Shown: piece after piece, positions 1-64,000 of the stretch
Position numbering within the stretch: position 1 is the stretch's first letter
How the letters are laid out: the number at the start of each line of letters is the position of its first letter
From: Novosphingobium organovorum
Lineage (GTDB): Bacteria; Pseudomonadota; Alphaproteobacteria; Sphingomonadales; Sphingomonadaceae
NCBI RefSeq assembly: GCF_022832435.1
Contig: NZ_JALHLF010000013.1
Coordinates: 662 to 64,661 of the forward strand
Direction of reading: 5' to 3'
DNA: 64,000 bases
The notes under the pieces: model-generated
What the model saw: the letters and a program-made list of their open reading frames with translations, nothing else
What the model was told of the DNA's origin: nothing
Database searches by the model: none
Made by a program: the position numbers and the translations under genes

Positions 1-1
1 G

Positions 2-91
2 CCGCGCCGCCAGGCCGCGCCGCAGGCCCCTCGCACCCCGCAGGTGCGCGAAGGCAGCGCGTTCGCCGCGCTCGCGGGGATGGTGCGCTGA
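2..91 (+). CDS. C-terminal end of an unidentified protein (partial)
   Basis: An open frame enters from the left edge and stops with TGA at 89-91, giving about 29 C-terminal residues that end in GSAFAALAGMVR. That is too little for a family assignment. In sphingomonads a helicase-like gene often precedes the S4/ferredoxin/CarD cluster and this could be its tail, but that is inference from context. The stop overlaps an ATG (TGATG). Confidence 0.5.
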   Translation, partial: PRRQAAPQAPRTPQVREGSAFAALAGMVR

Positions 92-150
92 TGATCCCGG
101 CAGGCCCTCGCCCGTGCAACCGGCACGGTGCGGGGGTGAGGGCCTGCTGA
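91..150 (+). other. possible 19-codon ORF bridging two genes
   Basis: An ATG at 91-93 overlaps the upstream stop (TGATG) and runs 19 codons to a TGA at 148-150. That stop again overlaps the ATG of the S4-domain gene (TGATG). The double overlap would let ribosomes pass from the upstream gene to the S4 gene by termination-reinitiation. The peptide has two Cys and resembles no family I know. It may be coincidence. Confidence 0.2.
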
Positions 151-437
151 TGCGCATCGACAAGCTCTTGTGGTTCCTGCGCCTCGCCAAGACGCGCACG
201 GTCGCCCAGGGGCTCGCGCAGGAAGGCCACATGCGGCTTAACGGGCGCCGGATCGAACGCGCCCACCAGAAGGTCGCACCGGGCGACGTGCTGACCGTGC
301 CGATAGGCGCGCACGTCAGGGTGATAGAAATTCTTGCCCTTCCCACCCGCCGCGGGCCCGCCTCCGAGGCCCAGGCGTGCTACAGAGTGCTTGACGCCAG
401 CCCGTCTCATCCCGTAGCGGCTCCGCTTCAGCACTAG
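150..437 (+). CDS. S4-domain RNA-binding protein (Hsp15-like)
   Basis: This small 95-residue basic protein has an S4 fold at about residues 1-60: it opens [16 protein letters not shown] and contains a GHMRLNGRR segment. Proteins of this type (HslR/Hsp15 family) bind structured RNA, for example stalled 50S subunits. I start it at ATG 150 because the S4 signature begins there. An in-frame GTG at 114 would add 12 unlike residues. It lies 25 bp upstream of the ferredoxin gene and is probably cotranscribed with it. Confidence 0.85.
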
Positions 438-462
438 AGTTCTCGAAAAGGATTTCGCCGTC

Positions 463-801
463 ATGACCTACGTCGTCACCGACGCCTGCATCGCCTGCAA
501 GTACACGGACTGCGTCGAGGTTTGCCCGGTCGATTGCTTCTACGAGGGCGAGAACATGCTCGTCATCAACCCCAGCGAGTGCATCGACTGCGGCGTGTGC
601 GAGCCCGAGTGCCCGGCCGAGGCGATCCTGCCCGACACCGAAAGCGGCCTCGAGGCGTGGATCGAACTCAACGCCAAGTATTCGGCCGAGTGGCCCAACC
701 TGACCTCGAAGAAGGACGCGCTGCCCGAGGCCGACGAGCTCAAGGACGTCGAGAACAAGCTCGAGACGCATTTCTCGCCCGAGCCCGGCGAAGGCGACTG
801 A
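463..801 (+). CDS. fdxA: 7Fe ferredoxin FdxA
   Basis: This 112-residue soluble electron carrier has cysteines at 9, 12, 17, 21, 25, 40, 43, 46 and 50. That is the spacing of Azotobacter-type seven-iron ferredoxin, with one [3Fe-4S] and one [4Fe-4S] cluster. The acidic C-terminal extension (about 60-112) is usual for the family. An AAAAGGA ribosome site precedes the start. The order S4 protein, ferredoxin, CarD is a common sphingomonad arrangement. The physiological partner cannot be read from sequence. Confidence 0.95.
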
Positions 802-1130
802 TCGGCGCCTTCCTTCGGACAGGAAACGGCGAATAACCGTTTCAATTCGGGTCGGAATTGTCCAGAACGCAGAGACCAGCCCGTGACCGGCCGGATTCGT
901 GCGTCCGGCACTGGATATTTTGTCACATCCATGCTATATAATCGGCCGACTGCCCGAGGACTCACTCGTTCGGCAGAGATTTTTCATGACGAGGCAGGGT
1001 TCGAAAGCAAACGGTGGGAGAGTAATCTGACCGGACGGCGGAGGTATTCGTGCCTCCAGGTCGCAAGCCGACGGGACACTCTTTTTCCACGCGTTCACGC
1101 ATATCACCCCTGCAGGTGAAAGGACGATAC
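802..1130 (+). promoter_or_regulatory. 329-bp intergenic region with probable carD promoter
   Basis: There is no credible ORF here. A perfect TATAAT lies at 937-942, but the correctly spaced upstream hexamer (about 914-919, GATATT) is a poor -35. A TTGTCA at 920-925 is too close. A GGAGG/CCTCC hairpin lies near 1040-1057. The long leader of almost 190 nt before carD suggests regulation of a gene that itself acts on promoters. Confidence 0.4.
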
Positions 1131-1664
1131 ATGGCAACCAAGGCCGATGCCTTCGATGTTGGAGATTACGTCGTTTATCCCAAGCACGGCGTGGGCCGTG
1201 TGATCGAGCTGCAGAAGCAGGAAATTGCCGGCATGCAGCTCGAACTCTACGTTTTGCGGTTCGAAAAAGAGCGTATGACGCTGCGCGTCCCGGTCAACAA
1301 GGTTGAATCGATCGGCATGCGCAAGCTGTCCTCGGACAAGACCCTGCGCGAAGCGCTCGACACGCTCAAGGGCAAGCCCAAGGTCAAGCGCACGATGTGG
1401 TCGCGCCGCGCCCAGGAATACGAAGCCAAGATCAACTCGGGCGATCTCGTCTCGATCGCCGAAGTGACCCGCGACCTGTTCCGCGCCGACGACCAGCCCG
1501 AGCAGAGCTATTCGGAACGGCAGATCTTCGAAGCCGCCTCCTCGCGTCTCGCACGCGAACTGGCCGCGATGGAAAAGACCGACGAGCCCGCCGCGCTCAA
1601 GAAGATCCTCGCGATCCTCAACGAGCACGCGCCCAAGTACTACGAGTCGACCGAAAGCGCCTGA
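1131..1664 (+). CDS. carD: CarD-family transcriptional regulator
   Basis: This 177-residue protein carries a CarD/CdnL/TRCF RNA-polymerase-interaction domain at about residues 8-65 (DYVVYPKHGVGRV is characteristic). A helical C-terminal domain that contacts DNA near the -10 element follows. CarD/CdnL proteins stabilise open complexes at rRNA and growth promoters. The ATG at 1131 fits the conserved N-terminus, whereas the longer frame upstream lacks family similarity. A strong terminator follows directly. Confidence 0.95.
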   Translation: MATKADAFDVGDYVVYPKHGVGRVIELQKQEIAGMQLELYVLRFEKERMTLRVPVNKVESIGMRKLSSDKTLREALDTLKGKPKVKRTMWSRRAQEYEAKINSGDLVSIAEVTRDLFRADDQPEQSYSERQIFEAASSRLARELAAMEKTDEPAALKKILAILNEHAPKYYESTESA

Positions 1665-1690
1665 GCGCCTTTCGCCACCGACCCGGCGTG

Positions 1691-1728
1691 AAAAAGGGGC
1701 CGCTTCCTCGCGAAGCGGCCCCTTTTTC
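1691..1728 (+). terminator. intrinsic terminator of carD
   Basis: A GGGGCCGCTTC/GAAGCGGCCCC stem with a short loop is flanked by A5 and T5. It is nearly symmetric and could act in both directions, but the gene upstream is carD. Confidence 0.9.
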
Positions 1729-1816
1729 GTGCGCCCACTCGCCTCAGCCCGCCCAACGGATCCGCTGTCGGCTTGGGCGTTGCGCGCGGCGCCGCTTCGT
1801 GACAGCATCGCCCGTG

Positions 1817-2137
1817 ATGCCCCTGTCCCGTTTTCCCGCGCGCCGACTGGCCGCCCCGTTGCTGGCTCTCGCCGCGTCTGCCCTTCTGGGCGGCTGCGTG
1901 GGCACCGTCACCAAAGTGGCCACCGCACCGGTGCGCGTGGTCGGCAAGGGCGTGGACCTTGCCACCACCAGCCAGTCCGAAGCCGACGAGAATCGCGGCC
2001 GCAAGATGCGCAAGCGGCTCGACACGCTTGAGCGGCAGTACAAACGCGAACGAAAGGCCTGCCAGAAAGGCGATCAGGCCGCCTGCGATGCCGCGCGCGC
2101 CGACTACGCGCGGATCGAGGACCTGCGCGGCGATTGA
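1817..2137 (+). CDS. small lipoprotein, hypothetical
   Basis: This 106-residue protein has a basic N-terminus, a hydrophobic stretch and a lipobox (LLGGC, Cys near residue 27). It is therefore probably lipidated and anchored in the outer or inner membrane. The remainder is a charged helical segment with paired cysteines. It ends 42 bp before the dGTPase gene and may share its transcript. No known family was recognised. Confidence 0.75.
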   Translation: MPLSRFPARRLAAPLLALAASALLGGCVGTVTKVATAPVRVVGKGVDLATTSQSEADENRGRKMRKRLDTLERQYKRERKACQKGDQAACDAARADYARIEDLRGD

Positions 2138-2179
2138 CCCTTGCTCGACGCGGTGGAATAGCTTCGCCATGGTGATCGC

Positions 2180-3517
2180 ATGAACTGGTACGCACGGCGT
2201 GAAGCCTGGTCCGCGCAGGCCGAGGACGCGCGCGAGGATGGCGATATCGACTACGCGCGCGTGGTCCATTCCGCCTCGTTCCGCCGGCTTCAGGGCAAGA
2301 CCCAGATCCTCAACCTTGGCGACAGCGACTTCTACCGCACCCGCCTCACCCATTCGCTCGAAGTCGCGCAGATCGCAGGCGGCCTCGCACGCCAGCTCGC
2401 CAAGAGCTTTCCCGATCATCCCGCAACCGCCCACCTGCCCGACCGCAGCCTCATTCACGCCATCGGCTGCACCCACGACTTTGGCCACCCCCCGTTCGGC
2501 CACGGCGGCGAAGTGGCGCTCAACTACGCCTTGCGCGATGCGGGCGGGTTCGAGGGCAATGGCCAGACGCTGCGCCTGCTTACCCGGCTCGAACGCTTTT
2601 CCGCCAACGCGGGCGCGAACTTGTGCCGCCGCACGCTGCTCGGCGTGCTCAAGTACCCCGCCGCCTTTTCCGCCGCGGCAAATCCGGCGCTGCGCCCACG
2701 CCTGCTCGACGGACCGACCACCATCCGCGTGCTCGACCCGGCCACCTGCAAGCCGCCCAAGGCCTATCTCGACAGCGAGGCCGACGTCGTCGACTGGATT
2801 CTCGCCCCGCTCTCCCCGGCCGAACGCGACGCCTTCACCGCGCTCGACCACCGCGAGGGTAAGCACGGCAAGACCCGGCACAAGAGCTTCGACTGCTCGA
2901 TCATGGATCTGGCCGACGACATCGCCTACGGCGTCCACGATCTGGAAGACGCCATCGCGCTTGGCCTGGTGCAGAAGGATGCCTTTGCCCGTGCGCTCGC
3001 CGCGCCGAGCGCCCCCTTCCTCGACGCGATCAAGGCCAGATACCCCGGCGAGAGCGGGAACGACGTGTTCTCGGCCATGGTCGAGGGCCTGTTCGGGGAC
3101 GAGGGCCTGCGTAAACGCTACGTAAGCCGTCTCGTCGGCCACTTCATGACCGGCGCGACCTACCGCGAGGAAGCAGCCTTCGGCGAACCCCTGCTGCGCT
3201 GGCGGGTGACGCTCGAAGGTCCGCGCCGCGCCTTTCTCGACGCGCTCCAGCGCTTCATCGTCGACGAGCTGATCGCCAGCCCCGAAGTCCAGCATCTGGA
3301 ATTCAAGGGCCAGACGATGGTCGTCGCGGTGACCGAAGCGCTTGCCGCCGATCCGGCCCGCCTGCTCCCCAAGACCGCTCTGGAGCGCTACGAGGCCGCC
3401 TCGGGCGCGATCCGGGTCATCGGGGACCATGTGGCCGCGATGACCGACACCCACCTTCTCAAGACGTATGAGCGGCTGTTCAGCCCGCGCATGGGATCGG
3501 TGTTCGACCGCCTCTGA
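2180..3517 (+). CDS. dgt: deoxyguanosinetriphosphate triphosphohydrolase, ~440-aa type
   Basis: This HD-domain enzyme is predicted to hydrolyse dGTP to deoxyguanosine and triphosphate. It is 445 residues long. Metal ligands are visible: His58 (TRLTHSLEV), His99-Asp100 (CTHDFGHPP) and a later Asp near 242 in the DLADDIAYGVHDLED stretch. FEGNGQT at 124-130 is conserved in the family. The length and opening resemble the roughly 440-aa class, which includes enzymes shown to protect against phages by dNTP depletion, rather than the shorter housekeeping form usually found beside argS. Function in defence is inference. Confidence 0.9.
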   Translation: MNWYARREAWSAQAEDAREDGDIDYARVVHSASFRRLQGKTQILNLGDSDFYRTRLTHSLEVAQIAGGLARQLAKSFPDHPATAHLPDRSLIHAIGCTHDFGHPPFGHGGEVALNYALRDAGGFEGNGQTLRLLTRLERFSANAGANLCRRTLLGVLKYPAAFSAAANPALRPRLLDGPTTIRVLDPATCKPPKAYLDSEADVVDWILAPLSPAERDAFTALDHREGKHGKTRHKSFDCSIMDLADDIAYGVHDLEDAIALGLVQKDAFARALAAPSAPFLDAIKARYPGESGNDVFSAMVEGLFGDEGLRKRYVSRLVGHFMTGATYREEAAFGEPLLRWRVTLEGPRRAFLDALQRFIVDELIASPEVQHLEFKGQTMVVAVTEALAADPARLLPKTALERYEAASGAIRVIGDHVAAMTDTHLLKTYERLFSPRMGSVFDRL

Positions 3518-3584
3518 CTTGGCCTGCACCGCGACGGGCGCTAAGCGCTCCTCCCGAAAGACACGACAAAGGCATCCCCCCGCC

Positions 3585-4058
3585 ATGGCCCAGGCAACCC
3601 GCGCCACCCGCACACTCGATGAGGCAGGCATCGCCTACACGCTCGTCGCCTACGCTTTCGACGCCAGCGTCGAAAGCAAGGGCCGCGCGGCCGCCGAAGC
3701 GATCGGGGCCGAGCCCGAACAGGTGTTCAAGACGCTGATGGTCATCGCCGAGGGCAAACCCGCCTGCGTGGTCGCTCCCAGCAGCGGCGAAGTCTCGATG
3801 AAGAAGATCGCCGCCGCGCTCGGCGCCAAGTCGGCCAGCATGATGAAGCCCGCCGATGCCGAGCGGCTGACCGGCTACAAGGTCGGCGGCATCAGTCCGC
3901 TTGGCCAGATGCGCCATGTCCCGACCCTGATCGACGAGACCGCGATCCTGTTCGACGCGATCTTCCTCAACGGCGGCCAGCGCGGGCTTCAGCTGCGCGT
4001 GACCGCCGAGGACCTTGCGCGCATCCTCGATGCCCGGCTTGTCGACGTGGCGGCGTAG
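3585..4058 (+). CDS. ybaK: YbaK-type Cys-tRNA(Pro)/Cys-tRNA deacylase
   Basis: This 157-residue aminoacyl-tRNA editing domain carries the family lysine near residue 49 (EQVFKTLM) and the later KVGGISPLGQ motif. It trims misacylated Cys-tRNA(Pro) in trans to prolyl-tRNA synthetase. The ATG at 3585 begins the family-like sequence, 67 bp after dgt, and upstream in-frame codons look non-coding. It converges on the threonylcarbamoyl-AMP synthase gene, another tRNA-quality function. Confidence 0.92.
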   Translation: MAQATRATRTLDEAGIAYTLVAYAFDASVESKGRAAAEAIGAEPEQVFKTLMVIAEGKPACVVAPSSGEVSMKKIAAALGAKSASMMKPADAERLTGYKVGGISPLGQMRHVPTLIDETAILFDAIFLNGGQRGLQLRVTAEDLARILDARLVDVAA

Positions 4059-4132
4059 GCGCGTTCTGCGGCAGCGCACCGTTATCGGGGCGGGGCGATC
4101 GGTCAGTGTGGCTTCAGAACGGCCCACCCCAA

Positions 4133-4154
4133 CCCCTCCCGCAGGTGGGAGGGG
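4133..4154. terminator. GC-rich hairpin between convergent genes
   Basis: A perfect CCCCTCCC/GGGAGGGG inverted repeat with a 6-nt loop is followed by CGAAAA. It lies between the 3' ends of ybaK and the tsaC-type gene. It could terminate either one or be a dispersed repeat. It lacks a clear T-run. Confidence 0.4.
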
Positions 4155-4171
4155 CGAAAATGGCTCTGCCC

Positions 4172-5119
4172 TCACGCCGCCGCGCGGCGCAGGCGGTCGT
4201 TGATCGCGGCACCAATGCCCGCTTCGGGGACCGGGGCGATGGCGATGCGCGGGTGGCTGTCCGCCGCACCCTGATGGAGCAACGCGTAGAGCCGGCTCGC
4301 CGCCTCGTTGAGATCGCCGCCCGGCGAAAGGCTCGCGTGCCCGGCAATGATGCCGAAGCCGATATGGAATTCATCCGCTTCGGCCTCCAGCGCGCCGAGC
4401 CGCACCGGCTTGCCGGGGGCGTAGTGGCTGGCGAGCTGACCAGGGGCCTCGATCGCCTGGTCGGTCACCACCGCGGGCGCGCTGCCGAGCACCTGCGCCA
4501 GATCGTCGGTGGGAATCGGCCCCGGACGCAGGATCTGCCAGGTGCCATCGGCGCGCAGCGCGACGATCGTCGATTCCAGCCCCGCCGCGCATGGTCCCCC
4601 GTCGATCACCGCATCGATCCGGTCCCCCAGTGAGGCCACCACGTGCGCGGCCTCAGTCGGGCTCACCGCGCCGCTGCGGTTGGCCGACGGCGCGGCGAGC
4701 GGGATGCCGGTGGCCGCGATAACCGCCCGCATGACCGGGTGCGCCGGACAGCGCAGGGCCACCGTGGGCAGCCCGGCGGTGACCGCGGCGGCGATCGGCG
4801 CGCCTTCGCGCAAGGGCAGGACCAGAGTCAGCGGGCCGGGCCAGAACGCCTCGGCCAGCGCCACCGCGCGCGCGTCGAGTTGGGCGATAGCCTCGGCCCC
4901 CGCGCGGTCGGCGACATGGACGATCAGCGGGTTGAAACTCGGCCGACCTTTCGCGGCGTAGATCGCGGCGACGGATTCGTCCCGGTCGGCCCTTGCGGCA
5001 AGACCATAGACCGTCTCGGTCGGAATCGCGACAAGGCCACCTGCGCGCAGGATTTCGGCCGCATCGAAGATCGCGGCAGGATCGGCGGCAAGCAGGCGGG
5101 GACGACTGGCGGTAGGCAT
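4172..5119 (-). CDS. tsaC: L-threonylcarbamoyladenylate synthase (Sua5/TsaC)
   Basis: The enzyme makes threonylcarbamoyl-AMP from threonine, bicarbonate and ATP for t6A37 tRNA modification. It has 315 residues: a YrdC domain at about 15-205 (IPTETVYGL, then the KGRP nucleotide/threonine-binding motif near 57-60, and SANRSG) and a C-terminal Sua5 domain. The two-domain length matches Sua5 rather than the single-domain E. coli TsaC. The gene is monocistronic and divergent from the DUF815 gene. Confidence 0.95.
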   Translation of the reverse strand: MPTASRPRLLAADPAAIFDAAEILRAGGLVAIPTETVYGLAARADRDESVAAIYAAKGRPSFNPLIVHVADRAGAEAIAQLDARAVALAEAFWPGPLTLVLPLREGAPIAAAVTAGLPTVALRCPAHPVMRAVIAATGIPLAAPSANRSGAVSPTEAAHVVASLGDRIDAVIDGGPCAAGLESTIVALRADGTWQILRPGPIPTDDLAQVLGSAPAVVTDQAIEAPGQLASHYAPGKPVRLGALEAEADEFHIGFGIIAGHASLSPGGDLNEAASRLYALLHQGAADSHPRIAIAPVPEAGIGAAINDRLRRAAA

Positions 5120-5169
5120 ACCCCGGCGCTATAGCCCGGCGCAGCGAAAGCCAAGGAAAAGCGCATACA

Positions 5170-6081
5170 ATGACGTCCCCAGCCTCCGATGCCGCCCAAA
5201 CCGCCCTGCTCGCCCGGATTGCCGACGCGCTTGCGCGCACATCTGACGCGCTTGCGCGCTCATCCGACGCGCTTGCGCGCTCATCCGACGCGCTTGAACG
5301 GCTCGCCCCGCCCGCCGCGCCCGAAACCGACTGGCGGAGCTACCCCGCCTATGTCTGGACCGGCAGCACCGCGCGCGGTGTCGCCCGGCTCGATGCCCCC
5401 GCGCTCAACATGCTGCGCGGGATCGACCAGCAGAAGGAGAGCGTGGTCACCAACGTCCTGCGCCTCGCCGCAGGCCATGCCGCGCACGACATGCTGCTGT
5501 GGGGCTCGCGCGGGATGGGCAAGTCGGCCCTGCTGCGCGCCGCGATCCGCAAGGGCCAGGCCGAACACGCCAACGGCATCGCGCTGGTGCAGGTGGCGCA
5601 GGACGCGCTTTCGGGCGTGAGCGACCTGTTCGCGACGCTAGGCACGATCGACCGCCGTTTCCTCGTCTTCGTCGACGATCTGGGCTTCGAGGAAAGCGAC
5701 GGTGCGGGACCGCGCCTGCTGCGTTCGTGGCTCGAAGGCGGGGTAGAGGCGCGTCCGGCCAACGTGCGCCTCGCGGTCACCTCGAACCGGCGCGCGATCG
5801 TCGCCCGTTCGATGCGCGAGCAGGACGATCCGATCAACCCGCGCGATGTCGTCGACGATCGCCTGGCGCTGGCCGACCGCTTTGGCCTCTCGATCGGCTT
5901 CCACGCCTGCGACCAGGATTCCTACCTCGCGATCATCACCGGCTACGCGCAGGAATTCGGCCTCGCGTTCGAAGCCGACGACGCGCTCGAATGGTCGCGC
6001 CGACGCGGCGCGCGCTCGGGCCGCGTGGCCTGGCAATACGTCAACGAACTGGCGGGCCGTGCGGGCAAGGCGCTTTCGTAA
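5170..6081 (+). CDS. DUF815-family AAA+ ATPase with heptad repeat
   Basis: This 303-residue ATPase has a Walker A (WGSRGMGKSA, about 111-120) and Walker B (FLVFVDDLG, about 164-172). The remainder is typical of DUF815, a poorly characterised AAA+ family. Residues 19-45 are four near-identical heptads (DALARSS type), which predict a short coiled coil, probably for oligomerisation. The heptads are encoded by a 21-nt tandem repeat. The cellular role is unknown. Confidence 0.9.
   Translation: MTSPASDAAQTALLARIADALARTSDALARSSDALARSSDALERLAPPAAPETDWRSYPAYVWTGSTARGVARLDAPALNMLRGIDQQKESVVTNVLRLAAGHAAHDMLLWGSRGMGKSALLRAAIRKGQAEHANGIALVQVAQDALSGVSDLFATLGTIDRRFLVFVDDLGFEESDGAGPRLLRSWLEGGVEARPANVRLAVTSNRRAIVARSMREQDDPINPRDVVDDRLALADRFGLSIGFHACDQDSYLAIITGYAQEFGLAFEADDALEWSRRRGARSGRVAWQYVNELAGRAGKALS
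5224..5301 (+). repeat. 21-nt in-frame tandem repeat, 3.7 copies
   Basis: The units start at 5224, 5245, 5266 and 5287. The second and third units are identical, the first differs at two bases and the fourth is truncated. Each unit encodes one DALARSS heptad of the DUF815 protein. Such units can gain or lose copies without a frame change. Confidence 0.95.
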
Positions 6082-6084
6082 AAC

Positions 6085-6198
6085 CGAGGGCCATCCCCCT
6101 CGGGCTCCCCAAACGACAGACCCCACCTTTCTCGCGCCATGTCGGCTGAGAAAGGTGGGGTCTGTCGTTTGGGGTCAAGGGGTATTAACCCCTTGAAT
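6085..6198. repeat. modular intergenic hairpin element, copy A
   Basis: The modules in order are: a CGAGGG/CCCTCG hairpin (6085-6102); a perfect 27-bp inverted repeat with a 14-nt loop (6107-6133 with 6148-6174); and a conserved core GGGGTCAAGGGG / CCCCTTGAAT (6171-6198) that forms its own 7-bp hairpin. It lies between the convergent DUF815 and sorbosone-dehydrogenase-like genes and probably terminates both. Confidence 0.8.
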
Positions 6199-6212
6199 AA
6201 AATTCTTATCTT

Positions 6213-7697
6213 TTACTGAATAACCGTCGGCGCATCCGGCCGCAGCCCCGCCTGAAGCCTGAGCAGCGCTTCGGGCGAAGTCGGGTCGATCAGCTCCTTG
6301 AGCGGCTTCATGTGCTCGGTCACCACCGGCTTCACCTCAGGCGCGGGCTTGGCGCCGGGCGCGATCACGCGCCACACGATCCCGGCGGTATCGTCGCTGA
6401 CCAGCAGCGCGCCATCGCCGGCGATGGAAACCCAGGTCGGGCGGCCATGGGCGTTGCCATCGCTCTTGAGGAAACCGGTCAGCACCGGCACCGGCTTGAC
6501 GTTCTTCGGGTTACCGTTGGCGTCAAAGGGCACGAAGACGACGTCGTAACCCACCGCCGGACGGCGATTCCACGAGCCATGGCGTGCGATGAAAGCCCCG
6601 TTCTGGAACGCTGTGCCGAGCCGCTCGCCACCCTTCACGAAAGTCATGCCAAGCACGGCGGTATGCGCGCCCATCGCGTATTCGGGCTTGCGGGTGTAGC
6701 CGGTCATGTTGATCGGCATGTCCCAGCCCACCCGCGTATCGAACGTGTCCTTCCAGTAGACCCAGGGCCAGCCGTACTGCACGCCGACGGGGACGTTGGT
6801 GAAATAGTCCGGCACGAGATCGGGGCCGAGCATGTCGCGCTCCTGCACCGTCGCCCACAGCTCCCCGGTCGAGGGATTCCAGTCGAGCCCGTTGGGGTTG
6901 CGCATCCCGGCGGCGAACTGGCGCTGGTGGCCCGTGGTCGTGTCGATGTCCCAGATCGCGGCGCGTCCGGTCTCGGCTTCCATGCCGTCATCGGCAATGT
7001 TGGTGGCCGACCCAACCGCAACGTAAAGGTCCTTGCCGTCGGGGCTGATGAGGAGGTTGCGCATCCAGTGCTCGCCCCCGCCCCACAGGTCAACCAGCTT
7101 GCGCGGCTTGCCTTCGAGCTTGGTCGCACCGGGCGTAAAGGCGAATTCGAGCACCGCGTTGTGGTTGGCGATGTAGAGCTTGCCGTCATGATAGGCCATG
7201 CCCGAAGGCGACTGGAGATCGGCCTGGCGGAAGGTGAAGGTCTTGTCGGCCTTGCCATCGCCATTGGTGTCACGCAGCAGCACGATGGTATCAGGCGAAG
7301 CGCCGCCCGCGCCCACGCGGTTCATCGCCCAGCGCGTGATCGCGCCGGTCAGCCCGTGGGGCTTGCTTGCGGCGGGAGCGCCGGTTTCGGCCACCAGCAC
7401 GTCGCCATTGGGCAGCGTGAGCATCGTGCGCGGATGGTCGAGCCCTTGCGCAAAACGGGTCACCGTCAGGCCCTTGGCGGCCTTAGGCGCTTCCCCCTCG
7501 CCCCAGCCTTCGGTCCGCGCGAGCGACACACTGGGTATCGTCTGCGGATCGGGTTTGACCAGCTGCGGGTCCTTGCCCTCGGTCGCCTCGATCGGCAGGT
7601 CGGAGGTGTTGGAGTACTGCGTCCAGGCGAAGAAGGCCGCCACGGCCAGGACAACAACGACGAAGACCGCTAGGGCCTTGAGCAGGATCGTACGCAT
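6213..7697 (-). CDS. sorbosone dehydrogenase-family PQQ-type beta-propeller protein
   Basis: The 494-residue protein begins with a hydrophobic segment (about residues 4-25) acting as signal anchor. A soluble glucose/sorbosone dehydrogenase beta-propeller follows (FAQGLDHPRTMLTLPNGDVLV near the start, then LLISPDGKDLYVAVGS, NPNGLDWNP and SWNRRPAVGYDVVFVPF). Such proteins are predicted periplasmic PQQ-dependent sugar or aldose oxidoreductases, but substrates are rarely known. No PQQ genes are in the window. It is monocistronic, ending against repeat copy A. Confidence 0.85.
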   Translation of the reverse strand: MRTILLKALAVFVVVVLAVAAFFAWTQYSNTSDLPIEATEGKDPQLVKPDPQTIPSVSLARTEGWGEGEAPKAAKGLTVTRFAQGLDHPRTMLTLPNGDVLVAETGAPAASKPHGLTGAITRWAMNRVGAGGASPDTIVLLRDTNGDGKADKTFTFRQADLQSPSGMAYHDGKLYIANHNAVLEFAFTPGATKLEGKPRKLVDLWGGGEHWMRNLLISPDGKDLYVAVGSATNIADDGMEAETGRAAIWDIDTTTGHQRQFAAGMRNPNGLDWNPSTGELWATVQERDMLGPDLVPDYFTNVPVGVQYGWPWVYWKDTFDTRVGWDMPINMTGYTRKPEYAMGAHTAVLGMTFVKGGERLGTAFQNGAFIARHGSWNRRPAVGYDVVFVPFDANGNPKNVKPVPVLTGFLKSDGNAHGRPTWVSIAGDGALLVSDDTAGIVWRVIAPGAKPAPEVKPVVTEHMKPLKELIDPTSPEALLRLQAGLRPDAPTVIQ

Positions 7698-7759
7698 GGC
7701 TCACGAGATAGGGCCACGCCGGCTTTGCGGCAACAAGGACTTGGGCTAAACGCCCCACC

Positions 7760-8245
7760 ATGTATGAATTCGCACCCGAGGCCAACGCGCCCAAGCCCGA
7801 GCTTTACGACGACCTGGCCAGCGCCGCGCGCGCGCTCGTCTCCGGGGAGAGCGATGGCGTCGCCAACATGGCCAATCTCGCCGCGCTGATCTGGCAGTTC
7901 GTTCCCGATCTCAACTGGGCCGGGTTCTACCGCCGCATCGAAGACGAGCTGGTGCTCGGCCCGTTCATCGGCAAGCCCGCCTGCATCCGCATCGCGCTCG
8001 GCGCGGGCGTGTGCGGCGCCGCGGCGGCGAGCGGCGAGACCCAGCTGGTCCCCGACGTCCACGCCTTTCCCGGCCATATCGCCTGCGATGCGGACAGCCG
8101 CTCCGAACTCGTCGTCCCCGTCCTGCAAGATGGAAAGGTGATCGCGGTGATCGATCTCGACAGCCCCCTGCCCGGCCGCTTCGACGCGGACGATGCCGAG
8201 GGTATCGCGCGCCTCGCCGCGATTGCCGCTGAAGCGATCGGATAA
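7760..8245 (+). CDS. msrC: free methionine-(R)-sulfoxide reductase (GAF domain)
   Basis: This 161-residue single GAF domain of the YebR/fRMsr family reduces free methionine-R-sulfoxide. The three characteristic cysteines are present at 75 (GKPACIRI), 85 (GAGVCGAAA) and 109 (GHIACD), as is the SRSELVVP strand. It is divergent from the sorbosone-dehydrogenase-like gene, with 62 bp between starts. A modular hairpin repeat follows its stop. Confidence 0.93.
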   Translation: MYEFAPEANAPKPELYDDLASAARALVSGESDGVANMANLAALIWQFVPDLNWAGFYRRIEDELVLGPFIGKPACIRIALGAGVCGAAAASGETQLVPDVHAFPGHIACDADSRSELVVPVLQDGKVIAVIDLDSPLPGRFDADDAEGIARLAAIAAEAIG

Positions 8246-8260
8246 CAGCAGAGGATTTTC

Positions 8261-8374
8261 CGAGGGCCATCGCCCTCGGGCTCCCCGAACTGTCGACGAC
8301 AGCTTTCTTCGCCAAGGAGGCGCGGCTGCGGTGCGGTCGTGACTCATCGGGGCAAGACGCTCCCTTGAATCCGT
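8261..8374. repeat. modular intergenic hairpin element, copy C (eroded)
   Basis: This has the same layout as the copy at 6085: a CGAGGG/CCCTCG hairpin (8261-8278), GGCTCCCCGAAC, a middle section whose pairing is poor, then GGGGCAAGACGCTCCCTTGAATCC as the degenerate core (about 8350-8374). A further isolated CTCCCTTGAATCC lies near 8411-8424. No gene was found between 8246 and 8506 apart from this. Confidence 0.65.
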
Positions 8375-8506
8375 CATTCCTGCCCCAGTTCAGGACATGC
8401 CCTAAGCAGTCTCCCTTGAATCCTTGGATTTTCGTGCAATTCAATGCTAAATTTCGCGTTAATATGCCGATCCAATCGGACTTCTATCGCGAAAGGGTGC
8501 CCTGCG

Positions 8507-9145
8507 ATGCGTCTTCCTCTCCTGCTTGCCGCCGGGGCCGCCTTGGTGGTTACAGCCCCCGGAGCCTTTGCCCAGAGCGCCGCCCCGATGCCGGTCCGTT
8601 ACGGCGGGTTCGATCCCGTCGCGCGCGACGCCTGGCTGGTCGATTGCCGCCAGAAGGTCGCCGCGCGCGATTCGCAACTGGGCGGAGCGCTGATCGGCGG
8701 CGCGGTGGGAGCGCTGGCGGGCAACCGCATCGCCGGACGGGGTAACCGCACGGTCGGGACTCTGGTGGGGGCCGGTGTCGGCGCCGTGGCGGGCGCCGCG
8801 ATTGACGGCGCAGCCGATCACGCCCGCGCGCGCGATGAATGCGAAGCCTACCTCGATGCCTATTACAAGCGCTACACCAGCGGGGGCTATGCCACCTACA
8901 GCGCGGGATCAGGCTACGGCGCGGACTACACCCAGCCCGGCTATCGCCCGGACTACGCGATCGCTCCGGCGAAGCGCAGCCTGCCGGCCGCGCAGGCGGA
9001 CTGCACCGAGACGGTCGAATACGTCACCGAGGACGAACCCGAGCGCCCAGCCCGCCGCACGATCCCGCCCCGCCCCAAGCCGCGCAAGGCCGTGCCGAGC
9101 AAGGCGGTAAAGATCACCCCCAGCAAGACCGTCAGCCTGCGCTAG
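8507..9145 (+). CDS. glycine-zipper 2TM-domain secreted protein
   Basis: This 212-residue protein has a signal peptide (residues 1-22, cleavage after AFA). A glycine-zipper segment follows at about 60-100 (GGALIGGAVGALAGNRIAG, then GAGVGAVAGAAIDG). The tail is Tyr- and Pro/Lys-rich. Glycine-zipper 2TM proteins sit in or at the outer membrane, and a lipoprotein Cys is absent here. The ATG at 8507 is chosen because the signal peptide starts there after GAAAGGGTG. The function is unknown. Confidence 0.8.
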   Translation: MRLPLLLAAGAALVVTAPGAFAQSAAPMPVRYGGFDPVARDAWLVDCRQKVAARDSQLGGALIGGAVGALAGNRIAGRGNRTVGTLVGAGVGAVAGAAIDGAADHARARDECEAYLDAYYKRYTSGGYATYSAGSGYGADYTQPGYRPDYAIAPAKRSLPAAQADCTETVEYVTEDEPERPARRTIPPRPKPRKAVPSKAVKITPSKTVSLR

Positions 9146-9247
9146 AGCGGTTTTCGATCAGATTGCATCGGATCGACCGCTCTCGATTTTTGTTTTGACG
9201 CATTTTCTGAACCGTCAGGTGATTCCACCTGACTGGAAAATGCTCTA
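9143..9247. repeat. 105-bp intergenic element with terminal inverted repeats
   Basis: The ends read TAGAGC..TTTTC and GAAAA..GCTCTA, an imperfect terminal inverted repeat. Two internal hairpins are present: GAGCGGT/ACCGCTC around 9145-9222, and a perfect 8-bp stem GTCAGGTG/CACCTGAC near the right end. The layout suggests a miniature, non-coding dispersed element. It overlaps the stop codon of the glycine-zipper gene and separates it from parB. Confidence 0.75.
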
Positions 9248-9270
9248 ATCGAACGGCTGAGCGCCCTTGC

Positions 9271-10251
9271 TCAGATCGCGCCGCCGGTCAGCCGCTGGCA
9301 GACAAGGTCGAGCTGATCGAGCGTCGCGTAGCGGATCGTCACCGTTCCCGAGCGCGGGTCGGCGTCGGCCTGAATCTTGACCGGAAGCCCGAGGAACTCC
9401 TCAAGGTGGCTTTGCACCGCGACGATATCCGCATCGTGCGCCGGATCGCGCGCGGTGCGCGCAGCGCGGCGCGGCGCGGTGTCCCCGCGCATGGTCTTGC
9501 GCACCAGCTTCTCGACATCGCGCACCGACATCTGCGCGGAAACCGCCTTTTGTGCGATCTCCTCCGCGCCCTCGCACCCGATCAGCGCACGCGCGTGGCC
9601 CATCGACAGCTCGCCCTTCTCGACCAGACGCACGACATCGTCGGGCAAAGCCAGCAGGCGCTGGAAGTTGGCGACATGGCTGCGGCTCTTGTCAACCAGA
9701 CGCGCGATTTCGGCCTGGGTCATGCCTTCGGATTCGGACAGGCGCTGATAGGCGCGCGCTTCTTCGATAGGGTTGAGATCCTCACGCTGGAGGTTCTCGA
9801 TCAGCGCAAGCGCCATGACCTCGCGATCCGACAGATCGCGCACGAGCGCCGGGATTTCGTGGAGCTGGGCCTTCTGCGCCGCGCGCCAGCGGCGTTCACC
9901 CGCGACAAGCTGGTAGCTGCCGGTATCGGTCGGACGCACGATGATCGGCTGAATCACCCCGCGCTGCGCGATCGAGGCGGCCAGTTCGTCGAGCGCTTCC
10001 TCGTCGAAGTAGCGGCGCGGCTGCTGCGGATCGGGCTTGATGTCGGCAATTGCCAGCGAACGCAGCCCTCCGGCCCGGTTGTTCGCCGCAGCGGTTCCTG
10101 TCGCTTCGCCCGAAGCGGCGGGGCTGACAGGCTCTTCGCGGCGGCTTTCGCCCAGAAGCGCGCCAAGGCCGCGCCCAAGGCCGCGATTGGGGGACTTGCG
10201 CGAAGCCGACGGACTCATCGCCGTGATGCGGGGGCCGGTGTCGTCGCTCAT
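9271..10251 (-). CDS. parB: chromosome partitioning protein ParB
   Basis: This CTP-dependent DNA clamp loads at parS and organises origin segregation. It has 326 residues: a basic N-terminus with a GRGLGALLG peptide (about 24-34) that stimulates ParA ATPase, a nuclease/CTPase-like domain with GERRWRA (118-124) and ENLQRED, a helix-turn-helix near 160-190, and a C-terminal dimer domain. The start overlaps the parA stop (ATGA), which implies translational coupling. The longer upstream frame is parA read out of frame. Confidence 0.97.
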   Translation of the reverse strand: MSDDTGPRITAMSPSASRKSPNRGLGRGLGALLGESRREEPVSPAASGEATGTAAANNRAGGLRSLAIADIKPDPQQPRRYFDEEALDELAASIAQRGVIQPIIVRPTDTGSYQLVAGERRWRAAQKAQLHEIPALVRDLSDREVMALALIENLQREDLNPIEEARAYQRLSESEGMTQAEIARLVDKSRSHVANFQRLLALPDDVVRLVEKGELSMGHARALIGCEGAEEIAQKAVSAQMSVRDVEKLVRKTMRGDTAPRRAARTARDPAHDADIVAVQSHLEEFLGLPVKIQADADPRSGTVTIRYATLDQLDLVCQRLTGGAI

Positions 10252-11024
10252 GCTGCCTTTCTCGTTTCGGGAAGCCGGGTAATCAGTTCGCGCGCCAGCG
10301 CCATGTAGGCGCGGCTGCCCGCGCAGGCGTGATCGTAGATCAGCGCCGGAACGCCATGGCTGGGCGCTTCGGACAGGCGCACGTTGCGCGGGATGTGGGT
10401 TTCGAAGATGAGCTGGCCGAGGCACGAGCGCACGTCGTCCGACACCTGATCGGTCAGACGGTTGCGGCGATCGAACATGGTGAGGACGATGCCGATGATG
10501 CCCAGATCCGGGTTGAAGCGCTGCTGGACGCGTTCGACCGTAGTGAGCAGCTGGCTCAGCCCTTCCAGCGCGAAGAACTCGCACTGCAGCGGGACGAGCA
10601 GCTTGTCGGCGGCGGTCAGTGCGTTGAGGGTAAGCAGGCCGAGCGAAGGCGGGCAGTCGATCAGGCAGACGTCGTAGCCCGAATCGTCGCGCAGCGCGTT
10701 GCGCAGGCGGTGGGCGCGGTCGTCGGCGTTGACCAGTTCGACCTCGGCGCCCGACAGGTCGACCGTCGCCGCGAGCAGGTCGAGGCCGGGGATCGAGGTC
10801 GGCACCACACAGTCGGCGACGGCCTTCTTGTCGACGAGAACGTCGTAGGAAGAGAAGGCGCGGTCGGCCGGATAGACGCCGATCCCGGTCGAGGCGTTGC
10901 CCTGCGGATCAAGGTCGATAAGCAGGGTTTTCCACCCCGTCGCGGCAAGCGCGGTGGCAACGTTGATGGCCGTCGTGGTCTTTCCGACGCCACCCTTCTG
11001 GTTGGCGATAGCAATACGGATCAC
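10248..11024 (-). CDS. parA: chromosome partitioning ATPase ParA
   Basis: This 258-residue deviant-Walker ATPase moves ParB-bound origins by nucleotide-dependent DNA binding. The Walker A is KGGVGKTT (about residues 10-17), with the family LIDCPPSLG and DLDPQGN motifs. It starts 6 bp after rsmG and ends in an ATGA overlap with parB. The operon order mnmG-rsmG-parA-parB is the usual one near alphaproteobacterial origins. Confidence 0.98.
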   Translation of the reverse strand: MIRIAIANQKGGVGKTTTAINVATALAATGWKTLLIDLDPQGNASTGIGVYPADRAFSSYDVLVDKKAVADCVVPTSIPGLDLLAATVDLSGAEVELVNADDRAHRLRNALRDDSGYDVCLIDCPPSLGLLTLNALTAADKLLVPLQCEFFALEGLSQLLTTVERVQQRFNPDLGIIGIVLTMFDRRNRLTDQVSDDVRSCLGQLIFETHIPRNVRLSEAPSHGVPALIYDHACAGSRAYMALARELITRLPETRKAA

Positions 11025-11030
11025 GTGGTC

Positions 11031-11663
11031 TTACCCCTTCCTGCCGGTCAGCGTACCGACAATGATGCCTGCTTGCGGGTCCGTCAGGGACTGTTCCACG
11101 TGGAACACGTGCCGCCACTTGCGAAGGTCTTCCAATTCTTGCTTTGCCGAACGGCCCTTGGGCAACACCCAGCGGGTGTCACTTGTGGAAAATCGCGAGG
11201 ATAACTCAAGAAGTCTTTGCAGCGGCGCAAAGGCACGCGCTGAAATGACCGCGGCGTGACACGAATCGACCAGTTCGAGCCGCCGCCCTTCCACCCGTGC
11301 CCGGTCGAGCCCCATGGCGAGTCGCGCACGGTCGAGCCATTCGATGCGCCGGGCGCGCGATTCGACCATGACCACTTCGAGATCGGGCCGCAGCGCGGCG
11401 ATCACCAGACCGGGGAATCCGGCTCCAGTGCCCAGATCGAACCAGGCCCCGCTTGTTTCACGTGGAACATGGGCGAGCAGCTGCGCCGAATCGACAATGT
11501 GGCGGAGCCAGACCTGATCGAGGCTGGCGGCCGAGACGAGGTTCTGCTGCTGGTTCTCCTGCCCCAGCATCGCAACCAGCGTGTCCAGGCGTTGGGCTGC
11601 TTCGGGGGTGTATTCGGGGCGCTGTTCAAGCCAGGCACGCGCCTCGGTTTCAGTGGTAATCAT
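11031..11663 (-). CDS. rsmG: 16S rRNA (guanine-N7)-methyltransferase RsmG
   Basis: The enzyme methylates G527 of 16S rRNA using S-adenosylmethionine. The 210-residue Rossmann methyltransferase has motif I at about 75-86 ([12 protein letters not shown]). The start overlaps the mnmG stop (ATGA). Two parS-like sites fall inside the gene and are read as HVFHVEQ and HVPRET. The C-terminal parS lies close to the parA start. Confidence 0.96.
11092..11107. promoter_or_regulatory. parS site 1 (inside rsmG)
   Basis: TGTTCCACGTGGAACA is a perfect 16-bp palindrome matching the universal chromosomal parS consensus. It lies 68 bp upstream of the parA start, within the 3' part of rsmG. Confidence 0.95.
11454..11469. 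promoter_or_regulatory. parS site 2 (inside rsmG)
   Basis: TGTTTCACGTGGAACA has one asymmetric position relative to the perfect palindrome and is within the accepted parS consensus. It is encoded in rsmG about 350 bp from site 1. Confidence 0.95.
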
Positions 11664-13510
11664 GCGCGGGCCGACTCCTTGCGGGCGCGAACCAGGACAG
11701 CGGCCAATGCCGCCGGGGTGATGCCGGGGATACGTCCCGCTGCGGCCAGCGTGGCCGGACGGGCCTTGGTCAGACGCTCGACCATCTCGCGCGAAAGACC
11801 CGGAATCTGATCGTAGGGGAAGTGATCGCCAAGCGGCAAGGCCTCGCTTGCACGCAAGTCTTTCAACTCACGCTCCTGGCGTTCGAGGTAGGGGGCATAG
11901 GCCACATCCTCGCCGACCTCCTCGACCAGCGCCGGATCGTCGAGCAGGGCCGGATCGATCCAGGCGCCCAGCGCGTCCAGATCGATCCCGTCAAAGCGCA
12001 GCCACTCGCGCAGGGGCAGCGTGCCAAGGTCTAGCCGGGCCGCGAAGCCCGCAGCGTTGAGCGCCCCTGCCCCCACCAGCGTATCGAGCCCGGATTCGAG
12101 ACGCGCACGCACCGAACCGCGTTCGGCAAACCAGGCGCGGCGCTCTTCGCCGACCGTCCCCGCCGCGATGGCGAGCGGCGTGAGACGGCTCGCGGCGTTG
12201 TTCGCGCGCAGGCGAAGACGGTACTCCGCACGCGCGGTCAACATGCGGTACGGCTCGCTCACCCCGTGCAGCGTGAGATCGTCGATCATCACCGCCATGT
12301 AGCTGTTCGCGCGATCAATCGGCGCGGGCTCGAACCCCAGCGTCGCGGCGGCGGCGTGCATCCCGGCCACGAGCCCTTGCGCGGCGGCTTCCTCGTACCC
12401 AGTGGTGCCGTTGATCTGGCCAGCGCAATAGAGCCCCGGCATGTCCCGCAGCTCAAGACTGGGGCGCAGGGCGCGCGGATCGATGTGATCGTACTCGACC
12501 GCGTAGCCGGGCACGACCATCTCGACCGCTTCGAGCCCTTCCATCGACCGCATCATTTCGAGCTGCACATCCGTCGGCAGCGAGGTGCTGACCCCGTTGG
12601 GGTAGACCAGATGGGTCGAGAGCCCCTCGGGCTCGAGGAATATCTGGTGCCCGTCACGATCGGCAAAGCGGTGAATCTTGTCCTCGATCGAAGGGCAATA
12701 GCGCGGCCCCCGCGCGCCGATCGCGCCCGAGAACAGCGGCGAGCGATCGAGGTTCGCACGGATGATGTCATGCGTGCGCGGATTGGTCCGCGTGATCGCG
12801 CAGAACACCTGTGGGACATGGCGCTGGCCCATCGCCGACATGGTCCAGCCTTCGCCGTCGGAGGGTTGCTCGTCGAGCCGTCCCCAGTCGATCGTGCGGC
12901 CATCGAGCCGCGGCGGCGTTCCGGTCTTGAGCCGGGCCATCGGCAGCGCCGCCTCGCGCATCTGCGCGGCGAGCCGCTGCGCCGAGGCTTCGCCGATCCG
13001 CCCGCCGACAAGACGCTCATCACCGCGAAACAGAGTGCCGCCGAGGAACGTGCCGGTGCAAAGGACTGTCGCCGACGCGGCTAGCGCAGTGCCATCGGCG
13101 AGGTCGATGCCGACCACCCGGCCCTGCTCGATCCGCAACGCGGCGGCTTCGCCGGCGATGAGCGTGAGGTCCCCCTGCACCTTGAGCAGACCGTGGATCG
13201 CTGCCTTAAACAGCCGCCGGTCGGCCTGGACGCGCGGCCCCTGCACCGCGCTGCCCTTCGAGCGGTTGAGCATACGGTAGTGGACCGCCGAGGCGTCGGC
13301 CGCGCGCGCGATGAGGCCGTCGAAGGCGTCGACCTCGCGCACGAGGTGTCCCTTGCCCAGGCCACCGATCGCCGGGTTGCAGCTCATCGCGCCGACCGCG
13401 TCGAGATCGAAACTGACCAGCGCGACGCGCGCGCCCATGCGCGCGGCCACGGCCGCCGCCTCACAGCCGGCATGACCGCCACCGATCACGATAACATCGA
13501 AAGAATGCAT
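11660..13510 (-). CDS. mnmG: tRNA uridine-5-carboxymethylaminomethyl modification enzyme MnmG (GidA)
   Basis: This FAD protein forms the MnmE-MnmG complex that installs cmnm5U/nm5U at tRNA wobble U34. It has 616 residues. The N-terminal dinucleotide motif is [11 protein letters not shown] (9-19), and [19 protein letters not shown] and TGTFLGG are family signatures. The start at 13510 was chosen because the FAD strand begins at once; the longer frame runs over the parS at 13559. It is the first gene of the rsmG-parAB operon. Confidence 0.97.
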
Positions 13511-13558
13511 GGCTTCGCGCTTACTCCACCCACGCGAAAGCGTCAAAGCCTTGGGCAC

Positions 13559-13574
13559 TGTTCCACGTGAAACA
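13559..13574. promoter_or_regulatory. parS site 3 (mnmG-mnmE intergenic)
   Basis: TGTTCCACGTGAAACA matches the parS consensus. This is the only one of the seven candidates lying outside coding sequence, 49 bp upstream of the mnmG start. Confidence 0.95.
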
Positions 13575-13591
13575 CCACCTCCATTTCGCAC

Positions 13592-14896
13592 TCATTTGCC
13601 GATGCAGAAACGTCCGAACAGCGCATCGAGCATGTCCTCGGTCGTCGTCCGGCCGATCAGGGTATCGAACGCAACCCGCGTCACGCGCAGCTCTTCGGCC
13701 AGCAGCAGCGGATCGCGCTGGCCCTGCGCGCGGGCCAGAGCCACGCGCGCACGGCCAAGGAGATCGGCCTGACGCCGGTTGATCGCCACGTCTCCCGGAC
13801 GCGGCAGGCGATCGCGACCGAACGCGACAAGCGCGTCGCGCAAGACGTCGAGCCCCTCCCCCGTCTGCGCCGACACCCGGTGAAGCGGAGCGCGCTTGCG
13901 CGCCACATCACCGCGATCGATCTGCGCGTCGATTTCCCAGGTCCCAACGGGTCCCTCGCCCTCGGGCCCGAGCCAGAGCACGAGATCGGCCCGGTCGAGT
14001 TCACCCCGTGCACGGTCGATGCCGATCGCCTCGATCCCGTCGGCCGTCCCCTCGCGCAGGCCCGCCGTATCGATGAAGGCAAAGGGGACGCCGCCAAGCG
14101 CCACGGTACGCACGAGGACGTCGCGCGTGGTCCCGGCCAGCGGCGCGGTGATCGCCGCCTCGTCCTCGACCAGCGCGTTAAACAAGGTGCTCTTGCCCGC
14201 GTTGGGCGGACCGGCGAGAACCACGCGCAGCCCTTCGCGCAAGGCTTCGGCGCGGGGGCGCTCGAGCCACCGGGTCAGGTCATCGGCCAGCGCGCCAAGG
14301 TCCGCGTGGAAGAGCTCGGGCAGGACCGCCACGTCGTCCTCGTCCGCAAAATCGAGAATGGCCTCAACCGCCGCCGAGGCGCTCAGCACCCGATCGCGCC
14401 AGAGCGCCACTTGCTGCGAAAAGGCGCCGCCCGCCATCGCAATCGCGGCACGGCGTTGCAGCTCGGTTTCGGCCGAAAGCAGGTCCGCCAGCCCTTCGGC
14501 CTCAGCCAGGTCAATCCGCCCATTGGCAAAGGCCCGCCGGGTGAATTCGCCCGCTTCGGCCGGGCGGATCGGATGGTCTTCGCCAAGGTCGAGCTGCCCC
14601 AGCGCCGCCTCGACCACGCGCACCACCGCGCGCCCACCGTGCAAATGCAGCTCGGCAAGATCCTCACCCGTCGCCGTGCGCGGGCCGGGAAACCACAAGA
14701 CCAGCGCCTGATCGAGCAGCGCTTCCTGCGCTGTTCCACGTGAAACACGTAAGGAGCGAAGGCTGGCCTGGCGCGGCGTGGGAAGCGTTCCGGCGAGCGC
14801 GGCAAGCGCCTTTCCGGCCGCAGGTCCGCTGATGCGGATGACGCCAAGCGCGGCAGGCGGCGCACCGCTCGACAGGGCAAAAATGGTATCGGTCAT
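13592..14896 (-). CDS. mnmE: tRNA modification GTPase MnmE (TrmE)
   Basis: This potassium-activated GTPase is the partner of MnmG. The 434-residue protein has an N-terminal formyl-THF-binding domain (about 1-115), a helical domain, an inserted G domain with P-loop GPPNAGKS at 229-236 and the GTTRDV switch, and the invariant C-terminal FCIGK with its catalytic Cys. The start was chosen at MTDTIFALSSG, the family beginning. A parS site lies inside the gene. Confidence 0.97.
   Translation of the reverse strand: MTDTIFALSSGAPPAALGVIRISGPAAGKALAALAGTLPTPRQASLRSLRVSRGTAQEALLDQALVLWFPGPRTATGEDLAELHLHGGRAVVRVVEAALGQLDLGEDHPIRPAEAGEFTRRAFANGRIDLAEAEGLADLLSAETELQRRAAIAMAGGAFSQQVALWRDRVLSASAAVEAILDFADEDDVAVLPELFHADLGALADDLTRWLERPRAEALREGLRVVLAGPPNAGKSTLFNALVEDEAAITAPLAGTTRDVLVRTVALGGVPFAFIDTAGLREGTADGIEAIGIDRARGELDRADLVLWLGPEGEGPVGTWEIDAQIDRGDVARKRAPLHRVSAQTGEGLDVLRDALVAFGRDRLPRPGDVAINRRQADLLGRARVALARAQGQRDPLLLAEELRVTRVAFDTLIGRTTTEDMLDALFGRFCIGK
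14732..14747. promoter_or_regulatory. parS site 4 (inside mnmE)
   Basis: TGTTCCACGTGAAACA is identical to the intergenic site at 13559. In the mnmE frame it encodes VSRGTA at about residues 50-56. Confidence 0.95.
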
Positions 14897-14957
14897 GGCC
14901 CGCGCATCAAGCAGATCACGCGCGTCCTGGCAATTCGACCCGCACGCGCCAGCCTGC

Positions 14958-15233
14958 TCAATCGTTCTTGGAGCTTTCACCAAGGCTTTGCGCCGCGCCA
15001 CTCATCGCCATGGCGACGCCGGTTTCCATGAACTGCTGAAACAGCTTGAGACCCATCTGGCCCATCGGTGCCATCTGCTTGGTCAGTTCCTGAAGCTGGT
15101 CGAAATTGCCCGCACCCTTCATCGCGTTGGTGACCGCTTCGACGTAGACCTCATTGGCCCTGGTCACGTCGGGAAGGCCGAGAAAGCGCCGAGCCTCTTC
15201 GGGGGAGCATTCGACCTCGACATTGACCTTCAT
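14958..15233 (-). CDS. DUF6489-family protein
   Basis: This 91-residue acidic protein opens MKVNVEVECSPEEARRFLGLPD. A middle KGAGNFDQLQELTKQMAPMG segment and a Met-rich amphipathic C-terminus follow. The pattern matches a small conserved alphaproteobacterial family (DUF6489) of unknown function. The name is from memory of the family and is not verified here. It lies 61 bp upstream of mnmE on the same strand. Confidence 0.75.
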   Translation of the reverse strand: MKVNVEVECSPEEARRFLGLPDVTRANEVYVEAVTNAMKGAGNFDQLQELTKQMAPMGQMGLKLFQQFMETGVAMAMSGAAQSLGESSKND

Positions 15234-15432
15234 TGGGCTCTCCTCTTCGCACCGTGCCCCACGACACCCGTGCCTCTTCATATCCGACTTGCAACCAAGG
15301 CTGACACATAGCGTTGGCAAAGTCCATGACCAGTGCCTAACCTCGGGCGGCGCATCCCAAGCGCTTCGGCCGGAACCATAAAATTGACACTGGCCGCAAC
15401 CGGATACACAGGCCGATACACAGGAGAGTGCC

Positions 15433-15516
15433 ATGGTCCCCGTTTCCCCCTTTCGGGCCTCGTCCACCGCGCGGACCGGGGCGGTCTCCCCCACCGATCG
15501 GGGAGACGCCGCGTGA
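15433..15516 (+). other. possible 27-codon leader ORF
   Basis: An ATG preceded by CAGGAGAGTGCC (a good ribosome site) opens a 27-codon frame whose TGA overlaps the GTG start of the FMN glutamate-synthase-like gene (GTGA). This arrangement is typical of translational coupling. The peptide has no recognisable family. It may instead mark a frame-shifted N-terminus or be fortuitous. Confidence 0.3.
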
Positions 15517-17111
15517 CCCGCTTCCTTCCCGGCCCGCGATACCTCGTCCCGCTGCTGATCCTGGCTCTCGTCCTTGTCGGAGCCTTCGTCCGCTGGCTTC
15601 ACTGGTCGCTGCTGATCACCTTCCCCCTGCTGCTGCTGACCGCCTGGGACTTCGTGCAGGACCGCCATGCCCTGCGTCGAAACTATCCGTTGATCGCGCG
15701 CGTTCGCTGGCTGTTCGAGGACCTTCGTCCGTTCCTGCGCGCCTATATCGTCGAGAGCGATCGCGAGGGGCGCCCCTTCACCATCGACGAACGCGCGCTG
15801 GTCTATGCCCGCGCCAAGGGCGAAGTCTCGACCCACCCGATGGGCACCGAACTCGACGTCTATTCAGACGAGTACGAATGGCTCGGCCACTCGATCGCCC
15901 CCAATGAAAAAGCACCGGACTCATGGCACGTTCGCGTGGGCAGCGACCACTGCGCGCAGCCTTACGACACCGCGCTCCTCAACATTTCGGCGATGAGTTT
16001 CGGAGCGCTTTCGGCCAACGCGATCGAGGCGCTCAACAAGGGGGCGGCGATCGGCGGCTTCGCGCACGACACCGGCGAAGGCTCGATCAGCCGCTACCAC
16101 CGCAAGCACGGCGGCGACCTAATCTGGGAACTGGGCAGCGGCTACTTCGGGTGCCGCAACAAGGACGGCTCGTTCAACCCCGAGCTGTTCGCCGAGCAGG
16201 CGCAGGACGACCAGGTCAAGATGGTCGAGATCAAGCTCAGCCAGGGGGCCAAGCCGGGGCACGGCGGCGTGCTGCCCGGCGCCAAGGTCACCCCCGAGAT
16301 CGCCGACGCGCGCAAGGTCGACATCGGCGAGGATTGCATCTCGCCCGCCGCGCACCCCGCCTTTTCGACCCCGATCGAACTGCTCGAATTCGTCCAGCGG
16401 CTGCGCGAACTTTCGGGCGGCAAGCCGGCCGGATTCAAGCTGTGCGTGGGCCAACCGCACGAGGTCATGGCGCTGATGAAGGCGATGATCGACACCGGCA
16501 TCACCCCCGACTTCATCGTTGTCGACGGGGCCGAAGGGGGCACCGGCGCCGCGCCGCAGGAACTGACCGACAATGTGGGAATGCCCTTGCGCGAAGGGCT
16601 GATCCTGATGCGCAACGCGCTTGTCGGCACCAATCTCAAGGATCGCATCCGGCTCGGCGCTTCGGGCAAGATCCATTCGGGCGCGGGAATGGCGCGCGCC
16701 TTTGCGCTGGGGGCCGACTGGTGCAACGCGGCGCGCCCCTTCATGTTCGCGCTGGGCTGCGTCCAGTCGATGAAGTGCCACACCGGCAACTGCCCGACCG
16801 GCGTCGCGACACAGAGCGAATGGCGCCAGCGCGGCCTCGTGGTCGACGACAAGGCCGAACGTGTTGCCCGCTTCCAGAAGGAGACGCTCCACGCGCTGCG
16901 CGAAATCGTCGTCGCGATGGGCTACCGCAGCCCCTGGGAACTGACCCAGCACGACATGTACCAGCGCATCGATAGCGCCAAGGCCGGAGCGCTCGACGAG
17001 GTTTATCGCTTTCTCAAGCCCGGCCAACTGCTGGCCGATCCCGACAGCACGCACTATGCCCGCGCCTGGCGCGTGGCGAACGCGGAATCGTTTCGCCGCG
17101 TTGCGCGGTAA
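15513..17111 (+). CDS. FMN-binding glutamate synthase-like protein
   Basis: This 532-residue protein has two N-terminal membrane segments (about residues 8-45), then a complete GltS FMN-binding barrel. The barrel includes ISAMSFGALS, KLSQGAKPGHGG, VDGAEGGTGAAP and the GCVQSMKCHTGNCPTGVATQ region with the Fe-S cysteines. The glutaminase domain of glutamate synthase is absent, so the true reaction is uncertain. It starts with GTG after GGGGAGACGCCGC. Confidence 0.85.
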   Translation: MTRFLPGPRYLVPLLILALVLVGAFVRWLHWSLLITFPLLLLTAWDFVQDRHALRRNYPLIARVRWLFEDLRPFLRAYIVESDREGRPFTIDERALVYARAKGEVSTHPMGTELDVYSDEYEWLGHSIAPNEKAPDSWHVRVGSDHCAQPYDTALLNISAMSFGALSANAIEALNKGAAIGGFAHDTGEGSISRYHRKHGGDLIWELGSGYFGCRNKDGSFNPELFAEQAQDDQVKMVEIKLSQGAKPGHGGVLPGAKVTPEIADARKVDIGEDCISPAAHPAFSTPIELLEFVQRLRELSGGKPAGFKLCVGQPHEVMALMKAMIDTGITPDFIVVDGAEGGTGAAPQELTDNVGMPLREGLILMRNALVGTNLKDRIRLGASGKIHSGAGMARAFALGADWCNAARPFMFALGCVQSMKCHTGNCPTGVATQSEWRQRGLVVDDKAERVARFQKETLHALREIVVAMGYRSPWELTQHDMYQRIDSAKAGALDEVYRFLKPGQLLADPDSTHYARAWRVANAESFRRVAR

Positions 17112-17154
17112 AGACCCCCCTTCTCCACTTTCCAGGACTACGACAGGACAGAGC

Positions 17155-18129
17155 ATGGCAACCGGATACCGCATGATCGTCGCCGAGCATGGTGGCCCCG
17201 AAAAGGTTTCACGTGAAACATTCGAAGTCCCCACACCCGGCCCCGGCCAGATCCTGATCGAGACCGAAGCGGTCGGCCTCAACTTCATCGACACCTATTA
17301 CCGCAAGGGGCTCTATCCCGATGCGCTGCCAATCGTGCTCGGTTCGGAGAGCGTGGGGCGCATCGTGGAGCTGGGTGACGGGACCGAGGGGTTCAGTGTG
17401 GGGGAACGCATCGGCTACACCGGCAACGGCGGCGCCTACGCGACGCACCGGCTGATCCCCGCCGACGGCGCGCTGCGCGTGCCCGACGCGATCGATCCGA
17501 TGATTGCCGCCGCAGTCCTGCTCAAGGGGCTGACCGCGTGCTACCTCGCCGAAGATACCTTCCCGGCCAAGGCGGGCGACGTCGCACTGGTCCACGCCGC
17601 GGCGGGCGGGGTCGGCTCGCTGCTCGTGCCCTGGCTCACCGACAAGGGCGTCACCGTGATCGCGCACTGCGGCAGCGCCGAGAAGGCGGCCACGGTGCCG
17701 ACCGACCATGCACTGTCGGGCCCGTTCGCCACTCTGCCCGAACAGGTCGCGGCGATCACCGGCGGAGCGATGTGCCATGTCGTCTACGACGGCGTTGGCA
17801 AGGACAGTTGGAACGCCTCGCTCGCCTGCTTGCGCGCGCGGGGGCTGATGGTCAGCTTCGGCAACGCCTCGGGTGCGGTAGAGCCCTTCCCCGTGCTCGA
17901 CCTGATGCGCAGCGGAGGTGGCTCGCTCTACGCCACGCGCCCCACCCTCGCCCACTACATCGCCACTCCCGAGACGCGCGATGCCGCCTGCGCCAAGCTG
18001 TTCGCACGGATCGCAAGCGGCGTGCTCACCCCGCAGATCGGGCAGACCTTCGCGCTGGACGATGCGGCCGAGGCGCACCGCGCGCTCGAAAGCCGGGCAA
18101 CCACGGGATCGACCGTGCTGATCCCCTGA
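17155..18129 (+). CDS. NADPH:quinone oxidoreductase (zeta-crystallin family)
   Basis: This 324-residue zinc-free MDR enzyme has a GroES-like N-terminal half (GLNFIDTYYRKGLYP is the quinone-reductase signature). A Rossmann domain with HAAAGGVGSLL near 145-155 follows. It is predicted to reduce quinones with NADPH in the cytosol. It follows the FMN protein by 43 bp on the same strand. A parS-like site near the 5' end encodes KVSRETFE. A strong terminator follows. Confidence 0.93.
   Translation: MATGYRMIVAEHGGPEKVSRETFEVPTPGPGQILIETEAVGLNFIDTYYRKGLYPDALPIVLGSESVGRIVELGDGTEGFSVGERIGYTGNGGAYATHRLIPADGALRVPDAIDPMIAAAVLLKGLTACYLAEDTFPAKAGDVALVHAAAGGVGSLLVPWLTDKGVTVIAHCGSAEKAATVPTDHALSGPFATLPEQVAAITGGAMCHVVYDGVGKDSWNASLACLRARGLMVSFGNASGAVEPFPVLDLMRSGGGSLYATRPTLAHYIATPETRDAACAKLFARIASGVLTPQIGQTFALDDAAEAHRALESRATTGSTVLIP
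17205..17220. promoter_or_regulatory. parS-like site 5 (inside quinone oxidoreductase gene)
   Basis: GGTTTCACGTGAAACA has a perfect 14-bp core palindrome and differs from consensus only at the outermost base. It lies about 5 kb from the putative oriC. Confidence 0.85.
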
Positions 18130-18165
18130 ACGCCCTGCCTGGCCCTCAGGAAGGCCGCTCAGCCA

Positions 18166-18210
18166 CGAAAAAGGGCCCGGACGACCATGAGGTCATCCGG
18201 GCCCTTTTCG
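18166..18210 (+). terminator. intrinsic terminator
   Basis: A CGAAAAAGGGCCCGGA / TCCGGGCCCTTTTCG stem with a 14-nt loop follows the quinone oxidoreductase gene and lies ahead of the convergent terC gene. Because of the A/T flanks it may serve both. Confidence 0.9.
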
Positions 18211-18241
18211 TATCTCCACGGGGCTGATGGCGGCGAACCGA

Positions 18242-18952
18242 TCAGAACAGCGAGACGATCCCCAGCTGGGGATCGATCCACCCCTCGTAGATCATCTTGC
18301 ACGCGACATAGAGGATGACGACGAGCCCGAGATAGGCGATCCAGCGGTAGCGTTCGATGAAGCGCGCCAGCACGTTCGCGGCAAGGCCCATCAGCACCAC
18401 CGAAAGCAGCAGCCCGACGATCAGGATACCGGGATGCGCGCGCGCCGCGCCCGCAACCCCGAGCACGTTGTCGAGGCTCATCGAGACGTCCGCCACCGCG
18501 ACCGCCCAGGCCGCGCCGACGAAGCTCTTCGCCGACCTGAGGCCCGAATGCTCGTCCCCCTCGACCTCGGGCGAACCCGCGTTGTCGTTCTCGCGCAGCT
18601 CGCGCCAGAACTTCCAGGCGACCCACAGGAGCAGGAGCCCGCCCGCGAAGATCAGGCCGACGATGCCCAGCAGCCAGGTCACCGCGAGCGCGAAGGCGAT
18701 GCGCAGGACAAGCGCGGCGCCAATGCCGATCAGGATGACCTTGCGCCGGTCCTTAGCCGGAAGCCCCGCCGCCAGCGCGCCGACGACAATCGCGTTGTCG
18801 CCGGCGAGCAGGAGGTCGATCATCAGCACCTGCCCGAAGGCGGCAAGCGCCGCGGGCTCGGTGATGTTCGCAAAGTCGGACACGATATGGTGCCAGATCG
18901 CGCCCGGCCCGCCCAGCGAGCCGCCCGCGATCAGGGCTGTCAGGATAGTCAC
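18242..18952 (-). CDS. TerC-family membrane protein (YjbE type)
   Basis: This 236-residue integral membrane protein has about six or seven hydrophobic helices. It carries the TerC acidic signatures LLAGDNAIVVGALAAGLP (about 47-65) and DVSMSLDNVLGVAGAA (about 155-170). TerC relatives are implicated in metal (Mn2+) export or metalation of exported enzymes; the specific metal here is not known. It lies 24 bp downstream of rho on the same strand. Confidence 0.88.
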   Translation of the reverse strand: MTILTALIAGGSLGGPGAIWHHIVSDFANITEPAALAAFGQVLMIDLLLAGDNAIVVGALAAGLPAKDRRKVILIGIGAALVLRIAFALAVTWLLGIVGLIFAGGLLLLWVAWKFWRELRENDNAGSPEVEGDEHSGLRSAKSFVGAAWAVAVADVSMSLDNVLGVAGAARAHPGILIVGLLLSVVLMGLAANVLARFIERYRWIAYLGLVVILYVACKMIYEGWIDPQLGIVSLF

Positions 18953-18976
18953 GAAGAAGGGCCCCCGTTTCGTACC

Positions 18977-20233
18977 TTACTGGTTCATCGTCGCGAAGAA
19001 GTCCTCGTTGCTCTTGGAGTCCTTCATCTTGTCGAGCAGGAACTCCATCGCATCGACGGTGCCCATCTGCATGAGGATGCGGCGCAGCAGCCACATCTTG
19101 GAGAGCTGATCCTTGGGAACCAGCAGCTCTTCCTTGCGGGTGCCCGACTTGCCCACGTCGAGCGCGGGGAAGATGCGCTTGTCCGCGACCTTGCGGTCGA
19201 GCACGATTTCCGAGTTACCGGTGCCCTTGAACTCTTCGAAGATGACTTCGTCCATGCGGCTGCCGGTGTCGATCAGCGCGGTGGCGATGATCGAGAGCGA
19301 ACCGCCCTCCTCGATGTTGCGCGCCGCACCGAAGAAGCGCTTGGGACGCTGCAGGGCGTTGGCGTCGACACCGCCGGTCAGCACCTTGCCGGAGCTCGGC
19401 ACCACGGTGTTGTAGGCGCGGCCCAGACGGGTGATCGAGTCGAGCAGGATGACCACGTCGCGCTTGTGTTCGACAAGGCGCTTGGCCTTCTCGATCACCA
19501 TTTCGGCGACCTGGACGTGGCGCTGCGCGGGTTCGTCGAAGGTCGAGGAAATGACCTCGCCCTTGACCGAGCGCTGCATGTCGGTGACTTCCTCGGGGCG
19601 TTCGTCGACCAGCAGGACGAGCAGGAACACCTCGGGGTGGTTGTCGGTGATGGCCTTGGCCATGTTCTGCAGCAGCACCGTCTTACCGGTACGCGGCGGT
19701 GCGACGATCAGCGCGCGCTGGCCCTTGCCCTGCGGGCTGATGAGATCGATCACGCGGGCCGACTTGTCCTTGACGGTCGGGTCGAGGGTGTCGAGCTTGA
19801 GGCGCTCTTCGGGATAGAGCGGGGTGAGGTTGTCGAAGTTGGTGCGGTGGCGCACGGCGTCGGGATCATCAAAGTTGACCTTGGTCAGCTTGGTGATCGC
19901 GAAGTAGCGCTCGCCGTCGCGCGGGGCGCGGATTTCGCCTTCGACGGTGTCCCCTGTGCGCAGGCCCCACTTGCGGACCTGGTTGGGCGATACGTAGATG
20001 TCGTCGGGCCCGGCGAGGTAGTTCGCCTCGGGGCTGCGCAGGAAGCCGAAACCGTCGGGCAGCACTTCGATCGTGCCAAGGCCCATGATCTCTTCGCCGT
20101 CCTCGGCGACTTCCTTCAGGATTCCGAACATGAGATCCTGGCGGCGCATCGTCGAAGCGCCTTCGACGCCCAGATCCTCGGCCATTTCGACCAGTTCGGC
20201 CGGCGTTTTTTTCTTGAGTTCTTTCAGATGCAT
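18977..20233 (-). CDS. rho: transcription termination factor Rho
   Basis: This hexameric RNA helicase carries out factor-dependent termination. It has 418 residues: an N-terminal helical domain, a cold-shock RNA-binding fold (GFGFLRSP at 61-68), P-loop APPRTGKT (178-185), [14 protein letters not shown], and the Q/R-loop region near [16 protein letters not shown]. The start [11 protein letters not shown] is the family N-terminus. rho-hemJ-hemE beside the origin is the alphaproteobacterial order. Confidence 0.98.
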
Positions 20234-20397
20234 CTTTGTGAATTCCGAGATGGAAAAAAGGAGGTGTCGGCCGGGCGGATCATCGGGCTTGGGGAAAGCA
20301 GATCCGGGCAGGCAGGCGCAGCTGGCCGCCGCCCTTGAGCCGGGACGCCCTTGCAAATACGCCTCGCGAGCCACGCGGTCAATGAGTCATGCCCGCC

Positions 20398-20435
20398 AAA
20401 ACGCAAAGGCCGGGATCAGCGACCCCGGCCTTGCG
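20398..20435 (-). terminator. intrinsic terminator of hemJ
   Basis: On the minus strand, CGCAAGGCCGGGG / CCCGGCCTTTGCG forms a 12-bp stem with one bulge and is followed by TTTT. It lies downstream of hemJ and upstream of rho. Confidence 0.65.
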
Positions 20436-20518
20436 GCGGATGGAGGTTACATGGAGGTTATAAGGGCGCTTGCCCTCATGCTCCCGAACCTGCCTGCCTC
20501 ATCTCAAAAGGGCTCACC

Positions 20519-20962
20519 TTAAAACGGCTTGACCACCACGAGGATCACCACGACCACCGCGACAAGCCCCGGCACTTCGTTGAGCATCCGCAGCGCCTTG
20601 CCGCTCATCGCCCGCTCGCCCTTCGCCAGCTTCTTCGCGTAGCTGACCAGCCAGCCATGATAGGCCGAAAGCGCCAGCACGAAGAGCAGCTTGGCGTGGA
20701 GCCAGGGCTCCGACCAGAAACCCATCGCGCTCGCCAAGGCCACGCCGAACACCCAGACCATCACGATCGAGGGAGTCAGGATGATCTTACGCAGCTTGGC
20801 TTCGCGATCGACCCAGCGCGCCTCTTCGGCCGAGCCGGGTTCGGATTCCTGATGGTAGACGAAATAGCGCGGCAGCATGAACAGCCCGGCCATCCAGAAG
20901 ATCACGAAGATGATGTGGCCGGCCTTGAGCCAGAGGTAGGTGGTCTGCAAGATCTGCTCCAT
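20519..20962 (-). CDS. hemJ: protoporphyrinogen IX oxidase HemJ (CopD/DUF4149-like membrane protein)
   Basis: This 147-residue, four-helix membrane protein has the conserved WLKAGHIIFVIFWMAGLFMLPR opening (His near 16) and a later AKLLFVLALSAYHGW. HemJ oxidises protoporphyrinogen IX to protoporphyrin IX in bacteria lacking HemG/HemY. Its place between rho and hemE supports a haem-synthesis role. Confidence 0.9.
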   Translation of the reverse strand: MEQILQTTYLWLKAGHIIFVIFWMAGLFMLPRYFVYHQESEPGSAEEARWVDREAKLRKIILTPSIVMVWVFGVALASAMGFWSEPWLHAKLLFVLALSAYHGWLVSYAKKLAKGERAMSGKALRMLNEVPGLVAVVVVILVVVKPF

Positions 20963-21059
20963 GCGCCTGGTAGGTCCCTATCGAAAGCGTTGCCCCTGCT
21001 GGCGGCTATCTAGGCGCTTGTGAAGGCGCTGCAAAGGGGTCGCCCGCCTGGGGCTTGGG

Positions 21060-22088
21060 TCAGGGGCGAGTCCAGCCCCTGACGGCCGCGAGAAGCCGTT
21101 CCACATGGGCAATCGGGGTATGCTGGCCAATACCGTGGCCGAGATTGAACACATGGGGCCGCCCGGCGAAGGCATCAAGCACGCGGATCGCTTGGCGTTC
21201 GAGGTCCTCGCTGCCCGCCAGCACCAGCAGGGGATCGAAATTGCCCTGCACAGGCATACCCTCGGGCAATTCGCGCGCGGCCCATAGCGGGTCGATGGTT
21301 TCATCCACGCCCACCGCATCGACGCGGGTCTCACGGGCATAGGCGGCTAGCTTTTCGCCCGCGCCCTTGGGAAAGCCGATGATCGGAGTCTGCGGATGGC
21401 GCGCGCGCACCGCCTCGACGATCCGCGCGTTGGGAGCGATGACCCAGCGTTCGAATTGCTGAGGTGAGAGCGTGCCCGCCCAGGAATCGAAGAGCTGGAC
21501 CGCTTCGGCTCCGGCCTCGATCTGCCCGCACAGATAGTCGACCGTCACCTCGGCAATCGCCTCCACGATAGCCTGAAACCCCTCGGGATCGCGATAGGCC
21601 AGCGCGCGTGTCTCGGCCTGATCGCGGCTGCCCTCGCCTGCGACCATGTAAGTGGCGACAGTCCAGGGCGATCCGGCAAAGCCGAGCATGGTGGTTTCGG
21701 GGCCGAGCTGGGCGCGCACCTTGCGCACGGTTTCGTAGATCGGAGTCAGCCGTTCAGGCACCGCCGTCAGCGCGCCCAGAGCGTTGTCCACAAGGCGTGG
21801 AGAAAGCCGGGGACCTTCTCCAGCGGTGAACGAGAGGTCCTGGCCCATCGCGAAAGGCACGATCAGAATGTCGGAAAACAGGATCGCGCCGTCGAACCCG
21901 AAGCGGCGGATGGGTTGAAGCGTGATCTCGGCCGCGGCGTCGGTGTCGTAGACCAGCGCGAGGAAGCCGCCCTTCTCAGCCCGCAAGGCCCGGTATTCAG
22001 GCAGATAGCGCCCGGCCTGGCGCATCAGCCAGATGGGGCGTTCTTGCGTGTTCGTGCCGCGCAAAGTGTCGAGAAGGAGGCCTGGCAT
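21060..22088 (-). CDS. hemE: uroporphyrinogen decarboxylase HemE
   Basis: The enzyme decarboxylates uroporphyrinogen III to coproporphyrinogen III. It is 342 residues long with the RQAGRYLPEYR signature (about 23-33), GFAGSPWTVA, and DSWAGTLSP. The ATG at 22088 was chosen over a TTG eight codons upstream, because the family begins with a LLDTLRG-like segment. The 5' flank is the putative origin. A TTGTCCACA DnaA-box-like site is inside the gene at 21784-21792. Confidence 0.97.
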   Translation of the reverse strand: MPGLLLDTLRGTNTQERPIWLMRQAGRYLPEYRALRAEKGGFLALVYDTDAAAEITLQPIRRFGFDGAILFSDILIVPFAMGQDLSFTAGEGPRLSPRLVDNALGALTAVPERLTPIYETVRKVRAQLGPETTMLGFAGSPWTVATYMVAGEGSRDQAETRALAYRDPEGFQAIVEAIAEVTVDYLCGQIEAGAEAVQLFDSWAGTLSPQQFERWVIAPNARIVEAVRARHPQTPIIGFPKGAGEKLAAYARETRVDAVGVDETIDPLWAARELPEGMPVQGNFDPLLVLAGSEDLERQAIRVLDAFAGRPHVFNLGHGIGQHTPIAHVERLLAAVRGWTRP

Positions 22089-22110
22089 CGCGTTCTTTTC
22101 CGTTCCGAAC

Positions 22111-22136
22111 AAAAAAATTTAGAATTTTTATAAAAG
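22111..22136. other. AT-rich tract, candidate DNA unwinding element
   Basis: Almost entirely A and T (A7TTTAGAATTTTTATAAAA), this is exceptional in a region otherwise near two-thirds GC. It sits at the hemE edge of the origin gap, beside the DnaA-box cluster. It could also include the hemE promoter. Confidence 0.6.
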
Positions 22137-22157
22137 GTTGATGGAGTCTGTTGGCCC

Positions 22158-22166
22158 TGTGGATAT
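22158..22166 (-). promoter_or_regulatory. DnaA box-like site
   Basis: TGTGGATAT reads ATATCCACA on the minus strand, one mismatch from TTATCCACA. It lies next to the AT-rich tract and overlaps the base of the nested palindrome. Confidence 0.7.
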
Positions 22167-22266
22167 CGGGGATTGGCGGGCAATGCCCGAATTGTCCCCG
22201 GATGAACAGGGCCAATGAGTCCATCCGACTCTGGATGAGTCCGGAGTCAAAGATTCATTATTCCCG

Positions 22267-22287
22267 CTGTCCACAGGGTGTGGATGG
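22267..22287. promoter_or_regulatory. two facing DnaA box-like sites
   Basis: CTGTCCACA (22267-22275) and TGTGGATGG (22279-22287, CCATCCACA on the minus strand) form a TCCACA-GGG-TGTGGA palindrome. Each differs from the consensus at two positions, as is usual for weak alphaproteobacterial boxes. Confidence 0.6.
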
Positions 22288-22388
22288 AATCTCCAGCCTG
22301 TCCAGAACCGCTGGGGAGAATCCGGTGCAGTGGGGACGAAACCAGGGGGCGAGTTGTCACCGGAGCTATCCCGTGGTTTATGGACCCG

Positions 22389-22397
22389 CTTTCCACA
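22389..22397 (+). promoter_or_regulatory. weak DnaA box-like site
   Basis: CTTTCCACA has two mismatches to TTATCCACA. It lies near the ppsR edge of the origin gap. Confidence 0.45.
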
Positions 22398-22469
22398 GGG
22401 CTATCCCTAGGGCCTGACTCACGTTCTTTGGGGTTCTCTGGGGGCAAACAAGGACGACCAAGAGCCTTT

Positions 22470-23315
22470 ATGGCGCGTTTTCACCTGCACCTCTTGTCCG
22501 ATTCCACCGGCGAAACGCTCGAGATGATCGCCAAGGCGGCGCTCGCGCAGTTCGACGATACCGAGGTCCTGCGCCACTTCTGGCCGATGGTGCGCTCGCA
22601 GCAGCATCTCGACCGGATCATGGGGGAGATCGCCTCCAATCCGGGGCTCGTCTTCTTCACCTTGGTCAACGAGGAAACCCGCAGCCGGCTCGAAGAGCGG
22701 TGCCAGCAGCTCGGCCTGCCCGCGATCGCGGTGCTCGACGGGGTGACCGACGCGCTCGAGGCGCTGCTCGGCCAGGAGGCCAAGGGGCGTCCCGGCCGCC
22801 AGCACCGGCTCGACGATGCCTACTTCGCGCGCGTCGATGCGATCCAGTTCACCATCGCCCACGATGACGGCATCGCGTGGGAAGACTGGGAAGAGGCCGA
22901 CATCATCCTTGCGGGGGTGTCGCGCACCAGCAAGACGCCGACCTCGATCTACCTCGCCAACCGCGGCTTCAAGGTGGCGAACATTCCGATCGTGCCCGAG
23001 AGCCCCCCTCCCCCCTCGCTCTACGGTCTCAAGCGGCCTTTGGTGGTCGGGCTGACCACCGCGCCCGACCGGCTCATCCAGGTGCGCCGCAACCGCCTGC
23101 TTTCGCTCAGCCAGTCGCCCGATACCGACTACGTGCAGGAAGAGAAGGTCGTCAGCGAAGTGAAATACGCGCGGCGCATGTTCGCGGACAACTCGTGGCC
23201 GGTGATCGATGTCACCCGCCGCTCGATCGAGGAAACCGCCGCGGCCGTCATCAACCTGTTCAACGAGCGCCAGGCGACCGGACGCAAGGGCCAGATCGGG
23301 CCCAAGCCGATCTGA
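22470..23315 (+). CDS. ppsR: pyruvate, phosphate dikinase regulatory protein (PPSR/DUF299)
   Basis: This bifunctional kinase/pyrophosphorylase controls PEP synthase or pyruvate phosphate dikinase. It has 281 residues: FHLHLLSDSTGETLE at the N-terminus and a P-loop-like GVSRTSKTPTS near 149-159. The start is the ATG at 22470, and the longer frame upstream runs through the origin. It is the first gene of the rightward arm, as in Caulobacter. Confidence 0.95.
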   Translation: MARFHLHLLSDSTGETLEMIAKAALAQFDDTEVLRHFWPMVRSQQHLDRIMGEIASNPGLVFFTLVNEETRSRLEERCQQLGLPAIAVLDGVTDALEALLGQEAKGRPGRQHRLDDAYFARVDAIQFTIAHDDGIAWEDWEEADIILAGVSRTSKTPTSIYLANRGFKVANIPIVPESPPPPSLYGLKRPLVVGLTTAPDRLIQVRRNRLLSLSQSPDTDYVQEEKVVSEVKYARRMFADNSWPVIDVTRRSIEETAAAVINLFNERQATGRKGQIGPKPI

Positions 23316-23368
23316 ACCGAGTCCGAGCCGCGCGCCCGAACCACGACCATAATTCCAACGGGGTCTCC

Positions 23369-23953
23369 ATGATCGTACTTGCGTCCAAGAGCGCATCGCG
23401 CCGCGCCATGCTCGAAGCGGCCGGCATTCCCTTCACCGCGCAGCCCGCCCATGTCGACGAGCGCGCGATCGAAGCCGCGCTGGGGGATAGCGCGGCACCG
23501 GACATCGCGCTGACGCTGGCGCGGGAAAAGGCGCTGGCGGTTTCACGTGAAACACCCGGCGCGCTAGTGCTGGGCAGCGATTCGCTGGTGGTCTGCGGGG
23601 GCCAGCGCTTCGACAAGCCCGAGGATCGCGAGGCCGCCGCGCGCCACTTGCGCTTCTTTTCGGGCAAGGTGATGGAACTGCACAGCGCCGCGGCGCTTGT
23701 TCGCGATGGGGAAGTCCTCTGGGGCGAACCCGCGGTTGCCCGCCTGACCGTCGCGCCGCTCGGCGAGGCGTTCATTGCGGACTATCTCGACGACGAATGG
23801 CCCGAAGTGGCTGGCTGCGTCGGGGTGTTCCGCATCGAAGGGCGAGGGGTGCGCCTGTTCGAGGCGATCGAGGGCGACTATTTCACGATTCTGGGCATGC
23901 CCCTGCTCAAGGTACAGCAGGCGCTGCGCGCGATGGAGGTTTTGACCCGATGA
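23369..23953 (+). CDS. maf: Maf-family nucleotide pyrophosphatase
   Basis: This 194-residue Maf/YceF-type enzyme hydrolyses non-canonical or canonical nucleotides. The conserved LASKSASRRAMLEAAG opening and the SDSLVVCGG and KPEDREAAA motifs are present. Its stop overlaps the aroE start (ATGA). A parS-like site inside the gene encodes AVSRETPG. It is named by family; substrate preference is not deducible. Confidence 0.94.
   Translation: MIVLASKSASRRAMLEAAGIPFTAQPAHVDERAIEAALGDSAAPDIALTLAREKALAVSRETPGALVLGSDSLVVCGGQRFDKPEDREAAARHLRFFSGKVMELHSAAALVRDGEVLWGEPAVARLTVAPLGEAFIADYLDDEWPEVAGCVGVFRIEGRGVRLFEAIEGDYFTILGMPLLKVQQALRAMEVLTR
23539..23554. promoter_or_regulatory. parS-like site 6 (inside maf)
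   Basis: GGTTTCACGTGAAACA has the same core as site 5, about 1.1 kb right of the putative origin. It is the nearest parS candidate on the rightward arm. Confidence 0.85.
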
Positions 23954-24816
23954 GCAAGGACGCCGTGCCCTACGCCGAAGTTATCGGCGATCCGATCGCC
24001 CAGTCCAAGTCGCCGGTGATCCACCGCTTCTGGCTCGAGAAGCTGGGCCTGGCGGGTCGCTATGACGCGTGCCGGGTCACTGTCGACGGGCTGGCCGACT
24101 ATCTTGCCGCGCGCCGCACCGATCCGGCCTGGCGCGGCTGCAACGTGACGATGCCGCACAAGCTGGCGGTGATGCCGCTGCTCGACCGGCTCGACCCGCT
24201 CGCCGAACAGATCGGCGCGGTGAACACCATCGTGCGCGAGGCCGACGGCACGCTGACCGGGACCAACACCGACGCGCCCGGCTTCCTCGAACCGCTGCGC
24301 CCGACGCTCGCCAAGACGCATCTGTGGCGCATGGCGCGTGTACTGGGTACGGGCGGCGCGGCGCGGGCGATCGTCGCCGCGCTGGCGGCCGAGCATTTCA
24401 CCATCGTGCTCGCCGGGCGCGATCCGGAAAAGGCGCGCGCGCTCCTCGAGGAACTCGACCCCGAGGGGGAACACCACGCCATCGCGCTCGACCATTTCGC
24501 CGATGCGACCGATTTCGCCTTTGACGACCGGCAGGGCTGCTTCGATCTCATCGTCAACGCCAGCCCGCTGGGCATGGCGGGCAATCCGCCGCTGGCGTTC
24601 GACTTTTCGCACGCCCCGCCCGCCTCGGTGGTCTACGATATCGTCACCAGCCCGCTCGAGACGGCCTTTCTCAAGGAGGCGGCGGACAAGGGCTTTGCCA
24701 CCGTCGATGGCCTCGCGATGCTGATCGGACAGGCCGACGTGGCGTTTACCCACTTCTTTGGCGCCAGCCCCCCGCGCGGCGAGGATGCCGAACTGCGCGC
24801 ACGGATTCTGGGCTGA
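23950..24816 (+). CDS. aroE: shikimate dehydrogenase AroE
   Basis: This NADPH-dependent enzyme reduces 3-dehydroshikimate to shikimate in chorismate synthesis. The 288-residue protein shows the substrate motifs SKSPVIH (about 19-25) and NVTMPHK (catalytic Lys near 73), and the cofactor motif GTGGAARAI near 131-140. It is translationally coupled to maf by an ATGA overlap and followed by coaE after 14 bp. Confidence 0.97.
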
Positions 24817-24830
24817 AGCGCAGGGGTATC

Positions 24831-25433
24831 ATGGCCATGGCGCGTTCGATCCAACTGGGCCTCACCGGATCGATCGGGATGGGCAAGTCGACCGTCGCGG
24901 CGATGTTCCGGGAGCAGGGCGTGCCGGTGTTCGATGCCGATGCCGCGGTTCACGCGCTGCAGGGCGCGGGCGGCGCGCTGGTGGAGCCGATCGAGGCGGC
25001 CTTTCCCGGCACCACCGGCCCTGAGGGGGTGGACCGGGCGAAGCTGGGCGCGGCGGCGTTCGGCGATCCGGACGCGCTCGCGCGGCTCGAGCGAATCGTC
25101 CACCCCGCCGTCGCGCGCGAACGCGAGTCGTTTCGCACGCGTGCGCAATCGTGCCCGATACTGGTCTTCGATATACCGCTGCTTTACGAAAAGGGTGGAT
25201 ACGAGGAGATGGATGCGGTCGCGGTGGTCTCGGCTCCGGCGGATGTCCAGCGCGCGCGCGTCCTTGCCCGATCGGGTATGAGCGAGGAGAAATTCGCGCG
25301 GATTCTGGCACTTCAGGTACCCGATGCCGAGAAGCGCGCGCGGGCCGATTTCGTGATCGATACCGGCACCGAGCTGGCACGGACACGCGAACAGGTGCGC
25401 GCGGTCATCGCCGCGCTCAGTGGTGCAGAATAA
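24831..25433 (+). CDS. coaE: dephospho-CoA kinase CoaE
   Basis: The enzyme phosphorylates the ribose of dephospho-CoA, the last step of CoA synthesis. It has 200 residues with P-loop [12 protein letters not shown] (about 9-20), the DADAAVH motif near 36-42, and [16 protein letters not shown]. An MAMAR or MAR start is possible; the earlier ATG is annotated. Confidence 0.97.
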
Positions 25434-25483
25434 TCGCCGTGAAGCTCTTGCACGCCGGGCTCACGAGGCAGATATGAGATAAA

Positions 25484-26167
25484 ATGCGAGAGATTGTCTT
25501 CGATACCGAAACGACCGGATTTGACCCCAAGAAAGGGGATCGCATGGTTGAAATTGGCTGCGTTGAGATGATCAACCGGGTGGAAACGGGCCAGACCTAC
25601 CACGCCTATTTCAACCCCGAGCGTTCGATGCCCGCCGAGGCCGAGGCCGTTCACGGCCTGTCCGATGCCTTCCTGGCCGACAAGCCGCTGTTCGGCGCCT
25701 GCGCACAGGATTTCCTCGACTTCATCCAGGACAGCCCGATGGTCGCGCACAACGCGGCCTTCGACTTCAACTTCATCAACGCCGAACTGGCGATGATCGG
25801 CCTGCCCGAAGTCGGCCGCGAACGCATGGTCGATACCGTCGCGCTGGCCAAGGCCAAGCACCCCGGCTCGAAGCTTTCGCTCGACGCGCTGTGCTCGCGC
25901 TACGGGATTGATCGAAGTCATCGTACCAAGCACGGCGCGTTGCTAGACGCCGAATTGTTGGCGCAAGTCTATGTAGAACTTCGTGGCGGCCGCCAGATCG
26001 GTCTCGAACTGGTCGCCGAAACAACTGAAATCGTGACGGAAACCAAGGTCCTCGCACGAAGGGATCGCGTTTTCCGTCAGCCGCGTCCCCACGCGGCCAC
26101 CGAAGAGGAAAAGGCCGCGCACGCGGCGTTTCTCAAGTCGGTCGATACCCCCCTCTGGGGAGCCTGA
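25484..26167 (+). CDS. dnaQ: DNA polymerase III epsilon subunit (proofreading exonuclease)
   Basis: This DEDDh 3'-5' exonuclease of 227 residues has catalytic residues Asp7 and Glu9 (FDTETTG), Asp94 (HNAAFDFNF), His150 and Asp155 (TKHGALLDAELL). The tail after residue 185 would bind the polymerase alpha subunit. It ends the ppsR-maf-aroE-coaE-dnaQ run known beside alphaproteobacterial origins. Confidence 0.97.
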   Translation: MREIVFDTETTGFDPKKGDRMVEIGCVEMINRVETGQTYHAYFNPERSMPAEAEAVHGLSDAFLADKPLFGACAQDFLDFIQDSPMVAHNAAFDFNFINAELAMIGLPEVGRERMVDTVALAKAKHPGSKLSLDALCSRYGIDRSHRTKHGALLDAELLAQVYVELRGGRQIGLELVAETTEIVTETKVLARRDRVFRQPRPHAATEEEKAAHAAFLKSVDTPLWGA

Positions 26168-26194
26168 TAACTATAGTAAGAGGAGTATTCGCCC

Positions 26195-26782
26195 ATGGAT
26201 ATCCGTGTCTCCGGTCATCAAGTCGAAACCGGTGAGGCCCTGCAGATCCACGCCAACGAGCGACTCTCGGCGATCAGCGAAAAGTACTTCAGCAGGGCTA
26301 TTTCCTCGCAGGTGACCTTTGGCCGCGCTCCGGCCGGGGCGTTCCGCTGCGACATCGTGATGCACGCGATGCAGAACCTGGTGCTCAAGGGCACGGGCAT
26401 TGCGCAGGATGCGCACGTCGCGCTCGATCAGGCCGCGGAAAAGATCGACAAGCAGCTGCGCCGTTACAAGCGTCGTCTCAAGGACCGCTCCGAGCAGGCC
26501 GCGCACGCGCTGGCGATGGCCGATGGCATCGTCGCCGAAGAGGCCGCCTACACCATCTTCGAGGAAGCGACCTTCGAACCCGAAGAGGAAATCGAGTTCG
26601 AAGCCCCTGTCGTCATTGCCGAAACACGGGTCGATATTCCCGAGGCGACGGTGTCCGACGCGGTCATGATGCTCGACTTGCGCAACACCACCGCGCTGTT
26701 CTTCAAAAACGCTGGCACCGGACGCCATAATATGGTTTACCGCCGCGGCGATGGTTCGATCGGGTGGGTCGAACCGGCCTGA
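26195..26782 (+). CDS. hpf: ribosome hibernation-promoting factor, long form
   Basis: This 195-residue long HPF has an N-terminal ribosome-binding domain (about 1-100, opening MDIRVSGHQVETGEALQIHANERL). After an acidic linker comes a C-terminal dimerisation domain (about 133-190, VMMLDLRNTTALFFKNAGT). The long form produces 100S ribosome dimers in stationary phase. The neighbouring ptsN gene is a common partner in proteobacteria. An AGAGGAG ribosome site precedes the start. Confidence 0.95.
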   Translation: MDIRVSGHQVETGEALQIHANERLSAISEKYFSRAISSQVTFGRAPAGAFRCDIVMHAMQNLVLKGTGIAQDAHVALDQAAEKIDKQLRRYKRRLKDRSEQAAHALAMADGIVAEEAAYTIFEEATFEPEEEIEFEAPVVIAETRVDIPEATVSDAVMMLDLRNTTALFFKNAGTGRHNMVYRRGDGSIGWVEPA

Positions 26783-26838
26783 AGCCTGCCGCGCAATCGC
26801 CTTTCCAGAGCCGTAACCTGGCCGATCGGAAAACGAGC

Positions 26839-26860
26839 AGCCCCCGAATTTTCGGGGGCT
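26839..26860. terminator. perfect hairpin between hpf and ptsN
   Basis: AGCCCCCGAA/TTCGGGGGCT forms a 10-bp stem with a 2-base loop. No T-run follows. It may be a weak terminator or an attenuator reducing ptsN relative to hpf. Confidence 0.5.
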
Positions 26861-26914
26861 GAACGCGCACAGATAGTATGGAAGAGCGGTCTGACGACCC
26901 AACCTGATCTGCCA

Positions 26915-27376
26915 ATGACCAGTCTATTCACCTTGATGCCTGCGGCCGTCGCGGCGATCGATGCCGATGGCAAGGACGCGATCCTCAAGCAGCTCGCCGG
27001 GCTTTTCGCCGACGTCTACGAGCTTGATCGCGACAGCGTTCTGGCGAGCATTCTCGAACGCGAACAGCTGGGCAGCACCGGCTTCGGACGCCGGATTGCC
27101 ATCCCTCACGCGCGGATCGAAGGGCTCAAGCGCCCCGTCGCCGCGTTCATCCGTCTCAATTCGCCGGTCGAGTTCCAGTCGGCCGATGGCCTTCCTGTCG
27201 ATCTCGTGTTCGGCCTGCTCTCGCCCGCTGCGGCGGGGGCAACGCACCTTCACGCGCTGGCCGCGATCTCGCGCATGATGCGCGATGAACGCATGCACGA
27301 AGCGCTGGTCGATGCCCCCGGTGCCGAAGCGCTCTATTCGCTGCTCAGCAACGTTATCGACCGCGATGCCGCCTGA
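26915..27376 (+). CDS. ptsN: PTS IIA-like nitrogen regulatory protein PtsN
   Basis: This EIIA-Ntr domain of 153 residues has phospho-acceptor His65 in RRIAIPHARIE. It is phosphorylated by the PtsP/NPr relay and regulates K+ transport, nitrogen and stress responses in other bacteria. It follows hpf, as in many proteobacteria. Its 3' end overlaps the start of the following thioesterase gene by 11 bp. Confidence 0.95.
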   Translation: MTSLFTLMPAAVAAIDADGKDAILKQLAGLFADVYELDRDSVLASILEREQLGSTGFGRRIAIPHARIEGLKRPVAAFIRLNSPVEFQSADGLPVDLVFGLLSPAAAGATHLHALAAISRMMRDERMHEALVDAPGAEALYSLLSNVIDRDAA

Positions 27377-27884
27377 GGGCGCGGCGGCCGACAACACCGC
27401 CGACACGACGGGCGCGGCCGGGCACTGGCGGGCGCTTGAAAATCTTTACGCGTCGGCCCCGATCAACACCCTGTTCCAGTCCCGTCTCGAAATCGTCGGG
27501 GAGGGCAAGGCGCGTATTCACTTCGAGGTTGCGCCCGAGGTGTTCCACGCCGCCGGCGCGGCGCACGGCACCATCTATTTCAAGATGCTTGACGATGCGG
27601 CTTTCTACGCCGCCAACACGCTTGTCACCGATCGCTTTTTACTGACCACGGCGTTCAACCTGCATCTCACCAAGCCGATCACGGGGGGCCGGATCGTGGC
27701 TGAAGGGACCTGGATTTCCGGGCGTCGGCGCGTGTTCGTGGCCGAATCCCGGCTGATCGACGCGACGGGCGAGGAAGTCGGGCGCGGCAGCGGCACGTTC
27801 ATGCGCTCGCGCATCGCGTTGTCGGGGCTGCCTGGCTATGCGCCGTCGGCACCAGTCGGTTACGCGCCCAAGGTGCAGGGCTGA
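27366..27884 (+). CDS. PaaI/YiiD-type hotdog thioesterase
   Basis: This 172-residue hotdog-fold protein has the helix segment EVFHAAGAAHGTIYFKMLDDAAFYAAN (given in part: AAHGTIYFKMLDDAAFYA). The strand FLLTTAFNLHLTKPI follows, consistent with acyl-CoA thioesterases of the PaaI class. The substrate is unknown. It overlaps ptsN by 11 bp and is followed by a DUF1491 gene after 4 bp, so the three are probably one transcript. Confidence 0.85.
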   Translation: MPPEGAAADNTADTTGAAGHWRALENLYASAPINTLFQSRLEIVGEGKARIHFEVAPEVFHAAGAAHGTIYFKMLDDAAFYAANTLVTDRFLLTTAFNLHLTKPITGGRIVAEGTWISGRRRVFVAESRLIDATGEEVGRGSGTFMRSRIALSGLPGYAPSAPVGYAPKVQG

Positions 27885-27888
27885 GACG

Positions 27889-28215
27889 ATGGACGCCCGC
27901 CTGCCCGCGCATCTCGAAGTCAGCGGCCTGATCCGGCGGGTCGAGGCCGAGGGGGGCTTCGGCATGGTGCTGCACAAGGGGGAGCGCGATGCGGGAACGA
28001 TTATCGTTGTGCTGACCTGTCGCGGGCAGGACAGCGCCGCCTACGAACGCATGCCGCAGCTCGATGGAACCCGGCACTGGACGCTCTCCAAAGCGCAGGA
28101 TCCGGTCGATCCTTTCGCCTTTTCCGAATTTCTCGACCGCCGCGCCCGGCAGGACCCGGACGTGTGGATCGTCGAACTGGATGTGGCGAATGGGACACGC
28201 TTCCTCGCAACCTGA
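27889..28215 (+). CDS. DUF1491-family protein
   Basis: This 108-residue protein has the pattern DARLPAHLEVSGLIRRVEAEGGFG, KGERDAGTIIVV and DPDVWIVELD (listed as separate pieces; the first is residues 2-25). These match the small alphaproteobacterial DUF1491 family. No function is known. It is the last gene of the ptsN-thioesterase run. The 201 bp after it hold no gene. Confidence 0.8.
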   Translation: MDARLPAHLEVSGLIRRVEAEGGFGMVLHKGERDAGTIIVVLTCRGQDSAAYERMPQLDGTRHWTLSKAQDPVDPFAFSEFLDRRARQDPDVWIVELDVANGTRFLAT

Positions 28216-28416
28216 CCCAAGGACGGGTTGACTGGACGGGTGGAGAGGGTAAAGGCCCGCTCGCAATCGCGGACGCGGCCCCGGCGGCATTTCGGCACGC
28301 CAGGCTAGCACGCAGACGGGGGATCGTCGGCAGGCCCGAACGAAGGGAAAACGGCTCACGCAGCCATTTCGTTCCAGCCTGTGTCGGACCGGTTCACCGC
28401 ATTTGACTTGTAGTAC

Positions 28417-29085
28417 ATGGCTACGAAGCTTGAGTGGGCGAGCGCGGTTGCGCTGGCCGCCACAGTTGTCACCGCTGTTCTGAGCGCCCAGGGTTCGGGC
28501 GCTGCCGCACAGGATCGCACGCCGATCGCGGCGCAGACGGAACCCACCCGCGAACTGGCCGGGGACGCCGCAAAGGGCCCGGTCCGCTTCGTTTCCAACC
28601 CGGTCGTGCAGGGCGAGGCTTCCGAGCCGGCGCCTGAGGCTCAGGACGATACGTCCAGCGCGCAAGACGACGCGCAGTCGCTTGACCAGCTGGTCGCGCT
28701 GCAGACCCTGCCCAGGAAGCTCGATCGCCAGATGCGCTGCCTGGCTGGCGCGATCTACTTCGAAGCGCGCGGTGAATCGCTCGAAGGCCAGCTTGCCGTT
28801 GGCCGCGTGGTCATCAACCGCGCCAACTCCGGGGTCTTCCCGGACAGTTACTGCGGCGTGGTCTACCAGCCTTCGCAGTTCTCCTTCGTGCGCCACGGTC
28901 GTATGCCGCGCATTGCCAAGGCTTCGCAGGCCTGGCGCAACGCGGTCGCCATCGCGCGCATCGCCATTGCCGATGGCTGGACCAATCCGGCCCGTGGCGC
29001 GCTCTACTTCCACGCCGCGCGCGTCGCGCCGCGCTGGAATCACGATCGGATCGCCCGCGTCGACAACCACGTCTTCTACCGTTGA
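28417..29085 (+). CDS. SleB/CwlJ-type cell wall hydrolase
   Basis: This 222-residue exported protein has an N-terminal hydrophobic segment (about 8-30), then a low-complexity acidic linker (about 60-90). The Hydrolase_2 domain follows: CLAGAIYFEARGES with candidate catalytic Glu near 116-120, then GRVVINRANSG and FSFVRHG. The family contains lytic transglycosylase-like or amidase cell-wall enzymes of spore germination, and in Gram-negatives remodels peptidoglycan. The TTGTAGTAC before the start holds no strong ribosome site. Confidence 0.88.
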   Translation: MATKLEWASAVALAATVVTAVLSAQGSGAAAQDRTPIAAQTEPTRELAGDAAKGPVRFVSNPVVQGEASEPAPEAQDDTSSAQDDAQSLDQLVALQTLPRKLDRQMRCLAGAIYFEARGESLEGQLAVGRVVINRANSGVFPDSYCGVVYQPSQFSFVRHGRMPRIAKASQAWRNAVAIARIAIADGWTNPARGALYFHAARVAPRWNHDRIARVDNHVFYR

Positions 29086-29107
29086 AGACGGTGACGGGGT
29101 TTGGATG

Positions 29108-29205
29108 ATTCAAGGGGGCTCCCCCCCTTGACCCGATACTCTCGAGCGCACCTTTCCCGGCTAATCCAGCCGCGAGAAGGGTGCGCGCGACGGTTCGGGC
29201 TACCT
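29108..29205. repeat. modular intergenic hairpin element, copy D (reverse)
   Basis: Read on the minus strand it has the same order as copy A: GCCCGAAC, a long hairpin with GCGCACC/GGTGCGC arms (29146-29186), an inner GGCT/AGCC, and the core GGGTCAAGGGGG / CCCCCTTGAAT (29108-29134). It fills the gap between the convergent cell-wall hydrolase and xthA genes. Confidence 0.75.
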
Positions 29206-29978
29206 CAAGCGCGCAATTCGACCCACACCGGGGCGTGATCGCTGGCCTTTTCGCGCCCGCGATGCGTCTTGTCGACGCCGCAGGACACCAGCCGGTCGGC
29301 CAGTTCGGGCGAGAGCAGCGCGTGGTCGATGCGAAAGCCATGGTCGCGCGGCCAGGCGCCCGCCTGGTAGTCCCAGAAGGTCCACACGCCCCCGCGCGGG
29401 TTGTGCGTGGCGATCGCGTCGGTCCAGCCATCGCCCAGCAGGCGGAAGTAGGCATCACGCGATTCGGGCTGCATCAGCGCGTCGGCGGCCATCGCGGGCG
29501 GCGACCAGATATCGTGGTCGTGCGGGATGACGTTGAAGTCGCCGGTGACGATCGCGGGCACTTCCTCGGCCTTGATCGCGGCCATGCGCGCGCGCAGACG
29601 CTTCATCCAGCGCAGTTTGTAGTCGAACTTGGGACCGGGCACCGGGTTGCCGTTGGGCAGGTAGATGCACACCACGCGCACACCGAAGACATCGGCTTCG
29701 AGATAGCGCGAATGGTCGTCCTCAGGCTCGCCCTCGAGCCCGCGCTGGACTTCGACGGGCACTTCCCCGTCGGCGAGGATGGCAACGCCATTGAAGCCCT
29801 TCTGGCCGTGCCAGATGCCCTTGTATCCCAGCTTCTCGAACTCGGCGATCGGGAAGCCTTCGTCCTGCGACTTGATTTCCTGCAGGCAGGCGACGGCGGG
29901 ACGGGTCTCCTCGAGCCATTCGAGCAGACGGGGCAGGCGCGCCTTGACGCCGTTGATGTTGAAGGTGGCGATTTTCAT
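29205..29978 (-). CDS. xthA: exodeoxyribonuclease III
   Basis: This AP endonuclease / 3'-5' exonuclease of base-excision repair has 257 residues of the exonuclease-endonuclease-phosphatase fold. ATFNINGVKARL is at the start, LQEIKSQDEGFP has the metal-binding Glu near 37, VTGDFNVIPHDHD carries the catalytic Asp and Asn, and the terminal SDHAPVWVEL has the catalytic His. Confidence 0.95.
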   Translation of the reverse strand: MKIATFNINGVKARLPRLLEWLEETRPAVACLQEIKSQDEGFPIAEFEKLGYKGIWHGQKGFNGVAILADGEVPVEVQRGLEGEPEDDHSRYLEADVFGVRVVCIYLPNGNPVPGPKFDYKLRWMKRLRARMAAIKAEEVPAIVTGDFNVIPHDHDIWSPPAMAADALMQPESRDAYFRLLGDGWTDAIATHNPRGGVWTFWDYQAGAWPRDHGFRIDHALLSPELADRLVSCGVDKTHRGREKASDHAPVWVELRA

Positions 29979-30060
29979 GGCGGCCCTTCTCGTCAGGGCT
30001 GCCCCTGCCCGTCAAGGCCAAAGCCGCGCGGATATGTGGACGCGCGGCGCGTGGGGAACT

Positions 30061-30393
30061 TTAGATGCTGAAGCTCGATCCGCAGCCGCAACCGGCGGCC
30101 GCCATCGGGTTTTCGACCTTGAACGCCGCGCCGCCCAGCGATTCGACGTAATCGACCACGCAGCCCTGGACCAGATCGAGGCTCACCGTATCGACCACGA
30201 GCCGCACGCCGTCGGTCTCAGCCACGCAGTCATCGTCCTGCTGCGCGTCGGCCAGGCCGAACTTGTACTGGAAGCCCGAACAGCCCCCGCCTTCGACCGA
30301 CAGGCGCAGGATCGCCGGCTTGCCCTGTTTCGCGGCAATGGCCCCCACGCGGGCGGCGGCGGACGGGCTGAGAGTGATCGCTGGCTGTTCCAT
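30061..30393 (-). CDS. erpA: A-type iron-sulfur carrier (ErpA/IscA family)
   Basis: This 110-residue HesB-fold protein has ligand cysteines 38 (GGGCSGFQY), 102 and 104 (GCGCGSSF). It delivers Fe-S clusters to apoproteins. It is distinct from the SufA at the right end of the window. The ATG at 30393 was preferred to a GTG seven codons upstream because the family sequence begins there. The closest functional name (ErpA versus IscA) is tentative. Confidence 0.88.
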   Translation of the reverse strand: MEQPAITLSPSAAARVGAIAAKQGKPAILRLSVEGGGCSGFQYKFGLADAQQDDDCVAETDGVRLVVDTVSLDLVQGCVVDYVESLGGAAFKVENPMAAAGCGCGSSFSI

Positions 30394-30460
30394 GCCTCCA
30401 ATGTAGGCCTGCACGCCCGCGGCGACAAGTTGCCTTGCGCCGCGCGCTGTCCTGCTTTTC

Positions 30461-30886
30461 TCAGGCCATCTGGATGTAGTCGCGCATTGCGGCCGCTTCG
30501 CCTTCGACCTTGTCGATACGGTACTTGACGATGTCGCCGATCGAGACGAACCCGATCATCCGGCCCCGATCGACCACCGGGAGATGGCGGATGCGCCGCT
30601 TGGTCATCATCGCCAGCGCGGTCATTGCCGAGGTGGAGGGCTCGACCGTGACCGCCGGGGTGGTCATCACGTCGCGCACGGGCATGGAGAGCACTTCGGC
30701 GCCGAATTCCCGCAAGCGGTAGAGCACGTCGCGTTCGGAAAATATCCCTGCGATCCGCTCACCGTCCATCACCGGCAGCGCGCCGATGCGTCGATCAGCC
30801 AGCAAGGTGGCGGCTTCCTGCACGCTAGCGGTGACAGGGCAGGTCAGAATATCCTGATGGCCTTCGATAATCCTTTCGATCGTCAT
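30461..30886 (-). CDS. CBS-domain protein
   Basis: This 141-residue stand-alone tandem CBS pair (about 8-62 and 74-130) includes DRRIGALPVMDGERIAGIFSERD in the first and KRRIRHLPVVDRGRMIGFVS in the second. It probably binds adenosine nucleotides as a Bateman module, and no effector domain is attached. The ATG at 30886 is preceded by GAGAGCA. Confidence 0.88.
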   Translation of the reverse strand: MTIERIIEGHQDILTCPVTASVQEAATLLADRRIGALPVMDGERIAGIFSERDVLYRLREFGAEVLSMPVRDVMTTPAVTVEPSTSAMTALAMMTKRRIRHLPVVDRGRMIGFVSIGDIVKYRIDKVEGEAAAMRDYIQMA

Positions 30887-31067
30887 CCATTGCTCTCCCG
30901 GTTTTGTGGTGGTCGGCCGGACTCGTTGGACCGGCGAAACGAACTGTAACACACCATCGGGTGTCTCACCACTTTCGGATTCGTACGGGGGTGGTGGTTA
31001 GGTTGAACGATACTTTCGTGGCGCGAGTGCCGGTCAGCATGTTCGTCAGGAGCATAAGAGGATGAGG

Positions 31068-31096
31068 ATTCAAGGGGTTAACACCCCTTTACCCCC
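31068..31096. repeat. modular intergenic hairpin element, copy E (core, reverse)
   Basis: On the minus strand the core GGGGGTAAAGGGG-TGTTAA-CCCCTTGAAT is conserved, preceded by GTCGGGGG-like sequence. The long variable stem is not clear here. The surrounding 321-bp gap (30887-31207) holds the CBS-gene promoter region and no convincing ORF. Confidence 0.65.
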
Positions 31097-31207
31097 GACT
31101 GTCGAGGGTACCGTGCGCGCGCACCGCGGGTGCCAGGCGTCGAGGTGTTTGCAATTTGCCGTCGCGTGCTTGCGCCGCGGCGCGCGATGGCGCACAGCGG
31201 GACGATC

Positions 31208-31522
31208 ATGCTGCGCTCATCCCCTCTCGACGATCCGGTGAAGGCCGCGCACGCCTGGGCGCGGTACTTGCGCATCATGCGCTGGATGATGCTGGTCACG
31301 GTCGGCCTGGTGGCCACCGCGATCTATCTGCTCTACCGTTCGAACGGGGCGATTTCGGTCCATTTCTACATCGCCGCGGCGCTGGGCATCGGGTTCACGA
31401 TGCTGCTCGCCTCGGCGCTGATGGGGCTTGCGTTCCTGTCGAGCGGAACCGGCCACGACGAGGCAATCGTCGACCCGCTCGAGGATGACCGCGTGGACGG
31501 GGATGACGCAGCACCCCGCTGA
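31208..31522 (+). CDS. small two-helix membrane protein, hypothetical
   Basis: This 104-residue protein has two hydrophobic segments (about 23-45 and 52-78) and an acidic C-terminal tail. The start was placed at MLRSSPLDD; an in-frame ATG at 31187 would add seven residues. No family was recognised with certainty. Confidence 0.65.
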   Translation: MLRSSPLDDPVKAAHAWARYLRIMRWMMLVTVGLVATAIYLLYRSNGAISVHFYIAAALGIGFTMLLASALMGLAFLSSGTGHDEAIVDPLEDDRVDGDDAAPR

Positions 31523-31531
31523 TCGCGCCGC

Positions 31532-31906
31532 TTATGCGGGCGGTCTGAGACGGTAGTCCTCTACCGGCTGGCCGCCGATCAGATGCTCCTGGATGATCCG
31601 CTCGAGCACCGGCGCGGTGCACGAATGGTACCACACCCCCTCGGGCCAGACGACCGCGATGGGGCCAGCCGCGCAGATGCGCAGGCAATCGGCCTTGGTC
31701 CGCGCGACCCCGCCCGCCCCGTCGAGCCCGAGTTGCTTCAGGCGCTTTTTGAGGTAGGACCACGCCGCCTTGCCCGCCTCGGGACGGCAGCATTCGCCCT
31801 TCTGCGGCTCGGCGCACAGGAAGATGTGGCGCGTAATGGCCGTGCCGCCCGCCTTGGCGAGCGCGGCGCGGGCCTGCGCCAGTTCGCGGGGATCGGGCTG
31901 GGTCAT
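31532..31906 (-). CDS. (2Fe-2S) ferredoxin-like protein
   Basis: This 124-residue thioredoxin-fold [2Fe-2S] ferredoxin has candidate ligands Cys31, Cys39 or Cys40, Cys74 and Cys78 ([14 protein letters not shown] and [12 protein letters not shown]). Such stand-alone proteins resemble NuoE and have unassigned redox roles. It lies 4 bp downstream of the thioesterase gene and they are likely cotranscribed. Confidence 0.85.
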
Positions 31907-31910
31907 CGAA

Positions 31911-32342
31911 TCAGGCGACCAGCGGGCGCAGCCGCGCCTCGTCGAGCCCTTCGGGCACCGGGACGAGCTGGCGCTCGGCATCCACCGCCACCATCACGCA
32001 CCGGGCAAAGGCGACGAGGCGGCCTTCCTGGCGCAGCAGGTGGACGAGCGTGAGGCTGGTGCGCCCGAGCCGTTCGATCGCGCTGTGCACCTCCAGCGCA
32101 GCGGGATACTGCGCTTCGCCAAGATACTCGATCGCCAGGCTGACGATCATCACATTGGTGTCGCGCAGCAAGTGGCGGATGCCGATCGCGTCGTAGAAGC
32201 GCACGCGCGCGTCTTCGAGATAGGCCGCCATGGCGACGTTGTTGATGTGCCGGTTGGGATCGAGATCGGCGAAGCGCGGCGCGATCGGGATACTGTGCGG
32301 ATAGCGCGTGGGGTCGAGCAGGTCGGGATCGGGCTTGGCCAT
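31911..32342 (-). CDS. acyl-CoA thioesterase (4HBT/YbgC-like)
   Basis: This 143-residue hotdog protein has [26 protein letters not shown] near its start, of which [20 protein letters not shown] holds the catalytic-type Asp and the HxNN motif of 4-hydroxybenzoyl-CoA thioesterase relatives. The native substrate is unknown. A decayed copy of the 105-bp element lies just upstream. Confidence 0.85.
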
Positions 32343-32352
32343 GGCCCAGAGT

Positions 32353-32386
32353 TAAAGCATTTTCGGCGCGGGTGGAAACACTTGAT
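32353..32386. repeat. decayed partial copy of the 105-bp element
   Basis: TTAAAGCATTTTC followed by a GGGTGGAAACACTTGA segment aligns with the inverted right half of the element at 9143-9247 (TAGAGCATTTTC, then AGGTGGAATCACCTGA). Only about one third of the element is recognisable. It lies immediately upstream of the thioesterase gene and may include its promoter. Confidence 0.5.
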
Positions 32387-32436
32387 AGGGCAAATCACGC
32401 GGGGTGTTGTGCGCTCTTCAGGCCCCTGCCCGGTGC

Positions 32437-32892
32437 TCAGCGCTGCTTGCCGACGATCCTCGCGATTTCGGCGGCGACGAGGCGTTCGACCATCGGCGGC
32501 AGATTCTTGTCGAGCCATTCGGCAAGCGCCGGGCGCAGCAGCTCGCGGGTCAGGTCTTCGAGCGAGGTTTCGCCCGAACGCACGATCCGGGGGCGGCTGC
32601 CCGGCTCGGACAGCATGGCGAGCGCGGCAAGCGAATCCTGCATCGACTTGCGGCTGGCGTCCTGCAGCAGTGAGGGTTCTTCGTCCTCCGGGGCCGTGCC
32701 GTACGACCCTTCGGAGCCAAGCGCCTCGGCTTCGTCGAGTTCGAGGACGCTCTCTTCGTAGCGGCTGGCCGGAGCGCTCTGGCTGTCGTTGCGGCCCTCG
32801 TGACGAGGCATCTGGATCTGCACGTCGCGCGCGATCACCTTCTTGATCGACTGGAGAATCTCCTCGACCGATGGTTCACCGCTCTGGCGCAT
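32437..32892 (-). CDS. popZ: DUF2497 / PopZ-like polar organizing protein
   Basis: This 151-residue, strongly acidic protein has an N-terminal helix (SVEEILQSIKKVIARD, about 8-23), a variable Glu/Asp/Ser-rich middle (about 30-85) and a C-terminal DLTRELLRPALAEWLDKNLPP helix bundle (about 110-150, in part). This is the DUF2497 layout of Caulobacter PopZ, which anchors ParB-origin complexes at the pole. Adjacency to tolC and the PCMT gene also matches the Caulobacter order. Polar function here is inferred. Confidence 0.8.
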   Translation of the reverse strand: MRQSGEPSVEEILQSIKKVIARDVQIQMPRHEGRNDSQSAPASRYEESVLELDEAEALGSEGSYGTAPEDEEPSLLQDASRKSMQDSLAALAMLSEPGSRPRIVRSGETSLEDLTRELLRPALAEWLDKNLPPMVERLVAAEIARIVGKQR

Positions 32893-33046
32893 GACGTTGG
32901 GACCCCTGAAATTGCCTGCTAACGTTTGTGCCTGCGGGGCGCGGCCGCGTCAACGGGGGAGGCGCGCCGCGTGCACCGTTTCGGATGGATGGCCCTTAGT
33001 GCCGGAGCCAAACGTCACCTGAAGGGGGCATTTTGGAACGGCGCCG

Positions 33047-33113
33047 GCCCGCGCCCCCACCCGGCTTCCCACAACAGTGTACCCTGGTTGGGAGGCCGGG
33101 TGGGGGCGCGGGC
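33047..33113. repeat. large perfect inverted repeat between tolC and the popZ-like gene
   Basis: A 19-bp perfect stem (33047-33065 with 33095-33113), extended inward by TCCCA/TGGGA, encloses an 18-nt loop. There is no T-run on either side. It may stabilise the tolC mRNA end or act as a dispersed palindrome. Confidence 0.75.
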
Positions 33114-33139
33114 GGGTGCCGAACTTTTGAGACAGGCCC

Positions 33140-34597
33140 TCAGGGTTCGGGCTGGTCGGGGATGTTGCCGTCCTGCACCGGGGTATCGACGGTGCGGGTC
33201 GCCTGCGCGACCGGGGCGGGATCGTTGTCCCAGTCGAACACCTTGCCGCGCACGCGCTCGTAGTTGACCTGAGGATCGTAGAGCACGCCGCCTTCCAGGT
33301 TGAGGTCGCGGGCTTCGGCGCGGCCCATCGCGGAAAGCAGGGCGAAGCCTGCGACATAGGCGTTGCGCTGGGCGGTGACGAGATCGGTCTGCGCGTTGAG
33401 CAGTTCCTGCTCGGCGTTGAGGATGTCGAGCACGGTGCGCCGGCCCACCGAATTTTCCGCGCGCACGCCTTCGAGGCTGAGCGTGCTGGCATCGACCGCG
33501 ACTTGCGAGGACTGGATCAGGTCGAGCGAGGCCTTGTAGGCGGTGAAGGCCGAGCGGACTTGCGCGATCACGTCGCGCTCGGCGCCGATTTCCTGTTCGA
33601 GCGCGGCGCCCGCCTGAGCCTGGGCCTGGCGGCGCTGCGCGGCGGGCAGGCCCCCCTGGAACAGCGGCAGCGTGACCGAAACGCCCGCCGCGGCCGAATG
33701 AAAGCTGTCGTAACCGTAGTACTGGCGGTTCACCGTGCCCAGATAATCGGTGTAGGAACCGGTGGTGAACAGGCTGACCTTGGGCAGGCGTCCGGCCCCC
33801 GCGGCGGCGATGTCGCGGTCGGCGGCCTTCGAGCGCTGGCGCGCGGCGATCAGCGTCGGGTTGGAATCGAGCGCGACGCTGACCGCATCGTCCGCGCTGG
33901 CGGGCAGGTCGGGCAGCGGCGGGGGGGCGACGAGATTCTCGGGCGGCTTGCCGACGAGGCGGATGTAGGTTTCGCGCGCGGCGGCAAGGTCGGCCTCGAC
34001 GCTGCGTTCGCTCGACCGGGCGACGGCGAGGCGCGACTGCGACTGCGCCACGTCGGTGCGCGTCACGTCGCCGATCTCGAAGCGGTCGGTGGTGGCCTGC
34101 AGGTTGGTTTCCAGCACGCTCACGTTCTTGCGGTTGAGGCCGACCAGCGCCTCGCCCCGGATCACGTCCATGTAGGCCGAGACGACCGAGGTGAACAGAC
34201 TGCTCTCGGTGCCGCGCAAGTCCGCCTGGCCTGCCTCGACGCGGATCTTGGCCGCCGCGACGCGGTTGCGCACCGCGCCGCCCGAATAGACCGGCATCGT
34301 CAGGTCGACCCCGGCGTTGAAGGTGCGCGAGGGGCCGACCGCCGAATAGAGGCTGTTGTCGAGCGACTTTTGCGCGGTGGCATCGGCGCTTGCGCTGGGC
34401 AGGCCCGCGGCGCGCGCGATGGGGACGTTTTCGTCCACGCCGCGCTGGGTGGCTCGTGCGGCTTCGAGCGTGGGGTTGGTCGAGTAGGCCTGGACGAGAG
34501 CTTCGCGCAACGTATCGGCCCGCGCCGGCAGCGCGCCGGCGAGGCTCAGCAGTGTCGCACCTGTCATCATCCCGGCACGCCGCGCGAGCCGGGACAC
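33140..34597 (-). CDS. tolC: TolC-family outer-membrane efflux protein
   Basis: This 485-residue protein has a signal peptide (1-27, ending LPARA) and two outer-membrane-efflux repeats. DTLREALVQAYSTNPTLEAAR opens the first and DAVSVALDSNPTLIAARQRS the second (in part). It forms the trimeric exit duct of type I secretion and RND pumps. It lies 2 bp after the PCMT-like gene and was probably inherited with it as a unit. Confidence 0.95.
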   Translation of the reverse strand: MSRLARRAGMMTGATLLSLAGALPARADTLREALVQAYSTNPTLEAARATQRGVDENVPIARAAGLPSASADATAQKSLDNSLYSAVGPSRTFNAGVDLTMPVYSGGAVRNRVAAAKIRVEAGQADLRGTESSLFTSVVSAYMDVIRGEALVGLNRKNVSVLETNLQATTDRFEIGDVTRTDVAQSQSRLAVARSSERSVEADLAAARETYIRLVGKPPENLVAPPPLPDLPASADDAVSVALDSNPTLIAARQRSKAADRDIAAAGAGRLPKVSLFTTGSYTDYLGTVNRQYYGYDSFHSAAAGVSVTLPLFQGGLPAAQRRQAQAQAGAALEQEIGAERDVIAQVRSAFTAYKASLDLIQSSQVAVDASTLSLEGVRAENSVGRRTVLDILNAEQELLNAQTDLVTAQRNAYVAGFALLSAMGRAEARDLNLEGGVLYDPQVNYERVRGKVFDWDNDPAPVAQATRTVDTPVQDGNIPDQPEP

Positions 34598-34599
34598 GG

Positions 34600-35202
34600 T
34601 TAGAAGCTCCAGCGCTTGGGAGCGGCGAATTCGGGAACGGCGGGAATGCCCATTTCGCTGACGGGCAAGAGCGCGACCTGGTCGGCGATCTTGCAGCCCA
34701 CCGCGAGGCGCGAGACGCCGCGCACGATCTCGCCGGTGACGATGCGGCCACCCTCTTCGAGCCGCGCGACGAGCGCTGCGGGCAGTTCCTCGGCGGCGCC
34801 GTCGACCAGGATCAGGTCGTAGCCGCCCTTCCCTTCCGTCAGCGCCTCGGCCGGGGTGATCGCGTCGAACGAGGCGACCAGCGTGCGCAGCAGCGCGGCG
34901 AAGTAGCCGTTGGGCTCACCCACCAGCAGGATCGCCTTGGCCTGGCTCGGATCGGCTTCGGTCAGCGCGGCGCCGTAGAACAGCGGCGCGGCGAGGAAGC
35001 GGCCCTCGCCCAGCGGCACGGCGCGGTCGATGTAGGCGGCGGCCTTCAGCTCGGCCGGAACGTAGTCTTCGCGCGCGACACTGGCCATCGCGGTGAGCAC
35101 CCAGGGCTCGTTGATGGCGCTGGTGCGCAGCTGGCTGACGATCATGGCGCGGCGCGCCTCGTTGAAGGTCGTGGGTGCGGACCGGTCTTCGGTCAGGGTC
35201 AT
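34600..35202 (-). CDS. degenerate protein-L-isoaspartate O-methyltransferase family protein
   Basis: This 200-residue protein has the family N-terminus (ARRAMIVSQLRTSAINEPWVL, in part; REDYVPAE; AAYIDRAVPLGEGR). However, SAM motif I reads ILLVGEPNGYFAALL instead of the usual VGTGSGYQAA. The substrate TISQP loop is also altered. Catalysis is therefore doubtful. The ATG at 35202 was chosen from GAGGGA nine bases upstream. It is the first gene of the tolC transcript. Confidence 0.85.
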   Translation of the reverse strand: MTLTEDRSAPTTFNEARRAMIVSQLRTSAINEPWVLTAMASVAREDYVPAELKAAAYIDRAVPLGEGRFLAAPLFYGAALTEADPSQAKAILLVGEPNGYFAALLRTLVASFDAITPAEALTEGKGGYDLILVDGAAEELPAALVARLEEGGRIVTGEIVRGVSRLAVGCKIADQVALLPVSEMGIPAVPEFAAPKRWSF

Positions 35203-35357
35203 CTTGTGCATTCCCTCAAGCAAGCGCGGCTCTCGGGCCTGATGGTCCCAGGCAGGATGGCGCGCGGAAAATTCGGCATTCGTAGAGCGGCCTTCTAGGC
35301 CAAGGCTCGTTTCAGGCCAAGTGCTTTGAACGGCACTGGTCGATCCCTCTTGACGCT

Positions 35358-35386
35358 TTGACGATAGGGGGTCTGCGGCCTATGGG
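35358..35386 (+). promoter_or_regulatory. candidate sigma-70 promoter of fumarase gene
   Basis: TTGACG (35358-35363), a 17-bp spacer and TATGGG (35381-35386) lie 60 bp before the fumarase start. A second TTGACG at 35350 is one turn upstream. The -10 match is only moderate. Confidence 0.4.
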
Positions 35387-35445
35387 AACTGCCAAAATGA
35401 CAAGAGGTCCCGTGTCGGGGCCCCATTACAGGAGCGTTTGATCCC

Positions 35446-36969
35446 ATGGCCGAAATGGTGACTATCCGCGAAGACGACCTGATCGATAGTGTCGCCGACG
35501 CTCTCCAGTACATCAGTTACTTCCACCCGATGGACTATATCCGCGCGCTGGGCGAGGCCTACGAGGCCGAACAGGGCCCCGCCGCGAAGGACGCGATCGC
35601 GCAGATTCTCACCAACAGCCGCATGTGCGCCGAAGGCCACCGTCCGATCTGCCAGGACACCGGCATCGTCAACGTGTTCATCGAATGGGGCCAGAACTGC
35701 CGCCTGGAATCGGACCGTTCGCTGCAGGAAGTGGTCGATGAGGGCGTGCGCCGCGCCTATGGCAACGCCGAGAACAAGCTGCGCGCCTCGGTTCTCGCCG
35801 ATCCCGCCTTCACCCGCCGCAACACCAAGGACAACACGCCTTCGGTGCTGTCGGTGACGATGGTGCCCGGCTCGAAGGTTTCGGTCGACGTTGCGGCCAA
35901 GGGCGGCGGCTCGGAAGCCAAGTCGAAGTTCAAGATGATGAACCCCAGCGACAACATCGTCGACTGGGTGCTCGAGATGCTGCCCCAGATGGGCGCGGGC
36001 TGGTGCCCGCCGGGGATGCTGGGTATCGGCATCGGCGGCACCGCCGAGCACTGCGTCAAGCTTGCCAAGCAGAGCCTGATGGAGCCGATCGACATGGGCC
36101 AGCTCAAGGCGCGCGGGCCGCAGAACGACATCGAGGCGCTGCGCATCGAGATCTTCGACAAGGTCAACGCGATGGGCATCGGCGCGCAGGGCCTGGGCGG
36201 CCTTGCCACCATCCTCGACGTCAAGATCCTCGACTGGCCGTGCCACGCGGCGAACAAGCCGGTGGCCATGATCCCCAACTGCGCCGCGACCCGCCACGCG
36301 CACTTCACGCTTGACGGCTCGGGCCCCAAGTACCTTGAAAAGCCCAACCTGGCCGAATGGCCCCAGGTCGAATGGAAGCCGAGCAAGGAGGCCATCCGCG
36401 TCGACCTCGACACGCTCACCCCCGAGGACGTGAAGGGCTGGAAGCAGGGCGATCGCCTGCTGCTCAACGGCAAGATGCTGACCGGGCGCGACGCCGCGCA
36501 CAAGCGCATCCAGGACATGCTGGCCAAGGGCGAGGAACTGCCGGTCGAATTCAAGAACCGCGTGATCTACTACGTCGGCCCGGTCGATCCGGTGCGCGAC
36601 GAGATCGTCGGCCCGGCCGGGCCCACCACCGCGACGCGCATGGACAAGTTCATGGACATGATGCTCGAACAGGGCCTGCTGGCCTGCGTGGGCAAGGCCG
36701 AGCGCGGCCCGGCGGCGACCGAATCGATCGCCAAGCACAAGTCGGCCTACCTCATGGCGGTGGGCGGCGCGGCCTATCTCGTCGCGCGCGCGATCAAGGA
36801 ATCGAAGGTCGTCGGTTTTGAGGACCTGGGCATGGAAGCGATCTACGAATTCACCGTCGAGGACATGCCGGTGACCGTCGCGGTCGATTCCGAGGGCCAC
36901 AACGTCCACCAGCTCGCCCCGCTGGTGTGGAAGGAAAAGATCGCCCGGGAACACCTGCTGGCCGACTGA
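35446..36969 (+). CDS. fumA: class I (iron-sulfur) fumarate hydratase
   Basis: This oxygen-sensitive [4Fe-4S] enzyme interconverts fumarate and malate in the TCA cycle. It has 507 residues. Cluster cysteines are expected near 69 (RPICQDTG), 187 (GAGWCPPGM) and 279 (IPNCAATRHAHF). A C-terminal beta domain carries VGPAGPTTATRMDKFMDMML (about 387 on). It is monocistronic with its own terminator. Dependence on Fe-S clusters links it to the suf operon at the right end. Confidence 0.95.
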   Translation: MAEMVTIREDDLIDSVADALQYISYFHPMDYIRALGEAYEAEQGPAAKDAIAQILTNSRMCAEGHRPICQDTGIVNVFIEWGQNCRLESDRSLQEVVDEGVRRAYGNAENKLRASVLADPAFTRRNTKDNTPSVLSVTMVPGSKVSVDVAAKGGGSEAKSKFKMMNPSDNIVDWVLEMLPQMGAGWCPPGMLGIGIGGTAEHCVKLAKQSLMEPIDMGQLKARGPQNDIEALRIEIFDKVNAMGIGAQGLGGLATILDVKILDWPCHAANKPVAMIPNCAATRHAHFTLDGSGPKYLEKPNLAEWPQVEWKPSKEAIRVDLDTLTPEDVKGWKQGDRLLLNGKMLTGRDAAHKRIQDMLAKGEELPVEFKNRVIYYVGPVDPVRDEIVGPAGPTTATRMDKFMDMMLEQGLLACVGKAERGPAATESIAKHKSAYLMAVGGAAYLVARAIKESKVVGFEDLGMEAIYEFTVEDMPVTVAVDSEGHNVHQLAPLVWKEKIAREHLLAD

Positions 36970-36997
36970 TCGGCGGACCGCGGTCCATAAGATAAGG

Positions 36998-37031
36998 AAC
37001 GGGCGGGCGGCGCAGGCCGCGCCGCCCGTTT
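36998..37031 (+). terminator. terminator of fumarase gene
   Basis: AACGGGCGG/CCGCCCGTT flanks an inner GCGGC/GCCGC hairpin, followed by TT and C. The T-run is short. Confidence 0.6.
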
Positions 37032-37158
37032 CTGCGAGCAAGAGAGAGGATCGCGCGGGATAGGGCTTGCTCGCCCCCCTGCCCGCTCGACAAAAAGCCC
37101 TTGCTCCTCGACCGGCGCGCTGGCCTGATCGGTTCAAGACGCGGTAAGGCGGGGGTTC

Positions 37159-38550
37159 ATGGCTGACGTATCCGAAAATCCGCGTGTTCCGGCGCGCATG
37201 GTGCTGCTTTCGCTGGCGGCGCTGTGGGCGTGCTATTTCATCCTTGCAACCTTGCGCGGCGCGTTCATGGGGCTCGACTTCGTCTGGCCGATCATCTCGC
37301 GCCGGCTGACGATCTGCCTGCTTTCGGCGATGGTCATGGCCGCGGTCTGGCCGCTGCTCCAGATGCTCGACCGCAAGTCGAACGGGATGCGCCTGCTGAT
37401 CGTGCTGGTTGGCGCCCTGCCGCTCGCGCTGCTGCTCAGCGTCATCAACGCGGTGGTCTTTGCCGACATCGAAATGGCGATGAAGGTGGCCGAGAAGGAA
37501 GGCATGACCGAAGTCGATCCGGGGCAGGTGCGCATCATGCAGGACGAGGCGGGCAATATCCTGGTCGACCTGCCCAAGCCCCCTCCCCCGCCCAGCGCGC
37601 CCGCCGCTGCGGCAACGCCGCAGGGCGAGGCTTCGGCGGTTGCCTCCTCGCCGGTCTCCCCGGACGCGGTGGCCGAACCTGTCGCGCCGGCCGCGCCCGA
37701 TACGCCCGCGGTGCAGGCGAGCGAACCGACGGGGCACGGCATCACCATCCGCGCCAACGGTCGCAAGGCGCAGGAAGGCCTGTTCGCCGAATGGGCGGCG
37801 ATGACCGACACCACGTTCGGGCGCTATTTCCTGGTGCTGGCCTGGGCGGCGCTCTACTTCGCGCTGGCCAAGGCCGAGGAAGCGCGCGCGGCCGAACGGC
37901 GCGAGGGCGAATACCGCCGCGCGGCGGAAGCCGCCGAGCTGCGTTCGCTGCGCTACCAGGTCAACCCGCACTTCCTGTTCAACACGCTCAATTCGCTCTC
38001 CGCGCTGGTGATGACCGGGCGCCAGGACGATGCCGAGACGATGATCCAGACGCTTTCCACCTTTTACCGCCACACGCTGGCGGGCGATCCGACCGGCGAC
38101 ATGACGCTGACCGACGAGATCGAGATGCAGAAGCTCTACCTCGCGATCGAGGCGGTGCGTTTCCCGAATCGATTACAGACCAGAATCGATGTTGACGAAA
38201 CCGCCGCCGATGCGATGGTGCCCGGAATGATCCTTCAGCCGCTGGTGGAGAACTCGGTGAAGTACGCGGTCGCGGCCACGCAGCGACCCGTCACCATCGC
38301 GATTCGCGCCCGCGCCGAAGGCAACCGGCTGGTCCTCACCGTCTGCGACGATGGACCGGGCGTCAAACCGAGCAAGGCCGAGGGGTGCGGCATCGGCCTT
38401 GCCAACGTGCGCGATCGCTTGCGGGCCCGCTATGGTTCGCAGGCCGATCTGTCGTTCGGGACGCAGGAAGGGGGCGGCCATGCGACCGTGCTCAACCTGC
38501 CGCTCGAGACGAAGGCACTCTCCCGCGGGCCGCTGGAGTTCGAACGTTGA
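37159..38550 (+). CDS. LytS-type sensor histidine kinase
   Basis: This 463-residue protein has four hydrophobic membrane segments: about 12-35, 45-67, 78-100 and 222-240. A Pro/Ala-rich periplasmic or linker stretch (about 130-195) precedes the last. The His_kinase domain follows, with phospho-acceptor His271 in RYQVNPHFLFNTLNSL, and the HATPase has LVENSVKYAV and GIGLANVRDRL. It pairs with the LytTR regulator immediately downstream (TTGA overlap). The signal is unknown. Confidence 0.93.
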   Translation: MADVSENPRVPARMVLLSLAALWACYFILATLRGAFMGLDFVWPIISRRLTICLLSAMVMAAVWPLLQMLDRKSNGMRLLIVLVGALPLALLLSVINAVVFADIEMAMKVAEKEGMTEVDPGQVRIMQDEAGNILVDLPKPPPPPSAPAAAATPQGEASAVASSPVSPDAVAEPVAPAAPDTPAVQASEPTGHGITIRANGRKAQEGLFAEWAAMTDTTFGRYFLVLAWAALYFALAKAEEARAAERREGEYRRAAEAAELRSLRYQVNPHFLFNTLNSLSALVMTGRQDDAETMIQTLSTFYRHTLAGDPTGDMTLTDEIEMQKLYLAIEAVRFPNRLQTRIDVDETAADAMVPGMILQPLVENSVKYAVAATQRPVTIAIRARAEGNRLVLTVCDDGPGVKPSKAEGCGIGLANVRDRLRARYGSQADLSFGTQEGGGHATVLNLPLETKALSRGPLEFER

Positions 38551-39299
38551 CGGACGCTTTTGCGCCAAATGCTAATCCGGGGCCGCTGCGCACGCTGATC
38601 GTCGATGACGAGCCGCTGGCGGTCGAGCGTATGCAGGTGATCTGCGCAAGGATCGGTTCGCTCGCGGTGGTGGGCACGGCAAGCGATGGCGAGCAGGCGC
38701 TGCGGCTCAGCGAGGCGCTGGCCCCCGACCTGCTGCTGCTCGACCTGACCATGCCCGAGACCGACGGGCTCACCGTCGCGCGCCGGATCGCCACCCGCGC
38801 CAATCCCCCGGCGGTGATCTTCGTTACCGCGCACGACGAATTCGCGGTCGAGGCGTTCGATCTGGACGCGGTGGACTATGTGCTCAAGCCGGTCGCGCCC
38901 GAGCGGCTCAAACGCGCGGTCGCGCGCGTCGTCGCGCGGCGTGGCGAACGCAGCCAGCCCAAGAGCGATTGGCTCGAGGAATTCTGGGTTCCGCACCGCT
39001 CCGAGCTGGTGCGCGTGCCCGCCGAGGACGTGCGCCAGATCGACGCCGAGCGGGACTACGTGCGCCTCCATGTGGGCGAACAGAGCTACCTCCTGCTCCA
39101 GACGATCACCAGCCTGCAGGAGCGGCTCGACCCTGAACGTTTCATCCGTATCCATCGCAGCCACATCCTGCGCCGCGACAACGTGACCGGGCTCAAGCAC
39201 GAAGGCTTGGGCGTGTGGTCGGTCGAGACCGGCGACGGTGAAAGCCTGCGCATCGGGCGCACCTATCTGCCTGCGGTCAAGAAGATGGCCGGGCGCTGA
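38547..39299 (+). CDS. LytTR-family response regulator
   Basis: This 250-residue protein has a receiver domain (acidic pocket Asp20-Asp21, phospho-acceptor Asp66, Lys in DYVLKPV near 116) and a LytTR DNA-binding domain (about 150-250, IHRSHILRRDNVTGL and LRIGRTYLPAVKKM). The start is read as TTG at 38547, overlapping the kinase stop, with GGAG eight bases upstream. No closer ATG exists before the receiver domain. Confidence 0.92.
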   Translation: MTDAFAPNANPGPLRTLIVDDEPLAVERMQVICARIGSLAVVGTASDGEQALRLSEALAPDLLLLDLTMPETDGLTVARRIATRANPPAVIFVTAHDEFAVEAFDLDAVDYVLKPVAPERLKRAVARVVARRGERSQPKSDWLEEFWVPHRSELVRVPAEDVRQIDAERDYVRLHVGEQSYLLLQTITSLQERLDPERFIRIHRSHILRRDNVTGLKHEGLGVWSVETGDGESLRIGRTYLPAVKKMAGR

Positions 39300-39396
39300 C
39301 ACCAGCGCCGCCGCTGGCCCTCGCGCATCGCGTGGGCGCCATTTATGAATTTGCGCCCTGATCCCTTGAATCCTCTCTTCTCTCCACGCGGAAAAG

Positions 39397-39431
39397 GGCG
39401 GCCCGCGCGAGGCGGGCCGCCAGGGATTTTT
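39397..39431 (+). terminator. terminator of the two-component operon
   Basis: GGCGGCCCGC/GCGGGCCGCC, a 10-bp stem, is followed by AGGGATTTTT. An isolated CCCTTGAATCC fragment of the modular element lies just upstream (39363-39373). Confidence 0.8.
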
Positions 39432-39474
39432 CCGGGTCGTTTCTTCTTTTGGGACCTCGAAAACGGGGTGGTGA

Positions 39475-39804
39475 TCAACCGCCGAAGCGGGCGTATTCAG
39501 TCTGATCCCGAGTGGCTGCGGCGATCTGGTCCTCGACCTTGCCGGTGGCCTGGCGAAAGCAGCTGCGCGCGGACGGTGCGGGCAGGCGCGTGCCGGTGGT
39601 GGGGCTGTCCATGTCGCAGGCGCGGCGCGCGGCCTTGACGAGGCGCTTGTGCAGAATGTCCTGGCCTTCCTGCGTGCCGAGGTCGAGATCGGTGTAGTAC
39701 ACCGTGACGTCCTTGGCGGCGGCGGGGGTCGAGGTGGCGGCGAGCCCAGCCATGGCGGCGGGTCCGATCAGCGCGGCGGCGAAAAAAGCGGTCTTCGTGA
39801 ACAT
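39475..39804 (-). CDS. UrcA-family secreted protein
   Basis: This 109-residue protein has a signal peptide (1-30, ending PAAA). The mature domain DVTVYYTDLDLGTQEGQDIL with two later cysteines (ACDMDS, SCFRQA) matches the UrcA family common in sphingomonads and Caulobacter. No function is known. The 279 bp upstream to 40083 hold its promoter region and no gene. Confidence 0.85.
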   Translation of the reverse strand: MFTKTAFFAAALIGPAAMAGLAATSTPAAAKDVTVYYTDLDLGTQEGQDILHKRLVKAARRACDMDSPTTGTRLPAPSARSCFRQATGKVEDQIAAATRDQTEYARFGG

Positions 39805-40083
39805 CGTGTTTCCTCCTTGGTGAGCAGGTTCGCGATGTCTGCGGCGACCGGCTCGATGGGTTTGTTGTGCCGCGAGGAGGACGTGTGTTCACGCCGGTAT
39901 CTATCATGGCCCATCGGACTTCGACCAAGAGTGAGGCGGGCGGACGAACGACATTTGTAGTCGACGAACGACACCGGATAAAAACCGCAGAATAGTGGGG
40001 TTTCCAAGGGCAATGCCGCGAATCGTCAGGCGGGTGATTCGCAAGGCTGGCGCTGCGGCTGCGAAGGCGGTACGCTCGCCCTC

Positions 40084-40356
40084 GTGTCGCTTGGATTGAT
40101 CGTCGTCTTTTGCCTGGGGGTGGCCAATTTTGCCGCGCACAAGGCCGTGCTCGAAAGCGGTCATCCGATGCTCGCGCAAGTGCCCTGGCTGCTCAAGCCG
40201 CTGGGGGGGCGCATCAGCCTCATCGTCGAATTCGCCATGCTGCTCGGCTCGATGATCATGGTCGCCTCGGGGTCGGAGGGATGGGCCCTGCTCTACCTGC
40301 TCTATTCCTCGGCCAACACGCTGGCGGCCTGGATGATCTTTTCGGATCGTTTCTGA
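40084..40356 (+). CDS. small membrane protein, hypothetical
   Basis: This 90-residue, GTG-started protein has a hydrophobic N-terminal helix (2-18) and two more hydrophobic segments (about 44-62 and 66-84), with few charges. It lies 36 bp upstream of the DAG kinase gene on the same strand. No family was recognised. Confidence 0.7.
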   Translation: MSLGLIVVFCLGVANFAAHKAVLESGHPMLAQVPWLLKPLGGRISLIVEFAMLLGSMIMVASGSEGWALLYLLYSSANTLAAWMIFSDRF

Positions 40357-40392
40357 CGGGAACCTGCGCGCCGCCGCACGGTTGCATCGGGC

Positions 40393-41355
40393 ATGGCAAG
40401 CGAACCCGAAACGAGAGTGGCGGGGCCCGAGGGCCCTGCGAGCGCGCCGAGCGCCGCGCGCAACCGGCGTCTCTGGCTGGTGTGCAACTCGGCGAGCGGC
40501 AGCAACGACGAGGAATCGCAACGCGCGGTCAAGGCCGCGCTCGAGCGCGCGGGCTATACCCTCGCACGCACGCTCCATTTCCCCGACGATGCCGCGCCCA
40601 AGCCGGCCGATCTCGATGCCGACGGCGCCGGGCTGGTGGCGGTGTTCGGCGGCGATGGCACGGTGCACGCGGTCGTCACGGGCCTGTTCGGCTGGCGCGG
40701 CGCGGTGCTCGTGCTGCCTGGTGGCACGATGAACATGCTCTCCAAGAAACTGCACGGTGACGTTGCGCTCGAGATCATCGCCGACAGGTTGCGCACGACC
40801 GGCGGCCAGCGCGTGCGGACCCCCACCATTTCCTCGCGCCACGCGATGGGGTTGACCGGCGTCCTGGCCGGGCCCGGCACGGTGTGGAACGAAGTGCGCG
40901 AGGCGATGCGCGCGGTCGATATCGTCGAATTCCTGTCCACCACCCGCCAGGCGATCAGCTATTCGGCCAATGGCCCGAAAGTGACCTGCGCCGAGGTCGA
41001 CTGTGGCCGCGAAGACGGCTATGCCGCGATCACACTCGTGCCGCAGGAGGGCGGACTCGAAGCCAAGGGGTATTATGCCGAATCGCTTGCCGACTTTGCC
41101 GGGCAGGGCATCGCCTTGCTCAACCGGAACTTCCGGGACGGGCCGCATGACGATCTGGGACGCCATGGCACGGTGCGGCTGGTCTGTCCGGCGGGCGAAC
41201 CGATGGGGCTGCTCATCGATGGCGAACCGTTCGACGGCGCGGCCGAGGAAACCTTCGACCTCGGCATTTGCGGGGTCGATCTCATCGCCACCCACGCGAT
41301 TGGCGAGACGGGCGGCGAGATTGGCGGCGGGACTGGTGGCGGGATCGGCGGATAG
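40393..41355 (+). CDS. diacylglycerol kinase-family lipid kinase
   Basis: This 320-residue DAGK catalytic-domain protein has LVCNSASGSN at the N-terminus, VFGGDGTVHAVV near 90-100 and LPGGTMNMLSKKL, as in YegS/DgkB-type soluble lipid kinases. The C-terminus is a low-complexity GGEIGGGTGGGIGG tail. It lies 6 bp upstream of a metallophosphoesterase gene, and the two are probably cotranscribed. Confidence 0.9.
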   Translation: MASEPETRVAGPEGPASAPSAARNRRLWLVCNSASGSNDEESQRAVKAALERAGYTLARTLHFPDDAAPKPADLDADGAGLVAVFGGDGTVHAVVTGLFGWRGAVLVLPGGTMNMLSKKLHGDVALEIIADRLRTTGGQRVRTPTISSRHAMGLTGVLAGPGTVWNEVREAMRAVDIVEFLSTTRQAISYSANGPKVTCAEVDCGREDGYAAITLVPQEGGLEAKGYYAESLADFAGQGIALLNRNFRDGPHDDLGRHGTVRLVCPAGEPMGLLIDGEPFDGAAEETFDLGICGVDLIATHAIGETGGEIGGGTGGGIGG

Positions 41356-41361
41356 CCGCGC

Positions 41362-42243
41362 ATGACCGATCGCACGCTTACCCTGTTTCACCTCAGCGAC
41401 ATTCACTTCGGGCTCGAGGATCGCAGCGCGCTCGCCTGGGTCGAACGCTGCATCGCGCACGAACGGCCCGATGCCGTGGCGATTACCGGTGACCTCACGA
41501 TGCGCGCGCGCCACCGCGAATTCGACGCGGCGTGCCGCTGGATCCGCCAGCTCGACGTGCCGGTCACGGTCGAAGTGGGCAACCACGACATCCCTTACGC
41601 CAATCTCTACCAGCGCTTCTTCGATCCCTATCGCCGGTTCAACGCGATCGAGGATCTGGTCGAGGCCGAGCTGGATCTGCCGCGTCTTGCGATCATTCCG
41701 CTCAAGACCACCACGCGCGCGCAGTGGCAGCGCTTTCCCTGGTCAAACGGCTGGGTGACCGACAAGGCGCTGGCCGAAACGCTTGCCGCGATCGACGCGC
41801 AGCCGGCTGGTACACGCATTCTCGTCACCGCCCACCACCCGCTTACGGAACGCCGCGAACGAGATAACAAGCTGCTGACGATCAACGGGAAAAAGGCGAT
41901 GGCCGGGCTGGCCGGGCGCAAGGTCGACGCGATTTTGACCGGCCATATCCACGACCCCTTCGACCTGATCGCGCAGACCCCCGAAGGGCCGCTGCGGATG
42001 ATCGGCGCGGGCACGCTGTCCAAGCGCATCCGTTCCACCCCGCCCAGCTTCAACGAAATCCGCATCACCGGCGCGTCGATCGAAGTGACCGCGCGCAATC
42101 TCGAAGATGTCGCGACGCGCGACATGATGCTGTGCGGCGTGTCCGAAAACGCGCTTCCCGAAAACGCCCTGCCCCCGCGCCAGCCTGGCGAACCGGTGGC
42201 GCCGGTGGGCAATGTTCCCGCGGTCGATCCGCCGGTGAGCTGA
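41362..42243 (+). CDS. calcineurin-like metallophosphoesterase
   Basis: The 293-residue protein has the five metallophosphoesterase motifs: LSDIHFG (about 10-16), GDLT (46-49), GNHDI (76-80), TAHHPL (154-159) and GHIHDPF (198-204). It belongs to the CpdA-like class (cyclic nucleotide or phospholipid phosphodiesterases), and the substrate is not evident. Cotranscription with a lipid kinase hints at phospholipid metabolism. A strong terminator follows. Confidence 0.92.
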   Translation: MTDRTLTLFHLSDIHFGLEDRSALAWVERCIAHERPDAVAITGDLTMRARHREFDAACRWIRQLDVPVTVEVGNHDIPYANLYQRFFDPYRRFNAIEDLVEAELDLPRLAIIPLKTTTRAQWQRFPWSNGWVTDKALAETLAAIDAQPAGTRILVTAHHPLTERRERDNKLLTINGKKAMAGLAGRKVDAILTGHIHDPFDLIAQTPEGPLRMIGAGTLSKRIRSTPPSFNEIRITGASIEVTARNLEDVATRDMMLCGVSENALPENALPPRQPGEPVAPVGNVPAVDPPVS

Positions 42244-42260
42244 CCGGCATCAAGGGCAAA

Positions 42261-42302
42261 CGAAAAGGCCGCACCGTCCGAAGGGAAGGTGCGGCCTTTT
42301 CG
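42261..42302 (+). terminator. intrinsic terminator
   Basis: CGAAAAGGCCGCACC/GGTGCGGCCTTTTCG is a perfect 15-bp stem with a 12-nt loop, ending the DAG kinase-phosphoesterase transcript. Confidence 0.92.
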
Positions 42303-42323
42303 TCTGCGAAGAGAGGTTTCGTC

Positions 42324-42436
42324 TTGGGGCACCGGCCCTCGGGCTCTCCGAACCGCTGACCTTACCTTGAGCGCGCCGCGTCTGTTGCGCGAGGTAAGGC
42401 AGGCAGTTGGGGGTCAAGGGGGTTCAACCCCTTCAA
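42324..42436. repeat. modular intergenic hairpin element, copy B
   Basis: The order is the same as copy A: GGCCCTCGGGCTCTCCGAAC, a variable hairpin with CCTTACCT/AGGTAAGG arms (42360-42399), and the core GGGGTCAAGGGG-GTTCAA-CCCCTTCAAT (42410-42436). It lies at the convergence of the phosphoesterase gene and the DUF2807 gene. Confidence 0.78.
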
Positions 42437-42450
42437 TCCTTGTGCCTTCC

Positions 42451-43173
42451 TCAATCCTTGTAATCGTGATCGACAGTGCCGATGCCGTTGATGTGGCTAC
42501 GCAGGATCTCGGGCTTGCGCACCAGGGTGACGTGACCCACGCCGTTGATCTCGATGTCGGCCAGGCGGCTCGAACCCACGGTCACGTCGCCCGCGCCGTC
42601 GACCCGGACGGTGGCGTCCTCGCCCTCGACCTTGCCCAGGTCGATGTTGCCCGCGCCGTTGGCGGTCACGAAGAGCTTGCGCACTTTGCCGCGCGCGTCG
42701 AGGTTGACCGCACCGTCGGCGGTCAGCGAGAACTGGTCCTGATCGAGGCCGACGAGCTTTACGTCGCCCGGCGCTTCAAGGTCGAGGCCACGGATCTCGG
42801 GTGCGGTGATCGTCACCTTGAGGCCCTTGCGGCTGTGCAGCGAACCGTCGATCGACAGGCGGCCGTTGTCCCACAGCAGGCGGTCGACCACCCGCGAGGG
42901 GCCTTCGACGGTCATCCGGGGCGCGTCGCCGCGAGTAAAGCGCAGTTCGACGGGGATTTCCATGGCGATCTGCGAGCCCGACTCGATCGCGAATTCGCGG
43001 GTCTTGACCGGGCCCTTGTCGTTGTCGCCGTCCTCGCCGAAGGTGAAGCTCCAGCCATCGTTTTTGGCGAATTCGCGGGTGAATTTGTCACCGCCGACGA
43101 GCCAGGCTCCGCCAAAGGCCGCGAGCGAAAGCACCACGGCGCTGACGAAGACAATGAGCAGTTTTCTGAACAT
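42451..43173 (-). CDS. DUF2807 (GIN-domain) exported protein
   Basis: This 240-residue protein has an N-terminal hydrophobic signal (4-26). A repetitive beta-helix of the putative auto-transporter adhesin head GIN type follows (LDLEAPGDVKLVGL, VNLDARGKVRKLFV, VRVDGAGDVTVGSS). It is probably exported or membrane-tethered, with unknown ligand. It is the last gene of a padR-DUF1700-DUF2807 run. Confidence 0.85.
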   Translation of the reverse strand: MFRKLLIVFVSAVVLSLAAFGGAWLVGGDKFTREFAKNDGWSFTFGEDGDNDKGPVKTREFAIESGSQIAMEIPVELRFTRGDAPRMTVEGPSRVVDRLLWDNGRLSIDGSLHSRKGLKVTITAPEIRGLDLEAPGDVKLVGLDQDQFSLTADGAVNLDARGKVRKLFVTANGAGNIDLGKVEGEDATVRVDGAGDVTVGSSRLADIEINGVGHVTLVRKPEILRSHINGIGTVDHDYKD

Positions 43174-43201
43174 CGGTGTTCTCCTGAAAGACGGTGGACG
43201 C

Positions 43202-43768
43202 TTAGTCGTTGGAATGGATGGCGGGTTCGAGCACGCGGTAGTGCAGGCGACCGAACCACATGAGCGCGTTGACGATCCAGATGCTGACGAGGATCAGCAC
43301 CGCAGCGAGCGCGACCGATCCGCTCAGCACGCCGAGACCGGCGAGCATGGCGACCGCCCAGCCACCGGGAAAGCCGGTGAAGGGGCCGATGATGAGCATC
43401 GCGCCGCCGCACACGAACAGCGCGAAGACGGCGAGGAACAGTGCGATGACCACGCCAACCACCGCCGCGATGATCGGCAGCAGGATCAGGATGTCGAGAG
43501 AGGCGAGCCCGACGAAGGCGATGATCGCGCCGAGCGCGGAGGACGGCGAGCGCGCGCTCTGCCAGTTGCGGTGCCCGGCCTCGAAGCGCAGTTCACGGGC
43601 GAGCCGCACGGGATCGCCAAGCGCCTCGGCGATGGCGTCTTCGCTGCGGCCTGCGGCAAGGCCGGCCTCGAAATGCTCGGCGTAGTCGGCGAGAATGTCG
43701 TCCACCTCGTCGCGTGGAAGGCCCTTGAGGCCCGCTTCGAGACGGCGCAGGAATTCAAGACGCGTCAT
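43202..43768 (-). CDS. DUF1700 (HAAS-domain) membrane protein
   Basis: This 188-residue protein has an N-terminal HAAS domain (about 1-60, MTRLEFLRRLEAGLKGLP and ILADYAEHFEAG), then four hydrophobic helices. DUF1700 proteins regularly pair with PadR repressors and are thought to sense or tune envelope processes. The start overlaps the padR 3' end by 14 bp, so translation is likely coupled. Confidence 0.88.
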   Translation of the reverse strand: MTRLEFLRRLEAGLKGLPRDEVDDILADYAEHFEAGLAAGRSEDAIAEALGDPVRLARELRFEAGHRNWQSARSPSSALGAIIAFVGLASLDILILLPIIAAVVGVVIALFLAVFALFVCGGAMLIIGPFTGFPGGWAVAMLAGLGVLSGSVALAAVLILVSIWIVNALMWFGRLHYRVLEPAIHSND

Positions 43769-44150
43769 GGCTGGGTTCCCCTTCCTGAACAGGTGTATCG
43801 GTCGTGCTGGAGGCGTGCGGCTGGGCCGGTTCGTCGCCATCGATGAGGCGATCGACGGCGGCGGTGAAGCCGCGCCATTCGGCGCTCTGCGCGGCCAGGC
43901 TCTGCCGGCCGGTTTCGGTGATGGCGTAGTACTTGCGCGGCGGGCCCGACGGCGATTCCTCGAGATAGGTCGAGACCAGGCCATCCTTCTGCATGCGGCG
44001 CATCAGCGGGTAGATCGTACCCTCGCCCATGTCGACCGCGTCGGCCATGCGGGCCGCGATCTCGTAGGCGTAACTGTTGCGCCGGGAAAGCAGGGCAAGC
44101 ACGCACAGGCCGAGCACCCCTTTCTTTAGCTGGACTTCGATTTCGGACAT
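43755..44150 (-). CDS. PadR-family transcriptional regulator
   Basis: This 131-residue winged-helix protein has LKKGVLGLCVLALLSRRNSY and GEGTIYPLMRRMQKDGLV (recognition region about 42-60), then an acidic C-terminal tail. It probably autoregulates its operon with DUF1700 and DUF2807 genes. The start is preceded by GGAGA seven bases upstream and a near-consensus promoter. Confidence 0.92.
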   Translation of the reverse strand: MSEIEVQLKKGVLGLCVLALLSRRNSYAYEIAARMADAVDMGEGTIYPLMRRMQKDGLVSTYLEESPSGPPRKYYAITETGRQSLAAQSAEWRGFTAAVDRLIDGDEPAQPHASSTTDTPVQEGEPSHDAS

Positions 44151-44175
44151 CGAATCATCTCCTGTGGATGGAGAC

Positions 44176-44204
44176 TGTATAATGCCAGCTAATGTTCATT
44201 GCAA
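44176..44204 (-). promoter_or_regulatory. sigma-70 promoter of the padR operon
   Basis: On the minus strand TTGCAA (44204-44199), exactly 17 bp and TATACA (44181-44176) lie 25 bp before the padR start. The surrounding 44151-44290 is AT-rich with TGTAT/ATACA repeats that could be PadR half-sites. Confidence 0.75.
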
Positions 44205-44294
44205 GGTACTAGTTTAAAGTTGATACAGTGCCAATGATTGATACCTGTCCATGCGCGATGAAGAGGTGGGGGATGTGGAAACAACGAGTTGAAT

Positions 44295-44930
44295 TCACTT
44301 CGAAACATCTGAAGAGGTTAGCCCCGCCAGCGCGCGATCGTGGGCGCGGGAGAGCGAGGCGAGCGCGGCGAGTGCGCCGATGAGGCAGGTCAGCATGTCC
44401 CATTGGGTGTCCCAGGGATCGCCTTGGGTGCCCAGGAACGCGTCGGCCCCCTGTCCGAGCGCCATGGCCGCACCGAACTCGACAAGCTCGTAAGCGGCGC
44501 TGACCGCAAGACAGCAGGCGGCCACGAGGACGGTGAGCAGCCATCCCCTCTGGAGGCCACCAAGCCGCACCAGCAGTTCGCGCAGGACAATGGCGGGAAC
44601 GAAGCCCTGGCAGAAGTGGCCGAAGCGGTCATAGGGGTTGCGCGCGAGGTGCAGCGCATCCTGGAGGGCAAAGCCGATCGGCACGCGCGCATAGCTATAG
44701 GCTCCGCCCAGCATCAGCACGAGGCCGTGGAAGCCGATCAGGCCGAGCGCGGGGCGGGACAGCGTAAAACGCCCGGCGGTGCCCCACAGCGCCGCCAGGG
44801 CTATGAACACCGGTGCCACCTCCATGAGCCAGGTGCCGCGCTCGTAGGGCGCCCAGCCCGACGCGAGGAGGCCCAACCCCCAGATCACGCTGAGCAGGCC
44901 CAATGCGCGCCTGTCACCCTTTCCTGCCAT
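44295..44930 (-). CDS. DUF2238 (YjdF-type) membrane protein
   Basis: This 211-residue integral membrane protein has about six helices. The RNPYDRFGHFCQGFVPAI and SAAYELVEFGAAMALGQGADAF-type motifs (in part: YELVEFGAAMALGQGADAF, then LGTQGDPWDTQWDM) are diagnostic of DUF2238. No biochemical function is established. The start at 44930 was chosen from the first ATG near the first helix. It is monocistronic. Confidence 0.85.
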   Translation of the reverse strand: MAGKGDRRALGLLSVIWGLGLLASGWAPYERGTWLMEVAPVFIALAALWGTAGRFTLSRPALGLIGFHGLVLMLGGAYSYARVPIGFALQDALHLARNPYDRFGHFCQGFVPAIVLRELLVRLGGLQRGWLLTVLVAACCLAVSAAYELVEFGAAMALGQGADAFLGTQGDPWDTQWDMLTCLIGALAALASLSRAHDRALAGLTSSDVSK

Positions 44931-45043
44931 GTCTTTCGTGCCCTTTGCGGTGTCGATGGTCGCGGACGGGATGATCGAGGCCTGCCGCGAGGATGGCAAG
45001 AGGGCGTTGGCGGCCGCCCATGAAGACGCGGACGGCGGGCATG

Positions 45044-45079
45044 AAAAAAGGGCCCGCGGTTTCCCGCGAGCCCCTTTTT
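45044..45079 (-). terminator. terminator of rplM-rpsI
   Basis: On the minus strand AAAAAGGGGCTCGCGGG / CCGCGGGCCCTTTTTT forms a strong, A/T-flanked hairpin 30 bp after rpsI. Confidence 0.88.
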
Positions 45080-45108
45080 CGTAACCGGTAATCCGGTCCA
45101 GTCGAAAC

Positions 45109-45636
45109 TTAGCGCTTCGAGAACTGGAACGAACGACGGGCCTTGGCGCGGCCGTACTTCTTACGCTCGACCACGCGGCTGTCGCGGGTGAGGAAGCCGG
45201 CGGCCTTGACCGTGGCGCGCAGGGCCGGCTCGTACTTGGCGAGCGCCTGCGAGATGCCGTGCTTCACAGCGCCGGCCTGGCCCGACAGACCACCACCCTT
45301 GACGGTGGCGATGACGTCGTACTGGTCTTCACGCGCGGTGATCTGGAAGGTCTGGGCAATGACCAGACGCAGGGTCGGACGCGCGAAGTAGACTTCCTGG
45401 TCGCGGCCGTTGATGGTGATCTTGCCGGTGCCCGGCTTGATCCACACGCGGGCAACGGCATCCTTGCGGCGGCCGGTGGCGTAAGCGCGACCGTGGGCGT
45501 CGAGCTCCTGCTCACGCAGCGGCGCGTTCGAAACGACGGGGGTGAAGCCCTGCTCTTCGCTGGTCTCTTCGGTCGCGACTTCGGCGCCGAGATCCTTGAG
45601 GTCGGACAGGCTCTGGACGGTTTCGGTGTCGGACAT
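45109..45636 (-). CDS. rpsI: 30S ribosomal protein S9
   Basis: The 175-residue protein consists of a 45-residue acidic N-terminal extension and the S9 domain ([18 protein letters not shown], then [16 protein letters not shown]). It ends in the basic [11 protein letters not shown] tail that reaches the P-site tRNA. The extension is longer than in E. coli S9 (130 aa), as seen in other sphingomonads. It overlaps rplM by one base (TAATG). Confidence 0.97.
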
Positions 45637-46115
45637 TAGGCACCCACCTTGTTCTTGCGGTTCATGGAAGCGACGTCGAGCAGCTCGGGCTGCGTGCCGC
45701 CGTGCGGGTGCTCGGTGCCGGCGTAGACGTGCAGGGCGCGCATCTGGTCGCGGCCGAGGGGACCACGGGGAATCATGCGCTCAACCGCCTTTTCAAGCAC
45801 GCGCTCGGGGAAACGACCGGCGAGAACCTTGTCTGCGGTGATTTCCTTGATGCCGCCGGCGTAGCCGGTGTGCTTGTAGTAGGTCTGCTGCTTGAGCTTG
45901 TTGCCGGTGAAGCGAACCTTCTCGGCGTTGATGATGACGACGTGGTCGCCGCAATCAACGTGCGGGGTGAAGCTCGGCTTGTGCTTGCCGCGCAGCAGGT
46001 CGGCCACGATGACAGCCAGACGGCCAACCACCAGACCTTCGGCATCGATCAGATGCCACTTCTTTTCCACCTCGGCCGGCTTGATCGACCGGGTGACCTT
46101 TGTGAGCGCCTTCAT
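45636..46115 (-). CDS. rplM: 50S ribosomal protein L13
   Basis: The 159-residue L13 has [20 protein letters not shown] near 20-39, [20 protein letters not shown] and [18 protein letters not shown]. The start at 46115 follows an AAGGGAT ribosome site. The upstream frame that extends further is not L13-like. It is the first gene of the L13-S9 operon. Confidence 0.97.
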
Positions 46116-46272
46116 GGCTGGTCTATCCCTTACTATTTCGTGCGCGCGCCCCGGATGAATCGCCCATGCGAATCCCCCTGTGCGCGGGAAGTGGCGCCAA
46201 ATCGTCGAAATGGCCCGGCAAGTCAAGCGTTCTGCGGGATAGCGAAGAGGTAATATGATACCGCAAGGCGGA

Positions 46273-46599
46273 TCAGGAAGGTCCGGCGAGCCATTCCAGC
46301 GTGCCCTGCCCCGACGCATCACAGACCCAGCCGAACACGGCGGGGGTATCGTAAGGGTGGATCGTCTCGAGCCGGGCGATGAGTGCGTCGAGCCGGTCGG
46401 CGCGGGTTTTGAGCAGCAGACCCGCCTCGCGCGCGGTGTCGATCGTGCCCTGCCAGGCAAACACGCTGGTCAGGCCGGGGACCACGTTGCCGCAGCGCGC
46501 CAGCCCTTCCGCGACGAGGGTGCGCGCGGCGGCAAGGGCGCTCGCCTCGTCGGCAAAGGGGCTCCAGACCAGCGCGCCGCGCGGATCGGGCGCCGCCAT
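46273..46599 (-). CDS. cutA: divalent-cation tolerance protein CutA
   Basis: This 108-residue CutA1 fold has the [30 protein letters not shown] stretch (in part: [18 protein letters not shown]), [19 protein letters not shown] and [11 protein letters not shown]. It is a trimeric cytosolic protein; a metal role was proposed but is uncertain. It lies 2 bp downstream of ctaA on the same strand. Confidence 0.92.
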
Positions 46600-46601
46600 G
46601 G

Positions 46602-47696
46602 TCAGGCGCGGCTCAGCAGGTTGACCGGATCGCGCTGGCCCAGCGCGTGGGCGCCCCAGACCGTGGCGGCGACAAGCAGCGCGCCGCAGACCTGGTGGGC
46701 GACCGCGATCCACAGGCTCACGCCCGACCACACGGTCGAGATGCCGAGCAGGATCTGGAAGCCGAAGGCGATGTGGATGGCCACCGAGGCCGGGCGCTGG
46801 CGCACCGCGCGCAGGCGTCGGCCCATGGTCACCAGCAGCGCGACGACCACCCAGGCCCACCAGCGGTGGATGAAGTGGACGAGGTAGGGATCGCTGAACA
46901 AGGTGTGCAGCACCCCGCCCGAGGTGTCGACCCCGGCGGGAAAGAACGAGCCCTGCATCAGCGGCCAGGCGTCGGCATGGAACCAGCCCGATCCGGCGAC
47001 ATAGCCCGCGCGCAACCCGGCGAGCAGCGCGCCCATGAACAGCTGGAAGGCCAGCGCGGCGAGCACCACCAGCGAAAAGCGCCCCAACGCCGCGCGCGGC
47101 TGGCCTTGCTGCAGCTGCCTGAGGTCCAGCGCGGTCCACACCAGGCCGCCCAGCGTGAACAGCGCGGTGAGCAGGTGCGCGGCAAGACGGAAGTGGCTCA
47201 CGCGGTCGGCCGCATCGGGGGTGAGCCCCGAGGAGACCATCCACCAGCCGACCGCGCCCTGCAGTCCGCCCAGCGCCAGCAGCGCCAGAAAACGCGGCTT
47301 GTAGCCCAGCGGGATCGTGCGGCGCATCCAGAACCAGGCCAGCGGCAGCGCGAACACCATGCCGATGATCCGCGCCAGCAGGCGGTGGGTCCATTCCCAG
47401 AAGTAGATGAACTTGTAGTCGGCCAGGGTCATGCCCGCCGGACCGTTGACGTCGAGGTACTGTGGAATCTTGCGATAGTCCGCAAAAGCGGCCTGCCACT
47501 GCGCGTCGCCGAGCGGGGGGATGATCCCGGTTACCGGTTTCCAGTGGGTGATCGAAAGGCCGGATTCGGTGAGGCGCGTGATCCCGCCGACAGCGACGAT
47601 CAGCACGACCATCGCGGCGACCGTCAGCAGCCAGCCGATCATGGCTCCGATATCGTCGGAGGTTCCGATTAGGGGGCGGCCATCAAGGTTTCTCAT
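46602..47696 (-). CDS. ctaA: heme A synthase (CtaA/COX15)
   Basis: This membrane enzyme converts haem O to haem A for aa3-type cytochrome oxidase. It has 364 residues with eight predicted helices. Family histidines are visible in LSITHWKPVTG, WEWTHRLLARI, HFRLAAHL, IHRWWAW and AVAHQ. The length and sequence fit the COX15-like alphaproteobacterial type. It is cotranscribed with cutA. Confidence 0.95.
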   Translation of the reverse strand: MRNLDGRPLIGTSDDIGAMIGWLLTVAAMVVLIVAVGGITRLTESGLSITHWKPVTGIIPPLGDAQWQAAFADYRKIPQYLDVNGPAGMTLADYKFIYFWEWTHRLLARIIGMVFALPLAWFWMRRTIPLGYKPRFLALLALGGLQGAVGWWMVSSGLTPDAADRVSHFRLAAHLLTALFTLGGLVWTALDLRQLQQGQPRAALGRFSLVVLAALAFQLFMGALLAGLRAGYVAGSGWFHADAWPLMQGSFFPAGVDTSGGVLHTLFSDPYLVHFIHRWWAWVVVALLVTMGRRLRAVRQRPASVAIHIAFGFQILLGISTVWSGVSLWIAVAHQVCGALLVAATVWGAHALGQRDPVNLLSRA

Positions 47697-47794
47697 GGGG
47701 ATACTCCCTGAGCCCTTGCGTCCGATTGCGCAAGGGGGCGCTTGGCGGGCGGCGTGGCTGTGAGCCGGTGCGGTGGTACGCAGCCTCTTGCATA

Positions 47795-47811
47795 ATGTTA
47801 CAACGTATCAT
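47795..47811. promoter_or_regulatory. Zur-like palindrome upstream of MerC gene
   Basis: ATGTTAC-AAC-GTATCAT is a 7-3-7 palindrome with one mismatch, in an AT-rich patch. It resembles proteobacterial Zur boxes (ATGTTAT..ATAACAT). It ends 12 bp before the start codon, where repressor binding would block transcription. Confidence 0.45.
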
Positions 47812-47823
47812 ATTGGCGCACGA

Positions 47824-48222
47824 ATGCCTCCCTCCTTCAAATCGATTCGTGGCCGGCTCGATCGCGCGGGAATTTTCCTGAGCGGGCTGTGCGCGGTGCA
47901 TTGCGTCCTGGGCGTGGTGCTGGTGGGCGTGCTGGGGCTGGGCGGCGGCGTGCTGCTTGATCCGGCGATCCACGAGGTGGGACTGGCGCTGGCCGTAGTG
48001 TTCGGCGCGGTGTCGCTGGGTTTTGGCGTGCGCCATCACGGGCGCGTCGCGCCGCTGGTGATCGGCGGGCTGGGGCTTTCGCTGATGGCCACCGCGCTGT
48101 TCGTGGGCCATGGCCTGCCCGAAGCGGTTCTGACGATCCTGGGCGTGGCGCTCGTCGCCTCGGCGCACATCGTCAACCTGCGTGGGCATCGCGCGCACGC
48201 CAGCGACCAGCACCGGCCCTGA
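47824..48222 (+). CDS. MerC-domain membrane protein
   Basis: This 132-residue protein has four helices and the MerC signature Cys-Ala-x-His-Cys (LSGLCAVHCVLG, about 22-33). Chromosomal MerC proteins in sphingomonads lack mer operons and probably concern zinc or another metal. The Zur-like palindrome upstream supports zinc control. The ATG at 47824 was chosen over an ATG 51 bp upstream that precedes the palindrome. Confidence 0.85.
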   Translation: MPPSFKSIRGRLDRAGIFLSGLCAVHCVLGVVLVGVLGLGGGVLLDPAIHEVGLALAVVFGAVSLGFGVRHHGRVAPLVIGGLGLSLMATALFVGHGLPEAVLTILGVALVASAHIVNLRGHRAHASDQHRP

Positions 48223-48321
48223 ACGGGTCCGGGGCGAGGCAGCGACCCTTTCGGCCGCGACACACAATCGCAAGGGGGCTGCGTCCTTGCACTCGGCGCG
48301 CTTGACGCTATCTGCGAGGGC

Positions 48322-48552
48322 ATGGCCCAGAACGACACGCCGTCCGAACGCATTTCCCTGACCGTCAATGGCGAGCCCCGGCAGATTGCCGCGGGGGCCT
48401 CGATCGCCGATCTCGTCGCCGAGATCGGGCTCGACCCGGCCAAGGTCGCGGTCGAGCACAACGCCGAGATCGCGCCGCGCTCGCAGCTGGCGCAGATTGC
48501 GCTGGGCGCGGGCGACACGCTTGAGATCGTGCACTTCGTCGGCGGCGGCTGA
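48322..48552 (+). CDS. thiS: sulfur carrier protein ThiS
   Basis: This 76-residue beta-grasp protein ends in the required VGGG, whose C-terminal Gly is thiocarboxylated to donate sulfur to the thiazole ring. It has a ten-residue N-terminal extension compared with E. coli ThiS. It lies 75 bp upstream of thiG, its partner. No TPP riboswitch was recognised upstream. Confidence 0.94.
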   Translation: MAQNDTPSERISLTVNGEPRQIAAGASIADLVAEIGLDPAKVAVEHNAEIAPRSQLAQIALGAGDTLEIVHFVGGG

Positions 48553-48627
48553 TCCTTTTTCGGCCCGCCGACCGGCCCGAGCTTCCCCGTTTCTTCGTTT
48601 TTCGCCCCTTTCGAAAGGATGCGACCC

Positions 48628-49434
48628 GTGACCGATACCGCCACCTCCTCCGTTGATACTGTGTCCGACGACACCTGGACCGTTGCCGGGCGCACTTTTA
48701 CCTCGCGCCTGATCGTGGGCACGGGCAAGTACAAGGACTTCGCGCAGAACGCCGCCGCGCTCGAGGCGTCGGGCGCGGAAATCGTGACGGTGGCGGTGCG
48801 CCGGGTCAACGTGTCGGACCCCAAGGCGCCGATGCTGACCGACTACATCGACCCCAGGAAGGTGACGTACCTGCCCAACACCGCAGGGTGCTTCACTGCC
48901 GAGGATGCCGTGCGCACACTGCGCCTGGCGCGCGAGGCCGGCGGCTGGGATCTCGTCAAGCTCGAGGTGTTGGGCGAGGCGCGCACCCTCTATCCGGACA
49001 TGCGCGAGACGCTCAAGGCGACCGAGACGCTGGTCCGGGAAGGCTTCAAGCCGATGGTCTACTGCGTCGACGATCCGATCGCGGCCAAGCAGCTCGAGGA
49101 AGCTGGCGCGGTGGCGATCATGCCACTTGGCGCGCCGATCGGTTCGGGGCTCGGGATCCAGAACAAGGTGACCATCCGCCTGATCGTCGAAGGGGCCAAT
49201 GTACCCGTGCTGGTCGACGCGGGTGTGGGAACCGCATCGGATGCAGCGATTGCAATGGAACTGGGCTGCGATGGCATCTTGATGAACACCGCGATCGCCG
49301 AGGCCAAGGATCCGATTCGCATGGCCCGCGCAATGCGCCACGCGGTGCTCGCCGGACGCGACGCATATCTTGCCGGACGCATGGGGCTGCGCCGCTATGC
49401 GGACCCTTCGAGCCCGCTTTCCGGCCTGATCTGA
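48628..49434 (+). CDS. thiG: thiazole synthase ThiG
   Basis: The enzyme assembles thiazole phosphate from 1-deoxyxylulose 5-phosphate, dehydroglycine and ThiS-thiocarboxylate. It is 268 residues long with [12 protein letters not shown] near 28-39, the Schiff-base Lys in LVKLEVLGE (about 113), and [10 protein letters not shown] and [11 protein letters not shown] phosphate-binding loops. GTG at 48628 was preferred to ATG at 48619 because GAAAGG sits nine bases before it. Confidence 0.95.
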
Positions 49435-49576
49435 TGGTTAACAAATAAGTTTCCATATACTTTCGGCCAGTGCGGTATTCAAACGATTGCATACTTTACG
49501 GGCCGGTAACCAGCGCGTGGTTTAATGGGGGCATCAAGGGGGAAGGTACAGCGCCTAAAAGAACGGATAAGAAACC

Positions 49577-50104
49577 ATGGCACATGCAGGAACGGCAAGT
49601 CTCACGATCAGCGAACTTCGGGAATTCGCAAGCTTCACCGCCGCCGAACAGCGCTATATCCGGCGCAGTCTCGATGTCGGCCTTGGTCGCCAGGACGCTT
49701 TCAAGCTCTGGGCACGCAGCGCCGAGGAAACCGCCTCGATCCGCGGTCAGTACGAAAGCTACGGCGAACTGCGCAGCCTGCGCGGCCAGCGACCCGACGA
49801 GTACGGGTTTGCCGATCTCGATACCTTCATGGGCAAGCTGGTGCGCATGGCCGCCTACGACCTTGCGCAGGAAAGCCTGAGCAGCTTCTCGGCCTTCCGC
49901 TTCCTTTACGAGCGCCTGCTGGGCGCCTGGGCGCGGCCCTGGCTGCCGGGCGCGTTTTGCGGCGCCGCCGCGCTGCCGCAGATCCGCCCCGACCGGCGCA
50001 AGACGCTGCTTCACTCGATCAGCGAAGCCGCCGCCACCGCGCCGGGCTGGTCGACCCGTGAACCGGGCTTCTATCCCGAATGGATCGAAGTCGAAGCGGC
50101 CTGA
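49577..50104 (+). CDS. hypothetical protein (175 aa)
   Basis: This soluble, mostly helical 175-residue protein has no signal or membrane segment. The N-terminus (SLTISELREFASFTAAEQ) looks like a helical bundle, and the middle contains RSAEETASIRGQYESYGEL. No family was recognised. The preceding 140 bp are relatively AT-rich and probably contain its promoter. It is monocistronic. Confidence 0.6.
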   Translation: MAHAGTASLTISELREFASFTAAEQRYIRRSLDVGLGRQDAFKLWARSAEETASIRGQYESYGELRSLRGQRPDEYGFADLDTFMGKLVRMAAYDLAQESLSSFSAFRFLYERLLGAWARPWLPGAFCGAAALPQIRPDRRKTLLHSISEAAATAPGWSTREPGFYPEWIEVEAA

Positions 50105-50300
50105 ACGACGCAACAGGGCACAAAGCCCTTCGGGTCGCACCCGTCGTTCCAGGCCTTCGCGGTTTTCATGGCACCTGCTGGATTGATCCGGGCATTTTAA
50201 CGCGCCCTATCCGATAGGGTATCAAATGTCAGAATCGAACCACTAGCCTCGTCCGCCAGGCGATGCGGCACAATCCGGTGACGTGTCGGCCAAGGGCTTT

Positions 50301-52106
50301 TCAACCCCGATAGAGCGCATCCAGCCGCAGGCCGTAACGCTCCTTGAGCTTGTGCCGGCGGATCTTGAGGCTGGGGGTCAGTTCCTCGTTGTCGATCGCG
50401 AAGGGTTCGTCGGCGAGCGTGAACTGGCGCACCTTCTCGATCACCGAAAGCTCGCGGTTGACCCGGTCGATCGCGTCGCGCAGCGCGGCGCGGAAGGCGG
50501 GCAGGTCGCGCACCGCCGCGAGCGCGGGCGACAGGCCGTTGGCCTCGGCCCATTCGCGCGCCCAGTCCTCGTCGGGCACGATCAGTCCGACGACGTAAGG
50601 GCGCCGGTCGCCCGAGACCATCGCCTGGGCGATCTCGTTTTGCAGTGTGAGCATCGATTCGATGCGCTGCGGCGAGACGTTGTCGCCCTTGTCGTTGACG
50701 ATCATGTCCTTCTTGCGGTCGGTGATGCAGATGCGGCCCTTGGCGTCGATATGGCCGATGTCGCCGGTGTGCAGCCAGCCGTCCTGCAGCGCGGCGCGGC
50801 TGGCCGCTTCGTTCTGCCAGTAGCCGTGCATGACCAGTTCGCCGCGCACGAGGATTTCGCCGTCCTGCGCGATCTGAACTTCGGCGCCGCGCAAGGGCGG
50901 GCCGACGGTTTCCATCTTGATCCCCGCGCGCGGGCGGTTGACCGAGATGACCGGGCCGCTTTCGGTCTGGCCATAGCCTTGCAGCAGGGTCAGCCCCATG
51001 GCCTCGAAGAACAGGCCCACCTCGGGGTTGAGCGGGGCGCCGCCCGAGACCAGCGCCTTCATCCGCCCGCCGAACCTGGCGCGGATCTTGGGGCGCAGCG
51101 TGCGTTCGAGCAGGAAGTCGAGCGCGGGATCGGTCAGGCGCCGGCGCCCTTGCGCCGTGCGGGCCGCGAGCGCAACCGCCTGTTCCATCATCCACTTCGC
51201 CGCGCCACCCTGCTTTTCGATCTGTTTCATGATCTTGGTGCGCAGGACCTCGAACAGGCGCGGGACCACGACCATGATCGTGGGCCCCACTTCCTCGATG
51301 TTCGCGGCGAGTTTCTCGAGCCCTTCGGCGTAGTAGATCTGGCCGCCCAGACCGATCGGGAAAATCTCGCCCGCGGTGTGTTCGTAGGCGTGGCTGAGCG
51401 GGAGGAAGGAGAGAAACGTCTCGGGCTTGTCGAGCGCGAAGTCCTCGAGGATGACCTGCGTGGTGCCCGCGATGTTGGTGAGCAGCATGCCGTGGTGCTG
51501 GCGCACCCCGCGCGGCGCGCCGCCGGTGCCGCTGGTGTAGATGATGCAGGCCAGGTCCTCGCGCCCGATGGTGGCGAGGCGTGCCTCGACCTCGGCGCGC
51601 GCGGCCGCCGCATCGCCCTCGAGCAGGTCGTCCCACAAGGCGGTGTCGTAGTTGGTGCCCTGCATCGCGGGCAGCGCGTCCATGCCGATGACGTGGCCGC
51701 ACAAGTCGGTCTGGACGATCGCGGGCAGCAGCGCCTTGCCCAGCTTCGCGCTCGACACGATCGCGGCGCAGGCGCCCGAATTTTCCAGGATGTGGATGTG
51801 ATCGCGCGTGGTGTTGGTGGTGTAGGTGGGCACCGTCACGCAGCCCGCGGCCATGATCGCGAGATCGGACAGGCACCATTCGGGCCGGTTTTCCGAGACG
51901 ATCACCACGCGGTCACCATCGCGCAGCCCCATGCGGCGCAGCGAGGTGGCCAGCAGGCAGACCCGGCGGGCGGCTTCGGCCCAGCTGATCGCGCGCCATT
52001 CGCCTTCGTGTCTGGCCCAGAGCATCGGCGCCTCGCCCAGAGCATCGGCGCGCTCGAGGAACAGCGAGACGACGTTCGCGCTCCTGTCGAAATCGACCAG
52101 GTCCAT
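50301..52106 (-). CDS. long-chain fatty-acid--CoA ligase (AMP-forming)
   Basis: This 601-residue ANL-superfamily enzyme activates fatty acids to acyl-CoA via acyl-AMP. The AMP-binding P-loop is IIYTSGTGGAPRGV near 188-201. GYGQTESGPVIS, the LHTGDIGHID motif with its catalytic-type Asp, and ITDRKKDMIV hinge follow. The closest class is the long-chain (FadD15-like) bacterial/eukaryotic type. Chain-length preference is unknown. The start at 52106 is the first plausible ATG. It is monocistronic. Confidence 0.92.
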   Translation of the reverse strand: MDLVDFDRSANVVSLFLERADALGEAPMLWARHEGEWRAISWAEAARRVCLLATSLRRMGLRDGDRVVIVSENRPEWCLSDLAIMAAGCVTVPTYTTNTTRDHIHILENSGACAAIVSSAKLGKALLPAIVQTDLCGHVIGMDALPAMQGTNYDTALWDDLLEGDAAAARAEVEARLATIGREDLACIIYTSGTGGAPRGVRQHHGMLLTNIAGTTQVILEDFALDKPETFLSFLPLSHAYEHTAGEIFPIGLGGQIYYAEGLEKLAANIEEVGPTIMVVVPRLFEVLRTKIMKQIEKQGGAAKWMMEQAVALAARTAQGRRRLTDPALDFLLERTLRPKIRARFGGRMKALVSGGAPLNPEVGLFFEAMGLTLLQGYGQTESGPVISVNRPRAGIKMETVGPPLRGAEVQIAQDGEILVRGELVMHGYWQNEAASRAALQDGWLHTGDIGHIDAKGRICITDRKKDMIVNDKGDNVSPQRIESMLTLQNEIAQAMVSGDRRPYVVGLIVPDEDWAREWAEANGLSPALAAVRDLPAFRAALRDAIDRVNRELSVIEKVRQFTLADEPFAIDNEELTPSLKIRRHKLKERYGLRLDALYRG

Positions 52107-52254
52107 GACTAAGACAATCCTCTCTGATGCCGTTCGGGGTCTTTGAACCGAACGTTTAGGGCCCGCAAACGGTTGCCACAACCGCGAGCGGGCCCCTGTC
52201 AGACTTGGACCGATTTCACCAGAGGATTATTTCCCTCCCCGGCAGGGCGTGCGT

Positions 52255-54117
52255 TTACTCGTGCGCGCCGTTGAGGCTGTTGGCGCGCCGCGCGATGACC
52301 GTGACGTTGCCCTTGGTGTCCATGCCCACGCCTTCGCTGCGTGGGTCGGCGGCGCCGACCCACCGGCCGTTGACCTTCTCGACCGCGTTGGCCTTGAGCC
52401 CGAGCGGGGCGACCTCGACGGTTTCGCCCAGCGCCTGGAGCGCGGGGACCATGGCGGCAAGCGGGGTGCCTTCCTCGAGCGTGGCGGTCTTCGTGGCGGG
52501 GGCGTAGATCAGCCCGGTGGCGATGGCGTCCTGCGCGCTCATGTCCCAGTCGATCACGCCGATGATCGCCTTGGCGATCTGGCAGATGATCGTCGCGCCG
52601 CCCGCCGCGCCGATCGCCAGGCGCACCGAACCATCGGGGTTGTAGACGATGGTGGGCGCCATCGAGCTGCGCGGGCGCTTGCCCCCTTCGACGCGGTTGG
52701 CGACGAGGTAGCCGTCCTTGTTCGGCACCGGATCGAAATCGGGCAGCTCGTTGTTGATCATGAAGCCATCGGCCGAAATTCCCGAGCCGAAGTAGCCGTT
52801 GACCGTGGTGGTGACCTGCGAGACGTTGCCGTCCCCATCGACGACGGCGAGATCGGTGGTGCCCGGATCGTCGCGGAAGGGCACGCGCTGGCGTTCGGGT
52901 GCGCCTTGCGGGGTGCCCGGCTCGATCACCTTGATCGTGCTGTCGGGATGGATCAGCGCCGAACGGCTGGCAAGGTAGGCGGGATCGAGCAGCCCCTTGA
53001 CCGGAACGCCCAGGAAATCGGGATCGCCGATGTACATGTTGCGATCGGCGTAGGCGAGCCGCTCGGACTCGGCGATCAGGTGCCAGGCGACCGGGCTGTC
53101 CTTGCCCAGTCCCTTCATGTCAAAGCGTTCGAGCTGCTTGAGGATCATCAGCACCGTCAGGCCGCCCGAGGAGGGCGGGCCCATCGAGCAGATCCTGTAG
53201 CCGCGATAGGTGTCGCACACCGGCGGACGTTCCTTGGCCTGGTAGTGGGCCAGGTCCGCTTCGGTGATCGGCGAGGAGATCGGCTTGGCGGTGTTGAGCG
53301 CGGTGACGATGTCGTGCGCGATGGTGCCGTGGTAGAACGGCACGGGCCCTTCCTTGGCGAGCCGTTCGAGCGTGTCGGCCAGTTCGGGCACCTTGAAGGT
53401 GGAGCCGGTCGCCAGCGGCTGGCCGCCGGGGAAGTAGGTCTGCCTGGCCCAGCCGGTGACGTGGCGGCTGTAGAGGTCGAGCCCGTTGTGCAGCCTTGCG
53501 GTGACCACGAAGCCATCCCGTGCGAGCTTGATCGCGGGCTGGAACAGCGTGGCCCAGGGCAGCTTGCCCCAGCGCTTGTGCGCCTGTGCCATCGCGGCGA
53601 GCGCGCCCGGAACCCCGGCGCTGAGCGCGCCGGCATAGATTTCCTGCATCGGGCGCGGCTTGCCGTCGGCGCCCATGAACCAGTTGAGGTCGGCCGCCGC
53701 CGGTGCGGTCTCGCGCCCGTCGATCGAGGCGGTGGAGTGGTCTTTGGCACCGTGGCGCATCCAGAACAGACCGCCGCCAATGCCCGAATTTTGCGGTTCG
53801 ACGACGTTGAGCGCAAGCATCGTGGCGATCGCCGCGTCGGTCGAGCTGCCGCCCATCTTGAGGATTTCGACGCCCGCCGCAGCGGCGCGTGGATCGGCTG
53901 CGCTGACCACCCCGACCCCCGTCGCGTCGAGGTTGGCGGCCCTGTGATTCATCGCGGCGTGATTCATCGCGGCGGGTGGAGGAGCCTTGGCGGTTTCCAC
54001 CGGCGGCGCGGAGGCCGTGGTGCACGCGCCCAGCGCCAGGCTGGCGGCGAGGGTGCAGGTCCATGCAGTGGTCGGGGCGAGCGTGGCGCGAAGGCCAATC
54101 AGGTATGAGCGCAGCAT
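52255..54117 (-). CDS. ggt: gamma-glutamyltransferase (lipoprotein-type)
   Basis: This 620-residue enzyme cleaves gamma-glutamyl bonds of glutathione after self-processing. The N-terminal signal ends in a lipobox (SLALGAC), so it is probably membrane-tethered in the periplasm. The nucleophile Thr lies in DDPGTTDLAVVDGDGN, where Asp replaces the His commonly following the Thr pair. GIGGGLFWM, SSGGLTVLMILK and RSSMAPTIVYNPDG are family motifs. The frame stays open into pyrD, but the protein begins at 54117. Confidence 0.92.
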   Translation of the reverse strand: MLRSYLIGLRATLAPTTAWTCTLAASLALGACTTASAPPVETAKAPPPAAMNHAAMNHRAANLDATGVGVVSAADPRAAAAGVEILKMGGSSTDAAIATMLALNVVEPQNSGIGGGLFWMRHGAKDHSTASIDGRETAPAAADLNWFMGADGKPRPMQEIYAGALSAGVPGALAAMAQAHKRWGKLPWATLFQPAIKLARDGFVVTARLHNGLDLYSRHVTGWARQTYFPGGQPLATGSTFKVPELADTLERLAKEGPVPFYHGTIAHDIVTALNTAKPISSPITEADLAHYQAKERPPVCDTYRGYRICSMGPPSSGGLTVLMILKQLERFDMKGLGKDSPVAWHLIAESERLAYADRNMYIGDPDFLGVPVKGLLDPAYLASRSALIHPDSTIKVIEPGTPQGAPERQRVPFRDDPGTTDLAVVDGDGNVSQVTTTVNGYFGSGISADGFMINNELPDFDPVPNKDGYLVANRVEGGKRPRSSMAPTIVYNPDGSVRLAIGAAGGATIICQIAKAIIGVIDWDMSAQDAIATGLIYAPATKTATLEEGTPLAAMVPALQALGETVEVAPLGLKANAVEKVNGRWVGAADPRSEGVGMDTKGNVTVIARRANSLNGAHE

Positions 54118-54128
54118 GGCGCGTGAGG

Positions 54129-55172
54129 CTATTGTGTTCCGACCGCCTCGGCAATGGACTTGAACCCCTCGCGCTTCATTAAATTTTCGAGACCTTTGTT
54201 GATCTTGCGGGCGATGAACGGGCCTTCGTAGACCATTGCGCTGTAGAGCTGGACGAGGCTGGCCCCGGCGCGGATGCGCGCCCAGGCGTCGTGGGCATCG
54301 GCGATCCCGCCCACGCCTACGAGCGGCAGCGCGCCGCCGGTGGCCGTCCGAAAGTCGCGCAGGCGCTGCAGGGCCAGGTCGCGCAGCGGGGCGCCCGAAA
54401 GCCCGCCGGTCTCCCCCGCGTTGGGCGAGGTGAGCGGGGGGCGCGAGATGGTGGTGTTCGAGACGATCAGCGCGCCCAGCTTGCGTTCGATCGCGATGCG
54501 CGCGATCGCATCGATGTCGGTGGGTTCGAGGTCGGGAGCGACCTTGAGGAACACCGGCGGGCCGCCCTGGGGGCAGACTTCGGCGCGCGCGGCGTTGACC
54601 GCGTCGAGCAGGTCGATCAGCGCGGATTCGTCCTGCAGCGCGCGCAGGCCGGGGGTGTTGGGGCTCGAGATGTTGACCGCGAGATAGGTCGCGAGCGGGG
54701 CCATGGCGCGGGTCATCACCGCATAGTCGGCCACGCGGTCGGACGAATCCTTGTTGGCGCCGATGTTGATGCCGACCACGCCCGGCCGATCTTTGCGCGC
54801 CTTGAGACGGGCGAGCGCGGCCGCCGCGCCGCCGTTGTTGAAGCCGAGCCGGTTGATCACCGCGCGGTCTTCGACCAGGCGGAAGATGCGCGGGCGCGGA
54901 TTGCCCGCCTGCGGGAGCGGGGTGATCGAGCCGACTTCGGCGAACCCGAAGCCGAGCTTGAGCAGCGCGTCGGGCACTTGTGCGTTCTTGTCGAAGCCCG
55001 CGGCCATGCCGACCGGATTGGGAAAGGCGATTCCCGCGACCGTGCTGGCCAGCGCGGGGCTGGCGTGTCCGGCGGGCAGCAAGCCGGCGAGCGAGAGGCC
55101 GCGCAGGGCAAGGCCGTGGGCCGATTCGGCGTCGAGTCGGAAAAGGGCGGGTCGAAGAGCGCTGTAGATCAC
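54129..55172 (-). CDS. pyrD: dihydroorotate dehydrogenase (quinone), class 2
   Basis: This membrane-associated FMN enzyme oxidises dihydroorotate to orotate in pyrimidine synthesis. It has 347 residues. An N-terminal amphipathic extension (about 1-45) is typical of class 2. NPVGMAAGFDKNA, NISSPNTPGLR (with the class 2 catalytic Ser nearby) and GVGGIADAHDAW follow. GTG at 55172 was chosen with GGGG seven bases upstream; GTG at 55178 has no spaced ribosome site. Confidence 0.94.
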   Translation of the reverse strand: MIYSALRPALFRLDAESAHGLALRGLSLAGLLPAGHASPALASTVAGIAFPNPVGMAAGFDKNAQVPDALLKLGFGFAEVGSITPLPQAGNPRPRIFRLVEDRAVINRLGFNNGGAAAALARLKARKDRPGVVGINIGANKDSSDRVADYAVMTRAMAPLATYLAVNISSPNTPGLRALQDESALIDLLDAVNAARAEVCPQGGPPVFLKVAPDLEPTDIDAIARIAIERKLGALIVSNTTISRPPLTSPNAGETGGLSGAPLRDLALQRLRDFRTATGGALPLVGVGGIADAHDAWARIRAGASLVQLYSAMVYEGPFIARKINKGLENLMKREGFKSIAEAVGTQ

Positions 55173-55375
55173 GATCACGCCCCATAGCGGCGTTGCACGA
55201 AGGCCACAATTCTTTCGTGGGACGACGCATGCGAGCACAAAAGCGACATCGCAAGGGGCCTGCGCGCATCGCCGTGTCGCATTTATACAATTCCTGAACG
55301 AACCCTCAGCCTACACCGACCTCGCGACCCGAAGGGCTCGTAGCGGGATGCGCACGAGTTCTTTATACCTTGAAA

Positions 55376-55412
55376 GGCGGCTTCCTGCATCGGTGGGGGC
55401 CGCCTATTTTTG
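55376..55412 (+). terminator. orphan terminator-like hairpin
   Basis: GGCGGC pairs with GCCGCC across a 17-nt loop, followed by TATTTTT. No coding gene lies upstream on this strand, so it could end a small RNA or be an attenuator. Confidence 0.35.
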
Positions 55413-55537
55413 TTCCGGCTTCCCGGTTCGGGCCTTCCGGCGCGGTGTCCGACGGTGGCCTGGTTGGTTGCGCCGGTTGCGTCGGCTGCCGGGGCAGTTG
55501 CGTCGCGCGGCATTGAATCTTGCGGACCGATACGCTA

Positions 55538-55568
55538 GTTAAATCGGAGAGATTTGATCCAGTTTAAC
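55538..55568. promoter_or_regulatory. candidate operator of the Rrf2/suf operon
   Basis: An outer inverted repeat GTTAAA/TTTAAC encloses an inner AAATC-GGAGA-GATTT. It lies 27-57 bp before the Rrf2 start. It does not match a standard IscR type 1 site, so the assignment rests on position and symmetry only. Confidence 0.4.
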
Positions 55569-55594
55569 CGTCGGGTTCGTAAAGAGTCGCAATT

Positions 55595-56002
55595 ATGCGC
55601 TTGTCCAGCATGGCCGATTATGCCGTCATCATCATGTCCGCCGCGGCGCGGCATTGTGGCGGCGTGCGCGTGAGCGCGGGCCAGCTGGCCGAGGAAACCG
55701 GGCTTCCCTCACCCACGGTCCAGAAACTGGTAAGCAAACTGAGCGCGGCGGGGCTGATGCGCTCCTCGCGCGGGGTGGGTGGCGGGCTCAAGCTCGCGCG
55801 GCCGCCCGCGGCGATCACGATCGCCGACATCGTCGAGGCGGTGGAGGGGCCGATCGCGCTCACCACCTGCCTCGAGGACGGAAAACACGACTGCACGCTC
55901 GAAGGCCAGTGCACGGTGCGTCCGCACTGGCCCCAGGTGAATGCAGCGCTGCGCGGGGCATTGGCACAGGTGCCCCTGACACAGTTCGTCGAGGAAGCAT
56001 AA
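55595..56002 (+). CDS. Rrf2-family Fe-S regulator of the suf operon (IscR/SufR-like)
   Basis: This 135-residue winged helix protein (about 1-70, DYAVIIMSAAARHCGG and GLPSPTVQKLVSKLSAAGL) has three cluster cysteines at 92, 100 and 106 (TTCLEDGKHDC, EGQC). It probably represses the operon when its cluster is intact. The stop codon is immediately followed by sufB (no gap), which indicates one transcript. Confidence 0.93.
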   Translation: MRLSSMADYAVIIMSAAARHCGGVRVSAGQLAEETGLPSPTVQKLVSKLSAAGLMRSSRGVGGGLKLARPPAAITIADIVEAVEGPIALTTCLEDGKHDCTLEGQCTVRPHWPQVNAALRGALAQVPLTQFVEEA

Positions 56003-57519
<1,517 letters not shown>

Positions 57520-57520
<1 letters not shown>

Positions 57521-57972
57521 TGCGCAAGCCCGTGCTGGCCCGTCTGCGGACTATCGGTATCCTAGGGATTGCCGGGCTTGGCCTGGTCGCGACCACGCCT
57601 GGTTTTGCCAAAGAGGACGGTGGCGAAGCGAAGGCTGCCAAGATTCGCGACGAGATCTGGTTCAAGGCTTCCGCATCCTATCCCGACTTGCTCAATCCTG
57701 CGATGACGCCGTTGCTCCATTGCTTGCTGGAGCAGGCCGGAGCGAGCGTCAAAATGGCGGATGGGTCTGCTGTCGAGGCACCGGGCGATGTCCAGACCTG
57801 CGCGCACCTGCGTGAAATGGCGGTGACGAAGGCCGATTCGATTTTGGAACAGGACGGTGTCGAAGCCGCCGATACGCGTGCAGAGCTGATCAAGCTGGCT
57901 CTGGCTGCCGTTGATGCGCTCGCGACATCCCAGAAAATTTGGCACGATGGAAGAACGCATCCCAATGGTTGA
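57520..57972 (+). CDS. secreted hypothetical protein inside the suf operon
   Basis: This 150-residue protein has a signal peptide (1-30, ending PGFA) and a helical mature part with two cysteines (LLHCLLEQ and VQTCAHLRE). The base composition is less GC-rich than in its neighbours, which hints at later acquisition. The start overlaps the sufB stop (TGATG), so it is translated with suf. No family was recognised. Confidence 0.7.
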
Positions 57973-58447
57973 ACGTAAGACTCTTGGCATCAGTCGTGGC
58001 GAAGCGGCGCCCAAGAACAACGCGCGTGAAGGTTTCGCGCTCACCGGCGCGCGGCTCGAAAAGCTAAAGGAACGCGCGCGCATCCAGCGCCACAATCCGA
58101 GCCCGGCGCAGGAAGCGCTGTGGGGCGCGCTGTCGGGCGCGCAGCTGGGCGGGGTGAAGTTCACCCGCCAGGCCATCGTCGGTTCGGCGATCGTCGATTT
58201 CGCCTGCCCCTCGCGCTGGATCGTGGTGCTGATCAGCCCCGAAGGCGCCAACGCCGAAGTCGAGACGCTGCAGGACGGCAAGCTCACCCAGGTCGGCGTG
58301 CGCGTGCTGCGCTTTGCCGAGGCCGAAATCCTGGGCGATCTCGCCGCGGTGGTGAAGGCCATCGCCGCCGAGACCAACAAGCCCTTCGACAAGCGTGCGG
58401 CGCGCCGCGGCGTGGGCGGTGTGCGGATGGAGGACAGCGAGGCATGA
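57965..58447 (+). CDS. DUF559 endonuclease-like protein in suf operon
   Basis: This 160-residue protein has the DUF559 pattern ARIQRHNPSPAQEALWGAL, LGGVKFTRQAIVGSAIVDFA and GVRVLRFAEAEILGDL. This is a restriction-endonuclease-like fold (VSR-type). The usual catalytic E-x-DG after the VDFAC strand is replaced by LISPEG, so nuclease activity is doubtful. ATG at 57965 has GGAAGA nine bases upstream and overlaps the previous gene by eight bases. The role next to sufC is unknown. Confidence 0.8.
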   Translation: MVERKTLGISRGEAAPKNNAREGFALTGARLEKLKERARIQRHNPSPAQEALWGALSGAQLGGVKFTRQAIVGSAIVDFACPSRWIVVLISPEGANAEVETLQDGKLTQVGVRVLRFAEAEILGDLAAVVKAIAAETNKPFDKRAARRGVGGVRMEDSEA

Positions 58448-58836
58448 CGCCCCCCGTTGCCGGACCTTTCAGGGCGGTGCTGGCCGGGGTTGCCCTGGCG
58501 GGCCTTGCCGTGCCCGTCGCGGCCAGGGCGCAGGCGAGCGTGATCCCCAAGGCCTTCCAGGGCCATTGGGAAGAAGACACCCGCTATTGCAGTGCCCCCA
58601 CCGACGCCACGCTGACGTTGACCGCGACCGAACTGCACGGCTGGGAAGCCGAAGGCAAGGTCACCAAGGTCGAGGATGTGGGGCCGCGCGCGATCGTGAT
58701 CTCGGCCGATTTTTCGGGCGAGGGCGAGACCTGGTCCTCGAGCGAGCGCTACGAGCTTTCGGCCGATGGCACGATGATGACCACCGCCAACGAGCAGACG
58801 ACATTCCAACGCTTCCGCTGCCCCAAGGGCAAGTGA
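58444..58836 (+). CDS. secreted hypothetical protein in suf operon
   Basis: This 130-residue protein has a signal peptide (1-30, ending ARAQA). The mature domain runs FQGHWEEDTRYCSAPTDATL ... FRCPKGK, a lipocalin-like small beta structure with two cysteines likely forming a disulfide. It starts in an ATGA overlap with the DUF559 gene and is followed by sufC after 34 bp. It is unknown outside sphingomonad suf operons to my knowledge. Confidence 0.7.
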   Translation: MTPPVAGPFRAVLAGVALAGLAVPVAARAQASVIPKAFQGHWEEDTRYCSAPTDATLTLTATELHGWEAEGKVTKVEDVGPRAIVISADFSGEGETWSSSERYELSADGTMMTTANEQTTFQRFRCPKGK

Positions 58837-58870
58837 GCATCAACCCCATTCAAGCGGAACTGTTTTTTCT

Positions 58871-59626
58871 ATGCTGAAGATTGAAAACCTGCAGGCGAGC
58901 GTCGCCGACAAGCCGATCCTCAAGGGCCTTTCGCTGACCGTCAATCCGGGCGAGATTCACGCCATCATGGGCCCCAACGGCGCGGGCAAGTCGACCACCG
59001 GCTACGTGCTGGGCGGGCGTCCGGGCTACGAAGTGACCGGCGGTTCGGTCGATTTCCTCGGCCAGGACCTGCTCGGGCTCGAACCGCACGAACGCGCGGC
59101 GGCGGGCCTGTTCCTGGGGTTCCAGTACCCGGTCGAGATTCCCGGCGTGTCGTTCGTCCAGTTCCTGCGCGAAGCGGCCAACGCCCAGCGCAAGAGCCGC
59201 GGCGAGGAGCCGCTTTCGGGCGGCGAGTTCCTGAAGCTCGCCAAGGAGAAGGCGGCGCTGCTCAAGATGGACATGGACATGCTCAAGCGTCCGGTGAACG
59301 TGGGCTTTTCGGGCGGCGAGAAGAAGCGCGCCGAGATGGTCCAGATGGGCGTGCTCGATCCCCGGCTGGCGATCCTCGACGAAACCGATTCGGGCCTCGA
59401 CATCGATGCGCTGCGCATCTGCGGCGAAGGCATCAACGCGATCATGCGCCAGCCCGACAAGGCGGTCCTTCTCATCACCCACTACCAGCGCCTGCTCGAT
59501 TACGTGAAGCCGGACTTCGTGCACGTCCTTTCGGCGGGCCGGATCGTCAAGTCGGGCGGCCCCGAACTTGCGCTGCGGCTCGAGGACGAGGGCTACGAGG
59601 CGGTGGTCCACGAGGCCGCCGCATGA
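58871..59626 (+). CDS. sufC: Fe-S assembly ATPase SufC
   Basis: This 251-residue ABC-type ATPase drives the SufBC2D scaffold. Walker A is GPNGAGKST (34-42), the signature FSGGEKKRAEM near 142-152, and Walker B LAILDETDSGLD, followed by the H-loop ITHYQRLL. It overlaps sufD by 4 bp (ATGA). Confidence 0.98.
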   Translation: MLKIENLQASVADKPILKGLSLTVNPGEIHAIMGPNGAGKSTTGYVLGGRPGYEVTGGSVDFLGQDLLGLEPHERAAAGLFLGFQYPVEIPGVSFVQFLREAANAQRKSRGEEPLSGGEFLKLAKEKAALLKMDMDMLKRPVNVGFSGGEKKRAEMVQMGVLDPRLAILDETDSGLDIDALRICGEGINAIMRQPDKAVLLITHYQRLLDYVKPDFVHVLSAGRIVKSGGPELALRLEDEGYEAVVHEAAA

Positions 59627-60363
59627 GCGAGGCTCTCACCCTGCCGACCCGGCGCAACGAGGATTTCCGCTATGCGGACCTGAACGCGCTCGAGACGCTG
59701 TGGCCGATCGCGGCCGAGCCGATCGCGGTGGCCGAAGGCGAGGAAGGCAGCCTCCAGGTCATGCTCGAGGGCGATGCGCCGGTCGCGCGGCATCTGGTCA
59801 TCACGCTGGCGAAGGGCGCGGTGTTCGATCTGCGCGTGCTGTCGGCCGGGCCAGTCTATGGGCGCATCGCGATCGACGTGCGGCTGGGCGAGGGGGCGGA
59901 CTTCACGCTCGGCGCGGCGCAGCTGGCGACGGGCTCGGAGAACTTGGAGATCGTCACCAAGGTGGTCCACACCGCTTTGAACGCCAGTTCGCGCCAGATC
60001 GTGCGCTCGGTGCTCGCGGGGCACGCGGTGGGCACGTACCTGGGCTGCATCGGGGTCGAGCGCGGGGCCGACGGCACCGACGCCGAACAGTCGGTGCGCG
60101 CCATGCTGCTCGATCGCACGGCGACCGCCAACGCCAAGCCCGAGCTGGAAATCTACGCCGACGATGTCAAGGCCGCGCACGGCTGCGCGGTGGGCGAACT
60201 CGACGGTGAGGGCCTGTTCTACCTCATGTCGCGCGGGCTTCCCCCGATGGCGGCCAAGCGGTTGATGCTCCAGGCGTTCCTCGCCGAAGCCTTTGCCGGC
60301 GCGCCGGCGGCGCAAGCGCTCGAAAGCGCCGCGCAGGCCCGGCTGGAGGCGATCTTGTCATGA
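59623..60363 (+). CDS. sufD: short SufD scaffold protein
   Basis: This 246-residue SufD is well under the roughly 420 residues of E. coli SufD. It lacks much of the N-terminal helical region but keeps the beta-helix core and the C-terminal segment DDVKAAHGCAVGELDGEGLF, whose His (about 186) corresponds to the functional SufD His at the SufB interface. ATGA overlaps at both ends show tight coupling to sufC and sufS. Confidence 0.93.
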   Translation: MSEALTLPTRRNEDFRYADLNALETLWPIAAEPIAVAEGEEGSLQVMLEGDAPVARHLVITLAKGAVFDLRVLSAGPVYGRIAIDVRLGEGADFTLGAAQLATGSENLEIVTKVVHTALNASSRQIVRSVLAGHAVGTYLGCIGVERGADGTDAEQSVRAMLLDRTATANAKPELEIYADDVKAAHGCAVGELDGEGLFYLMSRGLPPMAAKRLMLQAFLAEAFAGAPAAQALESAAQARLEAILS

Positions 60364-61586
60364 CCGCCGCAACGACCAGCGAGGCGCTGTCGGTCAAGGA
60401 CCAGTTCCCCGGTCTGGCGGGCGGCTGGCACTACCTCGACACCGGCGCCACCGCGCAAAAGCCGCAGGCGGTGATCGACGCCACCGTCGCGGCGATGGGG
60501 CGCGACTACGCGACCGTCCACCGCGGCGTCTACCAGCGCTCGGCCGAGATGACTCTGGCCTTCGAGGCCGCGCGGCGCACCACCGCGAAATTCATCGGCG
60601 CGGCCGAGGACGAGATCGTCTTCACGCGCGGCGCGACCGAGGCGATCAACCTCGTCGCGCAGACCTGGGGGCGGGCCCATCTCAAGGCGGGCGACCGCAT
60701 CCTGCTCTCGACGCTCGAACACCATTCGAACATCGTGCCCTGGCAGCTGCTGGCTGAGCGGACCGGCGTCGCGATCGATGTCTGTCCGCTGACAGCGGCT
60801 GGAACCATCGATCTCGAGGCCGCCGAGCGCATCCTCACCCCGGCGCACAAGCTGGTGGCCTTTGCCCACGTTTCCAACGTGCTGGGCTCGGTGCTCCACG
60901 TGGAACACGCCGCGAAGCTGGCGCACGGCGTCGGCGCCAAGCTGCTGATCGACGGGTGCCAGGCCGCGCCGCGCCTCGCGCTCGACATGGCCGCGCTTGA
61001 CTGCGATTTCTATGCCTTTTCGGCGCACAAGCTCTACGGGCCGACCGGGATCGGCGTGCTTTTCGCAAAGAAGGCGCTGCTCGACGCGATGCCGCCCTGG
61101 CAGGGTGGCGGGGCGATGATCGACCGCGTGACTTTCGCGAAGACCACTTTCGCGCCCGCTCCGCAGCGTTTCGAGGCGGGTACCCCGATGATCGTCGAGG
61201 CGCTGGGCATGGCCGCAGCCATGGACTGGCTGACCGGCATCGGCATTGCCCGGGCCGAGGCGCACGAGCGCGCGCTGGCCGCCACGCTGCGCCGCGAACT
61301 CGCTGCGCGCAACGACGTGACGCTGTTTGGCCCGGACGATGGGCTGGGCATCGTCAGTTTCGCGCTCGACGGGGTTCACCCGCACGATCTGGGCACCATA
61401 TTGGACGAGGAAGGCCCCGACGGCGCGAGCGTCGCGATCCGGGCCGGACACCACTGCGCCCAGCCGCTGATGGACCATCTGGGCGTGCCCGCCACGGCGC
61501 GCGCCAGTTTCGGCGTGTACAGCGATGAAAGCGATATCGAGGCGCTTCTCAAGGGAATCGAGCGCACCAGGAGAATTTTCGGATGA
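60360..61586 (+). CDS. sufS: cysteine desulfurase SufS
   Basis: This PLP enzyme mobilises sulfur from cysteine as a persulfide. It has 408 residues with a PLP Lys at 224 (FSAHKLYGPTG) and the catalytic Cys at 366 (RAGHHCAQPLM), typical of group II desulfurases. No SufE/SufU is seen in the operon. A parS-like 16-mer lies inside at 60892. Confidence 0.97.
   Translation: MTAATTSEALSVKDQFPGLAGGWHYLDTGATAQKPQAVIDATVAAMGRDYATVHRGVYQRSAEMTLAFEAARRTTAKFIGAAEDEIVFTRGATEAINLVAQTWGRAHLKAGDRILLSTLEHHSNIVPWQLLAERTGVAIDVCPLTAAGTIDLEAAERILTPAHKLVAFAHVSNVLGSVLHVEHAAKLAHGVGAKLLIDGCQAAPRLALDMAALDCDFYAFSAHKLYGPTGIGVLFAKKALLDAMPPWQGGGAMIDRVTFAKTTFAPAPQRFEAGTPMIVEALGMAAAMDWLTGIGIARAEAHERALAATLRRELAARNDVTLFGPDDGLGIVSFALDGVHPHDLGTILDEEGPDGASVAIRAGHHCAQPLMDHLGVPATARASFGVYSDESDIEALLKGIERTRRIFG
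60892..60907. promoter_or_regulatory. weak parS-like site 7 (inside sufS)
   Basis: TGCTCCACGTGGAACA has one mismatch from the perfect parS at 11092. It is about 39 kb from the putative origin and read as VLHVEHA in SufS. It could be a chance codon match. Confidence 0.4.
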
Positions 61587-62095
61587 GCAACGAGGCGAAG
61601 CCCCCCTTCACCGTCGAAAGCGTTGACGAAGCCCCCGCCCCGCGCCGCGCGCGCGTAGACGAGGCGGTGATGCCGCAAGCGGGCGTAGAGGCTGGCCCTG
61701 AAGCGGGCGTCGAAGCGGGTGAACGCAAGCGCGACTATCTCGACGGGTTCCTCGCCGAAAAGCCGCAAGGGACCAGTCCGGGCGAACCGGGCGGGGCGAT
61801 CTACGACGGCGTGATCGATGCGCTCAAGGAAATCTATGACCCCGAAATCCCGGTCAATATCTACGACCTGGGCCTGATCTATGCGGTCGACGTTTCGCCC
61901 GAGGCTTCGGTGGCGGTGACCATGACGCTCACCACCCCGCACTGCCCGGTCGCCGAATCGATGCCCGGCGAAGTCGAACTGCGCGTCTGCGCGGTGCCCG
62001 GCGTGCGCGATGCCGAAGTGAATCTGGTCTGGGACCCGCCGTGGGACATGGCCAAGATGTCGGACGAGGCGAAGCTCGAACTGGGCATGTTGTGA
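61583..62095 (+). CDS. sufT: SUF-associated DUF59 protein SufT
   Basis: The 170-residue protein combines a variable N-terminal extension (about 1-65) with a DUF59/MIP18 domain (ALKEIYDPEIPVNIYDLGL, then TTPHCPVAESMPGEVELRV). It probably acts as a maturation factor that helps Fe-S transfer. ATGA overlap with sufS; GTGA overlap with the GNAT gene. Confidence 0.93.
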   Translation: MSNEAKPPFTVESVDEAPAPRRARVDEAVMPQAGVEAGPEAGVEAGERKRDYLDGFLAEKPQGTSPGEPGGAIYDGVIDALKEIYDPEIPVNIYDLGLIYAVDVSPEASVAVTMTLTTPHCPVAESMPGEVELRVCAVPGVRDAEVNLVWDPPWDMAKMSDEAKLELGML

Positions 62096-62607
62096 TCGCG
62101 CCCGGCGGCGCCGACACGGCGGTTGCCCCGCTGACGGTGCGGCTGGCCGATTACGCCTACGACGCGGACGGCCGGGCCATCGTCGCGCTGCTCGATGCCT
62201 ATGCGCGCGATCCGATGGGCGGCGGTGCGCCGCTCGCCGAGGACGTGCGCGCGCGGCTTCCCGCCGCGCTCGATGCGGTGCCCGGCGCGTTCAGCCTGAT
62301 TGCGTTCGATGGCTACCATCCGGTGGGGCTGGCCAACTGCTTCACCGGCTTTTCGACCTTCGCCGCCCGGCCTCTGGTCAATATCCACGATCTCGTGGTA
62401 CTCTCAGGGCACCGAGGCAAGGGGATCGGCGCGGCGCTGATGCACGCGGTCGAGCGCGAAGCGCGCCAGCGCGGGGCCTGCAAGGTAACGCTCGAAGTGC
62501 TCAGCGGCAACGCTCCGGCAAAGGCGCTCTACACCGCGCAGGGCTACGGCTCCTACGCGCTTGATCCCGAGGCGGGATCGGCTCAATTCTGGGAAAAGAA
62601 GCTATGA
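62092..62607 (+). CDS. GNAT-family N-acetyltransferase
   Basis: This 171-residue acetyltransferase has the acetyl-CoA-binding motif A (LVVLSGHRGKGIGAALMHAV, about 101-120) and a LEVLSGNAPAKALYTAQGY C-terminal half. It starts at GTG 62092, overlapping the sufT stop, and overlaps sufA by 4 bp. The substrate is unknown; why it sits between sufT and sufA is unclear. Confidence 0.88.
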   Translation: MIAPGGADTAVAPLTVRLADYAYDADGRAIVALLDAYARDPMGGGAPLAEDVRARLPAALDAVPGAFSLIAFDGYHPVGLANCFTGFSTFAARPLVNIHDLVVLSGHRGKGIGAALMHAVEREARQRGACKVTLEVLSGNAPAKALYTAQGYGSYALDPEAGSAQFWEKKL

Positions 62608-62963
62608 CCACCACCACCAAGACCCGCCAGCGCCCGGCCGCCGTGGTGCTTACCGAGAGCGCCCAGGCGCGCGTCGCCGCGCTCATGGCGCAGGCCCCCG
62701 AAGGCACCATCGGGGTCAAGCTCTCGACCCCGCGCCGGGGCTGTTCGGGCCTGGCCTATTCGGTCGACTACGTGGCCGAGGAAAACGCGATGGACGAGAA
62801 GATCGAGACGCCGGGCGGGGTGTTCTACATCGACGCCGCCTCGGTGCTCTACCTGATCGGCTCGACGATGGACTGGCAGGAAGACGATTTCACCGCCGGG
62901 TTCGTGTTCAACAACCCCAACGCCAAGGGCAGCTGCGGCTGCGGCGAGAGCTTTACCGTCTGA
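62604..62963 (+). CDS. sufA: A-type Fe-S carrier SufA
   Basis: This 119-residue HesB-fold protein has cysteine ligands 47 (RRGCSGLAY), 111 and 113 (GSCGCGES). It accepts clusters from the SufBC2D scaffold. It is the last suf gene. A second A-type carrier lies at 30061. Confidence 0.94.
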   Translation: MTTTTKTRQRPAAVVLTESAQARVAALMAQAPEGTIGVKLSTPRRGCSGLAYSVDYVAEENAMDEKIETPGGVFYIDAASVLYLIGSTMDWQEDDFTAGFVFNNPNAKGSCGCGESFTV

Positions 62964-63006
62964 CGGGTGATCGCCGCCGCCTTATGTGGGGCGGCGGACC
63001 TCTCTA

Positions 63007-63471
63007 TTACCGCTGGCGCAGGGCCGCGACGCAGGCGGCGCGGTCCACATCCTGCCCGTCCGAGGACCGGCGCGCGTCGACATAGGTCGCGACCGGCGTC
63101 TTCGAACTCGACGTCGGGTAGAGGTAGATGTCGAGCAGGCACGCCTTGCCGATGAACTGCAGCTTGCGGGCATCGCCTTCCCACACATCGAGATGCGGCT
63201 GGCCGAACTGGCGTTCAAGCTCGCGCTGGGTCACGCCGATCACCCCGTCGAGCCCGCGGATGGTCTGGAACTGCGGATCACGCGCGCCCGAGGGCGTGGG
63301 GTGGCGCACCGTGGTCGGCGCGGGTTCGCCACGCGACGGGCGGGTCGGGCCGCCGGGAGCCGCGACGCAGCCGGACAGCAGCGCCGCCGCCAGGGCCGCA
63401 ACGCCAAGCGCGCGGGCTGGACGGAGAGTCTCAGCGGAAGAATACGGATGCGCGCGCGAATTGGTTGTCAT
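63007..63471 (-). CDS. lipoprotein, hypothetical
   Basis: This 154-residue protein has a signal peptide and lipobox (AALLSGC, Cys near 36). A Pro/Arg-rich linker precedes a domain with GLDGVIGVTQRELERQFGQP and CLLDIYLYPTSS, reminiscent of SmpA/BamE-like small envelope domains. The resemblance is weak. It converges on sufA. Confidence 0.7.
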   Translation of the reverse strand: MTTNSRAHPYSSAETLRPARALGVAALAAALLSGCVAAPGGPTRPSRGEPAPTTVRHPTPSGARDPQFQTIRGLDGVIGVTQRELERQFGQPHLDVWEGDARKLQFIGKACLLDIYLYPTSSSKTPVATYVDARRSSDGQDVDRAACVAALRQR

Positions 63472-63649
63472 GGCCTGTGAGCGCATCGCCTGCGGGTAGC
63501 GGCCTGTCAACGCCCGTGATGACGACCAGCGGTTGCGCCGCGACGGACGGCAGGCTACTCGCGCCGTGATGCGGGCACCACAGGTGCCCTCCAAACCCGT
63601 CTGAACCCGAACAATCGCAGACCAACCCTTGAGCGAAGGACTTTTCCGC

Positions 63650-64000
63650 ATGAGCCAGCCCACCCTGGACGTTGTTGCCATCGGCAACGCCATTGTCGAT
63701 GTCATGGCCCATTGCAGCGACGCCCAGATCGAGGAACTCGGCCTGGTGCGCGGCGGCATGACGCTGATCGACACCGACGGCGCCAAGCGCCTTTACGACG
63801 CGATGGGCCAGGCGACCGAGATTTCGGGCGGTTCGGCGGCGAACACACTGGCGGGCCTTGCCGCGCTCGGCGCGCAGTGCGGCTTCGTCGGCCAGGTTGC
63901 CGACGACCAGCTGGGCGAGATCTTCGCGCACGACATCCGCTCGGGCCAGATCGCCTTTGCCACTCCCGCGCGCGAGGGTAATCCGCCGACCGGCCGCTGC
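63650..64000 (+). CDS. PfkB-family adenosine kinase (5' part, cut by window end)
   Basis: The first 117 residues of a ribokinase-fold sugar/nucleoside kinase are present: LDVVAIGNAIVDVMAH at the start and GGSAANTLAGLAALGAQCGF (substrate-binding Gly motif). This opening is typical of adenosine kinase-type PfkB proteins in sphingomonads. The catalytic DTxGAGD region is beyond the window. Confidence 0.88.
   Translation, partial: MSQPTLDVVAIGNAIVDVMAHCSDAQIEELGLVRGGMTLIDTDGAKRLYDAMGQATEISGGSAANTLAGLAALGAQCGFVGQVADDQLGEIFAHDIRSGQIAFATPAREGNPPTGRC

Follow-up and report, generated by a model that had tools for sequence, protein, structure and literature searches.

Two questions are raised by the intergenic gap between hemE and ppsR in the 64,000-nucleotide stretch of Novosphingobium organovorum DNA analysed here (the window): whether it is the chromosomal origin of replication, and what role a dense cluster of GANTC methylation sites plays within it. 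An origin was expected here, and its position sets the zero point of a draft chromosome. The conserved GANTC cluster poses a testable question for bacteria in whose origins no CtrA sites are seen, namely whether CcrM methylation times replication, as Dam does in enterobacteria, despite the Caulobacter ccrM deletion that leaves initiation undisturbed.

The open reading frames of the window place the gap at 22089-22469 (381 bp), between the hemE start codon (ATG at 22088, minus strand) and the ppsR start codon (ATG at 22470, plus strand), bearing out with exact coordinates the 381-bp non-coding gap claimed by an earlier, sequence-only reading. HemE (21060-22088, minus strand) belongs to Pfam family URO-D (PF01208, E 2e-112), and PpsR (22470-23315, plus strand) to Kinase-PPPase (PF03618, E 9e-95), a family which we take to be the former DUF299; we equate this ppsR with the COG1806/DUF299 gene beside Caulobacter Cori. 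Pfam also agrees with the gene names proposed earlier, encompassing UPF0093 (hemJ), Rho and MnmE besides URO-D on the left, and Maf, shikimate dehydrogenase (aroE), CoaE and an RNase_T exonuclease (dnaQ-like) besides Kinase-PPPase on the right. The statement that the flanking genes point outward holds for these named genes and fails for two plus-strand open reading frames on the left, 15333-17111 and 17056-18129, which read towards the gap. These overlapping frames (15333-18129), lying against the leftward genes, resemble by eye a glutamate synthase and a quinone oxidoreductase. Left of mnmE, frames resembling mnmG, rsmG, parA and parB are recognisable by eye, the translations read as parB (within 9271-10584) and parA (10248-11024) occupying 9271-11024 on the minus strand. 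No RNA family is found in 21500-23000 at gathering scores.

The AT-richest 40-mer of the whole 64-kb window starts inside the gap at 22108 (80% A+T), in agreement with the A/T tract described from the letters. This tract beside hemE (22108-22147), which is AT-rich in aligned relatives as well, is probably the DNA-unwinding element; GC content is 0.54 in the gap versus 0.67 in the window. The perfect DnaA box TTATCCACA is absent from the entire 64-kb window. The gap contains one nonamer with a single mismatch to it (22158) and five with two mismatches (22230, 22267, 22279, 22312 and 22389); first-order surrogates of the gap contain 0.92 such near-boxes on average, and none of 2000 reaches the observed six. 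Four to five such nonamers had been proposed, and six are counted at two mismatches or fewer, with four at positions common to relatives, as box-like nonamers are seen by eye at the same places in the alignment. These four are the putative DnaA box ATATCCACA (22158-22166, minus strand, one mismatch), box-like in the Novosphingobium rows too, and three DnaA-box-like nonamers located by match scan and alignment: CTGTCCACA (22267-22275, plus strand), which reads TTGTCCACA in many relatives; CCATCCACA (22279-22287, minus strand); and CTTTCCACA (22389-22397, plus strand), replaced by ATATCCACA in many Novosphingobium rows. The weakness of the boxes, none of which equals the perfect sequence, counts against an origin. 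Five weak DnaA-box-like nonamers also fall in another 381-bp stretch of the window, which starts at 10824, near the parA-like and rsmG-like frames.

Conservation of the gap was assessed in 111 loci fetched by PpsR, consisting of a single locus, the top 80 among 135 confirmed matches and the top 30 among 266 genomes that gave a match; the set includes some near-duplicates, and two loci are the genome itself, leaving 109 others. The divergent order of hemE, gap and ppsR is kept in 108 of these 109, the exception (L052) being a contig edge 283 bp before ppsR, and gap length ranges from 297 to 395 bp among the 96 non-own rows listed. The closest named PpsR is that of Novosphingobium profundi, with 95% identity. 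Alignment of 31 Novosphingobium-type gaps (the window and its 30 nearest) retains, by eye, the AT tract and several sequence blocks, including GGAGTC.GTTGG, CCTGTGGAta, TGCCCGA, CGACTC, GTCAA, the pair TGTCCACAGG..TGTGGA, GTTGTCACC, CCCGTGGTTTATG and ATATCCACA. One locus from a record titled Actinobacteria bacterium (L038) carries a PpsR 83% identical, beside hemE, and is probably a mislabelled bin. Three small genomes of one genus in the same family (genus g13: L155, L158 and L163) have no detectable ppsR, and a Maf-like frame, named by eye, directly follows the hemE gap; in these three, ppsR is therefore gone and the gap retained.

The N. organovorum draft assembly comprises 284 contigs, and whole-chromosome skew was therefore sampled in two relatives with one-piece chromosomes, G296 (NZ_CP029761.1) and G110, using 20 segments of 20 kb per chromosome. 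In G296, where the gap lies at 3.4766 Mb, GC skew flips from negative to positive between 3.415 and 3.610 Mb; in G110, where the gap lies at 326 kb, it does so between 255 and 420 kb. It reverts at 1.465-1.660 Mb and 1.905-2.070 Mb, respectively, about half a chromosome from the gap. One of the 40 sampled stretches, at 100 kb in G296, departs from this pattern with a near-zero value of -0.001. In the 200 kb around the gap, cumulative skew is lowest at 3,479,880 in G296, about 3 kb from the gap, and at 311,381 in G110, about 15 kb away, the latter offset being counted against oriC. Both distances lie inside the few tens of kilobases that had been set beforehand as the limit for this check. The 64-kb window itself has its cumulative minimum at 19,156, about 3 kb from the gap, on a broad, flat floor extending from approximately 17 to 31 kb. 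The dnaA gene was considered as the origin and rejected in both relatives: it lies at about 0.6 kb in each record, 434 kb (G296) and 325 kb (G110) from the gap and outside the intervals in which the skew switches. Proximity of dnaA to the origin is described as not conserved in Sphingomonadales (PMC8116508).

The parS palindrome GTTYCACGTGRAAC occurs six times in the draft, always inside the window and from 11 kb left to 1.1 kb right of the gap (11093-11106, 11455-11468, 13560-13573, 14733-14746, 17206-17219 and 23540-23553). All five sites in G296 lie 9-29 kb from the gap and all three in G110 lie 10-13 kb from it, and the reversed control pattern has no occurrence in eight genomes. One genome (G143) carries 32 parS-like palindromes scattered across the chromosome, where each of the seven remaining genomes searched has 2-6; the motif is therefore not a reliable marker in every genome. 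Gene order, gap conservation, skew in two relatives and parS clustering thus support the earlier inference of a chromosomal origin, and the gap (22089-22469) can with high probability be taken as the oriC of a Novosphingobium chromosome. The case is built on location, conservation, skew and parS, which were computed in relatives, with parS also in the draft itself.

The location is an ordinary one, since hemE-side origins of Sphingomonadaceae are in print. In Sphingopyxis granuli TFA, as here, the origin lies near hemE in a conserved gene arrangement, with multiple DnaA boxes and a presumed unwinding element, and an origin of this type is predicted for most Sphingomonadaceae in DoriC (PMC4741004). 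The predicted origin of Novosphingobium sp. PP1Y is likewise near hemE, with three DnaA boxes; it is also near a DnaA gene, whereas dnaA is far from the gap in the two relatives above (PMC4059872). The earlier statement that the Caulobacter origin adjoins hemE among the same neighbours proves right, Cori being flanked by hemE and CC0001 (COG1806) and sharing with the present gap an AT-rich region and DnaA boxes (PMC1914354), the latter of low affinity in Cori (PMC4468827). Cori has five CtrA sites (PMC1914354), whereas the CtrA motif TTAA-N7-TTAA occurs in none of 109 sphingomonad gaps and the N. organovorum gap has no TTAA at all; an origin controlled by CtrA was accordingly rejected.

By analogy with such origins, DnaA would bind the conserved boxes at 22158, 22267, 22279 and 22389 and oligomerise towards the AT tract beside hemE, which would melt at approximately 22108-22147 and allow the helicase to be loaded; ParB on the nearby parS cluster would segregate the copied origins.

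A feature absent from the sequence-only reading is a set of nine GANTC (CcrM) sites in the gap, found by motif scan at 22144, 22217, 22227, 22237, 22244, 22252, 22287, 22318 and 22416 (22144-22420 overall), five of them within 22217-22256. GANTC density is 23.6 per kb in the gap versus 1.9 per kb in the rest of the window (122 in 63.6 kb), corresponding to nine sites against about 0.8 expected from window density. In 268 kb sampled from the same genome (first 20 contigs, at most 20 kb each, with the ccrM promoter outside the sample), 381-bp windows hold four GANTC at most. Helical phasing of the sites was considered and rejected, as neighbour spacings concentrate at 5-12 bp with no clean 10-bp period. 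In an alignment of 99 non-redundant gaps the most conserved site is 22227-22231, where GANTC is present in all 83 ungapped rows (the remaining 16 rows have gaps at this site, and misfits may have been shifted into gaps by the aligner); the preceding base is C in 80 of the 83, and bases farther out vary. GANTC at 22144 is shared by 53 of 97 ungapped rows and at 22244 by 43 of 98, while the other six sites are lineage-specific, with GANTC in 1 to 11 of the 99 rows each.

Across 108 relatives' gaps, 592 GANTC are found versus 89 expected from flanks, a 6.6-fold enrichment. Counts per gap run from 1 to 12 among the 96 non-own rows listed, with only 1-3 in some relatives; G110 has four in its gap and a cluster of six elsewhere within 200 kb. 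The reach of the enrichment was followed further, with expectations taken from each locus's own flanks unless composition is stated. Nine genomes without detectable ppsR (eight of one genus, one of another) carry 51 GANTC versus 5.7 in the 400-bp stretch preceding hemE, another 32 loci from the family of N. organovorum carry 191 versus 22.5, and 26 genomes of other orders, chosen by best HemE scores, carry 108 versus 18.0. The ratio is 3.8 (36 versus 9.6) for 21 genomes of seven other families of the same order (f2-f8), 18 of which have fewer than three sites and four of which have none.

The genome encodes one N6_N4_Mtase-family protein, which is taken as the candidate CcrM from its conservation over the class, and GANTC methylation by CcrM is described in Sphingomonas sp. 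AAP5 (PMC8067484). Matches to the candidate at E <= 0.001 occur in 59 of 61 genomes in one set and in 31 of 52 in a second, where some are weak or partial. Directly before the candidate gene, ten GANTC fall within 188 bp (L114:2345-2532), and a cluster of at least four in 300 bp lies on the 5' side of ccrM at 28 of 31 loci, so that such clusters are common to the methyltransferase gene and the origin. In 25 genomes with no full-length-like CcrM match, 22 GANTC are present before hemE versus 24.6 expected from flanks, two of these genomes contributing only 125 and 20 bp; hemE stands beside ppsR in six of the 25, and those six have 14 versus 4.0, so the comparison is confounded. Among small genomes, a matching set of seven bearing CcrM was reduced to six when one with a cut hemE (L312) was dropped, and the summed rows give 4 GANTC versus 4.2, indicating that CcrM presence is insufficient for the cluster.

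If CcrM acts here as in Caulobacter, copying of the origin would leave the nine sites, fully methylated before, in a hemimethylated state that lasts until CcrM acts late in the cycle, which would mark the origin as replicated or not replicated. A comparable arrangement exists at E. coli oriC, where a cluster of methylation sites turns hemimethylated after firing, the setting of Dam/SeqA sequestration. The likeness to the E. coli system (PMC2865523) lies in a methylation-site cluster at the origin, and the differences lie in the motif and the methyltransferase. A doubtful proposal, drawn from this analogy, is that the once-per-cycle brake of Sphingomonadaceae may be GANTC methylation instead of CtrA, a timer resembling Dam/SeqA that would have been built independently from CcrM. 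Hemimethylated GANTC between the DnaA boxes would then silence the origin until CcrM acts late in the cycle, either by recruiting a protein that reads GANTC or by affecting DnaA directly. In Caulobacter, origin-near CcrM sites stay hemimethylated for long, until the predivisional stage, and over-expression of CcrM leads to extra chromosome copies, as cited in PMC3973325; the same source reports that ccrM deletion leaves initiation control intact in minimal medium. The over-expression result fits a methylation brake and the deletion result does not. When CcrM was depleted in Agrobacterium, ori2 was delayed and ori1 was hardly affected (PMC11514494). Because of these CcrM results in Caulobacter and Agrobacterium, methylation timing of initiation is treated as a hypothesis.

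The chances are evenly balanced that the gap is oriC and its GANTC sites serve transcription rather than replication control, as parts of GcrA/CcrM-controlled promoters of hemE or the opposite gene. Intergenic GANTC enrichment is described as general in alphaproteobacteria, and deletion of Caulobacter ccrM as altering transcription and not initiation (PMC3973325); the ten sites before the candidate ccrM and the promoter-like matches inside the gap point the same way. Nine sites in 270 bp, with a group of five packed into the 40 bp that separate two DnaA-box-like nonamers, would nevertheless exceed the need of one promoter, and the cluster outlives the loss of ppsR, although a hemE promoter is still compatible with that persistence.

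It is improbable that the GANTC excess merely reflects intergenic base composition or shared ancestry. First-order surrogates of this gap contain 2.0 sites on average, an equally long window elsewhere matches or exceeds the gap's GANTC count at 31 of 108 loci, and for 51 CcrM-bearing loci outside the family the excess shrinks from 142 versus 30.8 (flanks) to 142 versus 68.9 (composition), or about twofold. However, at least nine sites occur in only 0.015% of 20000 surrogates, and the 6.6-fold enrichment over flanks contrasts with at most 3.3-fold for the seven other palindromic pentamers of equal base content, that maximum belonging to AGNCT, which partly overlaps the conserved GAGTCT. Among the 16 N-centred palindromic pentamers, GANTC enrichment is the strongest except for TANTA (69 versus 9), an excess put down to the AT tract. 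At 22227, moreover, the middle base varies (C in 62 rows, A in 21) while the other four letters are fixed.

An ordinary origin, correctly called, with a GANTC cluster as its one testable and possibly unreported feature, describes the gap. A comparative study of Caulobacter origins is reportedly the likely source of the remark that Cori contains GANTC. Within open-licence literature, no description of clustered GANTC at sphingomonad origins was found. The TFA and PP1Y accounts, in the portions available, mention no GANTC sites (PMC4741004, PMC4059872), whereas the present gap has nine; several GANTC motifs are described for the origin in Caulobacter and its near relatives (PMC3973325), and sphingomonad gaps hold up to 12.

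The remaining alternative, in which the gap is only a cell-cycle-regulated divergent hemE/ppsR promoter region and the origin lies elsewhere, for example at dnaA, could draw on promoter-like elements facing both genes and on the GANTC clusters 5' of ccrM, and is very improbable given that skew minima and parS clusters sit at the gap locus rather than at dnaA and that the gap with its GANTC persists where ppsR is lost and a Maf-like frame is next.

Within the predicted origin, the promoter-like elements are as follows. Towards hemE, a sigma-70-like match (9 of 12 positions) lies at 22284-22257, shuffles giving 0.1. Towards ppsR, TTGTC[AC]-N17-TTTAT[GC] is present in 66 of 109 gaps with a spacing of always 17 bp, and the spacer carries a conserved CCCGTGG, which is unusual for a promoter. 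In the window, the TTTAT belongs to a clade-specific conserved element, CCGTGGTTTAT (22371-22381, plus strand), and follows a TTGTCA by 17 bp. Nine occurrences of CCGTGGTTTAT are found in 12 genomes searched whole, eight of them in the hemE-ppsR gap; four of the 12 genomes have none, and the reversed control pattern has 16 occurrences across the same 12. The one ppsR-less genome searched (G190) does not have the element. A ppsR promoter seems somewhat likelier for this element than a site for an origin protein. A ppsR start at the ATG within the conserved element was also considered, its frame being open in the window; the ATG is in frame in 33 of the 60 gaps carrying GTGGTTTATG and out of frame in 27, and an internal start is therefore rejected as a general rule and possible in some relatives.
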